Source of the DNA: an uncultured Eubacteriales bacterium
GTDB lineage: Bacteria > Bacillota > Clostridia > Oscillospirales > Acutalibacteraceae
Direction: 5' to 3'
Length of the DNA: 49,882 nucleotides
NCBI GenBank assembly: GCA_900316025.1
Contig: ONBJ01000005.1
Location: forward strand, 1 to 49,882
A program made the position numbers and the translations under genes. Position 1 is the first letter of the stretch, and every line of letters begins with the position of its first letter. Positions 1 to 49,882 of the stretch are shown here, piece after piece. Under the pieces are notes generated by a model. The model was not told the origin of the DNA. It searched no databases and was given only the letters and a program-made list of their open reading frames with translations.

Positions 1-64
1 TCACTCCCCGAAAATATTTTGTACAGATATAAAAAATTTATAATAGAAAGGAAATAATAAAATT

Positions 65-568
65 ATGTCAGAATTAAATGTAGTTCTTGTAGAGCCTGAA
101 ATTCCGCAGAATACGGGAAATATAGCCAGAACCTGTGCGGCAACAGGTGCAAGACTTCACCTTGTAAGACCGCTAGGCTTCAGTATAAGCGAAAAAGCCG
201 TAAAAAGAGCAGGGCTTGATTACTGGGATTTGCTCGATATTACAGTTTATGACAGTACAGACGATTTTTTTGAAAAAACAAAGGGCGGTAAATACTACTT
301 CTTTTCCACAAAGGCAAAGCACGTTCACTCGGATATAAGCTACCCTGACGGTGCATATCTGCTTTTCGGACGTGAAACGGCAGGACTGCCCGAAAAACTT
401 TTGCACGATAACCCCGATACAACCGTAAGAATACCTATGATAAGCGAAGCAAGAAGTCTGAACCTTTCCAACTCTGCCGCCATAGCCGTGTATGAAGTAC
501 TCAGACAGTGGAACTATCCATCTCTCCTGTGCAGCGGAAACCTCAGAAACTATTCGTGGGACGGCTGA
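65..568 (+). CDS. trmL: tRNA (cytidine/uridine(34)-2'-O)-methyltransferase TrmL
   Basis: SPOUT-class methylase expected to 2'-O-methylate the wobble base of certain tRNA-Leu species with S-adenosylmethionine in the cytoplasm. The 167-residue length fits the family (about 155-170). Visible family signatures are the N-terminal PEIPQNTGNIARTC segment, the LLFGRETAGLP loop around residue 100, and the C-terminal IPM...RSLNLSNSAAIAVYE stretch that forms the trefoil-knot cofactor pocket. The ATG follows an AAAGGAAA ribosome site about 10 bases upstream. It stands alone on the plus strand, and the next gene has its own promoter. A tRNA-Leu(CAA), the kind of tRNA this family modifies, lies far away at 35.7 kb; that is coincidence of window, not an operon. 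The assignment rests on motifs and length and is secure. Confidence 0.95.
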   Translation: MSELNVVLVEPEIPQNTGNIARTCAATGARLHLVRPLGFSISEKAVKRAGLDYWDLLDITVYDSTDDFFEKTKGGKYYFFSTKAKHVHSDISYPDGAYLLFGRETAGLPEKLLHDNPDTTVRIPMISEARSLNLSNSAAIAVYEVLRQWNYPSLLCSGNLRNYSWDG

Positions 569-775
569 TTATCAAATTTAAATTACGAAAATATGCACAA
601 AAGTTAAAATAAAATTTACAATGTATTTAAATATAATGAGCGAGTATGGGTGTATTGCATAAAATTTTTCTGAAAATTTGTGCTTGTTGAAAGCAGATAA
701 AAGGTTATCCTGTATAAAATTTAGGTATAGTTTTTGTAATAATAAACGATTTTACACTCAAACAACTAAAAGGCA

Positions 776-804
776 TTGTATTTTTTTATTAAATTAATTA
801 TAAT
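776..804 (+). promoter_or_regulatory. Sigma-A-type promoter for the multi-cohesin gene
   Basis: TTGTAT at 776-781 and a perfect TATAAT at 799-804 are separated by 17 bases. Transcription would start near 811, leaving about 45 bases of leader before the AAGGAGG ribosome site at 842-848. The rest of the 569-855 gap is AT-rich and shows no further gene or strong hairpin. Confidence 0.7.
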
Positions 805-855
805 AGTAATTGCTTGAATATGCTTATATTGGCGAAGAAAAAAGGAGGAATTCAA

Positions 856-3800
856 ATGGTTACAAGACCAAGAAAAGTATTGAGCATTTTGTTGGCATCT
901 ACAATGCTTGCATCGATGTTTTCACTGCCTACAGCAGTATCAGCAGCAGATACACAGGCTGAAACATCAGGTGCGGGAACATTGGCAAGCTACTATTCAA
1001 CAAATAGTACAGGTGTCGGTGTTAAAAAGAGCATCACAGTAGACGGCGAAATTTCGGACTGGGACAGTTCCATGCTTATCGCACAGGGTACGGCAAACGA
1101 TGACCCCCGTGTATACCGTCCCGATTCAATGTATGAGGTTGGAATAGATGACTATGCACTCTATGGTGCGTGGGACGATACTAACCTCTATCTTATGTGG
1201 GAAATGACTAACGTTCAGGACGTTGTAGCAACAGGAGATAATTTCCCTCTCACACAGGGTACACTGTATATGAATCAGAACCTTCCGTTCTTCATAGCAA
1301 TAGACACAGGCAAGTCAGACGCTATAGGAAATGACGGAAAAACTGCTACAGGCGGTACAATATGGGATTCGGGAATTTCGTTCGGAAACAGCTTTAACAG
1401 ACTGATTGCTATATCAACAAACGGAGCAAACGGCCCTTATATTTACGGCGGCGACAGCTCAGGTCTGAATGCTGTAGAAATATACAAGCCCACTACAGCA
1501 GGTATAGTGTTCAAATACGGAATGGGTATAATAAGCAAGAATGTTTATGGTATAAACGGTGCATACGGTGCTAACAACGGCAGAGTTGTAGGCGATATGT
1601 GTAATGATTCAGCTGCATGGGTTGACTTCAACACAAAGGGACACAACAGCAGTACAATGGACTTCCATTATGAAATGTCAATCCCTCTCGAAAAGCTCGG
1701 AATCACAAGCAGTGATATTGCAAACAACGGTATAGGTGTTCTGCAGGTTGCTACATCAGGTAAATCAGGTATGGACTGTCTGCCTTATGACCTTTCAATG
1801 AATGACAACGCAGACCTTGATGATGCAGCAGGCTCACAGGAAAAGAACAGCTTTGAAAAGAGTGATGCAGACCATATCACAGCTCCTTTTGCAAGAATAG
1901 GTAAGGGCGGCTCTATCATTCCTACACAGAAGCCTACATCAAAGCCTACTACAGCAACACAGAAGCCTACATCGGCAACTCAGTCACCTACATCTGCTAC
2001 TACAGGCGGAGATAACGTAACAGGAACAAAGTCTGTTAAGGTTGCAAAGGGCGATGTTGTAACCTTCAACATCAAGGCAACATCTTCAACAAAGAGCATA
2101 GCTGCTTACAGACTTACTACAGCATACAGCAGTGCTGCATTTGAGCTTGATACCTCATACAGCACAGACGGTGTAAATACACTCGGAGCATCAGACGGTA
2201 CGGAAACCATAAATACACATACCGCAGGAAAAGTAAAGTCTGCTGTTATGGCTAAGGACGGTTCACCCTACGATATTTCAACGGCAAAAACCTTGCAGAC
2301 AATAAAGCTCAAGGCTTTGAAGGCAGGTACATTTGACATTAAATATACTGTTGATGAACTGGTTGACAGTGCAGGCAGTGACCTTGCTTCCAACGGAAAG
2401 GTAAACAGTTCTGTTACAGTAACTGCTTCCACATCAATAAAGCAGGCTACAAAACCCGTAACAGGTACAACAAGCATAGCTGTAAAGAAAGACGATACAG
2501 TAGTACTTAATGTAAACCTCAAGTCAGCAACAGCTCTCTACGGCTTTAACACAGATATTAATTATGACAGCACACTGCTCACGCTCAGTAAGGTTGAGTA
2601 TCCTAACTTTACAGACGGAACAACCACAAAGAATACAACTACAGCAGGATTGATTTCCGCTATCGGTGTAGGAAGCCCTACAAGAACATACAACTACAAG
2701 ACAGAAAAAACTTTGATAAGAGCTACTTTCAAGGCTAAGGCAGCAGGTACGGCTAAATTTACACACCTTATGAAAGAGGTTGTAGGTCTTGACCTTAAAA
2801 ATCAGTTCGATGAAAGCACAGGTAAGAGTACAGTAAGCACAACTACATCTAATCTTGTAGCAAAAATTTCAACTCCTGTTACTTATATCGGTTCAATCAG
2901 CAAGACAATAACAGTTGCAAAGGGCGATGTTGTATCATACGTAGTCAAGGCTAATACAGGAAGCACTAAATTCAAGAAGTATGTGCTTACAACAAGTTAT
3001 GACTCAGCAGCATTCACACGTGACACATCTTACAGTTCAGACGGTGTAAGCACACTGAAACTCAAGCAGGGCGGAACAGAGTCTGTAAACGTAAGCACAG
3101 CAGGTAAGATAGTTGCTACAGTAACAGCTGCATCAAATAAACCTTATACAGCTTCAACAGCTACAAACCTTGAAATAGTAAGACTTAAGGCTTTGAAGGC
3201 AGGTACATTTACCGTTTCTTCAACACTTGACAGTATGACAAATTCAAGCGGCACAGCTATGACAAGCAGCAACGTAACTCTTACAGGTTCACTCTCAAAG
3301 GTTGCTACATACATCGGTTCATACAGCAATTCAGTAAAGGTTGCAAAGGGCGACGTTATAGCATATACAGTTAAGGTAAAGACATCTTCAAAGTTCAACA
3401 AGTATGTTGTTACAACAAAGTATGATTCAACTGCATTCGACCGTTACACTACTTACAGCACAGACGGTGTAAATACAATAAAGGCAGCTCAGGGCGGTAA
3501 GGAATCCGTAGATGTAGCTACAGCAGGCACAATAAAGGCTACGGTAACGGCTGCAACAGATTCACCTTACACAGCTTCAACATCAACAAACATAGTAATA
3601 ATCAAGCTTAAGGCTAAGAAGGCAGGTACATTCACAATTTCTTCAACACTTGACAGTATGCTCAATGACAAGAATACTGCTCTTACAAGCGGTAATGTAT
3701 CTGTTACAGGTTCACTCACAAAGAGCGAAGTTGACGATACAAAACTTACATCAGTCAGCAGAAGCATTCAGGTTAAGCTCGGCGAAGTTATCGTTTACAC

Positions 3801-4653
3801 AGTAAAGGCAAAGACATCAACAAAGTTCAGCACATATAAGATAACAACAACTTATGATTCAACAGCTTTCGACCGTTACACAGGTTACAGCACAGACGGT
3901 GTAACAACCATCAAGCTTAATCAGGGCGGTACGGAAAGCGTAAACACAAGCACAGCAGGAAAGGTTATAGCTACAGCTACCTGCAAGAGCGGTACACCTT
4001 ACACAGCTTCAAGCGAAACAAATCTCCAGATAATCAAGCTTAAAGCTAAGAAGGCAGGTACATTCACAATCGGAGCAACAATCAACTATATGAAGAACAC
4101 TTCAAATGTTGCTATGACAACAAGTAATGTTTCACTCAGAAACACAGCTTCAGTAGTTGTTCCTTTCACAGATTCAAGAACTGTAACAGTTACAAAGGGT
4201 CAGACAGTTGACTATATAATAGCAGTTACACTTCCTAACAAGGGTTACGATATAAGCGGCTGGACAGTAGATGTAAACTATGACAGCGATATACTGGGAG
4301 TATCAACTACATTTGCAAACGGCAAGAAGTTTGCAGTAGGTGACGCTGCTATAAATTATGCTACAGGTGCTACAACTACATCGGCTTCGCTGCCCGGCGG
4401 AAATATGGCAACTGCTAACTTCTCCACAGACGGAAAAGCAACCATAATGGACGTTAAATCAGACGGTCTGGGTCTTAAAGGAAAAACAACCAAGCTTGTT
4501 TGCGTAAGATTTACAGCTAAAAAGGCTGGCACAGCTATTCTTTCATACTCAGTTACAAAGTTTGTAAACACAAAGATGAACACTGTTTACATTAACGGTA
4601 AGTATCAGCCTATCAATGATGCAGAGTTCAATATGTATGTTAAGAAGTTCTGA
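856..4653 (+). CDS. Secreted scaffold-like protein: CBM9-like domain, PT linker, six cohesin-like modules
   Basis: The start is the ATG at 856, eight bases after an AAGGAGG site; an upstream in-frame TTG at 814 lacks one. Residues 1-32 are a signal peptide ending near AVSAADT. Residues about 45-350 resemble the CBM9-like/DOMON sugar-binding fold, opening with ITVDGEISDWDSS near residue 58. A Thr/Pro linker with PTQKPT-type repeats (about 354-385) leads to six beta-sandwich repeats beginning near 389, 536, 677, 817, 960 and 1099. Each repeat opens with a VxVxKGDxVxYxVK-type strand followed by a YDS strand, which is cohesin-like. Repeats 1 and 3-5 are close copies, while 2 and 6 have diverged. 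No dockerin, sortase motif, S-layer domain or C-terminal membrane helix is present, so how it stays on the cell is unknown. A role as scaffold that binds dockerin proteins and a glycan is inference. No catalytic domain was recognised. Confidence 0.8.
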   Translation: MVTRPRKVLSILLASTMLASMFSLPTAVSAADTQAETSGAGTLASYYSTNSTGVGVKKSITVDGEISDWDSSMLIAQGTANDDPRVYRPDSMYEVGIDDYALYGAWDDTNLYLMWEMTNVQDVVATGDNFPLTQGTLYMNQNLPFFIAIDTGKSDAIGNDGKTATGGTIWDSGISFGNSFNRLIAISTNGANGPYIYGGDSSGLNAVEIYKPTTAGIVFKYGMGIISKNVYGINGAYGANNGRVVGDMCNDSAAWVDFNTKGHNSSTMDFHYEMSIPLEKLGITSSDIANNGIGVLQVATSGKSGMDCLPYDLSMNDNADLDDAAGSQEKNSFEKSDADHITAPFARIGKGGSIIPTQKPTSKPTTATQKPTSATQSPTSATTGGDNVTGTKSVKVAKGDVVTFNIKATSSTKSIAAYRLTTAYSSAAFELDTSYSTDGVNTLGASDGTETINTHTAGKVKSAVMAKDGSPYDISTAKTLQTIKLKALKAGTFDIKYTVDELVDSAGSDLASNGKVNSSVTVTASTSIKQATKPVTGTTSIAVKKDDTVVLNVNLKSATALYGFNTDINYDSTLLTLSKVEYPNFTDGTTTKNTTTAGLISAIGVGSPTRTYNYKTEKTLIRATFKAKAAGTAKFTHLMKEVVGLDLKNQFDESTGKSTVSTTTSNLVAKISTPVTYIGSISKTITVAKGDVVSYVVKANTGSTKFKKYVLTTSYDSAAFTRDTSYSSDGVSTLKLKQGGTESVNVSTAGKIVATVTAASNKPYTASTATNLEIVRLKALKAGTFTVSSTLDSMTNSSGTAMTSSNVTLTGSLSKVATYIGSYSNSVKVAKGDVIAYTVKVKTSSKFNKYVVTTKYDSTAFDRYTTYSTDGVNTIKAAQGGKESVDVATAGTIKATVTAATDSPYTASTSTNIVIIKLKAKKAGTFTISSTLDSMLNDKNTALTSGNVSVTGSLTKSEVDDTKLTSVSRSIQVKLGEVIVYTVKAKTSTKFSTYKITTTYDSTAFDRYTGYSTDGVTTIKLNQGGTESVNTSTAGKVIATATCKSGTPYTASSETNLQIIKLKAKKAGTFTIGATINYMKNTSNVAMTTSNVSLRNTASVVVPFTDSRTVTVTKGQTVDYIIAVTLPNKGYDISGWTVDVNYDSDILGVSTTFANGKKFAVGDAAINYATGATTTSASLPGGNMATANFSTDGKATIMDVKSDGLGLKGKTTKLVCVRFTAKKAGTAILSYSVTKFVNTKMNTVYINGKYQPINDAEFNMYVKKF

Positions 4654-4691
4654 TTATCTCTGTTTTGACTATATCAAATAACTGAAAAAAG

Positions 4692-4722
4692 GCAGACACT
4701 GCGAAAGTGGTGTCTGCTTTTT
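4692..4722 (+). terminator. Intrinsic terminator after the multi-cohesin gene
   Basis: GCAGACAC at 4692-4699 pairs perfectly with GTGTCTGC at 4710-4717 and is followed by five Ts. It lies 39 bases after the stop codon and 34 bases before the next start, so the membrane cohesin gene may depend on read-through or its own start site. Confidence 0.85.
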
Positions 4723-4755
4723 AGTAATTCAGCTTGAAAAAGGATTGATGTATAA

Positions 4756-5427
4756 ATGAATTTGATTTTAAAAAAATCGGCGGCATTTTTGTTGGTTTTT
4801 CTGACAATGATGTTTGTTGGTGTAAGCTCAGTATTTGCGGATAACTCCGTGACTATAAGCGGAAATAAGTGCAGCAGCGGCGATACCATTACATATATCT
4901 GTATGATTCAGACTGATAAAAGACTTTCGGGTATAAACGCAACATTAAAATATCCTGCGGCTTCTCTGGAGCTTCAGAAGGATACTGTAAATGTTCCAAA
5001 TCTCGGTATGACTATAGCAAATACAAACGATGAGGGGCAGATAAGATTTATCGGTGTAAATGCTCAGGAGGGATTTGACTTTACCCAAAAAAATCTTCTT
5101 GTATCGGCTACATTCAAGGTTAAAAATGACGCTAAGGACGGAAGTATAGAAATAAACTTTGAGGAAGTTACAGATGTTGAACTTGCTGAAGTGGATATGG
5201 AAAAGCTTGTTGTTGAGGAAACCGTCAAAAAAGGAAGCTATGACGGCACTATTGTAAATCCCGACAGCGGAGATGAATATATAAAAGAAGAGGCTGCTCC
5301 TGTTGATAATAAGAATACGGTAATAATAGTAACAGCCGTTTCAGCAGCGGTTATTATAATTGTGTTATCGGTTATAGTTTCGCTGAAGAGAAAAAAGGAC
5401 GAAAAGGCTGTGAAAGATAAAACATAA
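4756..5427 (+). CDS. Membrane-anchored single-cohesin protein
   Basis: A 223-residue exported protein. Residues 1-28 form a signal peptide (ending SSVFADN), residues about 30-165 form one cohesin-like beta sandwich (SVTISG start, NATLKYP strand, LLVSATFKVK strand), followed by a short acidic linker. A C-terminal transmembrane helix of about 22 hydrophobic residues (VIIVTAVSAAVIIIVLSV, near 190-212) is followed by a Lys-rich cytoplasmic tail. This is the layout of a cell-surface anchoring cohesin held by a membrane helix instead of a sortase link. An AAAAAGGA site lies 12 bases before the ATG. It sits directly downstream of the six-cohesin gene, so the two may work together, the small one as anchor. 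However, the large protein carries no visible dockerin, so direct plugging of one into the other is not supported. The dockerin partner could be the 25.3 kb gene. Confidence 0.8.
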   Translation: MNLILKKSAAFLLVFLTMMFVGVSSVFADNSVTISGNKCSSGDTITYICMIQTDKRLSGINATLKYPAASLELQKDTVNVPNLGMTIANTNDEGQIRFIGVNAQEGFDFTQKNLLVSATFKVKNDAKDGSIEINFEEVTDVELAEVDMEKLVVEETVKKGSYDGTIVNPDSGDEYIKEEAAPVDNKNTVIIVTAVSAAVIIIVLSVIVSLKRKKDEKAVKDKT

Positions 5428-5507
5428 AGTTTAGGTCAAGCCTTTTCAAAGGCTTGCGGGTCGAGGGCAGAGCCCTCGTCAGGATTTTAAAGGGTGAAAC
5501 CCTTTAA
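5423..5507 (+). repeat. Triple-hairpin intergenic repeat, copy A
   Basis: Three perfect hairpins in a row: CAAGCCTTT/AAAGGCTTG (5437-5456), CGAGGGC/GCCCTCG (5462-5478) and TTAAAGGGT/ACCCTTTAA (5487-5507). The leading CATAAAGTTTAGGT block and the TCAGGATTTT linker recur in other copies. The element starts inside the stop codon of the cohesin gene and runs in the same direction. Other copies are at 5607, 13316, 42667 and 43919. Confidence 0.9.
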
Positions 5508-5517
5508 CGGAAAGTTT

Positions 5518-5553
5518 AAAAATGCCCTGATACCGTTTGGCGGTATCAGGGCA
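5518..5553 (-). terminator. Terminator hairpin for the minus-strand Bax-inhibitor-1 gene
   Basis: A 13-bp perfect stem (TGCCCTGATACCG at 5523-5535 with its complement at 5541-5553) has a 5-base loop. Reading the minus strand it is followed by TTTTT (5518-5522). On the plus strand the following bases are not a T run, so it should work mainly for the minus-strand gene, though it may also block plus-strand transcripts from the cohesin gene. Confidence 0.75.
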
Positions 5554-5606
5554 AAGTATTTTCAAAAGTGCCTTGAAAAAAAGCATTTTTGTTTTATTAC
5601 GTGTTG

Positions 5607-5694
5607 TTAAAGGGCGTTGCCCTTTAAAATCCCACCAAAGGCTCCGCTTTGGGAAACCGTGAACTTTTTCAAAAGTTCAATCAAAACTTTTATG
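5607..5694 (-). repeat. Triple-hairpin intergenic repeat, copy B (divergent)
   Basis: Minus-orientation copy with arms TTAAAGGGC/GCCCTTTAA (5607-5627), CCAAAG/CTTTGG (5635-5652) and TGAACTTTT/AAAAGTTCA (5660-5679), then a degenerate ATCAAAACTTTTATG tail. The third hairpin differs completely in sequence from the CAAGCCTTT arm of other copies but stays fully paired. It begins 30 bases downstream of the Bax-inhibitor-1 stop codon, in sense orientation. Confidence 0.8.
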
Positions 5695-5723
5695 GTTTTC
5701 TCCGTCAGAATTTCTGCGAAAGC

Positions 5724-6638
5724 TTATCTTCTTTTTCCGAACAGTGCAAGTACACGCAGGAAAATATTTATATAGTCAAGATATATCGACAATGCACTGA
5801 GTATGCTTGTTTTTTCAAGCAAAGCTTCATTTCCGCTGTTCTGAATGGCATAAAATTCTCTTTTTATTTTGTAGTTGTCAAATATGGTAAAGCCCATAAA
5901 TACAGCTACAACAACCGCATTTATGATTATATCGTTCAGTTCGGAACGGATAAAGAAGTATGAGATTAAAGAATAAACCAGTATACATATAAGGCTTACA
6001 CTAAGTATATATCCAAGCTTTGACATATCTCTTTTTGTGATAATACCTATAACTGCAAGAGCAAAATATATACCTGATGTTACTGCAAAAGCCGATATTA
6101 CCGAACTGAAGGAATACGCAAGAAGTACGGGTGTAATCAGTATGCCTATATCTGCTGAATAAAGTATGAATATAATCTTTGCAGCGAGCGGCGGAAGTTT
6201 TGCAACAACCAAGCCTAAAATTACTACAAATACAAGGCTTGCCGCAGATGCTCCCAAATACATTGAATAGTGATTTATTACAAACTCAGAAACCGATTCA
6301 GAGTTGAACATCATATACAGAGCCAGACCAAAGGTAATTGCAAGACCGAAGAACATCCACAGATAAGTTTTAGCCATATATTTTGCAAGAGTGTATGATG
6401 AAGTCTGAGTAAATGTCTGGTTCAGACCTGCACCATAGGGCTGATTATTGTAGTAGCTGTTGTTGTTCTGGTAGTTATTCTGATAGTTATTATAGCTGTT
6501 GCTGCGGTTATAGCGGTTGTTCTGATTATAGTTTCCGTAGTTTCCGTTTGCGTTTCCGTTGTAACCGTCACTGTAGTAAACATCGCCGTAATAGCTGTCA
6601 TAATGATTGTCATTATTATTTCTGTTGTTATTCTGCAT
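5724..6638 (-). CDS. Bax inhibitor-1 (YccA/YbhL) family membrane protein with Asn/Tyr-rich N-terminal tail
   Basis: Residues about 88-304 form seven hydrophobic helices typical of the Bax-inhibitor-1 family, starting with YMAKTYLWMFFGLAIT and ending with the LDYINIFLRVLALFG helix found at the C-terminus of bacterial members. Family members are thought to be pH-sensitive calcium leak channels or stress proteins; the exact role here is unknown. The first 75 residues are unusual: almost only Asn, Tyr, Gly and Ser (MQNNNRNNND, NNYQNNYQNNNSYYNN), a prion-like low-complexity tail before the first helix, where most bacterial members have only a short lead. The tail is coded by varied codons, so it is not a simple triplet expansion. 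The ATG follows AGGGAGGT by 11 bases. It lies 32 bases after the Nif3 stop codon and may be cotranscribed with it. Confidence 0.88.
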   Translation of the reverse strand: MQNNNRNNNDNHYDSYYGDVYYSDGYNGNANGNYGNYNQNNRYNRSNSYNNYQNNYQNNNSYYNNQPYGAGLNQTFTQTSSYTLAKYMAKTYLWMFFGLAITFGLALYMMFNSESVSEFVINHYSMYLGASAASLVFVVILGLVVAKLPPLAAKIIFILYSADIGILITPVLLAYSFSSVISAFAVTSGIYFALAVIGIITKRDMSKLGYILSVSLICILVYSLISYFFIRSELNDIIINAVVVAVFMGFTIFDNYKIKREFYAIQNSGNEALLEKTSILSALSIYLDYINIFLRVLALFGKRR

Positions 6639-6670
6639 AGATAATGAACCTCCCTTTATATCATAAGTTA

Positions 6671-8134
6671 TCAGACATATTTTATGCAGTCTGAAAATGT
6701 TTTTGACTTTATGAACTCAACGTTTTCAAATTGTCTGCCGAGTTTTTCAACGAGTAAATCTGTTACCAAATCCTCTGTTTTGTAGTGACCTGCTTCTATG
6801 ACTGTAAGCCCCATATCGTTGGCTTCCAGAATTACATTATGTTTTATTTCACCCGTAACAAAAGCGTCCGCACCGAGTTCCTTTGCACGATATATATAAC
6901 TGCCGCACGCACCTCCTGCGAGGGCAACACGTCTGATTTTATTGCTGCTGTCGGTATATCTTACACCTTCACAGTGCAGCTTTTCCTTGGTATATTCTGC
7001 AAGCTGCCTTGGTGTGAGCGGATTTTCCGCACTGAGATTTCCCAAAGCCATTCCGTCGGTGAGCGTAAATTCTTCAAGACACATAGCCTCCGCAAAACAG
7101 GTATTTACTCCGGGATTGGAGAGGTCTAAATTTGTATGGGCAGAGATTGCATTAATTCCGCACTGAGCAAGCATATATACAACGTTGTTACTGACAAGAC
7201 TTTTCAGCGGTGTGAATATCACGGGGTGATGACTTATTACAAGGTCAGCACCTTCTTTCTGAGCTTCTTTTACAACGTCAGCGGTTATATCAAGAGCTAC
7301 TAACGCTTTTTTTACAAAAGCATTTTTGTCGCCAACCATAATCCCGACATTATCAAAATCCATAGCCGTATCAAACGGTGCAAAGCTGTCTATATACTTG
7401 TATATGTCATAAACTTTAGTCATAATAGGTATTTCTCCTGTTTTGGAATATTGAAGCATAGCCAATCCGTATTCAATATATTTTTTTGCTTCGGGACTGT
7501 AAGGGTCGGCTGAAAGAATACCGTTTCCTTTTTTACAAAGAGAAGCTGATATTTTTTCAATGTAACGTCTGTCACATTCAGAATGAAGCGGATTTATTTC
7601 TCCGTAATATATTTTGAGATTATCGCTGAAAGCTTTGCATTCGCCTGAGTAGCAGACACTCATTACGGTATACAGCTTTCCCTCAGCTTCGACAGCTTTT
7701 TCAAGTTCGATATAAAATCCGTTGCCATACAGATATTCTCTGAGTTTTTCAGGTTTTGTCATAGGCTGTAAAACAAGATGATATTTTCTATCCCTTAGCC
7801 ATTCGGCATTATCTATAATTCTTGCTATAAGCTCTCCGCCCATACCTGCTATTACAATATCGTCAGCCTCATCGGCGGATATTTCGGAAAGCCCGTCAGA
7901 AATTCTTGTTTCAATCATATGCTCCAGTCCGAATTTTTTTACCGCACTTGTGCCGCTTCTGAGCGGTGCTTCATTTATATCTGCCGCTATTGCACATCTG
8001 ACAAGATTGTTTTTGCAAAGCCATATTGGGAGATAGGCGTGGTCTGTTCCTATGTCGGCAAGACGGCTGTTTTTCCGTACAAGCTCCGCACAAAGCTTTA
8101 GTCTGTTATCAAGCCCGAATGATTTATTGTTCAT
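6671..8134 (-). CDS. Fused TrmK tRNA (adenine(22)-N1)-methyltransferase and Nif3-like protein
   Basis: Two proteins usually encoded by adjacent genes are in one open frame. Residues 1-237 match TrmK: LKLCAELVRKNSRLADIGTDHAYLP (Rossmann, quoted here in part) and the IVIAGMGGELI loop. Residues about 238-487 match the Nif3 dinuclear-metal family: MDFDNVGIMVGD, the metal-binding ISHHPVIF motif, and the late VTGEIKHN and EAGHYKTE motifs. TrmK methylates A22 of tRNA; Nif3 proteins are metal-binding and sometimes annotated as GTP cyclohydrolase type 2 without firm support. The start chosen is the ATG at 8134, six bases after GGAGG. The Nif3 part begins with Met (ATG at 7423), which has its own AGGAGA site at 7434-7439, ten bases upstream, so a separate 250-residue Nif3 could also be made from inside the frame. 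Confidence 0.88.
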   Translation of the reverse strand: MNNKSFGLDNRLKLCAELVRKNSRLADIGTDHAYLPIWLCKNNLVRCAIAADINEAPLRSGTSAVKKFGLEHMIETRISDGLSEISADEADDIVIAGMGGELIARIIDNAEWLRDRKYHLVLQPMTKPEKLREYLYGNGFYIELEKAVEAEGKLYTVMSVCYSGECKAFSDNLKIYYGEINPLHSECDRRYIEKISASLCKKGNGILSADPYSPEAKKYIEYGLAMLQYSKTGEIPIMTKVYDIYKYIDSFAPFDTAMDFDNVGIMVGDKNAFVKKALVALDITADVVKEAQKEGADLVISHHPVIFTPLKSLVSNNVVYMLAQCGINAISAHTNLDLSNPGVNTCFAEAMCLEEFTLTDGMALGNLSAENPLTPRQLAEYTKEKLHCEGVRYTDSSNKIRRVALAGGACGSYIYRAKELGADAFVTGEIKHNVILEANDMGLTVIEAGHYKTEDLVTDLLVEKLGRQFENVEFIKSKTFSDCIKYV

Positions 8135-8243
8135 ACATAACCTCCGTAAAACAAAGGTGTAAAAATATGGTGACCGATGCAGCGTAAAAAACACGGAACA
8201 TCAATCACCCGACGAAATTCTGAATATAGTTCAGAAGCCTGAA

Positions 8244-8447
8244 TTACTTCTCAGCTCCCATTACAGCGTTAATCTTAGAAAGAATGTCGTCAACATTAAC
8301 TCCGTGTACTGCACATGCGTCCTCAAGACTTTCGCCTCTGGAAGCAGGACAGCCAAGACAGTGCATACCCATACTCATAAAGATAGGTGCTACAGCTGCA
8401 TTCTGGTCAAGAATATCTCCAATCAATGTATCTTTAGTAATCTGCAT
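8244..8447 (-). CDS. DUF1858 domain protein (small CxxC protein)
   Basis: A 67-residue soluble protein with the whole DUF1858 domain: ITKDTLIGDILDQN, the helix AVAPIFMSMGMHCLGCPASRGESLEDACAVHG, quoted here as two parts around HCLGC. The CxxC pair is the conserved feature of the family and suggests a redox or metal role; similar domains occur alone or attached to redox proteins, and no precise function is established. The start is the ATG at 8447, eight bases after GGAGG; a TTG five codons upstream lies inside that ribosome site and is unlikely. It has a good promoter of its own and is followed after about 110 bases by the TrmK-Nif3 gene on the same strand. Confidence 0.88.
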   Translation of the reverse strand: MQITKDTLIGDILDQNAAVAPIFMSMGMHCLGCPASRGESLEDACAVHGVNVDDILSKINAVMGAEK

Positions 8448-8485
8448 AATAGTTTCCTCCAATCTGTATACAGTATTTCATAGCT

Positions 8486-8514
8486 ATTATACCCCAAAGC
8501 TTATTTTTATTCAA
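8486..8514 (-). promoter_or_regulatory. Sigma-A promoter for the DUF1858 gene
   Basis: On the minus strand TTGAAT (8509-8514) and a perfect TATAAT (8486-8491) are 17 bases apart. The start point would be near 8479, about 30 bases before the ATG at 8447. Confidence 0.8.
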
Positions 8515-8556
8515 TGGTTTAACGCAAAATTTTTACAATAGTCTGAGCGTCGCTGC

Positions 8557-8645
8557 GGCGATTGCAGCCCTGCGGATTCCGCAGGAAAAAGTGCATATGC
8601 ACTTTTTCGACAAAATACGAACGTATTTTGTCGGCTGCAATCGCC
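8557..8645. repeat. Cloverleaf intergenic repeat, copy 1
   Basis: A 13-bp perfect outer stem (GGCGATTGCAGCC at 8557-8569 with 8633-8645) encloses three perfect hairpins: CCTGCGG/CCGCAGG (8569-8585, sharing one base with the outer arm), a 22-base perfect palindrome around GTGCATATGCAC (8586-8607), and GACAAAATACG/CGTATTTTGTC (8609-8632). It lies downstream of glmS on the minus strand and upstream of the DUF1858 promoter. Sister copies are at 31293, 35366 and 47940. Confidence 0.9.
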
Positions 8646-8685
8646 AAGTTAAGCGAAGCCGCAGATTTTGTGGTGATACAATAAT

Positions 8686-8711
8686 GCGAAGCCGTTTTAA
8701 AACGGCTTCGC
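8686..8711 (-). other. Perfect 26-base palindrome downstream of glmS
   Basis: GCGAAGCCGTTTT is followed directly by its reverse complement, 18 bases after the glmS stop codon. No T run follows on either strand, so it is not a standard intrinsic terminator, but it may stop or protect the glmS transcript. Flanking GATTTTGTGG and CCACAAATC can extend the stem with a bulge. Confidence 0.65.
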
Positions 8712-8728
8712 CACAAATCATATAAAAT

Positions 8729-10561
8729 TTATTCAACCGTAACTGATTTTGCAAGATTACGGGGCTTATCAACATCATTACCTCTTTGTACAGCCGCATA
8801 GTAAGCTATGAGCTGCAGGGGAACAGCGGCAGGAATAGGCATAAGAACATCGTCTATTTTAGGTACAGTAATGAGGTAATCATAGGCTTCATGGTCTATT
8901 TTGAAGTCCTCTCTTGCAACAAGAATTACCATAGCTCCTCTTGCTTTTACCTCTTTTATGTTGCTGATAGTTTTTTCAAGAAGCTTTTCCTGAGTAGCAA
9001 CAGCAATTACAGGCATATTATCCGTTATCAGTGAGATAGTACCATGCTTGAGCTCACCTGCGGCATAAGCTTCACTGTGTATGTAAGAAATTTCTTTAAG
9101 CTTGAGAGATCCTTCCATACTTAAAGCATAATCAAGACCTCTTCCTATGTAGAGCAGACTGTCGGCAGCAGCGAGCTTTGTGGCAACAAACTGCGGCATA
9201 GAAAGGTTTTCACTGAGAATTCTATGTATAATTGAGGGAGTAAGTTCAAGATGCTGAGTAAGTGTACAGCACTCTTCCTCAGTTATTTTACCTTTTGCGA
9301 GAGCAAGCTCGAAAGCAAACAGGTACATAACGGAAAGCTGAACGATATAAGCCTTTGTTGAGGCAACAGCTATTTCAGGGCCTGCATGGGTATATATGAG
9401 CATATCTGCCTCTCTTGCGATAGAACTTCCCTTAGCGTTTACGATACCCAACGTTTTAGCACCGAGTTCTTTGGAAAGTCTGAGAGCTGCAAGGCTGTCG
9501 GCGGTTTCGCCCGACTGGGAGATTATTATAACCAAATCACCCTCTTCTACGATGGGTTCTCTGTATCTGAATTCCGAAGCAATATCTACTACAACGGGAA
9601 CTCTTGCAAGCTTTTCAATGACGTATTTGCCGACCATACCGGCGTGCATAGCAGTACCGCAGGCAACAATGAAAATCTTTTTGAAGTCCTTTATCTTATC
9701 AAGTGTAATCTGGCATTCCTCAAGATTGGGCATACCGTTTGATATACGGGGTCTGATAGTAGTGTTGATTGAATCGGGCTGCTCGTGAATTTCCTTTATC
9801 ATAAAGTGAGGATAACCGCCTTTTTTGGCAGCTTCTGCGTCCCAGTCAGCAGTCAGGAGAGTTTTTACTTTTTTATCTCCGTGTTCATCATATATATTAA
9901 CGCCGTCTTTGCTTATCTCAACTATTTCACCGTGTTCAATGAGGTAGTAGTCCTTTGTATAGTTTATAATTGCGGTAACGTCAGAAGCTATGAAAAACTC
10001 GTCCTTACCTACTCCGACTATAAGGGGACTTTCTTTTCTTGCAGCATAAATCATATCGGGGAAATCCTCGAATACAATTCCGAGGGCATAAGAGCCTTCA
10101 AGTCTGGCAACAGTATTTTTTATGGTTTCAAGCGGATTCATAGGGCTTTTCTTATAGTAAAAGCCGAGAAGCTTTGCAACTACCTCAGTATCGGTATCGC
10201 TGAGGAACTTCTGACCCTTTTCAATGAGTAAATCTTTCAGCTCCTTGTAATTCTCGATAATACCGTTATGAACGATAGCAACCTTTTCGCCGCTGTGGGG
10301 GTGAGAGTTTACGTCAGAGGGCTTTCCGTGAGTAGCCCATCTTGTATGACCTATACCTGTAGTACCTTCGGGTTTTCCGTCACTGAGCATTTTATTTCTA
10401 AGGTTGTCAAGTCTGCCCTGAGATTTTTCAACTCTTATATTGCCGTCCTCAAAAACAGCAATTCCGGCGGAGTCATATCCTCTGTATTCAAGCTTTGTTA
10501 GTGCTTCAACAAGCACGTCGCTGCAATCTCTGTATCCGCAGTATCCTACAATTCCACACAT
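8729..10561 (-). CDS. glmS: Glutamine--fructose-6-phosphate aminotransferase (isomerizing)
   Basis: Makes glucosamine-6-phosphate from fructose-6-phosphate and glutamine, the first step to UDP-GlcNAc. The start is the ATG at 10561 (after GGAGG), which places the catalytic Cys directly after the initiator Met (MCGIVGYCG), as required for the Ntn-type glutaminase domain (residues about 1-230, with EYRGYDSAGIAV and TRWATHGKP). Two SIS isomerase domains follow (CGTAMHAG, SQSGETADSL, and YIGRGLDYA, LKLKEISY), ending in the conserved DKPRNLAKSVTVE tail. The 610-residue length fits the family. Only 53 bases separate it from the upstream dehydratase gene, so it is probably cotranscribed from the 12.7 kb promoter; that short gap leaves no room for a glmS ribozyme. 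Confidence 0.97.
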   Translation of the reverse strand: MCGIVGYCGYRDCSDVLVEALTKLEYRGYDSAGIAVFEDGNIRVEKSQGRLDNLRNKMLSDGKPEGTTGIGHTRWATHGKPSDVNSHPHSGEKVAIVHNGIIENYKELKDLLIEKGQKFLSDTDTEVVAKLLGFYYKKSPMNPLETIKNTVARLEGSYALGIVFEDFPDMIYAARKESPLIVGVGKDEFFIASDVTAIINYTKDYYLIEHGEIVEISKDGVNIYDEHGDKKVKTLLTADWDAEAAKKGGYPHFMIKEIHEQPDSINTTIRPRISNGMPNLEECQITLDKIKDFKKIFIVACGTAMHAGMVGKYVIEKLARVPVVVDIASEFRYREPIVEEGDLVIIISQSGETADSLAALRLSKELGAKTLGIVNAKGSSIAREADMLIYTHAGPEIAVASTKAYIVQLSVMYLFAFELALAKGKITEEECCTLTQHLELTPSIIHRILSENLSMPQFVATKLAAADSLLYIGRGLDYALSMEGSLKLKEISYIHSEAYAAGELKHGTISLITDNMPVIAVATQEKLLEKTISNIKEVKARGAMVILVAREDFKIDHEAYDYLITVPKIDDVLMPIPAAVPLQLIAYYAAVQRGNDVDKPRNLAKSVTVE

Positions 10562-10614
10562 AATTTTATCCTCCAAAAAACTAAATATTATACCTGTAAA
10601 TTTCTGTCTAATTA

Positions 10615-12591
10615 TCAGGAAGTGCTGACACTTTCCTGAACACTTGTGTTTGTTTGATTGTTATCTGTATTGTTTATTTTATGCTTAAAGGTAGGCACCA
10701 TATGCTCAAGCATTTCCAGAGTTTTTTCTGAATTGTTGCTGTAGGCAAATTCTTTAAGCTTTTCATAATTTCGGATAAAGCTGTCACGCTCTATCTTTAT
10801 CTGTTTGCCGATAAAAATTTTATTGTTGGCGGTATTCTTCAAGTCCTCCTCGTCCATAAGAAGCTCTTCATAAAGCTTTTCACCGGGACGCAGACCTGTA
10901 AATTTTATCGGAATATCCTTGTACGGAACTTTGCCGTACATTCTTATAAGATTTTCGGCGAGCGTTACTATTTTTACGGGAGCACCCATATCAAGTACGA
11001 ATATCTCTCCGCCCTTAGCCATAGCACCGGCTTCAAGAACAAGTGAAACTGCTTCGGGTATGGTCATAAAGTAACGTATTACCTCAGGGTGAGTTACTGT
11101 AACAGGTTTACCTGCTTCTATCTGACGCTTGAACAAGGGGATTACAGAACCGTTTGAACCAAGTACATTACCAAATCTTGTGGTAACGAACTCAGTTTCT
11201 GACCCCGACTGAGCCATATACTGTACAATCATTTCACAGCAACGCTTTGTAGCTCCCATAACGTTGGTAGGATTTACCGCCTTGTCGGTGGAAATCATTA
11301 TAAACTTTCTGACACCCGTAAGGTCGGAAAGCTTTGCAACGTTGAAAGTGCCGACAACGTTATTTTTGACAGCCTCTTCAGGAACTGCCTCCATAAGTGG
11401 AACGTGCTTGTGAGCTGCTGCATGAAATACAAGCTCAGGTTTATATTTATCGAAAATAAGCTCCATTTTTTCGTAATCTCTTACGGAAGCAATCAGAGCA
11501 ACAAGATTAAGCTTGTCGCCGTAGTCCATAAGCATTTCCTGCTGTATATCGTAAGCGTTATTTTCGTAAATATCTACTATTATAATCTGTTTTGGATTGA
11601 ATTTTGCTATCTGTCTTACAAGCTCCGAACCTATAGAACCTCCGCCGCCTGTTACCATACATACCCTGCCGTTTATAAGCCTTTTTGTATCTTCATTGTC
11701 AAATGAAACAGGAAGGCGACCAAGTAAGTCCTCAACGTTTATATCATTGAGCTGACTTATTACGGTAGGAGCATTATCACTTTTTTTGCTTACTTTATAT
11801 TCATCAAAAATCAGATTTCCCACATAGGGTATAACTTTTATTTTACAGGTTGTTTTAGAACATTCCCCGAGTATTCTTCTTCTGTCATCTTCGGAACAAG
11901 AGGGAATTGCCATAAGAATTACATCTATGTTTTCATCTTTGCAGATAGTTTCTATTTTTCTTGTAGTTCCTATAACTGGTATAGTCTGTATTTTCTGTCC
12001 CGTAAGGGATTTGTTATCATCAACGATGCCCACTATATGGTACTGCCTTGCGACCTCATCGCTTTCGGAAGCGTTTAAGATTTCCTTTATGATTAATTTT
12101 CCTGCACGTCCTGCACCAACAATCAGGGTTCTTTTCTTATACATATTTTCGCCGACGGAAACCAGTTTCAGAAAGGTTTTTCTGAACGCAAGCCTGAAGG
12201 CAATTATACCTATTACCGAGATAATGTATTCTATTATGAAGAATATGTAAAAGGAATCCAGATTTGTATCTGCAGAAAACGCTCCTGTAACAGCAGTCAG
12301 AAGAACCACAGCCATATCTATAGTTATTCCGAGTATGCAGGAAATATAGTCTTTTGCGTTGAAATACCGCCACATCTTGCTGTAAGCTCCGCAGAACCAG
12401 AGAGCCATAAATCCGACCACTACCGCAAGAAATGTCTGCATAGTAATTATGGAAGGCTGTATAGGCGGTTTATCAGTCAAAGTAAGAAAATAGTTAGCCA
12501 GAAGTGCTGACACACCGATGATAAACATATCGGCAACTGCCAGAACAAATTTTCTCACATTAAAAAGACCTATTCTCTTTTTAATGTCCAT
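10615..12591 (-). CDS. Membrane-bound UDP-GlcNAc 4,6-dehydratase-like polysaccharide biosynthesis protein (CapD/PglF family)
   Basis: A 658-residue protein of the long dehydratase class. Four membrane helices lie in residues about 15-135, followed by a first Rossmann domain (TLIVGAGRAGKLIIKEI near 170) and a second, catalytic SDR domain (VTGGGGSIGSELVRQI near 310). In the catalytic part, STDKAVNPTNVMGATKR shows the Met-x-x-x-Lys arrangement of PglF-type enzymes in place of the usual Tyr-x-x-x-Lys. Family members convert UDP-GlcNAc to the 4-keto-6-deoxy sugar used for di-amino sugars in glycans. The start chosen is the ATG at 12591; GGGAGG lies 13 bases upstream. It is followed by glmS, which supplies the amino-sugar pool, a sensible metabolic pair. 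The sugar finally made cannot be told from sequence. Confidence 0.88.
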   Translation of the reverse strand: MDIKKRIGLFNVRKFVLAVADMFIIGVSALLANYFLTLTDKPPIQPSIITMQTFLAVVVGFMALWFCGAYSKMWRYFNAKDYISCILGITIDMAVVLLTAVTGAFSADTNLDSFYIFFIIEYIISVIGIIAFRLAFRKTFLKLVSVGENMYKKRTLIVGAGRAGKLIIKEILNASESDEVARQYHIVGIVDDNKSLTGQKIQTIPVIGTTRKIETICKDENIDVILMAIPSCSEDDRRRILGECSKTTCKIKVIPYVGNLIFDEYKVSKKSDNAPTVISQLNDINVEDLLGRLPVSFDNEDTKRLINGRVCMVTGGGGSIGSELVRQIAKFNPKQIIIVDIYENNAYDIQQEMLMDYGDKLNLVALIASVRDYEKMELIFDKYKPELVFHAAAHKHVPLMEAVPEEAVKNNVVGTFNVAKLSDLTGVRKFIMISTDKAVNPTNVMGATKRCCEMIVQYMAQSGSETEFVTTRFGNVLGSNGSVIPLFKRQIEAGKPVTVTHPEVIRYFMTIPEAVSLVLEAGAMAKGGEIFVLDMGAPVKIVTLAENLIRMYGKVPYKDIPIKFTGLRPGEKLYEELLMDEEDLKNTANNKIFIGKQIKIERDSFIRNYEKLKEFAYSNNSEKTLEMLEHMVPTFKHKINNTDNNQTNTSVQESVSTS

Positions 12592-12973
12592 CAATTTAAT
12601 AGTCCCTCCCAAAATGCAAAAAGAATAAAGATTAAGTCTTAACATTCCCGCAACCTACAATGTACTTTCTACACTTAACATATATAATAGCATATTTTTT
12701 TCATTTTGAACAGTACTAAAAAAAAATTTCCTTTTTGTAAATAAAAATGCCCGTAAAATATGAATGTTTTATATAAAAGATAGAATTGACGGACAGTATG
12801 ACGAAATTTAAGGAAATCTTTACAGATATTTTTTGAAAATCGCAGGCACTTGAGAACAAATATTTGCTGAAAGAGTTTATACATATGTAAATATAATGTT
12901 GAAAAACCTCTGTGATAGAAAGAGATTATCAGGCATATAAATTAATATCTTTCTTAAATAACGGAGGGTTCTC
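12592..12973. other. Divergent intergenic region between the dehydratase and spoIIID genes
   Basis: 382 bases without a gene. It holds the minus-strand promoter at 12684-12712 and, near spoIIID, a weak candidate sigma-E-like site (AAATATT at 12858-12864 and ATACAT near 12879-12884). The rest is AT-rich and no hairpin or ORF with a ribosome site was seen. Confidence 0.6.
12684..12712 (-). promoter_or_regulatory. Candidate promoter for the dehydratase-glmS unit
   Basis: On the minus strand TGTTCA (12707-12712), 17 bases, then TGCTATTAT, which is an extended -10 (TGn plus TATTAT at 12684-12689). The -35 is poor but the extended -10 compensates. Confidence 0.5.
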
Positions 12974-13267
12974 ATGAAAGGAATAGTAGAGGAGAGAGCA
13001 GTTGAACTGGGGCATTATATTATAGACAGCAAAACAACGGTACGCAGTGCGGCAAAAAAATTCGGAGTCAGCAAAAGTACAGTACATAAAGATGTAAGCG
13101 AAAGGCTGAAATATGTAAATCCGCAGCTCTATGAGCAGGTAAAGCACGTTTTAGAGGTCAACAAGGCTCAGAGGCATATCCGTGGAGGAATGGCAACCAG
13201 AAGAAAATACAAAGGTTATTCAAATACAGACAGTGCTATAGCCCGAATTTTAAACTCAAAAGAATAA
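12974..13267 (+). CDS. spoIIID: Sporulation transcriptional regulator SpoIIID
   Basis: A 97-residue DNA-binding protein of the mother cell, acting between sigma-E and sigma-K stages of sporulation in the family's model members. Diagnostic features are the helix-turn-helix RSAAKKFGVSKSTVHKDVSERL (residues about 26-47, quoted in shorter parts: RSAAKKFGVSKS, VHKDVSERL), the YEQVKHVLEVNKAQRHIRGG segment, and the basic TRRKYKG tail that makes minor-groove contacts. Start: ATG with GGAGGG 8 bases before. It stands alone with its own terminator. It is the main evidence in this window for an endospore former. A sigma-E site would be expected upstream, but only a poor match is present. Confidence 0.96.
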   Translation: MKGIVEERAVELGHYIIDSKTTVRSAAKKFGVSKSTVHKDVSERLKYVNPQLYEQVKHVLEVNKAQRHIRGGMATRRKYKGYSNTDSAIARILNSKE

Positions 13268-13276
13268 AGCAAAAAG

Positions 13277-13294
13277 GCCGCATATGCGGCTTTT
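13277..13294 (+). terminator. Terminator after spoIIID
   Basis: GCCGCAT/ATGCGGC palindrome flanked by AAAAA before and TTTT after, 10 bases past the stop codon. The symmetry lets it act in both directions. Confidence 0.75.
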
Positions 13295-13315
13295 GTTGCT
13301 TTTAAATAAATTGCG

Positions 13316-13403
13316 TTTAAGGGTTTCACCCTTAAAAATCCTGACCAAAGGCTCTGCCTTTGGAAACCGCAAGCCTTTGAAAAGGCTTGACCTAAACTTT
13401 ATG
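13316..13403 (-). repeat. Triple-hairpin intergenic repeat, copy C (best consensus)
   Basis: Arms TTTAAGGGT/ACCCTTAAA (13316-13336), CCAAAGGC/GCCTTTGG (13345-13363) and CAAGCCTTT/AAAGGCTTG (13370-13389), then the conserved ACCTAAACTTTATG end. On the minus strand it starts two bases after the DUF4956 stop codon, in sense orientation. Confidence 0.9.
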
Positions 13404-13405
13404 TG

Positions 13406-14068
13406 TTACCAGTTACCGCTCTGAACAAGTCCGAGTACAATGGTAAGATTTCCGTTTCTGCATCTGAGCTTATCCATAAATTCCTTCTGCTGTTTCATAT
13501 CTTTCATTTTTATTCTGTAGGAAAGCTCATACATAGTACCCATATTGCAGGTTTTTACCTTTTCAAGCTTTATGCTTTTGGTATATTCCGAGAATATGTC
13601 ATCGAAAATATCGTCATAGTTCAAATCCTCAGGGATAGTAATTCTCAGTTCACGTTCGCTTGACAGGCTTGAGCCGAAGTTTATTTTTTCAAGAATGAGA
13701 ATGAACAGTCCGCATACCATAGTGAGCAGTACGGCGAGTGTAAAAAATCCCATTCCCGTAGCAAGTCCTACAGCCATAGCAAAGAATATGAAGCATATTT
13801 CCTTTGCACTTCCGGGAGCACTTCTGAACCTTATCAGACCAAACGCACCCAGAACAGCCACAGAAGTTCCGATATTTCCGTTTACAATCATAATTACTAT
13901 TGTTACCAGAAGCGGAAGTATCGCAACAACAACCGCAAAGCTTCCCGATTCGGCATTTGAAATCTTATAGAGAATGCCTATAAAAATTCCGAGTATGATT
14001 GCCGCACCCATAGCTATAAGAACGGCTTTAATATCAAAGTTTACATTACTGAAAATACTATCCAACAT
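13406..14068 (-). CDS. DUF4956 membrane protein
   Basis: A 220-residue membrane protein of the DUF4956 family. At least four hydrophobic helices fill residues about 15-130 (AVLIAMGAAIILGIFIGILY, LPLLVTIVIMIV, AVGLATGMGFFTLAVLLTMV), with the family-typical GAFGLIRFRSAPGSAKEI loop between helices, and a soluble C-terminal domain of about 90 residues. No biochemical function is established; the family repeatedly occurs next to VTC-type polyphosphate polymerases, as here. The ATG at 14068 is 12 bases after AAAGGAG; a GTG at 14077 is only 3 bases after it. The start lies inside the end of the VTC gene, so the two are translationally coupled. A role in moving or sensing polyphosphate or metal ions is inference. 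Confidence 0.87.
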   Translation of the reverse strand: MLDSIFSNVNFDIKAVLIAMGAAIILGIFIGILYKISNAESGSFAVVVAILPLLVTIVIMIVNGNIGTSVAVLGAFGLIRFRSAPGSAKEICFIFFAMAVGLATGMGFFTLAVLLTMVCGLFILILEKINFGSSLSSERELRITIPEDLNYDDIFDDIFSEYTKSIKLEKVKTCNMGTMYELSYRIKMKDMKQQKEFMDKLRCRNGNLTIVLGLVQSGNW

Positions 14069-14822
14069 ATTGTTCACAAGCTCCTTTTTCCCAGTTGTTT
14101 TTATAATTTGTCATCATTTTTTCAAAGTCGAACTGTCCGTTGATTTTTTTGTATATATTTCCGTATTTTGAGAAAGATGTTGTGTAAAGCTTCATATCGG
14201 CAAGAAGCTGCGAGAACCACAGCGGAGCTGCACCTAAGAATTTGCACTCCATAAGGTAGTAGCCGTCAGGGAGAAGCTTTGTGCCGTAATCGCCCTTTTC
14301 GAGTTCCATATTCTCCATACGGTAGCGGATATTTGTATCTATGGTAACACGGAAGTCACTGTCATCGTTACCGAAGAAAGCTATTCTGTCATATGCTATA
14401 TACATACTTTTTCTGAGGTTGTATCGGTTGAGAAAGAAATTTATCTCATCAAGTATCAGATTTCCGCTTTCCTGTTTTATATCGTGCTTTTCTCCCGTGT
14501 ATTTGTATGCGGAAGAAAGCGTCATACTTACTCTGCGTTTGTTGACAATTCTGCGGTATTTTTTCTTTATTTCGAGGAATACCACGGAATTTTTATCGGG
14601 TATTCCGTAGCTCCTCAGCCTCAGTTTTTCCTTATAGGTATGATGTTCCATAGAGCGTCTTATAAGGAGATAGTCGGGGGTATCATAGTAGATGTTGCAT
14701 ATTGTATGCAGACCGTACTTATCCTGAGTCATTTTTTCGGACAGGCGGCGGATAAACTCTGCATATATGCTTTCGGGGATTATGTATTTTTTCTCATATC
14801 TGTTGAAAACTGTCTTTGCCAT
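14058..14822 (-). CDS. VTC-domain polyphosphate polymerase-like protein
   Basis: A 254-residue protein matching the VTC domain, the tunnel fold that in yeast Vtc4 makes polyphosphate from ATP. Visible signatures: the opening FNRYEKKYIIPE, the basic LRLRSYG strand near residue 68, the FLEIKKKYRRIVNKRR strand near 85, and the acidic YLMECKFLG strand near 190, which together supply the Lys/Arg/Glu residues lining the tunnel. No membrane helix is present, so it probably works in the cytoplasm with the DUF4956 partner at the membrane. It overlaps DUF4956 by 11 bases and begins 3 bases after the CotH stop. AGGAG lies 15 bases before the ATG, a long spacing consistent with coupling to CotH translation. 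Confidence 0.88.
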   Translation of the reverse strand: MAKTVFNRYEKKYIIPESIYAEFIRRLSEKMTQDKYGLHTICNIYYDTPDYLLIRRSMEHHTYKEKLRLRSYGIPDKNSVVFLEIKKKYRRIVNKRRVSMTLSSAYKYTGEKHDIKQESGNLILDEINFFLNRYNLRKSMYIAYDRIAFFGNDDSDFRVTIDTNIRYRMENMELEKGDYGTKLLPDGYYLMECKFLGAAPLWFSQLLADMKLYTTSFSKYGNIYKKINGQFDFEKMMTNYKNNWEKGACEQYVG

Positions 14823-14825
14823 AGC

Positions 14826-16610
14826 TTATTTTGAAAACTCCTGTGAGAGCCATGCGGCACGGCTTATTGTCCAGTCACGGCAGTAATTGTACATACCTGT
14901 GAAATCTGAATTATATGAAGCTGCCTTCTGGTCGGTTATCATTTTTTTGGTTTTTGCATCGAATGTTGCTTTGGTAAGTGATGAATGGTCTGCAATCCAG
15001 TCGCCTGTATTCAGAAGCCAGCCGCTTTTATAGTTCATTTCGGCACTGTCTTTGATGAGGGAGTAGTATTTTTCCGAGGTATATAATTCAGCATTGGTAT
15101 ATAATTCAGCATTCAACTTTTCGCTTTTGCTTTCGCCTGAAAAATGGTTTATTGCGGGTACGAATTTGTCGAACCATATGGTTTTTGATGAATTAAGAAT
15201 TTCGGGATTTTGTGACAGACGGTTTATTATATTGTCCGAACCGCCCTTATATCTGCACCACCAGCCTGTGTACTGCTCATAGTCCTTGATATTGAAGTAT
15301 TCAAGTTCCTCTTCTACGCCTGTTGCATTACCGAGAGCGTTGTCATAATCCCATACGGGTGAACCGAAGAATTTATATTTTCCTGATGCGTCAGGCTTGT
15401 ATACGAAGTATGTACTTGATACACCTGAGTCCCAGTTTTTTCCAAGCTCATTTATAAGGTACAGTTTTGAAAGAGAGTCAATATCGCCTACAGAGGATAA
15501 ATCTTTTTTGGAGGAAGCTGCATTAAAGAAAGCGTTGTATTTTTCAGCAACATATTCTTTGACCTGTTCATAGCCCTTATCGTCTTTTTTAAGCTCAGGA
15601 TATTTTATTACAACATAACCGCCGTCAGTTTCAACAAAGTAATCCTTATCCTTATTTATACCGGGGTCAGCTTCACAGAGAAAAGGAAAATCCTTTTTTA
15701 CCGAGCCGTTCGCATTCAGATAACTGATTGTTGATATATCGTTTACAAGGGAGTTTTTGCCTGCAGCTACTTTTTCGCACATCTGATAAGAGCCGCAGTA
15801 GAAGCCGTTTATATAAAGGTCTGTATAGCGTGAGTCGGAAGCATAGGGAACGTCCACAGCGTCTGCAAGGTCATAAAGAAAGCGGTTTCTTGAAAGTGAG
15901 TCGTCCTGATAGTTTGCGAGCAGAGAATATTTTTTGCCTTTTTTCATACCTGCAACAGATACATCGTTTTCATATGTAACATTGTAGGATTTTTTGCTTT
16001 TGTCCCATGAGGTATTTCCTCTGCCTTTTATTTTTGTTATGGGTGTATTGTCAATATTGCCGTCAGAGTCAATAATAGCTCCCGAAGCTGCTGCACTAAG
16101 ACTTTTGTCAGCATTGTTATTTTCATCGTTGAGGTAAGAAAATAAATCCGTACCGTTTCCGCCTGCACTTTGGTTATTTATGAAAACCGCAGCTTCCGCA
16201 TTTGATTTCATAAAGCGAAGTGAAAATGTCTGGTCTTTTACCTTTACTTCATACGGAGTGTTGACTTTATACTCAAATTTTTCCGTTGTGTCAGGCTTGA
16301 TGGAAACACCGTTCAGGATTACTTCTTCTGAGTAGGCATTGTATATGTCGGCGAATTTTTCATCGGCGGAGGAGGGGAGAAAGAAATATTTTTCGGAGGG
16401 ATTTTCAACTTTTAAATATTCATCGTGTACACTCTGCCACAAGTGCCATGCCTGAGTATCGGTAGAATTTATTACTGCGTGTACACGCAGACCTTCATCT
16501 TTCTGGATTACGGGAACATCGTCTGTATACAAAGTAGGGGTGCAGGCACTTATAAATGCGGTGCTTACAATGAGTGAAGCGGATAAGCAAAAAGACAGAA
16601 ATTTTTTCAT
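14826..16610 (-). CDS. CotH-family (kinase-like) lipoprotein
   Basis: A 594-residue exported protein with a lipobox at residues about 19-23 (AFISAC), so probably a lipoprotein facing outside. Residues about 95-170 form an N-terminal beta domain; the CotH domain covers about 190-560. CotH signatures are the KGRGNTSWDKSKKSYNV strand near 195-212, the LLANYQDDSLSRNRFLYDLA helix start, the TDLYINGFYCGSYQMCEKV strand, and the metal-binding WDYDNALGN motif near 418. CotH of Bacillus phosphorylates spore coat proteins; many clostridial relatives are secreted and of unknown substrate. An 18-base exact tandem duplication (15078-15095, 15096-15113) encodes NAELYT twice. AGGAGGTC lies 6 bases before the ATG. 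It heads the CotH-VTC-DUF4956 operon and is divergent from the two-component genes. Confidence 0.88.
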   Translation of the reverse strand: MKKFLSFCLSASLIVSTAFISACTPTLYTDDVPVIQKDEGLRVHAVINSTDTQAWHLWQSVHDEYLKVENPSEKYFFLPSSADEKFADIYNAYSEEVILNGVSIKPDTTEKFEYKVNTPYEVKVKDQTFSLRFMKSNAEAAVFINNQSAGGNGTDLFSYLNDENNNADKSLSAAASGAIIDSDGNIDNTPITKIKGRGNTSWDKSKKSYNVTYENDVSVAGMKKGKKYSLLANYQDDSLSRNRFLYDLADAVDVPYASDSRYTDLYINGFYCGSYQMCEKVAAGKNSLVNDISTISYLNANGSVKKDFPFLCEADPGINKDKDYFVETDGGYVVIKYPELKKDDKGYEQVKEYVAEKYNAFFNAASSKKDLSSVGDIDSLSKLYLINELGKNWDSGVSSTYFVYKPDASGKYKFFGSPVWDYDNALGNATGVEEELEYFNIKDYEQYTGWWCRYKGGSDNIINRLSQNPEILNSSKTIWFDKFVPAINHFSGESKSEKLNAELYTNAELYTSEKYYSLIKDSAEMNYKSGWLLNTGDWIADHSSLTKATFDAKTKKMITDQKAASYNSDFTGMYNYCRDWTISRAAWLSQEFSK

Positions 16611-16694
16611 GTTTGACCTCCTGAGATATGATATAGTGTATTGTGTGTCCGTGTTGTTTCTTTGTTTTATCTGAGTTTATTATATAATGACAAT

Positions 16695-16713
16695 CTGAAG
16701 ATTAACTGAAGAT
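16695..16713 (+). promoter_or_regulatory. 11-bp-phased direct repeats, candidate response-regulator site
   Basis: CTGAAGAT occurs at 16695-16702 and again at 16706-16713, exactly 11 bases apart, the phasing used by tandem OmpR/PhoB-type dimers. The second copy abuts the -35 box of the response-regulator promoter. Related partial matches (CAGATGAAG, CTTCAGAATGAA) follow at 16728-16764. Autoregulation and control of the divergent CotH operon are inferred. Confidence 0.55.
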
Positions 16714-16714
16714 A

Positions 16715-16743
16715 TTGCTATATTTTTTCAGATGAAGTATAAT
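16715..16743 (+). promoter_or_regulatory. Promoter for the two-component system
   Basis: TTGCTA (16715-16720), 17 bases, TATAAT (16738-16743). Start near 16750, about 54 bases before the coding start at 16804. Confidence 0.7.
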
Positions 16744-16803
16744 TATTTCAATAACTTCAGAATGAAATTTTGGTACATATAAATAAATTCGGGGTGATTT
16801 GGA

Positions 16804-17481
16804 GTGTACAGTATTTTACTTGTTGAGGACGACAGGAATATAAGAAATATTATTGTGAATTATATTACAAAAAAGGAAAAAGATGTTTACAGTGTTGATG
16901 TTGCAGCGGACGGACAGACAGGACTTGAGAAAGCATATGAAAATAATTACGATTTGCTTTTGCTTGATGTTATGCTTCCTGAACTTGACGGATTTTCAAT
17001 TTGCAGGGAGATACGCAGGGAGAGTGATGTACCTATTATGTTCATAACGGCAAGAGCAAACGAAGCGGATATGCTCAACGGATATGCACTCGGCTGTGAT
17101 GATTATGTGGTAAAGCCGTTTCCGCTGCCTGTTCTGTACGGAAAGGTAAACGCACTTATTAAACGTTCAAAGGGACTGGTGCGTTCAAAAATTTTCAGCA
17201 CGGGAAATCTGTCGCTTAATCCGAACAACGGAATGGTCATAAACGGCGGTGAGGAGGTAAAGCTTACCGCAAGGGAATACGGTATTTTAAAGGTACTTAT
17301 CGAAAACAAGGGAAAAATTATAAGCCGTGAGCGTCTTATGGATATTGTCTGGGGCTATAACAGCGGTACGGACGAGCGTGTGCTTGATACTCATATGAGA
17401 AACCTAAGAAAAGCACTGGGAGCAAACGGAAAGCTGATAAAAACAGTTGTCAGGCGAGGATATAAAATAGAGGATTGCTGA
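16804..17481 (+). CDS. OmpR/PhoB-family response regulator
   Basis: A 225-residue regulator. Receiver domain (1-115): acidic pocket Asp9-Asp10, phospho-acceptor Asp55 in LLLLDVMLPELDG, Thr82-region ITARA, and the KPF lysine near 104. Winged-helix DNA-binding domain (about 128-225): LTAREYGILKVLIENKGKIISRE quoted in part, with the C-terminal RGYKIED hairpin. The start is GTG, which encodes Met, preceded by a GGGGTGAT sequence. Its stop codon lies just before the kinase start at 17484, and the ribosome site of the kinase (AGAGGA) lies within this gene, so the pair is coupled. Signal and targets are unknown; the divergent CotH operon is the nearest candidate target. Confidence 0.95.
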   Translation: MYSILLVEDDRNIRNIIVNYITKKEKDVYSVDVAADGQTGLEKAYENNYDLLLLDVMLPELDGFSICREIRRESDVPIMFITARANEADMLNGYALGCDDYVVKPFPLPVLYGKVNALIKRSKGLVRSKIFSTGNLSLNPNNGMVINGGEEVKLTAREYGILKVLIENKGKIISRERLMDIVWGYNSGTDERVLDTHMRNLRKALGANGKLIKTVVRRGYKIEDC

Positions 17482-17483
17482 AA

Positions 17484-19169
17484 ATGGAAAAACGTCTTAA
17501 ACAACAGAGAAACAGGCTTTTTTTGCGTGTAACGCTTATTCTTACGGCGGTATGGATTGCGGTATCGGCGGCATACTGTGTAATTTCTCTGTACATTGAA
17601 AAAATAAACGTGCAGAACAGAGAACTTGCAAACATATCCTATATAAAGGAACGGCTTTCTGTGGGAGTAAGCAGCTATGATATAGTAAACAATATTTTTC
17701 TCAGCAACAGAGGTCTTACATATTCCGAAAGCGGAAATGAAAAGAACAGTGAAAATCAGATTATACTCATAAATTCGGAAACAGGCGAAAAGGTTGCTGA
17801 TACGGCAGGAAAAATAGGTGTGCAGTACGGCATAAAGGAAGATGAGGAGCATTCTCTTAATGTATACGGATTTATTTCGTATGATACGGTACGAAATCAG
17901 CTTAGCAGTGAGCAGTACAGACGTGCGGAAAAGTGGTTCAGTACAAAAAGAGATGACGGAAAGCATTATGAGCTTGTCTGTACGAAATTCTGTATAAGAT
18001 ATGTTGAGTTTATTCCGCTGGAACTTAAAGTGGCGGGTGTCGGAGATGAAGACGCATGGTTTGTTTCAGATGAAATTGCAGATACATTCAAGCTTAAGGA
18101 TATAACGGAAAAAGATGAAACCGTTTATGTATGCAACGATATGAGAAGAAACATTGTTCCGTGGAATTTTCTGCTCAACGGTGCATACAACAGTGATTTG
18201 GTAAATTTACTTACAAATGAACAGCGTAGCAAGATTACGGAAACTGTTTCTACAGGATTTCTGGAATATATTTTTTATTCGTCAGATTATATTTATCTGA
18301 ATAATGAGTCACTGTACAATTATCTTGAGGATTACAGCGTAAATAAAAATAATTCCTCAGATGACAGTGTCTATATGCTCCAGTATGCGAAAAAATTTAA
18401 ATTGTATGACAATATCGGAGGAACGCTTGCGTTGGGAATTGCTGTTATTTTCGTATTTTTTCTGACTATAGCATTCATACTGTGCTTTATGATATGGAAA
18501 ATGATGGAGGTTCAGATTTTGCAGGAGCAGAAGCGTAACGATATGACAAATGCTCTGGCACACGATATAAAAACTCCGCTTTTTGTAATAAGCGGATATG
18601 CCTACAGCTTAAAGGAACATATTGACGAAAGCGAACGTGACAGCTATCTTGAACAGATTATAGAACAGACAGAGGAAATAAACAGTCTTGTCCATAAAAT
18701 GCTGAATCTCAGCAGACTGGATTCATATGCGATGACGCTCAACAGAACCGAATTTGATTTATATGAGCTTATGAATGAAATATGCGGAAAGATTAAGTTT
18801 TTGCCTGACGGCAAAAGTATCAGCCTTACGCACGGCGGAAACAATACCATCAGTGCGGATAAAGAGCTTATAAAGACCGCTGTGCGTAATCTTACTGATA
18901 ATGCGGTGAAATATTCACTTCCCGAAAGCGAAATCAGTATTGATATAACGGACGGTACGCTCACAATTTCCAACAAAAGCGAGCCTATGACAAAATCCGA
19001 GCTTAAGCAGATTTGGCAGCCGTATGTCCGAAAGGATAAAAGCCGTCACGCAAAAGGCAATGGTCTGGGACTTTCGATAGTAAAATCCGTACTTGACCTG
19101 CACGGAATAAAATACGATATGCGTTTTAAGGATTCAACGCTTACTTTCCGTGCGGTATTTTTGCACTAA
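17484..19169 (+). CDS. Membrane sensor histidine kinase
   Basis: A 561-residue kinase, start ATG 17484, nine bases after AGAGGA. Transmembrane helices lie near residues 13-36 and 313-340 and enclose a large extracellular sensor of about 275 residues that matches no fold I recognise. There is no clear HAMP linker: the second helix runs almost directly into the dimerisation helix with phospho-acceptor His360 in ALAHDIKTPL. The ATPase domain (about 450-561) shows the N box DNAVKYS and the G box GNGLGLSIVKS. It would phosphorylate the regulator encoded just upstream. Given the neighbours the sensor may read a surface or envelope cue, which is inference. Confidence 0.94.
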   Translation: MEKRLKQQRNRLFLRVTLILTAVWIAVSAAYCVISLYIEKINVQNRELANISYIKERLSVGVSSYDIVNNIFLSNRGLTYSESGNEKNSENQIILINSETGEKVADTAGKIGVQYGIKEDEEHSLNVYGFISYDTVRNQLSSEQYRRAEKWFSTKRDDGKHYELVCTKFCIRYVEFIPLELKVAGVGDEDAWFVSDEIADTFKLKDITEKDETVYVCNDMRRNIVPWNFLLNGAYNSDLVNLLTNEQRSKITETVSTGFLEYIFYSSDYIYLNNESLYNYLEDYSVNKNNSSDDSVYMLQYAKKFKLYDNIGGTLALGIAVIFVFFLTIAFILCFMIWKMMEVQILQEQKRNDMTNALAHDIKTPLFVISGYAYSLKEHIDESERDSYLEQIIEQTEEINSLVHKMLNLSRLDSYAMTLNRTEFDLYELMNEICGKIKFLPDGKSISLTHGGNNTISADKELIKTAVRNLTDNAVKYSLPESEISIDITDGTLTISNKSEPMTKSELKQIWQPYVRKDKSRHAKGNGLGLSIVKSVLDLHGIKYDMRFKDSTLTFRAVFLH

Positions 19170-19320
19170 GATTAAAAAAATTTATAAAATAAAACGAAAA
19201 TAAAAATTTGCTATGGACTTTAGTACATTTAAATGCTAAAATCTAATATGGATTTTGTTAAAATTATTAATTATAAGCTAACTTTATTTGGCAAAATTTT
19301 ATTTCAATGGAGGTTATTTG

Positions 19321-22300
19321 ATGGAAAACAAGAAAAAGTCTTTACCAAAGCTGTTTTCAAGAGTTACTCTCAGTATGATACTTACGTCATCGATAGTACT
19401 TAACAGCGGATATGCAGCCGTTGCGACAGTAAAAAGCAGCGACAGCGAGGTACAAAAGGAAGATACTTCCGTATCCGAAAGACGTACTACAACAACATCG
19501 GTATTCAAAGCCGATAAAACAGAAAAGTCTGCTTCAAAAGCAGGAACGGAAACAAGCATATACGATTTTGAGTATAAGCTTTCGGATAATGATGATGTAA
19601 TCATAACAAAATACATAGGTTCTGATACTGTAGTCATTATTCCTGAGGATTTCAACGGATATGTTGTTTCGGAAATAGGCAGCAGTGCTTTCAAGGGTTC
19701 TAAAGTAACATCTGTAACCCTGTCATCAACTGTAGAAAAAATAGGAGCTTCAGCTTTTCGTGACTGTCAGAGCCTGACGGAGATTAATATTAATAACGGA
19801 CTTAAAGAAATAGACAACTATGCGTTTATTTACTGTTATGCCCTTAAATCAGTTAAAATACCTGACACCTGTAAGAGAATAGGCTATGAGGCTTTTTACT
19901 ATGACACAGGTCTGGAAACTCTGGATTTGGGAAACGGTGTTGAAAGTATCGAGGGCGATGCTTTTGACCATTGTCAGAAGCTGACAAGTATACGCATTCC
20001 CGATTCTGTGACTTCTATGGGCAGCTATGCTTTCGATGACTGTCAGGCTGCGACAGAGATTTCAATAGGAAAAGGTCTGAAAGCCGTTCCTTACTGTGCA
20101 TTCGGAAGCTGCTACGGAATAACCTCGATTACACTTCCCGATAATATTGAGGAGTTAGGAAATTATGCCTTCGGAAGCTGCCGAAATCTTACTCAGATAA
20201 ACTGGTCGGCTAACATTTCAAAAATAGGACAATATGCCTTTGAATATAACTACGCACTTACATCTGTTACAATTCCCGATACCGTAACGGTAGTAGGAAC
20301 GGAAGCTTTCCGCTACTGTACGGCACTGGAGCAGATTACCATAGGCAAAAATGTAGAAACTATGGATTTTGTAAATGTAGTATCAGGAGATACTGCACTT
20401 AAAACCATAACGGTACATAAAGACAATGCCAATTTCTCAAATGATGCAAGCGGTGCTTTGTTCAATAAGGACAAGACAAAGCTTATAAGAGTGGGTCGTG
20501 GCTATGAGGGAAGCTATACAGTTCCCGATACCGTAAAGACTATAGGCACATATGCGTTCTCTTATTGTCAGAGCCTTACATCAGTTACTGTCGGCAAAAA
20601 TGTTGAAACAGTAGAAGCATATGCTTTCCAGTACTGCGAGAAACTGACAACTCTTGCATTCCCGAATACTCTGAAAACAACAAGCGGTTATTCATTCAGA
20701 GGCTGTACCGCACTTGAAACTGTTACGCTTGGAAATTCATTGGAAATAGTAGGAAGCTATGCCTTTGAAGGCTGTTCAAAACTGAACGGAGTAGTTCTTC
20801 CCGATACCTGCCTGACAATAGACAGTTATGCTTTCCATAACTGTTATGCACTTTCAAGTATTAATGTGGGCAAAGGACTTACTTCAATAAATTATGAGGC
20901 TTTCTGGAGCTGCGGAGCACTTAAAAGCATAACTCTTCCCGAAAGTCTGACAAAAATTGATACATATGCTTTTGAATATACGGGACTGGAAAGCATTGTA
21001 ATTCCCGACAGCGTTACAACTATGGGAAGCCGTGTATTCAACGGCTGTAGTGCCATGAAATCAGCTACATTAGGAAGTGGTATGACATACATACCTTATG
21101 CAGCTTTCGATGGCTGTACATCGCTTGCGTCTATAGATATTCCTTCAACAGTAACGTCAATTTCAGATTATGCTTTTTCAGGCTGTTCTTCACTTGCTAC
21201 AGTTACATTCAATGAAGGACTTGCAAGTATCGGTTCATATTCTTTTAACAGTTGTAAGGCACTGACATCAGTAACCCTTCCTGAAAGCGTTACCACTGTT
21301 GGCGGAAATGCGTTCAGTAACTGTACCGCACTTGAAAGCTTCTATGTAGGAAAGCGTGTAACAAGCCTGCCTGTTTCCGCATTTTCTTCAGATACGGCAC
21401 TGAAATCAATAAGTGTATCTGCTGATAACGAAACTTTTTCGTCTGTTGACGGAGTGCTTTTCAATAAGAATGTGACAGATATAGTAATATTCCCCCGTGC
21501 AAAAGAGGGCGAGTATGTTATTCCAGATACGGTTGAGAAAATAAGCGACAGTGCATTTGACCGTGCAAATAAAATAACTGCGGTAACAATAGGAAAATCT
21601 GTAAAATCAATAGGAAACAGTGCCTTCTATAGTTGTACGGCTTTGACAAAGATAGTAATAAACGATGACTGTGAAACTGTAGGTGAACGTGCGTTCCAAG
21701 GCTGTACGGCTTTGCAGTCCGTTACTTTCGGAAAGAATACCAAAACACTTGGCAGCTACTGCTTCTACAACTGCTATGCACTCGGCGAGATAGTATTCGG
21801 TAACAGTCTGGAAGCTATTCCTTACGAATGCTTTGAAAATGCAAGGGCACTAACAAGCATAACAATTCCCGACAGTGTAAAATCAATCGGTACATATGCT
21901 TTCCAGTACTGTAATGCTTTGGAAAGCGTTGAGTTCGGAAGCGGAGTTGAAACAATAAGTTATGAGGCTTTTTACGGAACAAAGTTAAGTGATGTTGTTA
22001 TTCCTGATAACGTAAAGACCGTAGGCGACTATGCTTTTACATCTGCACCCGTTAAGTCCATACATATAGGAAGTGGAGTAACATCATTAAATCCTACAAG
22101 AACCTTTGCGGATTCAGTTACAACCATTACAGTATCAGATGAAAATACAGTATTTACCGTAGCAGACAACGTACTTTACAATAAAGATATGACAATTCTT
22201 TATTTCTGCCCCAGATTGAAAGAGGGCGAGGTTATCATTCCCGGTACGGTAACATCGCTGGGTGACTATGCTTTCTATAACTGTAAGAAGCTTACGTCAA

Positions 22301-25233
22301 TCAAAGAGTACGGAAATGTTCTTTCGATAGGCAGCTATGCTATTAACAATCTTAACACGTCAGGTTTTACAGCATATGTAACACAGGATTCATATCTGCA
22401 TACATCTTTCAGCGGTAAAGGCTATACCTGCGAGGTTATAGAGGATACACGCACACAGATAGGCGACTGCACAATAACATATGACCGTTATGTACCGTAT
22501 GCTTACAATGCAAGAGCAAACTTAAAGATATATGAAAACGGAAAAGAGCTTGAAGAAAACAAGGATTATAAGGCATACTATTCAAACAACTATTATCACA
22601 TAGGCGATGCAACCATAACAATATACGGTATGGGAGAGTACGGCGGAAAGAAAACTGTTACCTTTACAATTTATGAGAATATATCTGGAAGCTTTGAAGC
22701 AAGACGTACAGGAGCAGGAACATATACCTTCAAGACAACCGCAGAAAGAGGTGTTCCTGATTACACATATTCGTTTGAGTATACCGAAAAGGCAAATGCA
22801 AATTCTGAGAATGCAGTATGGAGAGAAATCCCTACACCCGAAACCCCTGCAAACTTCTCATATTTCTTTGAGGAGGACGGAGAATTTACCGTCCGTGCAA
22901 CTGTTACCGATGCAATAGGAAACAAGCTGGTAAAAACTCAGAATGTAGAAGTAACCGCTCCCCGTGCAACTATGACGTTCTCCAATAAGTATCCGAAGGT
23001 CGGCGAGAAGATAACCATAACAGGTGCAGGTACAAACTTCGGAAAGAACAAGCAGTATAAGTTTGAGTATAAGGAAGCAAAAGAGGAAGAATGGACTACA
23101 ATAAGTGACTTCTCTTCCGAGAGGGAAATAGAATTTACATTTACCATTCCGGGCAGCTATCAGCTCAGACTCAGCATAAAGGACGATGCGGAAAATACTG
23201 CGGAAAAAATGCAGTCTTTCAATATAACAAGTCCTGCTGTTAATTTCTATACAAGCAAAACACCTGTTCTCAACGAAAAGTTTGAAATCTGTGCAAGCGT
23301 AAGCAATATGGTAAATGACTGCTCATATATGTATCAGTACAGAAAATCAGGTACGAATGACTGGACAACGATAAAGAACTTCACATCTCTCGACAAGTGT
23401 CCGCTTACTCTGACCGCAACAGGAAATTATCAGATAAGAGTTACTGCAAGATACAATAAGGATACTTCCATCAAGGCTACAAACATAAAGACAATAACAA
23501 TCAAAAAGCCTGCTACGACAATTACCGCACCCGAAACGGCTAACCTGAACGATGTCAAGACACTCAAAGTATCTTCTTCAGGCTTCGGAACAGGTCTTAC
23601 ATACAAGTATCAGTATAAGAGCGTTTCCGATACACAATGGAGAAATCTGTATGTAGGAACAAACACAAGTGCAGATATGGAGTTCAGCCAGACAGGAAAC
23701 TATACCGTAAGGGTAGTAACAACCGACAATGCAGGAAACAAGGCGATTGCATCACAGACAGTTTCGGTTATGGGAGCTGCCGTAAAGCTTGAAGCTGACA
23801 ACGATAAGGTATATGTAGGAGAAGATATAAATCTGACGGCTTCATTCAGAAATATTGACCCTTCAAACTATACATATAAGTTTGAATACAGAGAGTGTCT
23901 GTCATCAACATGGCACGTATTCCAGGATTACGGCGAAAGCAATACCGCAACATTCACAACAAGACAGTGTGCAACCTCAGACGCATATGCCGCTTATGCA
24001 GGTATGTATGAAATAAGAGTTACCGCAAAAGATGCAGGCGGTGTAACATCAACTGCAAATATCAACGTAATTGCAAAGAAGATGGAGTTTGACTACTGGC
24101 TTTCACAGACAAATGTAGTTCCCGATACGGAGGTTACGCTCAACGCAAACGTAACGGGAGGAGCTAAGCCTGTCAAGTTTATGTATCAGTTCAAGAAGGA
24201 TAACGGAGATTGGCAGCCTCTTGTATACAGCGGATATACTGACAAGACTATTCTCAAGTTCAAATTCTCGGCAGAGGGTTATTACAGTATAAGAGCATCT
24301 GCAAGGGATAACAACGGTCTTACAATAGGAAACACCTCAGATGCAACAGGTGTAGGATACGAAACAAAGATTTTGACGCTCAGGGTACAGAATCCTGTTG
24401 TTCACACTCTGGAAGGCGGTATCAGGAACGATACAAGCGGTCGTATCGCAATCGGACAGCAGTGTGCATTTTCTGCATATTCCAATTACGCTTCAGGAAC
24501 AGCAAAGTATAAATTTACCGTAAAAAGCTCCTTTGACAATACCGAAAAGGTACTCAAGGATTTCAGCACAGATGATAAGGTGAATTTCTCGGCAGACAAA
24601 GAGGGTACTTATACAATCACAGCTTATATAACGGACGATACGGGAAAAACAGTGACAGCTTCTTCATCTGTAGTTGTAATGGATTTCGCTCTGTCATTCA
24701 ATGTAAGCCGTGGCAGTACAACCGCAGGAATAGCATTCAGCGTTAATACAGCAGTTGCATATGATTCAGGCGACAGCTACACATATAAGTATGAGTACAG
24801 ACTTAAAGGTCAGACAGAATGGAAAAAGTTCTGTGACTTCTCAGAAAATGCTTATCAGACCTGCAAGCTTTACACAGAGGGCGTTTATGATATAAGAGTA
24901 ACAGCAAGAAACAGCTCCGGAGTTGAAAAGAGCAGCACAAGCTCAATCACAATCAATCCCAAGGTGAACTGTACTATTTCGGCAATGCCCGACCATGTAA
25001 CGGTAGATACGGATACTATACTTATATGCAGCTCGACAGGCGGTACAGGAAATATCGGTTACAGATATGAATACTGTCTGACAGGTGCAGGACAGTGGAC
25101 AGAATTTTACAACGGAGGTTCTGTAGCATTGTTCTCGGCAGATACGGCAGGCGTATACAAGGTAAGAGTTACCGCATACGACAGTGTAGGCTCTACAAAG
25201 CGTACCGAATACATCAAGATATATGTAAAGTAA
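19321..25233 (+). CDS. Giant secreted BspA-type leucine-rich-repeat protein with tyrosine-rich repeats
   Basis: A 1970-residue exported protein; the ATG at 19321 follows GGAGG by seven bases. Residues 1-33 are a signal peptide. Residues about 80-1040 are BspA-type (LRR_5) leucine-rich repeats of about 23 residues, roughly forty of them, of the form LTSVTIPDSVTSIGxYAFxxC; three breaks of the LFNKDKT...GEYVIPDTV type occur, as usual in this family. Residues about 1042-1120 look like a YDG/MBG-type beta unit (KDYKAYYSNN). Residues about 1124-1970 contain about nine beta-sandwich repeats, each with a YKFEYRxxxxxxW strand and a GxYxIRVTAxD strand. No anchor is visible at the C-terminus. BspA-like proteins commonly mediate adhesion; that role here is inference. 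The following dockerin gene shares one of the tyrosine-rich modules. Confidence 0.88.
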   Translation: MENKKKSLPKLFSRVTLSMILTSSIVLNSGYAAVATVKSSDSEVQKEDTSVSERRTTTTSVFKADKTEKSASKAGTETSIYDFEYKLSDNDDVIITKYIGSDTVVIIPEDFNGYVVSEIGSSAFKGSKVTSVTLSSTVEKIGASAFRDCQSLTEININNGLKEIDNYAFIYCYALKSVKIPDTCKRIGYEAFYYDTGLETLDLGNGVESIEGDAFDHCQKLTSIRIPDSVTSMGSYAFDDCQAATEISIGKGLKAVPYCAFGSCYGITSITLPDNIEELGNYAFGSCRNLTQINWSANISKIGQYAFEYNYALTSVTIPDTVTVVGTEAFRYCTALEQITIGKNVETMDFVNVVSGDTALKTITVHKDNANFSNDASGALFNKDKTKLIRVGRGYEGSYTVPDTVKTIGTYAFSYCQSLTSVTVGKNVETVEAYAFQYCEKLTTLAFPNTLKTTSGYSFRGCTALETVTLGNSLEIVGSYAFEGCSKLNGVVLPDTCLTIDSYAFHNCYALSSINVGKGLTSINYEAFWSCGALKSITLPESLTKIDTYAFEYTGLESIVIPDSVTTMGSRVFNGCSAMKSATLGSGMTYIPYAAFDGCTSLASIDIPSTVTSISDYAFSGCSSLATVTFNEGLASIGSYSFNSCKALTSVTLPESVTTVGGNAFSNCTALESFYVGKRVTSLPVSAFSSDTALKSISVSADNETFSSVDGVLFNKNVTDIVIFPRAKEGEYVIPDTVEKISDSAFDRANKITAVTIGKSVKSIGNSAFYSCTALTKIVINDDCETVGERAFQGCTALQSVTFGKNTKTLGSYCFYNCYALGEIVFGNSLEAIPYECFENARALTSITIPDSVKSIGTYAFQYCNALESVEFGSGVETISYEAFYGTKLSDVVIPDNVKTVGDYAFTSAPVKSIHIGSGVTSLNPTRTFADSVTTITVSDENTVFTVADNVLYNKDMTILYFCPRLKEGEVIIPGTVTSLGDYAFYNCKKLTSIKEYGNVLSIGSYAINNLNTSGFTAYVTQDSYLHTSFSGKGYTCEVIEDTRTQIGDCTITYDRYVPYAYNARANLKIYENGKELEENKDYKAYYSNNYYHIGDATITIYGMGEYGGKKTVTFTIYENISGSFEARRTGAGTYTFKTTAERGVPDYTYSFEYTEKANANSENAVWREIPTPETPANFSYFFEEDGEFTVRATVTDAIGNKLVKTQNVEVTAPRATMTFSNKYPKVGEKITITGAGTNFGKNKQYKFEYKEAKEEEWTTISDFSSEREIEFTFTIPGSYQLRLSIKDDAENTAEKMQSFNITSPAVNFYTSKTPVLNEKFEICASVSNMVNDCSYMYQYRKSGTNDWTTIKNFTSLDKCPLTLTATGNYQIRVTARYNKDTSIKATNIKTITIKKPATTITAPETANLNDVKTLKVSSSGFGTGLTYKYQYKSVSDTQWRNLYVGTNTSADMEFSQTGNYTVRVVTTDNAGNKAIASQTVSVMGAAVKLEADNDKVYVGEDINLTASFRNIDPSNYTYKFEYRECLSSTWHVFQDYGESNTATFTTRQCATSDAYAAYAGMYEIRVTAKDAGGVTSTANINVIAKKMEFDYWLSQTNVVPDTEVTLNANVTGGAKPVKFMYQFKKDNGDWQPLVYSGYTDKTILKFKFSAEGYYSIRASARDNNGLTIGNTSDATGVGYETKILTLRVQNPVVHTLEGGIRNDTSGRIAIGQQCAFSAYSNYASGTAKYKFTVKSSFDNTEKVLKDFSTDDKVNFSADKEGTYTITAYITDDTGKTVTASSSVVVMDFALSFNVSRGSTTAGIAFSVNTAVAYDSGDSYTYKYEYRLKGQTEWKKFCDFSENAYQTCKLYTEGVYDIRVTARNSSGVEKSSTSSITINPKVNCTISAMPDHVTVDTDTILICSSTGGTGNIGYRYEYCLTGAGQWTEFYNGGSVALFSADTAGVYKVRVTAYDSVGSTKRTEYIKIYVK

Positions 25234-25269
25234 ATTAAAATTTGTTCAGTCAAATTTTAAATAAATATT

Positions 25270-25328
25270 CGTCTGAAGGCTTACGCTCCCGAAAACTCGA
25301 AAATTTTTTCGGGAGCATAGCCCCGACG
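25270..25328 (+). promoter_or_regulatory. Structured hairpin in the leader of the dockerin gene
   Basis: GCTCCCGAAAA (25285-25295) pairs with TTTTCGGGAGC (25306-25316); outside it GGCT/AGCC and CGTC/GACG extend the helix with small internal loops to 25270-25328. No T run follows, and the ribosome site AAAGGAGG starts four bases beyond. It may mark the end of the upstream transcript, protect an RNA end or affect translation. Confidence 0.5.
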
Positions 25329-25345
25329 GAAAAGGAGGAAAAAAT

Positions 25346-28300
25346 ATGATAAGAAACCTTGGCAAAAAACTGGTAGCGGCAGCTTTGACAGCAACAATGC
25401 TTATGTCTGTCGTTATACCTACAGCTTTTGCCGCAACTCCTGAAATGACGAGTAAGAAAGTCCGTATCAATGCAATATCGGACGATATTCTGAAAGTTCT
25501 GGAGAAAAAAGAGGCACATATGCAGTCTTTGGAAATAACAGATGTTTCTTTCAATATTGAAAGAGATTTTGACCAGAGCTGTTATGTAACCGTAAAGAAC
25601 ACAGGCACGGAAAATGCAGTATTTTTCCTTTCGGTGGATAATCCCTACAGTGATATTTATCTGGGATTTATCGATGCAGGCTCGGCAACGCAGCCTACAC
25701 TGCTGACAGCAGGTGCAAGTACAAGAGTAAAGCTTTCGGTATTTGCACAGAGAGCTGAAAAGAACAAATACACACTTCCTGTAAAAGCGTATATTGTGGA
25801 CGGTGTGAACAATATACTGGACAATGAAGCTGAGGTAGATCTTAATCTGCCCGATGAAACACTGAATTTTACCTGTGACCTCACATCTTCCGATGAGGAA
25901 ACACTGGAGCAGAACTATCTGATAACAAACAACGGAGGAAAGCTCAGCAGTGTAAGTATATATGCAGATGAGGCTCTTGACAAATACGTTCTTCTTACCC
26001 CCGGTGTGAGCGAAACTCCGATGAAGGCAAACGAGAGCGTAAGCATAAAGGTAACTCCTGACTTTACCGCAATGAAAGAAGATAATCTTTCAAGAGTAAG
26101 CGGAAACCTTGTTATTTCTGCCGCAGGCAAAGAGAAGAAGTTTTCTGTTGTAATAGATACTCAGGGAAAAGACATATATTCCGTTACAATGAAAGACCTG
26201 ATACAGTATCAGAAGAGCGGAAAGGTATATTTTAACCTTTCACTTGACTCTCAGGCTATGCAGGACAGTTTTGTATTTGATAATAAGGGTTCGTCAGAAG
26301 AAATAAATCAGGATACCGACTGTACAATATCATATACGCTCCCGTTTATCGATGACAACACAGGACAAAAACTTGCAGAAGCAAGCAATACTATCAAAGT
26401 TTCCGCATATAAAGGAAACAAGCCTTCAGGAACAGTAATAGATAAAAATTACGAGTTCAATGAAGAGGCAGGTACTGTTACAGTTCATTACAGTTACGTT
26501 GTATCTTCAGATGATATAAAGTACGGTATTATGTCTGAAATACTGGAGGAAAATAACAGTACCAACGGGGAAACGGAAGTTTCCGGATATGATGAAGAAG
26601 AACAATCCAATACAGGATTGAAGAATGTAGCTAAGTTAATCAGCGAAGCTATAAATGATAAGAATACATCAGGAGATGATGTAATTACTGATGTGGCAGA
26701 AAGTTTTGGCGACTGGGCACCGAAAATAAATGACGGAGTATCACTTCTTGTAGACGGACAGGAAGTATTTAATTACGGTCTTGGTGCAGACGTTGCAGAT
26801 GTATTCGATTCTACTAAGAACTTAGGACAGACTTTGAGAGATGCTCCCAAGGTGAGCGGTGCAGCTGCAGGCTTTCAGCATACGTATGCATGGGTAGGCT
26901 TTGGAAAGAGTGCATATGATTTGGTTTACCATGCATCAAGTACAGAGAATTTCTATAAGCTTGACGATGTTCTTAATACTCCCAACAGTGTTATTTCAGG
27001 AGAGGAAAAGGAAAAATATGTCAAACTTGGTATTACAAAAGATGTTGTAAACGTTGGATTAGGTGCGGCAGGTATACTTACGCTTGGTTTGTCAGGCCCT
27101 GTAGGCTGGGGTGTAGCCGCAGGATTGTTCATTGGAGGCTGGATTTTCAATGAACTTATGGACGATGCTATGGAAGATATATCAGACAAGGCACAGGGTG
27201 AAGACGGCGAAGGCGGTTCTGATACATATCCCAACAAGAGAAATCAGTGTACCAATGCACAGAGAATAGGTGCTCCTGTTCCTAACTTCCCTTCCGTACC
27301 TGATACTCCCACACCGACACCTACAGCTCCGCCGACAGATCCACCGACGGCACCGACAGAGCCGCCGACAAATCCGCCGACAAATCCGCCGACAGCTCCG
27401 CCTACAAACCCCACAAGTCCTACAAGCCCTACAAAGCCCACTGAGCCGGCAACAAGTAAACCGCCTAAGAAAAAGTGGACATTTTACCTTAAAGCTTCTC
27501 CCGAACCCGGCATAGTAGGCGAGAATGTTAAATTAACTGCAACTGCAAAGAATGTTGATATTTCAAAGAATTTCAAATTCAAATTCTCATACAGAACAGC
27601 AGGTTCATGGAACTGGAAAGATATTACAGGCTGGACAGATACTCCCACAATAACAACCAAATTCAAGAAGGACGGAAAATATATTCTTCGTGTTGTTATA
27701 AAATCAACAGTAAATACCAATTTCTGGGTAGGTGTTGAAAAAGATTTCTATGTTAATCTGCCATCAGAGTATGAAAACAGCTATATAGATTCTGAACTGA
27801 AGGGTGCTAAATTCAATCCTTCACATAATATGATGCTTGTAACAACAAGACTTCAGGCTGGCGATGAATCAGCTAATGACAAGGTAATGACAACTTCTTT
27901 CAGAGTTTCAGGAAAGAGTAATAATTCATCAAACAATTATGTAAAGGTAGGTAAAACCGTAAATAACGGCTGCTCCAATATTTCAATGCAGATGGTTGAT
28001 ATGTCATCTGTAGTAAGTGCATTCAGTTACAATGGCGGTTCAAGTGCCGGAAGCGGAAGCTATTCTTTGGTAGCTGACTTTTCCACAACTCAGACCCATT
28101 TCAGAACTGTATCGGATATGGAGATAATACATTACTATCCTATCAACTCATCTGTAAATTATATAGGCAATCTTGATAATTACCGTGATATTACATTGAA
28201 GTCGGATTTCGCCGTTTATGAAGAGAATATCTATGTAGACGGAAAGTTCTATGTAAATGAGCCTACAACACTTCATTGTGACGTATTCAACAGAAACCTT

Positions 28301-30121
28301 GCAGGCGGCTGGGTAGACATAGTTGTAAAAGACGGCGATGATGTTATATACTCGGCTGAGGACGTATGGATGGGAAGAGCTTCAGCAAATAAGATTGAAA
28401 TTCCCTGGACACCTCAGACAAAGGACAGTCAGATTTCAGTAAAGCTTACAAACAAGAGTATGGTAACAAAGGAATTTGCTACAGACAACAACTTTGCTGA
28501 AAGAAAGCTTACAGCAATAGACTATCAGGTACCTGAAATAGGAGATATTCAGACAACAACTGCACTTGAGAACAGAGAGTTTGCAATTTCTTCAATAATT
28601 CAGAAAACACAGAATGTTACAGATGTAAAGATGTATATTGACGGTACTGAGATAAATGGTTTACAGTCATCAGTAAGTGGTACGGACATCAAAAAGTACT
28701 GGTATAACTGTCAGGGACTTACAGCAGGAAACCATACCGTAAAAATACTTGCAACGTATGAAAAAGCAGGCGGCAATTTTGCAATAGCAGAAAAATCGCT
28801 TGATTTCAGTGTAGTAAGCAATGCGGAATCCTGTGCTGTTATAAACAAAAATTCTTCTACAGGAAATACGAACCTTTCAGCAGACCTGTATAACGGCAAT
28901 AATTACTCTGGAACATATAAGCCTGATGAATCAGGTGTTATAACTATTCCGTTTACAACATCTATGTATCAGCATACATCTAACTACAAGGTAGTTGTAA
29001 ATACAACAAAGGGAATATTTATAACAGACCTCAAGGCAGGTACAATAAAGGTAAACAACAACTATGTACAGAATACCTTCAACGTAAAGGGAATGAGCAG
29101 CATCAGATATGCAATCCTTTACATTAAGGACAGCGACGAATACTATCAGCAGCTTGCATATAAATATCTCAACGGAAACGGTATGAGAGTATTCTATTTT
29201 GACGAAGCAGCTTATACTCAGTTTGCACAGACAAAAGATGCTTATCTGCTTGTTGTAACCGGCAGCGGCACAATGCACAAGCTCGACATCATAAAGAACG
29301 GCGTAAGAGTTACAAATTCAAGCGGAAGTATTACAGTATCCGATGAAAACATTTATCAGCCTCTGGCATCATCTTCAAAGGCAGTAGGTGTTCTGATTGC
29401 AAGTGCGGCAGGTGTTGAGGGAGCTTCCCTGAAGTCAAGCTGGAACACTTCATATCAGGGTAAGGCTAATATATCCGTATCAGCTTTCGGAAGTGAAATT
29501 GTGAACAAAGCATTTGCCAACGGAAAAACTACGGAGCTGCCTTATAATGATTATGTTATTGATTATACGCTCAAATCTGACAACTATGTATTTGAAGTTG
29601 AAAAAGAGCTGTCACTCAATTCCGAGAGCGTTACAAACAGAATTGAAAACAGCTTCAGCGGAAAAATCAGTCATCAGGAAACAGCAGAAGCAGAGGAAAC
29701 AATTTCCGTAAACGCATATGATATGGCAGACAAAAACGGAAATATGCTGAAATATGTTTCGGCAGTACGCAACAAGCCTGTTACAGCAACAATCAAGTTT
29801 ACAGATGTAAACGACAGCAGTAACGTAGTCACGAGAACCTTTAAGATTGATAACTTCAACGGCAATATTGAGAATGTAGCAGTTCCCGATAAGGCAGGCG
29901 ATTATAAACTCAGCATTTCAATGACCCTCGTAACAGAAACAACTATGGTCGGAGATTTGGACTCAGACGGAAAAATCAACGGTACAGATGTTTCGCTTAT
30001 GAAGAAGTTCATATACGGTGTTCAGACACCTACTTCAAAACAGAAAACCGTAGCTGATATTGACGGTTCAGGTACTATTGATAAAAATGATCTGACTCTT
30101 CTTAAAGAAATGCTTGCTTAA
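25346..30121 (+). CDS. Giant secreted dockerin protein with CARDB-like and tyrosine-rich modules
   Basis: A 1591-residue exported protein, ATG seven bases after AAAGGAGG, with a signal peptide ending PTAFAATP. Residues about 45-420 and 910-1100 contain CARDB-like beta domains (VTVKNTGTENAVFF; CDVFNRNLAGGWVDI). Residues about 450-640 are helical and carry a glycine-rich hydrophobic stretch (AAGILTLGLSGPVGWGVAAG, near 575-594). A Pro/Thr linker (about 649-709) and one tyrosine-rich module (about 712-805), like those in the neighbouring LRR protein, follow. Residues 1535-1591 are a type I-like dockerin: two calcium loops, DLDSDGKINGTD and DIDGSGTIDKND, each followed by a helix. Recognition positions differ (Gly-Thr versus Lys-Asn). 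No catalytic domain was recognised. The dockerin should plug into a cohesin, possibly those at 0.9-5.4 kb. Confidence 0.87.
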   Translation: MIRNLGKKLVAAALTATMLMSVVIPTAFAATPEMTSKKVRINAISDDILKVLEKKEAHMQSLEITDVSFNIERDFDQSCYVTVKNTGTENAVFFLSVDNPYSDIYLGFIDAGSATQPTLLTAGASTRVKLSVFAQRAEKNKYTLPVKAYIVDGVNNILDNEAEVDLNLPDETLNFTCDLTSSDEETLEQNYLITNNGGKLSSVSIYADEALDKYVLLTPGVSETPMKANESVSIKVTPDFTAMKEDNLSRVSGNLVISAAGKEKKFSVVIDTQGKDIYSVTMKDLIQYQKSGKVYFNLSLDSQAMQDSFVFDNKGSSEEINQDTDCTISYTLPFIDDNTGQKLAEASNTIKVSAYKGNKPSGTVIDKNYEFNEEAGTVTVHYSYVVSSDDIKYGIMSEILEENNSTNGETEVSGYDEEEQSNTGLKNVAKLISEAINDKNTSGDDVITDVAESFGDWAPKINDGVSLLVDGQEVFNYGLGADVADVFDSTKNLGQTLRDAPKVSGAAAGFQHTYAWVGFGKSAYDLVYHASSTENFYKLDDVLNTPNSVISGEEKEKYVKLGITKDVVNVGLGAAGILTLGLSGPVGWGVAAGLFIGGWIFNELMDDAMEDISDKAQGEDGEGGSDTYPNKRNQCTNAQRIGAPVPNFPSVPDTPTPTPTAPPTDPPTAPTEPPTNPPTNPPTAPPTNPTSPTSPTKPTEPATSKPPKKKWTFYLKASPEPGIVGENVKLTATAKNVDISKNFKFKFSYRTAGSWNWKDITGWTDTPTITTKFKKDGKYILRVVIKSTVNTNFWVGVEKDFYVNLPSEYENSYIDSELKGAKFNPSHNMMLVTTRLQAGDESANDKVMTTSFRVSGKSNNSSNNYVKVGKTVNNGCSNISMQMVDMSSVVSAFSYNGGSSAGSGSYSLVADFSTTQTHFRTVSDMEIIHYYPINSSVNYIGNLDNYRDITLKSDFAVYEENIYVDGKFYVNEPTTLHCDVFNRNLAGGWVDIVVKDGDDVIYSAEDVWMGRASANKIEIPWTPQTKDSQISVKLTNKSMVTKEFATDNNFAERKLTAIDYQVPEIGDIQTTTALENREFAISSIIQKTQNVTDVKMYIDGTEINGLQSSVSGTDIKKYWYNCQGLTAGNHTVKILATYEKAGGNFAIAEKSLDFSVVSNAESCAVINKNSSTGNTNLSADLYNGNNYSGTYKPDESGVITIPFTTSMYQHTSNYKVVVNTTKGIFITDLKAGTIKVNNNYVQNTFNVKGMSSIRYAILYIKDSDEYYQQLAYKYLNGNGMRVFYFDEAAYTQFAQTKDAYLLVVTGSGTMHKLDIIKNGVRVTNSSGSITVSDENIYQPLASSSKAVGVLIASAAGVEGASLKSSWNTSYQGKANISVSAFGSEIVNKAFANGKTTELPYNDYVIDYTLKSDNYVFEVEKELSLNSESVTNRIENSFSGKISHQETAEAEETISVNAYDMADKNGNMLKYVSAVRNKPVTATIKFTDVNDSSNVVTRTFKIDNFNGNIENVAVPDKAGDYKLSISMTLVTETTMVGDLDSDGKINGTDVSLMKKFIYGVQTPTSKQKTVADIDGSGTIDKNDLTLLKEMLA

Positions 30122-30162
30122 AAAGTTTTATAAGGAGCGTTAAAGCGATATTTTAATTACTG

Positions 30163-30212
30163 CGGAGGTCACAAAATCCGAATCAGGATTTTGTGACCTC
30201 CGTTTTTTTTTT
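30163..30212 (+). terminator. Strong intrinsic terminator after the dockerin gene
   Basis: A 17-bp perfect stem (CGGAGGTCACAAAATCC at 30163-30179 with 30186-30202) with a 6-base loop is followed by ten Ts. Confidence 0.95.
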
Positions 30213-30230
30213 CGGTTCTGACTTCCTGTA

Positions 30231-31280
30231 ATGCCCTTTTGTCAATCTGCATATATTTTTACAAACTATAAAAAGCAGGTGATTAAAACGGTAAAGAAAA
30301 TTTTGAGCATATTGCTCACACTCAGTATTTTAACAGGGATTTTTATTTTGTTTACAGGTCTGTCATCGGACGGTAAAAAAGATTTTATAAGGTATGCAGA
30401 ATTTAACGTATGTTACGAAGCTTTGGAAAAAGCTCTGGATTACGATATAAGCTCTAACAGGAATAATGAAAAGATAAAAATAAACTGGATAGAGGTTCTT
30501 GCGGCTTTGGGAGCAAAGTACGGAGGAGATTTCGGAAAATATAAGGAAAACGATATGACGGAGGTTGTCGAAAGGCTGAAAAACGGAGAAAAAATTGAAG
30601 AAATATGTCAGCAAAAAAGATACTATAATTACTACAAAGAGGTTTACAGTGCAGTACTGGGCGGCTTTACAGGCTGGTATACAGAAGAATGTGAGAATGA
30701 AAATGGAAAAACAGAAAATAATAAGAATTATGGATTGTGCGTATTTTCACCTGTAGCCAAGACCTTTCCTTTTTCTCATTATGATGATTTCGGAGCAGAC
30801 AGAAGCTACGGTTACAAGCGTCCTCATCTGGGACATGATTTGATGGCAGCTACAGGTACTCCTGTTGTGGCTATTGAAACAGGAACAGTCGAGATAATGG
30901 GTTGGAATCAGTACGGCGGCTGGAGAATAGGCATAAGAAGTATGGACAGAAAAAGATATTACTACTATGCACACCTCAGACAGAACAGACCTTTTCACCC
31001 CTATATAAAGGAAGGTAAGGTTGTAAACGCAGGAGACGTTATAGGATACGTCGGAAGAACAGGCTATAGTACTACTGAAAATACAAACAATATAGAAATA
31101 AGCCATCTTCATCTTGGAATGGAACTTGTTTTCGATGAAAGCCAGAAGGAATCGGATAACGAAATATGGATAAATTTATATGCAATAACAAAGCTTCTTG
31201 AAAAGCATAAAAGTACGGTTTACAGATTAGACGAAACAAAGGAGTTTTACAGCAGATACCGTTTCAGAAAAATTGACTGA
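30231..31280 (+). CDS. M23-family peptidase, membrane-anchored
   Basis: Zinc metallopeptidase of the LytM/M23 class, probably acting on peptidoglycan outside the membrane. A single N-terminal helix (ILSILLTLSILTGIFILFTGL) acts as signal or anchor. The catalytic domain (about 180-310) has zinc ligands His199 and Asp203 in HLGHD, the GTPVVAIETG strand, and the His292/His294 pair in SHLHLG; numbering from ATG 30231. All expected catalytic residues are present. Start is uncertain: the ATG at 30231 has no ribosome site and hugs the upstream terminator, while a GTG at 30279 would begin the protein right before the membrane helix but has AGCAGG with no spacer. Sporulation relatives (SpoIIQ type) share this layout, but a sporulation role is not shown. 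Confidence 0.87.
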   Translation: MPFCQSAYIFTNYKKQVIKTVKKILSILLTLSILTGIFILFTGLSSDGKKDFIRYAEFNVCYEALEKALDYDISSNRNNEKIKINWIEVLAALGAKYGGDFGKYKENDMTEVVERLKNGEKIEEICQQKRYYNYYKEVYSAVLGGFTGWYTEECENENGKTENNKNYGLCVFSPVAKTFPFSHYDDFGADRSYGYKRPHLGHDLMAATGTPVVAIETGTVEIMGWNQYGGWRIGIRSMDRKRYYYYAHLRQNRPFHPYIKEGKVVNAGDVIGYVGRTGYSTTENTNNIEISHLHLGMELVFDESQKESDNEIWINLYAITKLLEKHKSTVYRLDETKEFYSRYRFRKID

Positions 31281-31292
31281 TGCTCATACTAA

Positions 31293-31390
31293 GGTGCGAT
31301 TGCAATAACGGCAGCAAAAGCTGCCGTTATCTTTCAAGGGAAACCCTTGAAAGTGGTCAAAAGCAAAGCTTTTGACCGTGCAATCGCACC
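31293..31390. repeat. Cloverleaf intergenic repeat, copy 2
   Basis: Outer stem GGTGCGATTGCA (31293-31304) with its complement at 31379-31390, 12 bp. Inside are three perfect hairpins: ATAACGGCAGC/GCTGCCGTTAT (31305-31330), TTTCAAGGG/CCCTTGAAA (31332-31352) and GGTCAAAAGC/GCTTTTGACC (31355-31377). It starts 12 bases after the peptidase stop codon. The second arm resembles the TTCAAGGGC arm of triple-hairpin copy D, a hint that the two repeat families are related. Confidence 0.9.
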
Positions 31391-31489
31391 GTGCGTAAAA
31401 CGCAGATAAGTTGGTAAAAATAACAAAAACGAAAAAAATTGTCAATCTAAAATTGTTTGCGAAAGTTGTATTATTTTGATGTAATGTGG

Positions 31490-31518
31490 TTGACACGCAA
31501 ATACAAATTTATTAGAAT
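31490..31518 (+). promoter_or_regulatory. Strong sigma-A promoter for the lipoprotein-MBOAT-DHHW unit
   Basis: Perfect TTGACA (31490-31495), 17 bases, TAGAAT (31513-31518). The start codon at 31554 follows an AAGGAGG site. Confidence 0.85.
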
Positions 31519-31553
31519 ATAAAAAGTGCAAAATTCTTAAGGAGGAATAAAAA

Positions 31554-32039
31554 ATGAAAAAAGTATTTTTAGCTGTTATATCAGCAATGATTATTGCTTT
31601 ATGTATGTGCAGCTGCGGAAATTCAGGTTCAGGTACGGCTTCTACAGCAGCAAAGGAAATAAATCTCAGTGAAGTAATAAGCACTATCAACTCAGGCTCA
31701 CCCAATAAAATGGAACTGATTGAAAGCGTTGATGACCTTAACAAATATTACAGTATCAGCAAGGAAGATGTGAAAAGCTTCGGAGCTGAAATTGATAAAA
31801 GCGGTATAGATGAAGTTGTAATAGTAGAAGCTGTTGATGCTGATGCGGCTTCAAGAATACAGGCTAAGCTTCAGCAGAGATACAACTCAAAGAAACAGCA
31901 GGGAGCAAGCTACAGTCCCGAAGATTTGCAGATTATAAAGAACTGCTCTGTAAAAACCAACGGAAATATAGTAAGTATGATAATTTCTTCAAACGCAGGT
32001 GCTATGGAGGAAGTTCTCAACAGTGCCGTAAACGGCTGA
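31554..32039 (+). CDS. DUF4358-like lipoprotein
   Basis: A 161-residue lipoprotein with a lipobox ending CMCSC at residue 21 and a Gly/Ser/Thr-rich spacer. The body reads as a small alpha/beta domain (NKMELIESVDDLNKYYSI, GIDEVVIVEAVDADAASRIQ, IIKNCSVKTNGNIVSMIIS), which fits DUF4358, a family of clostridial lipoproteins of unknown function often found beside MBOAT and DHHW genes, as here. It is the first gene after a strong promoter and has an AAGGAGG ribosome site. Its 17-base gap to a second protein of the same type suggests tandem duplication followed by divergence. Confidence 0.8.
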   Translation: MKKVFLAVISAMIIALCMCSCGNSGSGTASTAAKEINLSEVISTINSGSPNKMELIESVDDLNKYYSISKEDVKSFGAEIDKSGIDEVVIVEAVDADAASRIQAKLQQRYNSKKQQGASYSPEDLQIIKNCSVKTNGNIVSMIISSNAGAMEEVLNSAVNG

Positions 32040-32065
32040 TTTAATAATAGACGGGTTTGTTATAT

Positions 32066-32608
32066 ATGAGAAGTTTAAAATTCAGCTTAAAAAGAAACTG
32101 CCTGATTTTTGTTTGCTTAATGTTGTGCCTTCTGGTGATATTTGGAGCATCAGGCTGTAAAATGAAAGGAAACGGCGGAAGTTCATCGGCTTCGGGAGTA
32201 TCATCATCTTCCGTACAGGACGGCAACGTACCCGAAAAGATTGTAAATGAGATAAAGGAAAAGTGTAAGCTTTCGGGTATGACGGAGCTTTCAAAGGAGC
32301 AGCTCTTTTCACGTTACGGAATATCGGAGGAGTATGTTATGTATTCTGCGGTATTGGTTTCGGGTGATTCTCTTTCCAAGGACGAGGTTATTGTTATAAA
32401 GGCTATGGACGAGGGCAGTGCCTGCTCGGTGCGTGACTGCCTTGATAAGTACTATGACAGCGTTCTCAAGGAAAGTAAGGAATATCTTCCCGATGAATAT
32501 GAAAAGCTTGAGAAAGCATCCGTTGTCAAGGACGGAATTTACGTGAGATTGTTTGTATCGGACGATGCGGCAAAAATGGACGAGATTTACAACTCTTACG
32601 AAAAATAA
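32066..32608 (+). CDS. DUF4358 lipoprotein
   Basis: A 180-residue lipoprotein; the first ATG of the frame at 32066 gives a basic N-terminus, a hydrophobic stretch and the lipobox IFGASGC. After a Ser/Gly-rich spacer comes the DUF4358 domain (MTELSKEQLFSRYGI, VLVSGDSLSKDEVIVIKA, VVKDGIYVRLFVSDD). The same order of strands is seen in the preceding lipoprotein, with low identity. No clear ribosome site precedes this ATG, so translation may be coupled to the gene 26 bases upstream. Function unknown; genomic company suggests a helper of surface glycan acylation. Confidence 0.83.
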   Translation: MRSLKFSLKRNCLIFVCLMLCLLVIFGASGCKMKGNGGSSSASGVSSSSVQDGNVPEKIVNEIKEKCKLSGMTELSKEQLFSRYGISEEYVMYSAVLVSGDSLSKDEVIVIKAMDEGSACSVRDCLDKYYDSVLKESKEYLPDEYEKLEKASVVKDGIYVRLFVSDDAAKMDEIYNSYEK

Positions 32609-32692
32609 ATTTTAATCGGAACGATGCTTACGGGCTGTTGCATATGAATTTGTGTATTCAGTGTGACAGCCCTGTTGTTTGGGGGAAATGAA

Positions 32693-34093
32693 ATGGTCTT
32701 TTCAAGTTTGCTTTTCTTATTTTTGTATTTGCCCGTAGTACTGTTGATTTATTATGTTACTCCTGTGAAATTCAGAAATGCTATGCTTTTTGCGGCAAAT
32801 CTTGTATTTTACGGCTGGGGCGAGCCTAAATTTACGTGGATTATGATTTTCTCAACTGTGGTAGATTATGTTCACGGATATTTTATAGGCAAGTACAGGG
32901 ATACCGACAGAAAAAAGGCAAAAGCATTTGTAATTTCTTCGGTAGTTATAAATCTCACAGTTCTTGGAATATTCAAGTATTCGGGTATGGTTGCAGGTAC
33001 TTTGAACGTACTTCCGTTTCTGAATATTCCCGATTTTAAAATTCCTCTGCCCATAGGTATTTCTTTCTATACATTCCAGACTATGTCCTATTCGATAGAC
33101 GTTTACAGAAAGGAAGCTGATGTTCAGAAGAATATAATTTCTTTCGGTACTTATGTATCGCTTTTTCCTCAGCTTATAGCAGGCCCTATAGTAAGATACA
33201 GAGATATAGCACATCAGCTCAATAACAGAAAAGAAACTCTGGATATGTTTACTATGGGTGTCAAGCGTTTTACAATAGGATTGGCAAAGAAGGTTCTTAT
33301 AGCAAACTATATGGGACTGCTCTGGGATACGCTGCGTCCTTCGATGAATACAAACGGAGTTCTGGCAAACTGGGTAGGAATAATAGCTTACACATTTCAG
33401 ATATATTTTGATTTCAGCGGATATTCCGATATGGCATGCGGACTTGGCAATATGTTCGGCTTTGAGTTTCTTAAAAACTTTGACTATCCGTATATTTCAA
33501 AGTCTATTACAGAATTTTGGAGAAGATGGCATATTTCACTGGGAACGTGGTTCAGAGATTATGTCTATATACCGCTCGGAGGAAACCGAAAAGGTATAAA
33601 AAGAAATATATTCAATATTTTTGTCGTATGGGCATTGACAGGTCTTTGGCACGGTGCAAGCTATAACTTTGTACTGTGGGGACTTTATTTCGGAATTATA
33701 CTTATTCTGGAAAAGTTCATACTCAAAAAAATACTGGAAACTCTTCCTGATATTGTAAAGCATATTTATTCAATAATCCTTATCGTATTCGGCTGGACGC
33801 TGTTCTACTTTGAGGATATGGGAGAACTGGGAAGATTTCTGGAAAATATGTTCAACTTTTCAAACGGTATTTTAAGTCACGAGGCTATGGTAACTGTTGT
33901 AGGATTTTTACCTCTGCTGCTTGTGGCAGGAGTTGCTTCTACACCTCTTGCAAGGAAAATATATGACGGGAAGATTAAAAATCTTAAATGCTGCTGGCTT
34001 CTTGAATCCGTATGTGCGGCTGTAATACTGATTATATGTACGGCTGCACTTGTAAGCAATTCCTACAATCCTTTCCTGTATTTCAGATTCTGA
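32693..34093 (+). CDS. MBOAT-family O-acyltransferase (AlgI/DltB type)
   Basis: A 466-residue polytopic membrane enzyme expected to move an acyl group across or at the membrane onto a surface glycan. Signatures: the N-terminal MVFSSLLFLFLYLPVVLLIYY helix, LPIGISFYTFQTMSY, YFDFSGYSDMACGLG, the ITEFWRRWHISLGTWFRDYVYIP loop (quoted here as the ITEFWRRWHISL core), and catalytic His320 in LTGLWHGASYNFVLWG. The length is normal. The start is the ATG at 32693 after GGGGG. The following DHHW gene is the usual extracytoplasmic partner. The glycan modified is not known; the polysaccharide locus 3 kb downstream is one candidate. Confidence 0.94.
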   Translation: MVFSSLLFLFLYLPVVLLIYYVTPVKFRNAMLFAANLVFYGWGEPKFTWIMIFSTVVDYVHGYFIGKYRDTDRKKAKAFVISSVVINLTVLGIFKYSGMVAGTLNVLPFLNIPDFKIPLPIGISFYTFQTMSYSIDVYRKEADVQKNIISFGTYVSLFPQLIAGPIVRYRDIAHQLNNRKETLDMFTMGVKRFTIGLAKKVLIANYMGLLWDTLRPSMNTNGVLANWVGIIAYTFQIYFDFSGYSDMACGLGNMFGFEFLKNFDYPYISKSITEFWRRWHISLGTWFRDYVYIPLGGNRKGIKRNIFNIFVVWALTGLWHGASYNFVLWGLYFGIILILEKFILKKILETLPDIVKHIYSIILIVFGWTLFYFEDMGELGRFLENMFNFSNGILSHEAMVTVVGFLPLLLVAGVASTPLARKIYDGKIKNLKCCWLLESVCAAVILIICTAALVSNSYNPFLYFRF

Positions 34094-34136
34094 CGCAATA
34101 TGAGTTACGCTTATAATAAACGGAGGAGGTTGCTTT

Positions 34137-35330
34137 ATGCCTGATAAAAAACAGAAAACCCAAAATGTTAATCTGACGAAAAATAGAAATAAAGCGGATA
34201 AAATTCTTTACAGGGAATATATCATAACATTTATTTTCATAGCGTTTGTATTCGGAATGTGCATTTTATTTTTTGTTCTTCCGAAGCTGCCGTATTCCAA
34301 AAACGAAAAGCGTTATCTTGCAGATGCACCGTCATTTTCGCTTACAACGCTTTTTGACGGAAGCTTTACAGATGATACCGAAAAATATATTACCGACCAT
34401 ATACCGTTCAGGGATTTTTATGTAGGTGTAAATTCTTATTATGACCTTGCAAGCGGAAGAAATGGTCTGAAAGGTGTATATTTCGGCAGTGACGGTTATC
34501 TTATAAACGACCCTGTGGAAAAGGATAACAATATTGAAAAAAATGTAAAGATTTTTGCAGAGTTTATAGAGAAAAATAATCTGAATGCTACACTTATGGT
34601 TGTTCCGAGTACAGGCTATATAGAGGAATCAAAACTTCCTTTACTGCACAAAAAATACAGGGACGATAAATATTTCGGAATTATAGAGGAAAATAAAGGC
34701 AATATGGACTTTATTGACCTGAGAGGTCTTATGAAACAGGCTTCAAGTGAGGGACATCAGCTTTTTTACAAAACCGACCATCACTGGACTTCATATGCCG
34801 CTTTTCTTGCATATAACGAAATGTTTACAAGAAAACATCTGTCATACAATCAGGGAATACAATACTCCCGTGAAACCTGCGGAGGCTTTTACGGGACAAC
34901 ATATTCTACGGGGGCATTCTGGCTGACACCTTCAGAGAATATAGACCTCTGGTACAGTAACGGCTGGAAAGATATAAATGTAAGCATTACTGAGGGAAAT
35001 GAAACAAAAGAGTATAACACTATATTCTTTAAGGAGCATCTGAATGAAGATGATAAGTACCCTGTTTTCCTTGACGGAAATCACGCTCTTACAAAAGTCA
35101 AGAACGGAAACGCTCCTGCAAATACAAGACTTCTTGTCATAAAGGATTCATTCTCTCATTGTTTTGTTCCGTTCCTTGCCGATAATTACAGCGAAATATT
35201 AATGGTAGACCTGAGATATTATAAAAAGCCTGTTTCGGAACTTGCCAGAAATGAGCATTTCGGAGATGTTCTTATACTTTACGGACTTGATAATCTTGCT
35301 ACCGATACCGATATTGCTTTCCTTGAATAA
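34137..35330 (+). CDS. DHHW-family (AlgX/SGNH-like) surface glycan acylation protein
   Basis: A 397-residue protein with one membrane helix (ITFIFIAFVFGMCILFFVL, near 26-44) and a long outside domain. The family name motif DHHW is at residues 214-217 (YKTDHHWTSYAAF); an earlier TDHIPFRD at 86-93 and a late VIKDSFSHCFVPFL motif, where Ser replaces the catalytic position expected of SGNH-type enzymes, complete the pattern. It is the typical partner of MBOAT proteins in O-acetylation systems. ATG after GGAGGAGG. Last gene of the unit that starts at 31490; a cloverleaf repeat follows 35 bases after the stop. Confidence 0.92.
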   Translation: MPDKKQKTQNVNLTKNRNKADKILYREYIITFIFIAFVFGMCILFFVLPKLPYSKNEKRYLADAPSFSLTTLFDGSFTDDTEKYITDHIPFRDFYVGVNSYYDLASGRNGLKGVYFGSDGYLINDPVEKDNNIEKNVKIFAEFIEKNNLNATLMVVPSTGYIEESKLPLLHKKYRDDKYFGIIEENKGNMDFIDLRGLMKQASSEGHQLFYKTDHHWTSYAAFLAYNEMFTRKHLSYNQGIQYSRETCGGFYGTTYSTGAFWLTPSENIDLWYSNGWKDINVSITEGNETKEYNTIFFKEHLNEDDKYPVFLDGNHALTKVKNGNAPANTRLLVIKDSFSHCFVPFLADNYSEILMVDLRYYKKPVSELARNEHFGDVLILYGLDNLATDTDIAFLE

Positions 35331-35365
35331 TTTTCAGCGGCTTTTAGGGTATCAGCTTATCTTTG

Positions 35366-35487
35366 GGCTTTGTGCGTGGCTGCGGCGATTGCCAGTCAGA
35401 ATACAAGTATTCTGACATAAAATTGCTTTGCAATTTTATCCTCGTGTATTACACGAGGTGGCAATCGCCGCAGCCACGCACAAAGCC
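35366..35487. repeat. Cloverleaf intergenic repeat, copy 3 (longest stem)
   Basis: The outer stem is 28 bp without a mismatch (35366-35393 with 35460-35487), core GCGGCGATTGCC. Inside are three perfect hairpins separated by single bases: GTCAGAATAC/GTATTCTGAC (35395-35416), TAAAATTGC/GCAATTTTA (35418-35438) and CCTCGTGT/ACACGAGG (35440-35458). No T run follows, so it is not a normal terminator. The unpaired bases in the whole 122-base element number only about ten. Confidence 0.92.
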
Positions 35488-35613
35488 TGTTAAAGCGTAT
35501 CGGAATAAAAAATAATCTGATATTATTTTTAAATAATAAATTTTTTATGAATATTACAAGTTTGTTTATTGTGGAGAAAGAGAAGCAAATTATATCCAAA
35601 ATGCAAAAACGGC

Positions 35614-35642
35614 TTGACAAAAAAAGAAGCATAGCTTATAAT
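35614..35642 (+). promoter_or_regulatory. Strong sigma-A promoter for tRNA-Leu
   Basis: Perfect TTGACA (35614-35619) and perfect TATAAT (35637-35642), 17 bases apart, 12 bases before the mature tRNA end. Confidence 0.9.
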
Positions 35643-35654
35643 ACATAGTGTTGT

Positions 35655-35741
35655 GCCGGTGTGATGGAATTGGCAGACGTAGTGGACTCAAAATCCACCG
35701 GTAGCGATACCGTGCCGGTTCGAGTCCGGCCACCGGCACCA
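35655..35741 (+). tRNA. tRNA-Leu (anticodon CAA)
   Basis: Acceptor stem GCCGGTG/CACCGGC, anticodon stem GTGGA/TCCAC with loop CTCAAAA giving anticodon CAA, a long variable arm (GGTAGCGATACC region), and the T arm GCCGGTTCGAGTCCGGC. The CCA end is encoded (35739-35741). Length 87 with the long variable arm fits a class II leucine tRNA reading TTG codons. Confidence 0.96.
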
Positions 35742-35900
35742 CTTTTGTTTAATTGCATAATAGATGTTTTATGTATTTGTCGTTCAGGGTTATTGAAGGC
35801 GGACGCTACACTGTCGGAAAAAGGCTGTTTTCAGAGGAATTTCCGCTTTATTAATCCATAAATAGTTTTCGATTAACAGCTCTTGGAGTGTGGATACGAA

Positions 35901-36011
35901 GTCCTGTTTTTCAGGACGGTCGTTTACATTTGTAACTCAGAACTTCAGTTGCATGTAATTTAGAAAGTGAAGCGACCTGTAATTTCTGATACGGAGTTAC
36001 AGGTTTTTTTT
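35901..36011 (+). ncRNA. Unassigned structured leader or small RNA ending in a terminator
   Basis: After a hairpin GTCCTG/CAGGAC (35901-35917) comes a closed unit: GGTCG (35918-35922) pairs with CGACC (35973-35977), enclosing TTACA/TGTAA (35924-35935) and CTTCA/TGAAG (35943-35972). The 3' strand of the closing stem overlaps the terminator stem, and GTAACTC (35932-35938) could also pair with GAGTTAC in the terminator, so folding and termination appear mutually exclusive. This resembles a riboswitch or attenuator ahead of the UDP-glucose dehydrogenase gene, but no known class was recognised. The stretch 35742-35900 upstream shows no gene. Confidence 0.4.
35976..36011 (+). terminator. Intrinsic terminator between tRNA-Leu and the polysaccharide locus
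   Basis: CCTGTAA (35976-35982) pairs with TTACAGG (35997-36003), followed by eight Ts. It could end the tRNA transcript or serve as an attenuator for the gene at 36088. Confidence 0.8.
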
Positions 36012-36087
36012 ATGATATAAACCGAAAAGCTTTGCTCAGTAATTTTGCAAATATGTACAAACTTCTAAAGAAAGGGAGAAATAACGA

Positions 36088-37329
36088 ATGGACAAGAGGT
36101 ATAAGATTGCAGTTGCAGGAACAGGTTATGTAGGATTGTCAATAGCAACTCTTTTAAGTCAGAATCATGAGGTAAAGGCAGTAGACGTTGTTGAGGAAAA
36201 GGTAAATCTTATCAACAACCGCAAATCTCCGATACAGGACGATTATATAGAAAAATATCTTTCGGAGAAAAAGCTTGACCTTACTGCAACTCTTGATGCA
36301 AAGGCAGCCTACAGCGATGCTGATTTTGTAGTAATAGCTACACCCACAAATTATGATTCAAAGAAGAATTTCTTTGATACTTCAGCGGTAGAAGCTGTAA
36401 TATCTCTGGTAATGAAATATAATCCCGAAGCAATCATGGTAATAAAAAGTACCATACCTGTAGGCTATACAAAGGCAATAAGAGAAAAGACAGGAAGCAG
36501 AAATATAATATTCAGCCCCGAATTTCTCAGAGAAAGCAAGGCTCTTTATGACAACCTCTATCCCTCAAGAATTATAGTAGGAACGGATATGGACGACGAA
36601 AGACTTGTAAATGCAGCTCATACATTTGCACAGCTTTTGCAGGAGGGTGCGATAAAGGAAAATATAACCACTCTGTTTATGGGATTTACAGAAGCAGAAT
36701 CCGTAAAGCTTTTTGCAAATACATATCTTGCACTGAGGGTTTCCTATTTTAACGAGCTTGATACCTATGCAGAAATGAAAGGTCTTAATACAAAGCAGAT
36801 AATTGACGGAGTTTGTCTTGACCCCAGAATAGGCGACAGCTATAACAATCCGTCATTCGGATACGGCGGATACTGTCTGCCCAAGGATACAAAGCAGCTC
36901 CTCGCAAACTATGCGGACGTTCCCGAAAATCTCATTGAAGCAATAGTCGAAAGCAACAGAACCAGAAAGGACTTCATAGCGGAAAGAGTTCTGAAAAAAG
37001 CAGGACATTATGATTACAGCGGTTACGGAAAGGATATAGAAAAAGACTGCATAATCGGTATATATCGTCTTACTATGAAAAGCAACAGCGATAACTTCCG
37101 TCAGAGCAGCATACAGGGAGTTATGAAAAGAATAAAGGCAGAGGGTGCAACAATACTTGTTTACGAACCCACTCTTGAGGACGGTTCGGCATTCTTCGGA
37201 AGCAAGGTATTGAATGATATAGAAGAATTCAAGAAAAAGTGTGACGTCATAGTAGCTAACCGTTATGACAGATGTCTTGATGATGTAGCAGACAAGGTTT
37301 ATACAAGAGATATTTTCTGTCGTGACTGA
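36088..37329 (+). CDS. ugd: UDP-glucose 6-dehydrogenase
   Basis: Oxidises UDP-glucose to UDP-glucuronate with two NAD+, supplying an acidic sugar for the polysaccharide. The N-terminal NAD domain shows [17 protein letters not shown]; the middle has [19 protein letters not shown] and the substrate-binding [15 protein letters not shown] with catalytic Cys263; the C-terminal domain starts with the [20 protein letters not shown] segment. The 413-residue length matches the short bacterial type. Start: ATG with AGGGAGA upstream. First gene of the polysaccharide locus, behind a terminator and structured leader, so it may be subject to attenuation. UDP-galacturonate or other uses downstream depend on the epimerase that follows. 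Confidence 0.95.
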
Positions 37330-37378
37330 TATTAGAAAAATTACGTAAACAAAAATATATTAAGGGGTAGAATATAGC

Positions 37379-38383
37379 TTGAATTACATTATTTTCGGAG
37401 GTTCCGGTTTTATAGGAACACATTTGATTCACTTACTGAAGGACGAGGTTGTAAAACCCAATGATAAAATTTACGATTTGGATATAGTTATGCCGGGAGA
37501 AGAGGGAGTAGTTCCCGGAGTAGTAGAGAAAAACAACGGTGTCGAGTATATAAGGCTTGATGTAAGAAAGCCGATAGAGTTTGATTTTAAGCCTACACCC
37601 GATGACATTATATTCAATCTTGCCGCAGTACACAGAACACCGGGACACCCTGACTATGAATACTTTGAAACAAATATATACGGTGCGGAAAACGTTGTAG
37701 CTTTTGCAGAAAAATATAATATAAACAAAATTCTGTTTACAAGCTCAATCGCTCCCTATGGTGCGGCAGAGGATTTAAAGGAAGAAACAACCCTTCCCAC
37801 ACCAAACACACCCTACGGAATAAGCAAGTTTGTAGCCGAAAAAATACATCAGGGCTGGCAGTCGAGAGATAAGAACAGAGAGCTTACAATAGTACGTCCC
37901 GGAGTTGTATACGGAAAAGGCGAACACGGAAACTTCACCAGACTTTACTGGGGAATAAGAAAAAGATACTTCTTCTATACGGGCAGACGTGATACAATAA
38001 AAGCCTGCGTATATGTAAAGGAGCTTGTAAGATTTTTCAAATACAGAATGATAGACAACAGCTTCAAGGGACAGGATATATTCAACTGTACATTTGAGCC
38101 TGCTTACCGCATAGACAAAATATGTGAAGCTATGATGTCAGCTACCGATATGAAAAGACATATTTTCCTTATACCCGGCTGGCTTCTTATGACAGCAGCT
38201 ACAATTTTAGGGCCTATAGGCGGCAAAAAAATAGGAATACACCCTGCAAGAGTTAAAAAGCTTATGGTTTCAACAAACATAAGCGGAAAAAAGCTTGCTT
38301 CCTGTGGCTATAAATTCCATTACACTCTTGAGGAAAGCATAAAAGACTGGTATAACGACTGCGGAAAGGAAGGTCTGGAATGA
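37379..38383 (+). CDS. NAD-dependent sugar epimerase/dehydratase (extended SDR)
   Basis: A 334-residue SDR protein. The NAD motif GGSGFIGTHL is at the N-terminus, followed by NLAAVHRTPGHPDYEYFETN, the catalytic-region TSSIAPYG, and the Tyr-x-x-x-Lys pair in PYGISKFVAEK. The C-terminal half is less conserved and carries a short hydrophobic stretch (LIPGWLLMTAATILGPIGG near 262-280). Start: TTG encoding Met, 12 bases after AAGGGG; no better start nearby. It overlaps the next gene by four bases (ATGA). Substrate unknown; a UDP-sugar from the dehydrogenase upstream is plausible. Confidence 0.87.
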   Translation: MNYIIFGGSGFIGTHLIHLLKDEVVKPNDKIYDLDIVMPGEEGVVPGVVEKNNGVEYIRLDVRKPIEFDFKPTPDDIIFNLAAVHRTPGHPDYEYFETNIYGAENVVAFAEKYNINKILFTSSIAPYGAAEDLKEETTLPTPNTPYGISKFVAEKIHQGWQSRDKNRELTIVRPGVVYGKGEHGNFTRLYWGIRKRYFFYTGRRDTIKACVYVKELVRFFKYRMIDNSFKGQDIFNCTFEPAYRIDKICEAMMSATDMKRHIFLIPGWLLMTAATILGPIGGKKIGIHPARVKKLMVSTNISGKKLASCGYKFHYTLEESIKDWYNDCGKEGLE

Positions 38384-39168
38384 CGGATAAGCCCTTGGTA
38401 TCAATAATAACCCCTGTATACAACTGTGAGCAATACCTTCCCCTCACAATAGAAAGCGTACAGGCACAGACATATGAAAACTGGGAGCTTATTCTTGCCG
38501 ATGACTGCACTCCCGATAACAGTGCCGATATTATTGCCGAATATGCAAAAAAAGACAGCCGTATAAAATATATAAAGCTTAAAGAAAACAGCGGAGCGGC
38601 TATCGCAAGAAATGAAGCTCTTGAAGCTGCAAAAGGAAGATATATTGCTTATCTTGACGCAGACGACATATGGCTTCCGAACAAGCTTGAAAGACAGATT
38701 GACTTTATGAAAAAGAACGATGTTGAATTTTCCTGCTGTGACTATGAAAAAATAGAAGCAGACGGAACACCTCTCAACAAGACTGTTCATATGCCTGAAA
38801 CCATAACCTATAATCAGCTTCTGAGCAATACCATAATACAGACGGTAGGAGTTATAGCCGACCTTGAAAAAGTTGACAAAAAGCTTCTTGTAATGCCTAA
38901 CGTAAGACGTGGACAGGATTCCGCAACATGGCTTCAGATGCTCAGAAACGGAGTAAAGTTTACAGGACAGAATGAGGTTCTCGCACAGTACAGAAGAGTT
39001 CCGCAGTCTTTGAGTTCCAACAAGTTTTCGGCTATGAAAAGAACGTGGTATTTATACCGTGGCGTAGAGCATTTATCATTACCAAAATCCATAGTATGCC
39101 TTATAGGCTGGGCATATCACGCAAGCATAAAGAGAATTTATGTAGGCAAATTCATTAAAAACAAATAA
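38380..39168 (+). CDS. Glycosyltransferase family 2
   Basis: A 262-residue GT-A enzyme. PLVSIITPVYNCEQYL opens the nucleotide-sugar-binding fold, DDCTPDNS follows, and the metal-binding DADD motif lies near residue 92 (YIAYLDADDIWLPNKLE). Acts at the cytoplasmic membrane face on a lipid-linked glycan, donor unknown. Translationally coupled to the epimerase gene through the ATGA overlap. Length normal for capsule-type family 2 enzymes. Confidence 0.93.
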   Translation: MTDKPLVSIITPVYNCEQYLPLTIESVQAQTYENWELILADDCTPDNSADIIAEYAKKDSRIKYIKLKENSGAAIARNEALEAAKGRYIAYLDADDIWLPNKLERQIDFMKKNDVEFSCCDYEKIEADGTPLNKTVHMPETITYNQLLSNTIIQTVGVIADLEKVDKKLLVMPNVRRGQDSATWLQMLRNGVKFTGQNEVLAQYRRVPQSLSSNKFSAMKRTWYLYRGVEHLSLPKSIVCLIGWAYHASIKRIYVGKFIKNK

Positions 39169-39204
39169 TTATCTTTTCTCATAGATTGGACGGTTACCGA
39201 GAGT

Positions 39205-40329
39205 ATGAACATCTTATACCTGTGTACTTTTTATCACAGAGCCTTGCTGTTCCGTCAGCAGATGGATTCTCTTATAAGCAGAGGACATAATGTCAGGGCA
39301 TTCAGCTCAGCAAAATACGGCGAGGGTATCGCAGAAAAATTCCGACCCATTATGGACGGGCTTGTTGTTCATAAGGAATGCTGGAACAAGTATGACAGAA
39401 TGCTGTTTTTTCCCAGACAGTGGAAGATAGAAAAAGAACTCGAAAAAGCATATGACCTTAAAGATTTCGATCTGATACATTCGCACCTTCTTCTGAGCAG
39501 CGGATATACAGCCCTGAGAATGAAAAAAAAATACAGAGTTCCCTATGTTGTTTCCGTAAGAGTTACCGACCTTACAGGCTTCATACGTCTGCCTTACTTT
39601 AAGCGTATGGCTGTTAAGATAGTAAAGGAAGCATCAGGAATTATTTTCCTTTCAGCGTGTCACAAAGAGGAATTTACGAAAAAGTTCGTACCTGCCGAAT
39701 ATCTTGACGAGTTCAATTCAAAGTGTGAGGTTATAAGCAACTGTGTTGAGCCTTTCTGGGAGGAAAACACCGCAAATTCTCCCAAGGTTATGAAAGATAA
39801 AAAGAAAGTCCGTCTTCTGGCAGTAGCAAAGATACGCCCCATAAAAAATCTGACGGTTGCGGCACAGGCTGTTGATATTCTTAAAAACAGAGGTTATGAT
39901 GCAAAACTGACGGTTGTCGGAGAAGTTCAGGACAATGAGGAGTACGAACGCATAAAAGCTTACTCCTGTGTTGATGTCCTGCCTTTCAAGAAAAAAGAAG
40001 AACTTATAGATATATACAAAGAAAATGATATATTCCTTCTTCCGTCCGTAAACGAAACATTCGGCAGAGCATATGTTGAAGCTATGACACAGGGCTTGCC
40101 TGTTATTTACACTCAGGGACAGGGCTTTGACAAAAATTTCCCCGATGGTGAAGTCGGCTACAGCGTTCCTTGTGACGCTCCCGAAACAATCGCAGACAGA
40201 ACAGAGGAAATCATAAAGCGATATGATGAAATTTCCCCGAAATGTATAGAGAACAGCAAGCTCTTTTACGAGAATGTAATCATAGACAAACTGGAGAGTT
40301 TTTACAAAAAAGCATTGAAAAGAGGTTGA
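39205..40329 (+). CDS. Glycosyltransferase family 4
   Basis: A 374-residue GT-B enzyme. N-terminal half: MNILYLCTFYHRALLFRQQ and IHSHLLLSSGYTAL. C-terminal donor domain: LLAVAKIRPIKNLTVAAQAV and the ENDIFLLPSVNETFGRAYVEAMTQGLPVI signature (quoted in part: FGRAYVEAMTQGLPVI) with the acidic catalytic-region Glu. Only a weak ribosome site (ACCGAGAG) precedes the ATG. It ends seven bases before the pyruvyl-transferase fusion. Donor and linkage cannot be told. Confidence 0.92.
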   Translation: MNILYLCTFYHRALLFRQQMDSLISRGHNVRAFSSAKYGEGIAEKFRPIMDGLVVHKECWNKYDRMLFFPRQWKIEKELEKAYDLKDFDLIHSHLLLSSGYTALRMKKKYRVPYVVSVRVTDLTGFIRLPYFKRMAVKIVKEASGIIFLSACHKEEFTKKFVPAEYLDEFNSKCEVISNCVEPFWEENTANSPKVMKDKKKVRLLAVAKIRPIKNLTVAAQAVDILKNRGYDAKLTVVGEVQDNEEYERIKAYSCVDVLPFKKKEELIDIYKENDIFLLPSVNETFGRAYVEAMTQGLPVIYTQGQGFDKNFPDGEVGYSVPCDAPETIADRTEEIIKRYDEISPKCIENSKLFYENVIIDKLESFYKKALKRG

Positions 40330-40336
40330 GTTACAA

Positions 40337-42634
40337 ATGAAAAATATGAAAGTAGCTTTAATTTCCTTTCATAACGCTTACAATTACGGAGCTTGTTTAC
40401 AGGCATATGCACTTCAGGAAGCAGTTTCCGAAACGGGAGCAGAATGTGAATATATAGACTATATAAATAAGCGTAGGGCTGAGGGATATAAGATGTCCCA
40501 CAGAATATTGAAAGCTTTCAGGGAAAAAGATATAAAATCCGCAGTAAAGTATATGTGCGGAGCACCGTTTGTATGGTCAAGGGGAAGCAAATTCAATAAA
40601 TTCTACTCAAAGTATCTCAGAAAGACGGATATTACCTATCACAGCGTTGATGAAGCAAAAGCTTTGGATAAAAGCTATGACAAGTTTGTAGTCGGCAGCG
40701 ATCAGGTATGGAATGCTGAGCATAACGGTACGGATTCAGCCTATTTTCTTGATTTTGTAAGCGATAATTCAAAGAAAATATCATATTCTTCAAGCTTCGG
40801 AATGGCAGATATTCCCGAAAAGCTTAATGACTGGTACGCAAGCCTCGTAAAAACTATCCCCTGTCTTTCCACAAGAGAAAAACACGGAGTAAAAATCATA
40901 AAAGATTTAAGCGGCAGACACGCACATCTTGTACTTGACCCTGTATTTCTCCTTGACGGCGAACATTGGAAATCTTTCGTTAAAAATACCGTTCCCAAAG
41001 AAAAATATACCTTTTATTATATGAATGCGGAATTTAATATTGATGATTTCGCAAGGGTTACAAAGTGGAAGGATAATAAAAGATATATTTTGTCGTCCTC
41101 AGTCAAGCCGAAGGACTTTATAAAAAAAGGACAAAAAGTTACTTTTGCGATGTCGCCCGAAGAATTTATAGAGCAGATAAACAATGCTGAACTTGTAGTT
41201 ACCACATCATTCCATTGTCTGGCATTTTCCATAATGCTTCACAAGCCGTTTGTTGCCATTCTGTCGGGGGACGAGGGCAGAGATGAAAGACTTCTCAACC
41301 TTTTGCAGATAACAGGTCTTGAAAACCGTATTTTTTCCGATGATATGACGCTTGATGACGTAAATCGGGATATTGACTACAGCGAGGTAGAAAAAAGACT
41401 CGAACCCTACAGGGATTACTCAAAGCAGTTCCTGTATACTTCCATATATAAAGGACAGACAGAAGCCGATTCCATAAAAGAACCGCCTTATCCCGAAAGT
41501 CAGAACACAGAATATACCATATGTCCCAAGGATAAATGCACAGGCTGTGGAGTATGTGCTGTAAAATGTCCCGCAAAAGCTATAGAAATGCTTCCCGATA
41601 AAGAAGGTTTTTTACAGCCTGTTATAAACTCTGAAAAATGTATAGAATGTCATCTCTGCCAGAAGGTATGCCAGATAAATGACGAGCCGAAAGCCGTTGA
41701 ATATCAGCATTATTACGCATTCAAGAATGATGACGATGTAAGAGCGGCAAGTTCGTCAGGCGGAGCGTTTACGGCACTTGCACAAAAGGTTATAGATATG
41801 GGCGGAGCGGTAGTTGCTTCCGAAGTGTTCGGTGACTGGCACGCTGAACATACCGTTGCAGAAACTATGGACGGTGTGAAAAAACAGGCAAAAACCTATT
41901 ATGTACAGGGCAGTGCCTTCAGAAGTTTTTCCAAAACCGAAAAGTTTCTCAAAGACGGAAGAATAGTATTGTTTACAGGTACACCCTGTCAGGTGCAGGG
42001 ACTTAAAAAGTATCTTCGTAAGGATTACTCCAATCTTATTTTATGTGATATTATATGTCATGGTATCCCTTCACCGAAAATGTTTAAAATATATACCGAT
42101 TATCTTGAAAGCAAAGGCAGACTTACTTCGCTTCAACAAAGAGATAAAACCATCGGCTGGGCAGGCTACTGTGTATCGGCTGAGATAGGCGGCAAAAAAT
42201 TCAGAAACAACGGCTGGCTTAAAGCGTATTCCGTAATGTTCTCGCACGGACTTATAAACAGAAAATCGTGCTATAGCTGTCCTTACAGCAACTACAACAG
42301 GGCAGGAGATATAACAATCGGCGACTACTGGGGAATAGAAAAGCATCACCGTGAATTAAAGGATAAATTAGGTGTATCGCTTGTTATAACCAATTCCAAA
42401 AAGGGCGATAATTTCTTTAACGTTGTTTCATCTGATATGAAAGTATGGAAGCTTGAAAAGAACGAAACCGCTCAGAACTCCCTTTTAAAGCCTAAGAAAA
42501 AGCCGCTCAGACGTAAAGGCTGTATAATGCTTATGGAAAGCTCATACGAACAGGCGGCTAAGCAGTACGGCGAATGGAATACTAAAGGGTATATCAAGGA
42601 ATTTATAAGAGGCTTTATGTTAAAGCTTAAATGA
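40337..42634 (+). CDS. Fusion: polysaccharide pyruvyl transferase plus FrhB-like iron-sulfur protein
   Basis: A 765-residue fusion. Residues 1-380 are a polysaccharide pyruvyl transferase: ISFHNAYNYGACLQAYALQ, FVVGSDQVWN, LDPVFLLD and VVTTSFHCLAFSIML. Residues about 396-452 carry two 4Fe-4S clusters (CTGCGVCAVKCP and CIECHLCQKVC), and about 460-740 match the coenzyme F420 hydrogenase/dehydrogenase beta family: AASSSGGAFTALA, FTGTPCQVQGLKKYL, CDIICHG, KSCYSCPYSNYNRAGDITIGDYWG. These occur as adjacent separate genes in many polysaccharide loci; here one frame joins them with no break. The expected reaction of the first half is ketal pyruvylation of a sugar from phosphoenolpyruvate. The redox half has no proven substrate in such loci. 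Confidence 0.9.
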   Translation: MKNMKVALISFHNAYNYGACLQAYALQEAVSETGAECEYIDYINKRRAEGYKMSHRILKAFREKDIKSAVKYMCGAPFVWSRGSKFNKFYSKYLRKTDITYHSVDEAKALDKSYDKFVVGSDQVWNAEHNGTDSAYFLDFVSDNSKKISYSSSFGMADIPEKLNDWYASLVKTIPCLSTREKHGVKIIKDLSGRHAHLVLDPVFLLDGEHWKSFVKNTVPKEKYTFYYMNAEFNIDDFARVTKWKDNKRYILSSSVKPKDFIKKGQKVTFAMSPEEFIEQINNAELVVTTSFHCLAFSIMLHKPFVAILSGDEGRDERLLNLLQITGLENRIFSDDMTLDDVNRDIDYSEVEKRLEPYRDYSKQFLYTSIYKGQTEADSIKEPPYPESQNTEYTICPKDKCTGCGVCAVKCPAKAIEMLPDKEGFLQPVINSEKCIECHLCQKVCQINDEPKAVEYQHYYAFKNDDDVRAASSSGGAFTALAQKVIDMGGAVVASEVFGDWHAEHTVAETMDGVKKQAKTYYVQGSAFRSFSKTEKFLKDGRIVLFTGTPCQVQGLKKYLRKDYSNLILCDIICHGIPSPKMFKIYTDYLESKGRLTSLQQRDKTIGWAGYCVSAEIGGKKFRNNGWLKAYSVMFSHGLINRKSCYSCPYSNYNRAGDITIGDYWGIEKHHRELKDKLGVSLVITNSKKGDNFFNVVSSDMKVWKLEKNETAQNSLLKPKKKPLRRKGCIMLMESSYEQAAKQYGEWNTKGYIKEFIRGFMLKLK

Positions 42635-42666
42635 TGAAAACTGCTGAAAGTCTGCGGAAACAAAAC

Positions 42667-42753
42667 CATAAAGTTTAGGTCAAGCCTTTTTAAAGGCTTG
42701 CGGTTTCCAAAGGCGGAGCCTTTGGCGGGATTTTCAAGGGCAGAGCCCTTGAA
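42667..42753 (+). repeat. Triple-hairpin intergenic repeat, copy D
   Basis: Arms CAAGCCTTT/AAAGGCTTG (42681-42700), CCAAAGGC/GCCTTTGG (42707-42725) and TTCAAGGGC/GCCCTTGAA (42733-42753). It lies 32 bases after the pyruvyl-transferase fusion and 22 bases before the next gene. Its first 34 bases are exactly repeated, inverted, at 43970-44003. Confidence 0.92.
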
Positions 42754-42774
42754 CACAACACAGGAGAGGTTAGC

Positions 42775-43923
42775 TTGAAAGTATTTATTGTGTCAAGAGG
42801 TTATCCCTCAGATAAGTATGTTACAAACGGAATATTTGAGTTCGACCAGGCTAAGGCTCTTGCTGAAGCAGGTCATCAGGTTGTATTTTTAGCTGTGGAT
42901 TTAAGGTCAATACGCAGAAAAAGAAAGTTCGGCAGGGAAAGCTTTGAAAAAGACGGTGTTCTTGTTGAAGCCGTAAACGTTCCGTGCGGAAAAATACCGC
43001 AGGGACTGCTCAGAACTGTAAGAAAAATTTCGCTGAAAAAGCTTTATAATAGCTGTGAGAAAAAATACGGAAAACCTGATATTATACACTCTCACTTTTT
43101 GGAAATAAGCTATACCGCTGCACAGGTGCTTTCAGAAAAAAATATACCTATGGTTATGACCGAACATCTTTCGGCACTGAATAATAAAGTAATTTCTCAG
43201 AAGCTTATAGATACAGGAAAAAATACCTACCGCTTCTATGACAAGGTTATTACCGTAGGCGATAACCTTGCAAAAAGCCTTGAAAAAAATTTCGGGGTAA
43301 GTTCTGTAACAATTCCGAATGTAGCGGATACCCAAACATTTTCGCTGAATTTGAACGGCAAAAAAATAGCTGAAAGTTCTGAAAAGGATAATTTCAGAAT
43401 AATTTCGGTAGGTTCGCTCATTAAAAGAAAAAATATGGATTTATTAATAAAAGCTTTTGCAAGACTGCACAGTATAAAACCTGATTCATACCTTGATATC
43501 TACGGAAAAGGTGTTGAAAAGGAAAATTTGCAGGAGCTTATAAACAAATATGATTTAACGTCCTTTGTAACGCTTCACGGAGCTAAAAGCCGAAAGGAAA
43601 TAGCCGAAAAAATGGCACAGGCTGATTTCTTTGCCCTTGCATCAAGCGTGGAAACATTCGGCGTTGTATATATAGAGGCATTGTCGGCAGGTCTGCCTGT
43701 TGTAGCGGCAATAAGCGGAGGCCCTGAAAATTTCGTGGACAAAAGCAACGGAATTTTAGTTGAAGCCGATAATGAGGACAAATTCTTTGAAGCTTTGCTT
43801 AAAATGTCGGAAATCTTCGGCGGCTATGACAGAAAGGCAATAAGCGAAAATATAGCCAAAACTTATTCTCCGTGTGCCGTTGCCGAAAAGCTTACGGCAC
43901 TGTATAAAGAAATTTCCGTTTAA
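42775..43923 (+). CDS. Glycosyltransferase family 4, bracketed by inverted repeats
   Basis: A 382-residue GT-B enzyme, opening with KVFIVSRGYPSDKYVTNGIF; donor domain features are IISVGSLIKRKNMDLLIKAF and the SSVETFGVVYIEALSAGLPVV signature (quoted in part: FGVVYIEALSAGLPVV). The start is TTG (Met) five bases after AGGAGAGG. It is the only gene of the locus with a repeat on each side: copy D upstream and copy E, inverted, starting within its stop codon region. The donor and acceptor are unknown. Base use looks like its neighbours, so recent foreign origin is not indicated. Confidence 0.92.
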   Translation: MKVFIVSRGYPSDKYVTNGIFEFDQAKALAEAGHQVVFLAVDLRSIRRKRKFGRESFEKDGVLVEAVNVPCGKIPQGLLRTVRKISLKKLYNSCEKKYGKPDIIHSHFLEISYTAAQVLSEKNIPMVMTEHLSALNNKVISQKLIDTGKNTYRFYDKVITVGDNLAKSLEKNFGVSSVTIPNVADTQTFSLNLNGKKIAESSEKDNFRIISVGSLIKRKNMDLLIKAFARLHSIKPDSYLDIYGKGVEKENLQELINKYDLTSFVTLHGAKSRKEIAEKMAQADFFALASSVETFGVVYIEALSAGLPVVAAISGGPENFVDKSNGILVEADNEDKFFEALLKMSEIFGGYDRKAISENIAKTYSPCAVAEKLTALYKEISV

Positions 43924-44003
43924 GGGTTTCACCCTCAAAAATCTTGACGAGGGCTTTGCCCTCGACCCACAAGCCTTTAAAAAGGCTTGACCTAAACTTT
44001 ATG
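43919..44003 (-). repeat. Triple-hairpin intergenic repeat, copy E
   Basis: Arms TTTAAGGGT/ACCCTCAAA with one mismatch (43919-43939), CGAGGGC/GCCCTCG (43949-43965 region) and CAAGCCTTT/AAAGGCTTG (43970-43989), then ACCTAAACTTTATG. It overlaps the stop codon of the glycosyltransferase at 43921-43923 and, unlike copies A-D, runs antisense to that gene. It forms an inverted pair with copy D. Confidence 0.9.
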
Positions 44004-44049
44004 TTTTTTCTTCCGAACATAAGCAGAAAATACGCAGGGAGGTATGATA

Positions 44050-45369
44050 ATGAAAATAAGCCTTAAAAATACGGCAATGTCAATAATGCTGCTGATATTG
44101 TTCGGCTATGCTTCTTATTCAAACATCATAGCAAGAGCAACCACAGGCGGTGCAAAGTATGTGCTTCTGGCAGGTCTGGCAGTATTTGCTGTTATGGCTA
44201 ATGCAAAAGATATGAAGCTCAGAATACCTTCAGGCGGATTTCCCCCCTATATGGTGTGCTGGTTTTTAATGGCACTTTTTGTGGTTTCGGGTATAACAAG
44301 AGTTATGTTCGGTTCTTTGCAGATACTTGTATGTATATTCTTTGTTCTTATGTGCGGAAGTTATGAGGACTGGACGGATTACTCCTATAATATCGCAAAG
44401 TTTATGCTGGGAATATTTATATTTTTTACGTTTTTCTTTTTTGTTTTTCCCGCATTGTACAGGGTGGTAATAAATTTCTACGGCTTTATACCCGACGGAA
44501 CAATGAGAGGGCAGTATCCATACAGAGCAGGAATTTCCTCGCATTACTCAATAAATGCGATTAACATATCGCTGTTTTTTATAATAACGGCAATACGTCA
44601 TATTTCAAAATTCGGACTGAAGCTTAAATTTGAAAAGGGTTACAGGCTCAATTTTCTGTTATGTGCAGTTTCCTTTGTCGCACTCGTTATGACAAGTAAA
44701 AGAGGCGTTCTTGTATGGAGTATGCTGGCGATAGCTATTGCTTATATTTTTATGGAAAAAGGAAAGATAGGCAATATTTTTAAAATTGTGATGGTGGCAC
44801 TGGTACTTCTGGGAGTTTTAAGTATGCTTGCCGAAAATGTTGAGTTCGTAAACAACCTCTTTGAAAGATTTAAAGTAGTAGGAAGTGATGAGGATAACTC
44901 GTCTGAGCAGAGGTTTGTAATGTGGCAGCTTGCACTCAGTGCATTTGCGGAAAATCCTGTGTTCGGAATAGGCTTCTGGAAGTATCGTGAACTTTACAAT
45001 GCAAACCTCAGTGCAATATACGATAAAACAGGACTTCATACAAGTATAGATGCACACAACGTTTATATACAGGTTCTGTGCGAAACAGGTATAGTAGGAT
45101 TTGTAATATATATATCGGCTATAATCTTTCTTCTGTACAGAACAATATCATTGCTTAAAAAGACAGATACGGCAAATTATCGTTACAAATATATTTTAAG
45201 CTTATCTCTTGCATTACAGCTTTTCTATATTTTCTACAGCTTCAGCGGAAACTGTTTCTACGATATGACTTTCTTCTACTATTCCTTTGGAATGGCTCTG
45301 ACTTATTCGGTTGAAAATAAATATAAACTTAATTCATTACAATATAACAGGCAGGTAGCAGTACAATGA
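44050..45369 (+). CDS. O-antigen ligase/polymerase-like membrane protein
   Basis: A 439-residue polytopic protein with about 10-12 hydrophobic helices and one larger outside loop near residues 270-330 (NPVFGIGFWKYRELYN, DAHNVYIQVLCETGIVGF), the pattern of the Wzy/WaaL family. The HN pair in the loop (AHNVYIQVL) matches the conserved His of ligases. It would join or polymerise repeat units outside the membrane. The ATG at 44050 is seven bases after AGGGAGG; an ATG at 44044 is too close. Overlaps the next gene by four bases. Whether it is polymerase or ligase cannot be decided from sequence. Confidence 0.87.
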   Translation: MKISLKNTAMSIMLLILFGYASYSNIIARATTGGAKYVLLAGLAVFAVMANAKDMKLRIPSGGFPPYMVCWFLMALFVVSGITRVMFGSLQILVCIFFVLMCGSYEDWTDYSYNIAKFMLGIFIFFTFFFFVFPALYRVVINFYGFIPDGTMRGQYPYRAGISSHYSINAINISLFFIITAIRHISKFGLKLKFEKGYRLNFLLCAVSFVALVMTSKRGVLVWSMLAIAIAYIFMEKGKIGNIFKIVMVALVLLGVLSMLAENVEFVNNLFERFKVVGSDEDNSSEQRFVMWQLALSAFAENPVFGIGFWKYRELYNANLSAIYDKTGLHTSIDAHNVYIQVLCETGIVGFVIYISAIIFLLYRTISLLKKTDTANYRYKYILSLSLALQLFYIFYSFSGNCFYDMTFFYYSFGMALTYSVENKYKLNSLQYNRQVAVQ

Positions 45370-46466
45370 AAATAGCAACGCTGACATTTCACAGAGCTGT
45401 AAATTACGGAGCCGTTTTACAGGCGGTTGCATTATGTCAGGCTCTTAAAAACCGTTTTCCCGATTGCGAATCGGGTATTCTGGATTATCACAACGAAAAA
45501 ATTGAGAAAAAGTTCAGACCCTTTTTTGTGAAGAAAAAGAAAAATCCGATAGGGACTGTAAAATCGGTTATTCATGCGTTTATGGCTTATCCTGTACGCT
45601 CGAAAAAGAAGAAAAAGTTTGAGGAATTTCTTGAGAACAATGCTTCGCTTATTCCGTTCACAACAGATGAGGAAAAAAATGCGGCACTAGGAGAAATTGA
45701 CAGGTATATAGTCGGAAGCGACCAGGTGTGGAATTTTGACTTGTCGGGTAACGATGAAACATATCTTCTCGGATTTATTGCGGAAAAGGAGAAAAAGGGT
45801 GCATATGCTCCCAGCATAGGAAAGACGGAGCTTACCGAAAGCGAATATTCAAAATTGCAGGCTATAAAGAATTTCGGCTACCTTTCAGCCAGAGAGGAAA
45901 CAGCTTCCGATATAATAGAAAATATCACGGGCAATAAGCCTGCTTTAGTACCCGACCCTGTTTTTTTGCTTTCCAAAGAGGAGTGGAGGGCAAAAGAGGA
46001 AAAATATAAGGGTATTCCTGAAAAATATGTGCTTATATATAAATTTGCGGATAACGACAAGAAAATGACGCAGTTCGCTTATGACTACGCAAAGAAAAAT
46101 AACTGTGAGATTGTCATAGTGCAAAGCTCTCTTAAAAATGCGGACGGAGCAAAGGTAGTAAGAGATGCCTCTCCGGGGGAGTTTTTGTGGCTTATAGACA
46201 ATGCTCAGTGCGTGGTTACGAACTCGTTTCACGGTACGGCTTTTTCGATACTTTTTGAAAAGGAATTTTATTCTGAGGCAAATGTTGCAAGAGGAACGAG
46301 AATAAAAGAAGTTTTAAGGCTGTACGGTCTTGAAGGTCAGCTTATGCTTGACGGTGTTAAAGCAGGCAGGGCTGTTTCAGAAAGCCGTGACAAGGTTTCT
46401 GAGCATATAAACTTTTACAGAACAAACGCTTTTGAATATCTTGACAGAATTGTCGGAAAAAACTAA
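45366..46466 (+). CDS. Polysaccharide pyruvyl transferase family protein
   Basis: A 366-residue protein of the same family as the front half of the 40.3 kb fusion: ATLTFHRAVNYGAVLQAVAL, RYIVGSDQVWNFDL, VPDPVFLLSKEEW and CVVTNSFHGTAFSILF. The classic VxGSDQVWN and SFHGxAF motifs are complete, so it is likely active, transferring pyruvate from phosphoenolpyruvate to a sugar of the repeat unit. ATGA overlap with the ligase/polymerase gene couples translation. Two family members in one locus suggest two pyruvylation sites or one divergent duplicate. Confidence 0.92.
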   Translation: MKIATLTFHRAVNYGAVLQAVALCQALKNRFPDCESGILDYHNEKIEKKFRPFFVKKKKNPIGTVKSVIHAFMAYPVRSKKKKKFEEFLENNASLIPFTTDEEKNAALGEIDRYIVGSDQVWNFDLSGNDETYLLGFIAEKEKKGAYAPSIGKTELTESEYSKLQAIKNFGYLSAREETASDIIENITGNKPALVPDPVFLLSKEEWRAKEEKYKGIPEKYVLIYKFADNDKKMTQFAYDYAKKNNCEIVIVQSSLKNADGAKVVRDASPGEFLWLIDNAQCVVTNSFHGTAFSILFEKEFYSEANVARGTRIKEVLRLYGLEGQLMLDGVKAGRAVSESRDKVSEHINFYRTNAFEYLDRIVGKN

Positions 46467-46484
46467 ACGGATTGAGGTAAAAAA

Positions 46485-47900
46485 ATGGGACGAGGGGAAA
46501 AGCTGGTAAAGAATACTTTTATTCTTGCAATAGGTAATTTTCTGCCAAGAGTGGCAACGTTTTTTGTTCTGCCTATTCTGACGGAATACCTTACAAAAGA
46601 AGAGTACGGAACATATGACCTTATAACAGTTCTCGTATCGCTGCTGCTTCCTGCCGTAACCCTGCAGATACAGACGGCAGCTTTCAGATTTCTTATAGAA
46701 CACAGAGGAAACAGGGAGCAGGAAAGCAGAATTGTTACAAATATATATGCTTTTACGATTCCCACATCACTGATAGCACTGATTGTTCTTTATTTCTGTC
46801 TTTTCAAGGTCGAACCGCTCGAAAGAATACTTATATGTATATACTTCATAATGGATATACTTGTTGCTACGGCAACTCAGGTTGTAAGAGGTCTTGCCAA
46901 AAACAAGGAGTATTCCGTAAGTGCGATACTGGGTGCAGCAGGAAGATTGATTTTTGCTGTAGTGTTTGTATGGATTTTACGCTGCGGACTTGTCGGTGCA
47001 ACGCTTTGTCTGATTGCCGCTACGGGTATACAGGCATTTTTCATATTCTTAAAAGCAGACCTTTTGACTATGATAAGACCCTCGCTTATAGATAAGAAAA
47101 CAATCAAGGAACTTCTTGCCTATTCGTGGCCTATGGTTCCTAACAGTATGTCGCTGTGGGTAATGCGTGTTTCGGACAGAATTGTCGTTACCGCCTTTAT
47201 GGGGCCTGTTGCAAATGCAGTATATTCTGTTGCAAATAAAATACCCTCACTTCTTACAATAGCTCAGACTACATTCAATATGGCATGGCAGGAAAATGCC
47301 TCTATGGTATCCAAAGATGAGGACGCTCCGAGATATTATACGGTTATGTTCGGGGCTGTATTTGATTTTATGGCAGGCGTGTTCGGTCTGCTTATTGCAA
47401 CTACCCCTATACTTTTTGCTCTGCTCGTAAGGGGAGATTATGACGAAGCCTACTATCAGATGCCTATACTGTTTATGGGTATGTTCTTTTTCAGTATAAC
47501 AGGATACCTCGGCGGTGTTTATGTGGCTTACAAGCAGACTTTCAGTCTGGGTATTACCACTACACTTGCCGCTGTCTGCAATCTTGTTATTGATATATCA
47601 ACTATAAGTTTTATACATCTCTATGCGGCTTCGCTTTCAACTCTTATAAGTTATATTCTTCTGTGTACATACAGAATGATTAACGTAAGAAAATTTGTGG
47701 AGATTAAATATGACCTGAAAAGGATTTTTATAATTATAGCTATACTTGCCGTTATGAGCGGAATCAGCTATATTCATACGTTCTGGTTTGATGTTATAAA
47801 TTTTGTGCTTGGTGTTTTCCTGTTCGTTTTCTTTAACGGAAAGGTTATGATGGGACTTGTAAACAAACTGCTGAAGAAAAAAGGAAAACAGGCAAAGTGA
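46485..47900 (+). CDS. Polysaccharide flippase (Wzx, MOP superfamily)
   Basis: A 471-residue membrane protein with about 12-14 helices. It opens with LVKNTFILAIGNFLPRVATFFVLPILTEYL (quoted in part: FLPRVATFFVLPILTEYL), the conserved first helix of lipopolysaccharide/teichoic acid flippases, and carries the YSWPMVPNSMSLWVM segment near 210. It would flip undecaprenyl-linked repeat units to the outside for the ligase/polymerase. Start: ATG after TTGAGGT. Last gene of the locus; a cloverleaf repeat follows 39 bases after the stop. Confidence 0.93.
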   Translation: MGRGEKLVKNTFILAIGNFLPRVATFFVLPILTEYLTKEEYGTYDLITVLVSLLLPAVTLQIQTAAFRFLIEHRGNREQESRIVTNIYAFTIPTSLIALIVLYFCLFKVEPLERILICIYFIMDILVATATQVVRGLAKNKEYSVSAILGAAGRLIFAVVFVWILRCGLVGATLCLIAATGIQAFFIFLKADLLTMIRPSLIDKKTIKELLAYSWPMVPNSMSLWVMRVSDRIVVTAFMGPVANAVYSVANKIPSLLTIAQTTFNMAWQENASMVSKDEDAPRYYTVMFGAVFDFMAGVFGLLIATTPILFALLVRGDYDEAYYQMPILFMGMFFFSITGYLGGVYVAYKQTFSLGITTTLAAVCNLVIDISTISFIHLYAASLSTLISYILLCTYRMINVRKFVEIKYDLKRIFIIIAILAVMSGISYIHTFWFDVINFVLGVFLFVFFNGKVMMGLVNKLLKKKGKQAK

Positions 47901-47939
47901 TTTTTTGAAAATTATACACTCTGAGCGAACGCTCAGGCT

Positions 47940-48036
47940 GCGGCGATTGCCGATAATAAGCCGCAGGCTTATTATCGCAAAAAAGGCTATGCCTTTTTTG
48001 GTTTGCGGATAAATCCGCAAACGTGGCAATCGCCGC
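47940..48036. repeat. Cloverleaf intergenic repeat, copy 4
   Basis: Outer stem GCGGCGATTGCC (47940-47951) with GGCAATCGCCGC (48025-48036). Inside: GATAATAAGCC/GGCTTATTATC (47952-47976), AAAAAAGGC/GCCTTTTTT (47979-47999) and GTTTGCGGAT/ATCCGCAAAC (48001-48022), all perfect. A separate small hairpin CTGAGC/GCTCAG (47921-47936) precedes it. It separates the flippase from the ileS promoter. Confidence 0.9.
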
Positions 48037-48071
48037 CGCAAAGATGTACGTTTTGCGGTTGAATTGGTCTA

Positions 48072-48100
48072 TTGACTTTGAAAATAAAATGTGATAACAT
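48072..48100 (+). promoter_or_regulatory. Promoter for the ileS T-box transcript
   Basis: TTGACT (48072-48077), 17 bases, then TGATAACAT, an extended -10 (TG at 48092-48093 and TAACAT at 48095-48100). Confidence 0.75.
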
Positions 48101-48107
48101 ATTGATT

Positions 48108-48393
48108 ATGATAAATGCTTTGATAAAGAAAGGCAGTTTTCTAAGGAATTAAGCGAGCCGATGTATGGTGTGAGGTCGGTATTACATTGAACTGCAAATC
48201 ACTTTTGAGCAGCGGTCTGAAAATGCGGATTTTAAATAAAATTCCGTGTTATTAAGATTAGCCGGATTTTCTCCGTTAAAGGAAACGCATATGGAAGTAT
48301 GTCGTAACGGGTGGTTTCAAGCGATACCCGTAATATAACTGTGTTATATTACAGAGTTTCGTCCTGTTATGGGGCGAAGCTCTTTATTTTTTT
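48108..48393 (+). promoter_or_regulatory. T-box riboswitch controlling ileS
   Basis: Stem I shows the family pattern AGCGAGCCGATG...TGGTGTGAGGTCGGT (48149-48178 region), followed by the specifier loop with ATC at 48198-48200 (isoleucine codon, then A). The T-box AACGGGTGG at 48307-48314 and ACCCGT at 48326-48331 form the antiterminator; its central bases are divergent (TTTCAAGCG instead of TACCGCG). The terminator pairs 48354-48364 with 48371-48381 and ends in TTTATTTTTTT. Uncharged tRNA-Ile would favour read-through into ileS. Confidence 0.9.
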
Positions 48394-48409
48394 GCAGGAG
48401 GTTATGTCA

Positions 48410-49882
48410 ATGTACAAGAAGGTTGACACAAATCTGGACTTTGTTCAGAGAGAAAAGGAAATCGAAAAGTTCTGGAAAGAAAATAAGATTTTTGAAAAAA
48501 GTATCGAAGAACGAAAGGGCGGCAAGCCTTACGTTTTCTATGACGGCCCGCCTACAGCCAACGGAAAGCCGCATATAGGTCATGTTCTGACAAGAGTAAT
48601 CAAGGATATGATACCCCGTTATAAAACTATGAAGGGATATATGGTACCTAGAAAAGCAGGCTGGGATACACACGGACTTCCTGTAGAGCTTGAGGTGGAA
48701 AAGCTTCTGGGTCTTGAGGGTAAGGAACAGATTGAAGAATACGGTCTTGAGCCGTTCATAAAGAAGTGTAAGGAATCTGTATGGAAGTATAAGGGTATGT
48801 GGGAAGATTTCTCCGATACCGTAGGTTTCTGGGCAGATATGGAGAATCCTTATGTAACATATGACAATAATTTTATAGAGTCCGAATGGTGGGCATTGAA
48901 GAAGATATTTGACAAAGGGCTTTTGTACAAGGGCTTCAAGATAGTGCCTTACTGTCCGAGATGCGGAACACCGCTTTCCTCACACGAGGTTGCACAGGGT
49001 TATAAAGATGTAAAGGAACGTTCGGCAATAGCAAGGTTCAAGGTAAAGGACGAAGACGCATATATACTTGCGTGGACAACTACACCCTGGACGCTGCCCT
49101 CAAACGTGGCACTTTGCGTAAATCCCGATGAAGAGTATGTGAAGATAAAAACTGAAAATTATGTGTATTATCTTGCAAAAGCTTTGGTTGAAAGCGTAAT
49201 TGAAGAAGAGTACGAAGTTCTTGAAACATACAAGGGCAGGGATTTGGAATATAAGGAATACGAGCCTTTGTTTGATTTTGTATCACCCAAGCAGAAGTGC
49301 TGGTATGTTGTATGTGACAGCTATGTAACGCTTACAGACGGTACTGGAGTAGTACACATAGCACCTGCATTCGGTGAGGACGATGCCAACGTAGGAAGAA
49401 AGTATGCTTTGCCTTTGGTACAGCTTGTTGACTCAAAGGGTCAGATGACGAAGGAAACTCTATGGGAGGGAATGTTCTGTAAGGACGCTGACAAGGAGAT
49501 ACTTAAGAACCTTGATGAAAGAGGACTGCTGTTCTCAGCACCTAAGTATGAGCATTCATATCCCCATTGCTGGAGATGTGATACACCGCTTATTTACTAC
49601 GCAAGAGATTCATGGTTTATAAAAATGACAGATGTCAAGGAATTTGGCGACTGGCTTAACAATGTTCAGGACTGGGGCATTTCAAGAAACAGATACTGGG
49701 GCACACCGCTTAATATATGGGAGTGCGAATGCGGTCACCGCCATGCAATAGGAAGCATAGAGGAGCTTAAGGCTATGTCCTCCAACTGTCCCGATGATAT
49801 AGAGCTTCACAGACCTTATATTGACAGCGTAACTATAGAGTGTCCTCACTGCCACGAGGAAATGCACAGAGTTCCTGAGGTT
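48410..49882 (+). CDS. ileS: Isoleucine--tRNA ligase, 5' part, eukaryote-like IleS2 type
   Basis: The frame runs open to the end of the window, giving 491 residues of a protein that is usually over 1000. The ATG at 48410 lies eight bases after AGGAGG; an ATG at 48404 is only two bases after it. Class I signature: [14 protein letters not shown] holds the HIGH motif near residue 57. [12 protein letters not shown] and the editing domain ([12 protein letters not shown]) follow, plus a CPRCGTP zinc-type site. The sequence around the HIGH motif is of the IleS2 form ([24 protein letters not shown]) and not the IleS1 form (GDIHIGHALNK). IleS2 enzymes are known for low mupirocin sensitivity. The KMSKS region lies outside the window. 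Confidence 0.95.

Follow-up and report, generated by a model that had tools for sequence, protein, structure and literature searches.

The described bacterial repeats that work most like the elements reported here are the REPINs (Bertels and Rainey, 2011; PMC3116915), which are extragenic, reach about a hundred copies or more, carry compensatory changes and are REP doublets, associated with RAYT transposases, in which two conserved ends in inverted orientation flank a variable spacer and both the length and the folding of this spacer matter; a supplementary legend in the same paper proposes a 'clover' fold. Rickettsia palindromic elements, RU-3 and NEMIS (PMC2229807) are likewise dispersed repeats of 100-150 bp with stem-loops, but these stem-loops are long and the consulted portion of that source describes no three-arm junction. 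Among the matches listed in a literature search for a three-arm bacterial repeat, none was found by title and abstract opening.

Fungal mitochondria carry double-hairpin elements that are likewise repetitive and hairpin-forming. The RHE of sponge mitochondria (PMC2800124) resemble the present family in being scattered, hairpin-based and intergenic, with several invasions, but they are mitochondrial and their abstract mentions no closing stem with three arms. Hairpin maintenance by template switching (Monttinen and Loytynoja, 2022, PMC8794818; Abraham and Hazkani-Covo, 2021, PMC8604942) shares with it paired changes and inverted spacers; those studies, however, deal with the way mutations arise in rRNA and in yeast genes. 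Its footprint is arm matching together with spacer inversion (PMC8604942; PMC8794818; PMC7202029). A survey of perfect inverted repeats (PMC13155455) does not contain the words cloverleaf, compensatory, SbcCD or Clostridi in its main text.

Here, we describe a family of cloverleaf repeats in the genome of an uncultured Eubacteriales bacterium of the Acutalibacteraceae (assembly GCA_900316025.1) and in its sister species. The window referred to below is the whole stretch of 49,882 nt analysed from contig ONBJ01000005.1.

Results

A preliminary description had placed four intergenic elements in the window, each with a closing stem enclosing three hairpins, and all four were confirmed, at 8557-8645, 31293-31390, 35366-35487 and 47940-48036. 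Folding of the single-stranded DNA gave the closing stem and three hairpins in every case, with MFE z-scores of -11.6, -16.4, -18.9 and -10.9, respectively, and as good a fold in 0/200 shuffles, while a finder relying on structure only recovered 4/4 elements plus one two-arm match. The element first flagged (35366-35487; no strand is assigned to any element or arm) is closed by a perfect stem of 29 bp (35366-35394 / 35459-35487) that holds the core, GCGATTGC at 35385-35392 and GCAATCGC at 35461-35468. Its three arms, at 35395-35416, 35417-35439 and 35440-35458, are perfect stems of 9, 10 and 8 bp with loops of 4, 3 and 3 nt. The position of all four 3' of a gene was also borne out, as were the gene names, by Pfam: the element at 8557-8645 lies 3' of a glmS-like ORF (8729-10576, minus strand; SIS and GATase), that at 31293-31390 3' of an M23 peptidase ORF (30231-31280; Peptidase_M23), the flagged one 3' of a DHHW ORF (DHHW) and that at 47940-48036 3' of a flippase-like ORF (46485-47900; Polysacc_synt). 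A known RNA family was rejected, as an Rfam search of the window at gathering score gave a single tRNA and no match to the cloverleaf elements. A perfect 13-bp palindrome (8686-8711) lies near the element at 8557-8645.

The window also holds a second high-copy repeat (42665-42754, 13315-13403, 5606-5690, 5423-5508 and 43918-44015), made of hairpins in a row whose number varies and whose sequence is mostly conserved; the fetched stretches contain it, near-full, at 135 distinct places, 79 in this genome and 56 in the sister, and similar hairpins stand at a contig end of another genome (G002).

The cloverleaf family is confirmed as real and larger than first reported. Four copies only was the outcome named beforehand as speaking against it; the pattern GCGATTGC-N60..90-GCAATCGC occurs at 156 places in this genome (2,084,495 b in 98 contigs, 100% complete) and at 165 in the sister species (90% complete), each place being listed on both strands because the pattern reads identically on the opposite strand, and the reversed control pattern occurs at 0 places in this genome. 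The structure-only finder, which demands a perfect outer stem and perfect arms of at least 7 bp each, permits up to six arms and has no sequence rule, was run on about half of each genome and gave 97 three-arm matches and one two-arm match in 1,083,635 b of this genome and again 97 and one in 929,449 b of the sister, with 17 and 12 further copies, respectively, recognised by core sequence. Markov-1 controls equal to three copies of our own sequence (3,250,905 b) yielded a single two-arm match and not one with three arms, and no four-arm structure was found in the stretches of either species, although the finder permitted them. With the compensated arms and 3' positions reported below, the predicted genome-wide family of dozens of copies is thus present.

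Beyond these two species the distribution is patchy, two of six genomes of the genus and one of another genus being rich. A first scan for the core pattern in 40 genomes, our own included, gave the 165 places of the sister, one in the congener G003 and none in the other 37. That one G003 copy (L017 1500-1584) is a genuine cloverleaf and shares the core, in a genome listed with 7% contamination. Stretches totalling 259,674 b from the four remaining members of the genus held no three-arm structure, and a covariance model (R2, used in place of a first model, R1, that had left arm 1 unpaired, perhaps from misalignment) gave no match in the whole genomes of the four congeners, though it also missed the true G003 copy. 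Over 120 genomes of the family, R2 matched our own genome, a member of another genus (G111) and, weakly, G092, at a place that does not look like a clean cloverleaf. G111 has 36 matches in 1.6 Mb, both strands counted; 25/25 distinct fetched places are three simple hairpins on one stem, closed by, for example, GGGCGAAAGCCC or GGCGGCAAGCC and not by GCGATTGCAG. Their arms hold 676 Watson-Crick and 2 G-T pairs, a rate that is not independent since a pairing-rewarding model picked the copies. Seven congeners of G111 gave no R2 match, and a scan over the order (394 genomes) and class (391) matched our own genome only, a weak negative as it concerns the best 10 candidates scored per genome. Spread to other named organisms was rejected: at least 10 stray matches to the core pattern outside the sister's assembly include no cloverleaf by the finder. 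Nor is a 48-nt core pair (L129) a cloverleaf.

The whole repeat measures about 120-140 bp and its core about 85-105 bp. Of 223 elements taken from the two species, 212 with core ends were parsed and 11 without core were dropped. Stems are of 9-11 bp in 531/636 arms and loops of 3 or 4 nt in 604/636, and 114/212 elements form a perfect four-way junction with no unpaired junction base. Aligned with the A-rich arm first, 42 copies show arm classes in a fixed order, A-rich (..CAAAAGC), middle (..TTCAAGC) and G+C-rich (..CGGCAGC or TTTCGGAC), while the outer 20 nt on each side follow a loose inverted-repeat, TIR-like consensus. The proposal that no arm is common to copies therefore holds for the twelve arms of the window, which all differ, but not genome-wide, where the arms belong to homologous classes.

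Pairing within the arms is close to complete. Perfect arms number 595/636 in the 212 parsed elements, so that full pairing describes most arms rather than every one, and other copies do not have the unpaired or random inner arms that would have spoken against the family: Watson-Crick pairs make up 6368/6417 (99.2%), and the mismatches are A-C 17, C-T 11, G-T 10 and others 11. As a control, 105 T-run hairpins outside elements and ORFs of the same genome, found by a finder that tolerates two mismatches, gave 77/1244 non-Watson-Crick pairs (G-T 38, A-C 21); G-T is thus about twenty times rarer in the cloverleafs. On the sense strand between tandem genes, G-T and A-C account for 10 and 7 of 4390 arm pairs, a G-T share of 0.23% against 3.05% in terminators and a ratio of the two not clearly unlike that of terminators, which means that the rarity covers all mismatches and not G-T alone. 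Sense-strand loops have no clear strand preference overall (203 purine-majority vs 172 pyrimidine-majority, p 0.12), and some of them favour the purine form (AAA 53 vs TTT 38, GAA 21 vs TTC 8).

Comparison with the sister species supported template switching, already proposed in the preliminary description, as the source of arm change. Of our 114 elements, 54 had both flanks mapped in the fetched sister part and 44 pairs were parsed in both species; arms were compared from the tip outwards in the best of five registers, and one of 132 was skipped as too different. Among 1298 orthologous base pairs, 76 had changed on both sides and were still paired, 14 had changed on one side and 3 otherwise, while a stricter count of equal-length arms gave 21 paired against 10 one-sided changes over 715 pairs. 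Orthologous terminators (n=30) had 23 paired, 36 one-sided and 10 other changes, and the contrast of 76:14 with 23:36 is significant (Fisher p 1.5e-8). Transversions made up 41/76 paired changes against 1038/2655 single changes in the flanks (p 0.012). A route through G-U would favour transitions; paired changes in terminators are likewise often transversions (11/23), so the sign is not peculiar to the cloverleaf family. Moreover, 12/58 differing equal-length loops are exact reverse complements of each other, against a permutation expectation of mean 4.1 and maximum 10 (n=2000). The arm matching and spacer inversion that mark a template-switch (quasipalindrome) target are thus both found between close relatives, and that arm re-matching and loop inversion arise by template switching is well supported by this comparison of two species. 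Inverted loops are common here, whereas compensation plus loop inversion is very rare in the rRNA data as reported (PMC8794818).

The arms do not change freely, contrary to the initial view. In the 44 pairs, divergence was 0.029 in the closing stem, 0.085 in arm stems and 0.345 in loops, compared with 0.216 in the outer 20 nt, 0.205 in intergenic sequence beyond, 0.233 at codon position three and 0.054 at position two, and in arms with equal loops the six loop-adjoining pairs diverge by 1-5% and the outer pairs by 7-17%. The closing-stem value is favoured by the selection of copies, for which the core was required, a bias bounded by the partner counts. Of 51 core-bearing elements that map in the sister, 44 have a partner with core and seven no detected partner; by eye, these seven comprise one element with intact core ends, one half remnant and five sites with no recognisable element. 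In the reverse direction, 43/49 partners have the core, one lacks the exact core and five were not detected. If copying from arm to arm were the only process, stem divergence should come close to the neutral rate; we therefore argue that something also removes changes, and the closing stem and the fold look as if selected in place. Gene conversion between copies is disfavoured as the cause of closing-stem conservation, as two loci (L113/L074 and L100/L133) keep their own unusual stem in both species. In a 2026 survey of 118,019 genomes, perfect inverted repeats are reported to have more spacer substitutions and conserved arms, above all near terminators (PMC13155455), and the contrast between loops and arms is therefore not peculiar to the cloverleaf family.

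Copies at shared sites spread before the two species split. Among 109 elements of this genome, identity to the nearest paralogue ranges from 65% to slightly below 95%, with a median of 83%, compared with a median identity of 90.5% for orthologues, from which it follows that the shared copies predate the split, and no near-identical recent copy (all below 95%) occurs among the 109. A partner was not detected for 7/54 elements of this genome and 5/51 of the sister; one partnerless site does in fact bear an element, while half of one is left at two sites or more, which shows that losses occur. The empty sites, examined by eye for target-site duplications, are too diverged or are remnants, and none was recognised as a fresh insertion. 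The Y1 transposase (PF01797; RAYT, IS200/IS605 TnpA) has no match in either rich species of the genus, and a REP/RAYT or IS200 mobiliser was therefore rejected. A mobile non-autonomous element, one of the roles first suggested, thus fits the dispersal and patchy distribution but not the lack of recent copies and of this transposase.

Most copies stand just 3' of genes. With ORFs called by a simple longest-first rule, 145 of 212 elements lie between tandem, 30 between convergent and 13 between divergent genes, 11 at edges and 13 inside an ORF of at least 80 aa, which may be spurious. Among gaps of at least 150 nt, divergent pairs account for 9/168 with an element against 117/431 without (p 1.7e-10). 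The core follows the end of an upstream gene at a median distance of 39 nt, and the A-rich arm comes first in the sense direction in 72/108 elements (72:36). The noted absence of a T run extends to the family: a T-rich octamer follows within 45 nt in 52/145 elements against 105/257 random tandem intergenic places, which is no excess, and a T run within 14 nt in 2/145. At one site (L134 13116-13208) the sister has a cloverleaf and our own genome an ordinary-looking hairpin terminator (L036 ~10487; read by eye). A prophage (L034 8357-20000) with terminase, capsid and baseplate J matches has three cloverleaf elements between phage ORFs. The IMG/VR contig L262 is 99.7% identical to this prophage region and was the sole viral contig found, and a phage origin was rejected.

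TIGR00619, the model for SbcD, finds nothing in the two rich species and scores over the cut-off in 4/4 other genomes of the genus, G003 with its one copy included. We predicted beforehand that G111 would lack SbcD and that its congeners would mostly have it; G111 lacks TIGR00619 and 4/7 congeners have it. Absence of SbcD is common, the model being over the cut-off in 14/38 genomes in total and below it or absent in 21/35 other than the rich ones, and the two sister species count as one event. SbcCD is chiefly known for repeats far longer than these cloverleafs. In E. coli it cuts hairpins and cruciforms (PMC9180970). The correlation, which concerns SbcD only, is suggestive but not proof that loss of this hairpin nuclease may let genomes keep such elements. 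That the permissive change was a loss of exonuclease VII was rejected, PF02601 being present in both rich species.

Discussion

The cloverleaf family is real, high-copy and of an uncommon plan: its single-strand fold is a near-perfect four-way junction with a conserved closing stem and three short hairpins. It shares with REPINs the conserved inverted ends around a folding spacer, the high copy number and the extragenic location, and works most like a REPIN, but it differs in its constant three hairpins, each near-perfectly paired with loops of 3-4 nt, and in the two rich genomes of the genus being without a RAYT/Y1 transposase. Because this defining transposase was sought and not found, we do not file the family as a REPIN.

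The reading we prefer, tentatively and with somewhat more doubt than conviction, is that of a REPIN-like dispersed element of long standing, apparently no longer mobile, that is maintained at gene ends as a structured site and probably acts as DNA. Its hairpins, as the paired transversions and inverted loops strongly indicate, would be re-matched by template switching during DNA replication, with loops inverted on the way, while the divergence rates indicate that selection may hold the closing stem and the fold as well as, in each arm, the half nearer the tip. We infer that the selected object would be the folded DNA, or both strands, in which G-T pairs, though tolerated by RNA, hardly occur; this object could be a site for a putative protein that reads the closing stem at the junction, and would then resemble the supposed working of REPIN/BIME repeats. 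Folded DNA is only slightly preferred over RNA as the selected object, as the position 3' of genes and the orientation bias suit an RNA role at least equally.

An RNA element at mRNA ends, where the cloverleaf would block 3'-to-5' exonucleases or guide processing in the manner of stabilising REP hairpins, is accordingly the rival we take most seriously, although we consider it rather unlikely. Template switching would then supply the paired changes and selection on the mRNA keep the fold, and the short distance from the upstream stop, the depletion between divergent genes, the A-rich arm leading in the sense direction, the constraint on the stems in place and the partial purine leaning of sense loops all agree with it. 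The case against it is the near absence of every mismatch, rather than the G-T ratio, to which the want of a clear strand preference in the loops overall and the three copies between prophage ORFs may be added. Improbable, in our view, is a purely selfish, non-autonomous MITE-like element with no host role, its arms kept perfect by template switching alone: high copy number, dispersal, patchy distribution, prophage copies and the roughly 20 nt outside the core that are loosely TIR-like would suit such an element, but those 20 nt now diverge like background, the in-place constraint on closing stem and arms is unexpected from arm-to-arm copying alone, and neither near-identical copies nor a Y1 transposase nor a fresh insertion was found, the empty sites including half remnants that speak of losses. 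That the elements are unusually elaborate intrinsic terminators we regard as very improbable, since the missing T run largely contradicts it, even though they are strong hairpins 3' of genes and an ordinary-looking terminator stands at one corresponding site.

The family carries a warning for the use of covariation, by which RNA structure is usually proved: it can appear where G-U pairs are nearly missing and loops are inverted, signs that point to DNA-level events. The family also makes several questions accessible by sequence: whether template switching alone can keep hairpins perfect, where the rates reported above point to a need for selection as well; how selection on a fold at the DNA level can be separated from that at the RNA level; and whether loss of SbcCD opens genomes to structured repeats. 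With orthologous copies in sister species, it constitutes a natural experiment: at many sites a nucleic-acid shape persists as its sequence drifts. More generally, though we consider this doubtful as yet, bacteria without SbcCD may be able to evolve functional DNA cloverleafs at gene ends, in which the fold is inherited while the sequence is not, being renewed by template switching, and of which two genera would have reached one three-arm plan, each with a closing stem of its own.
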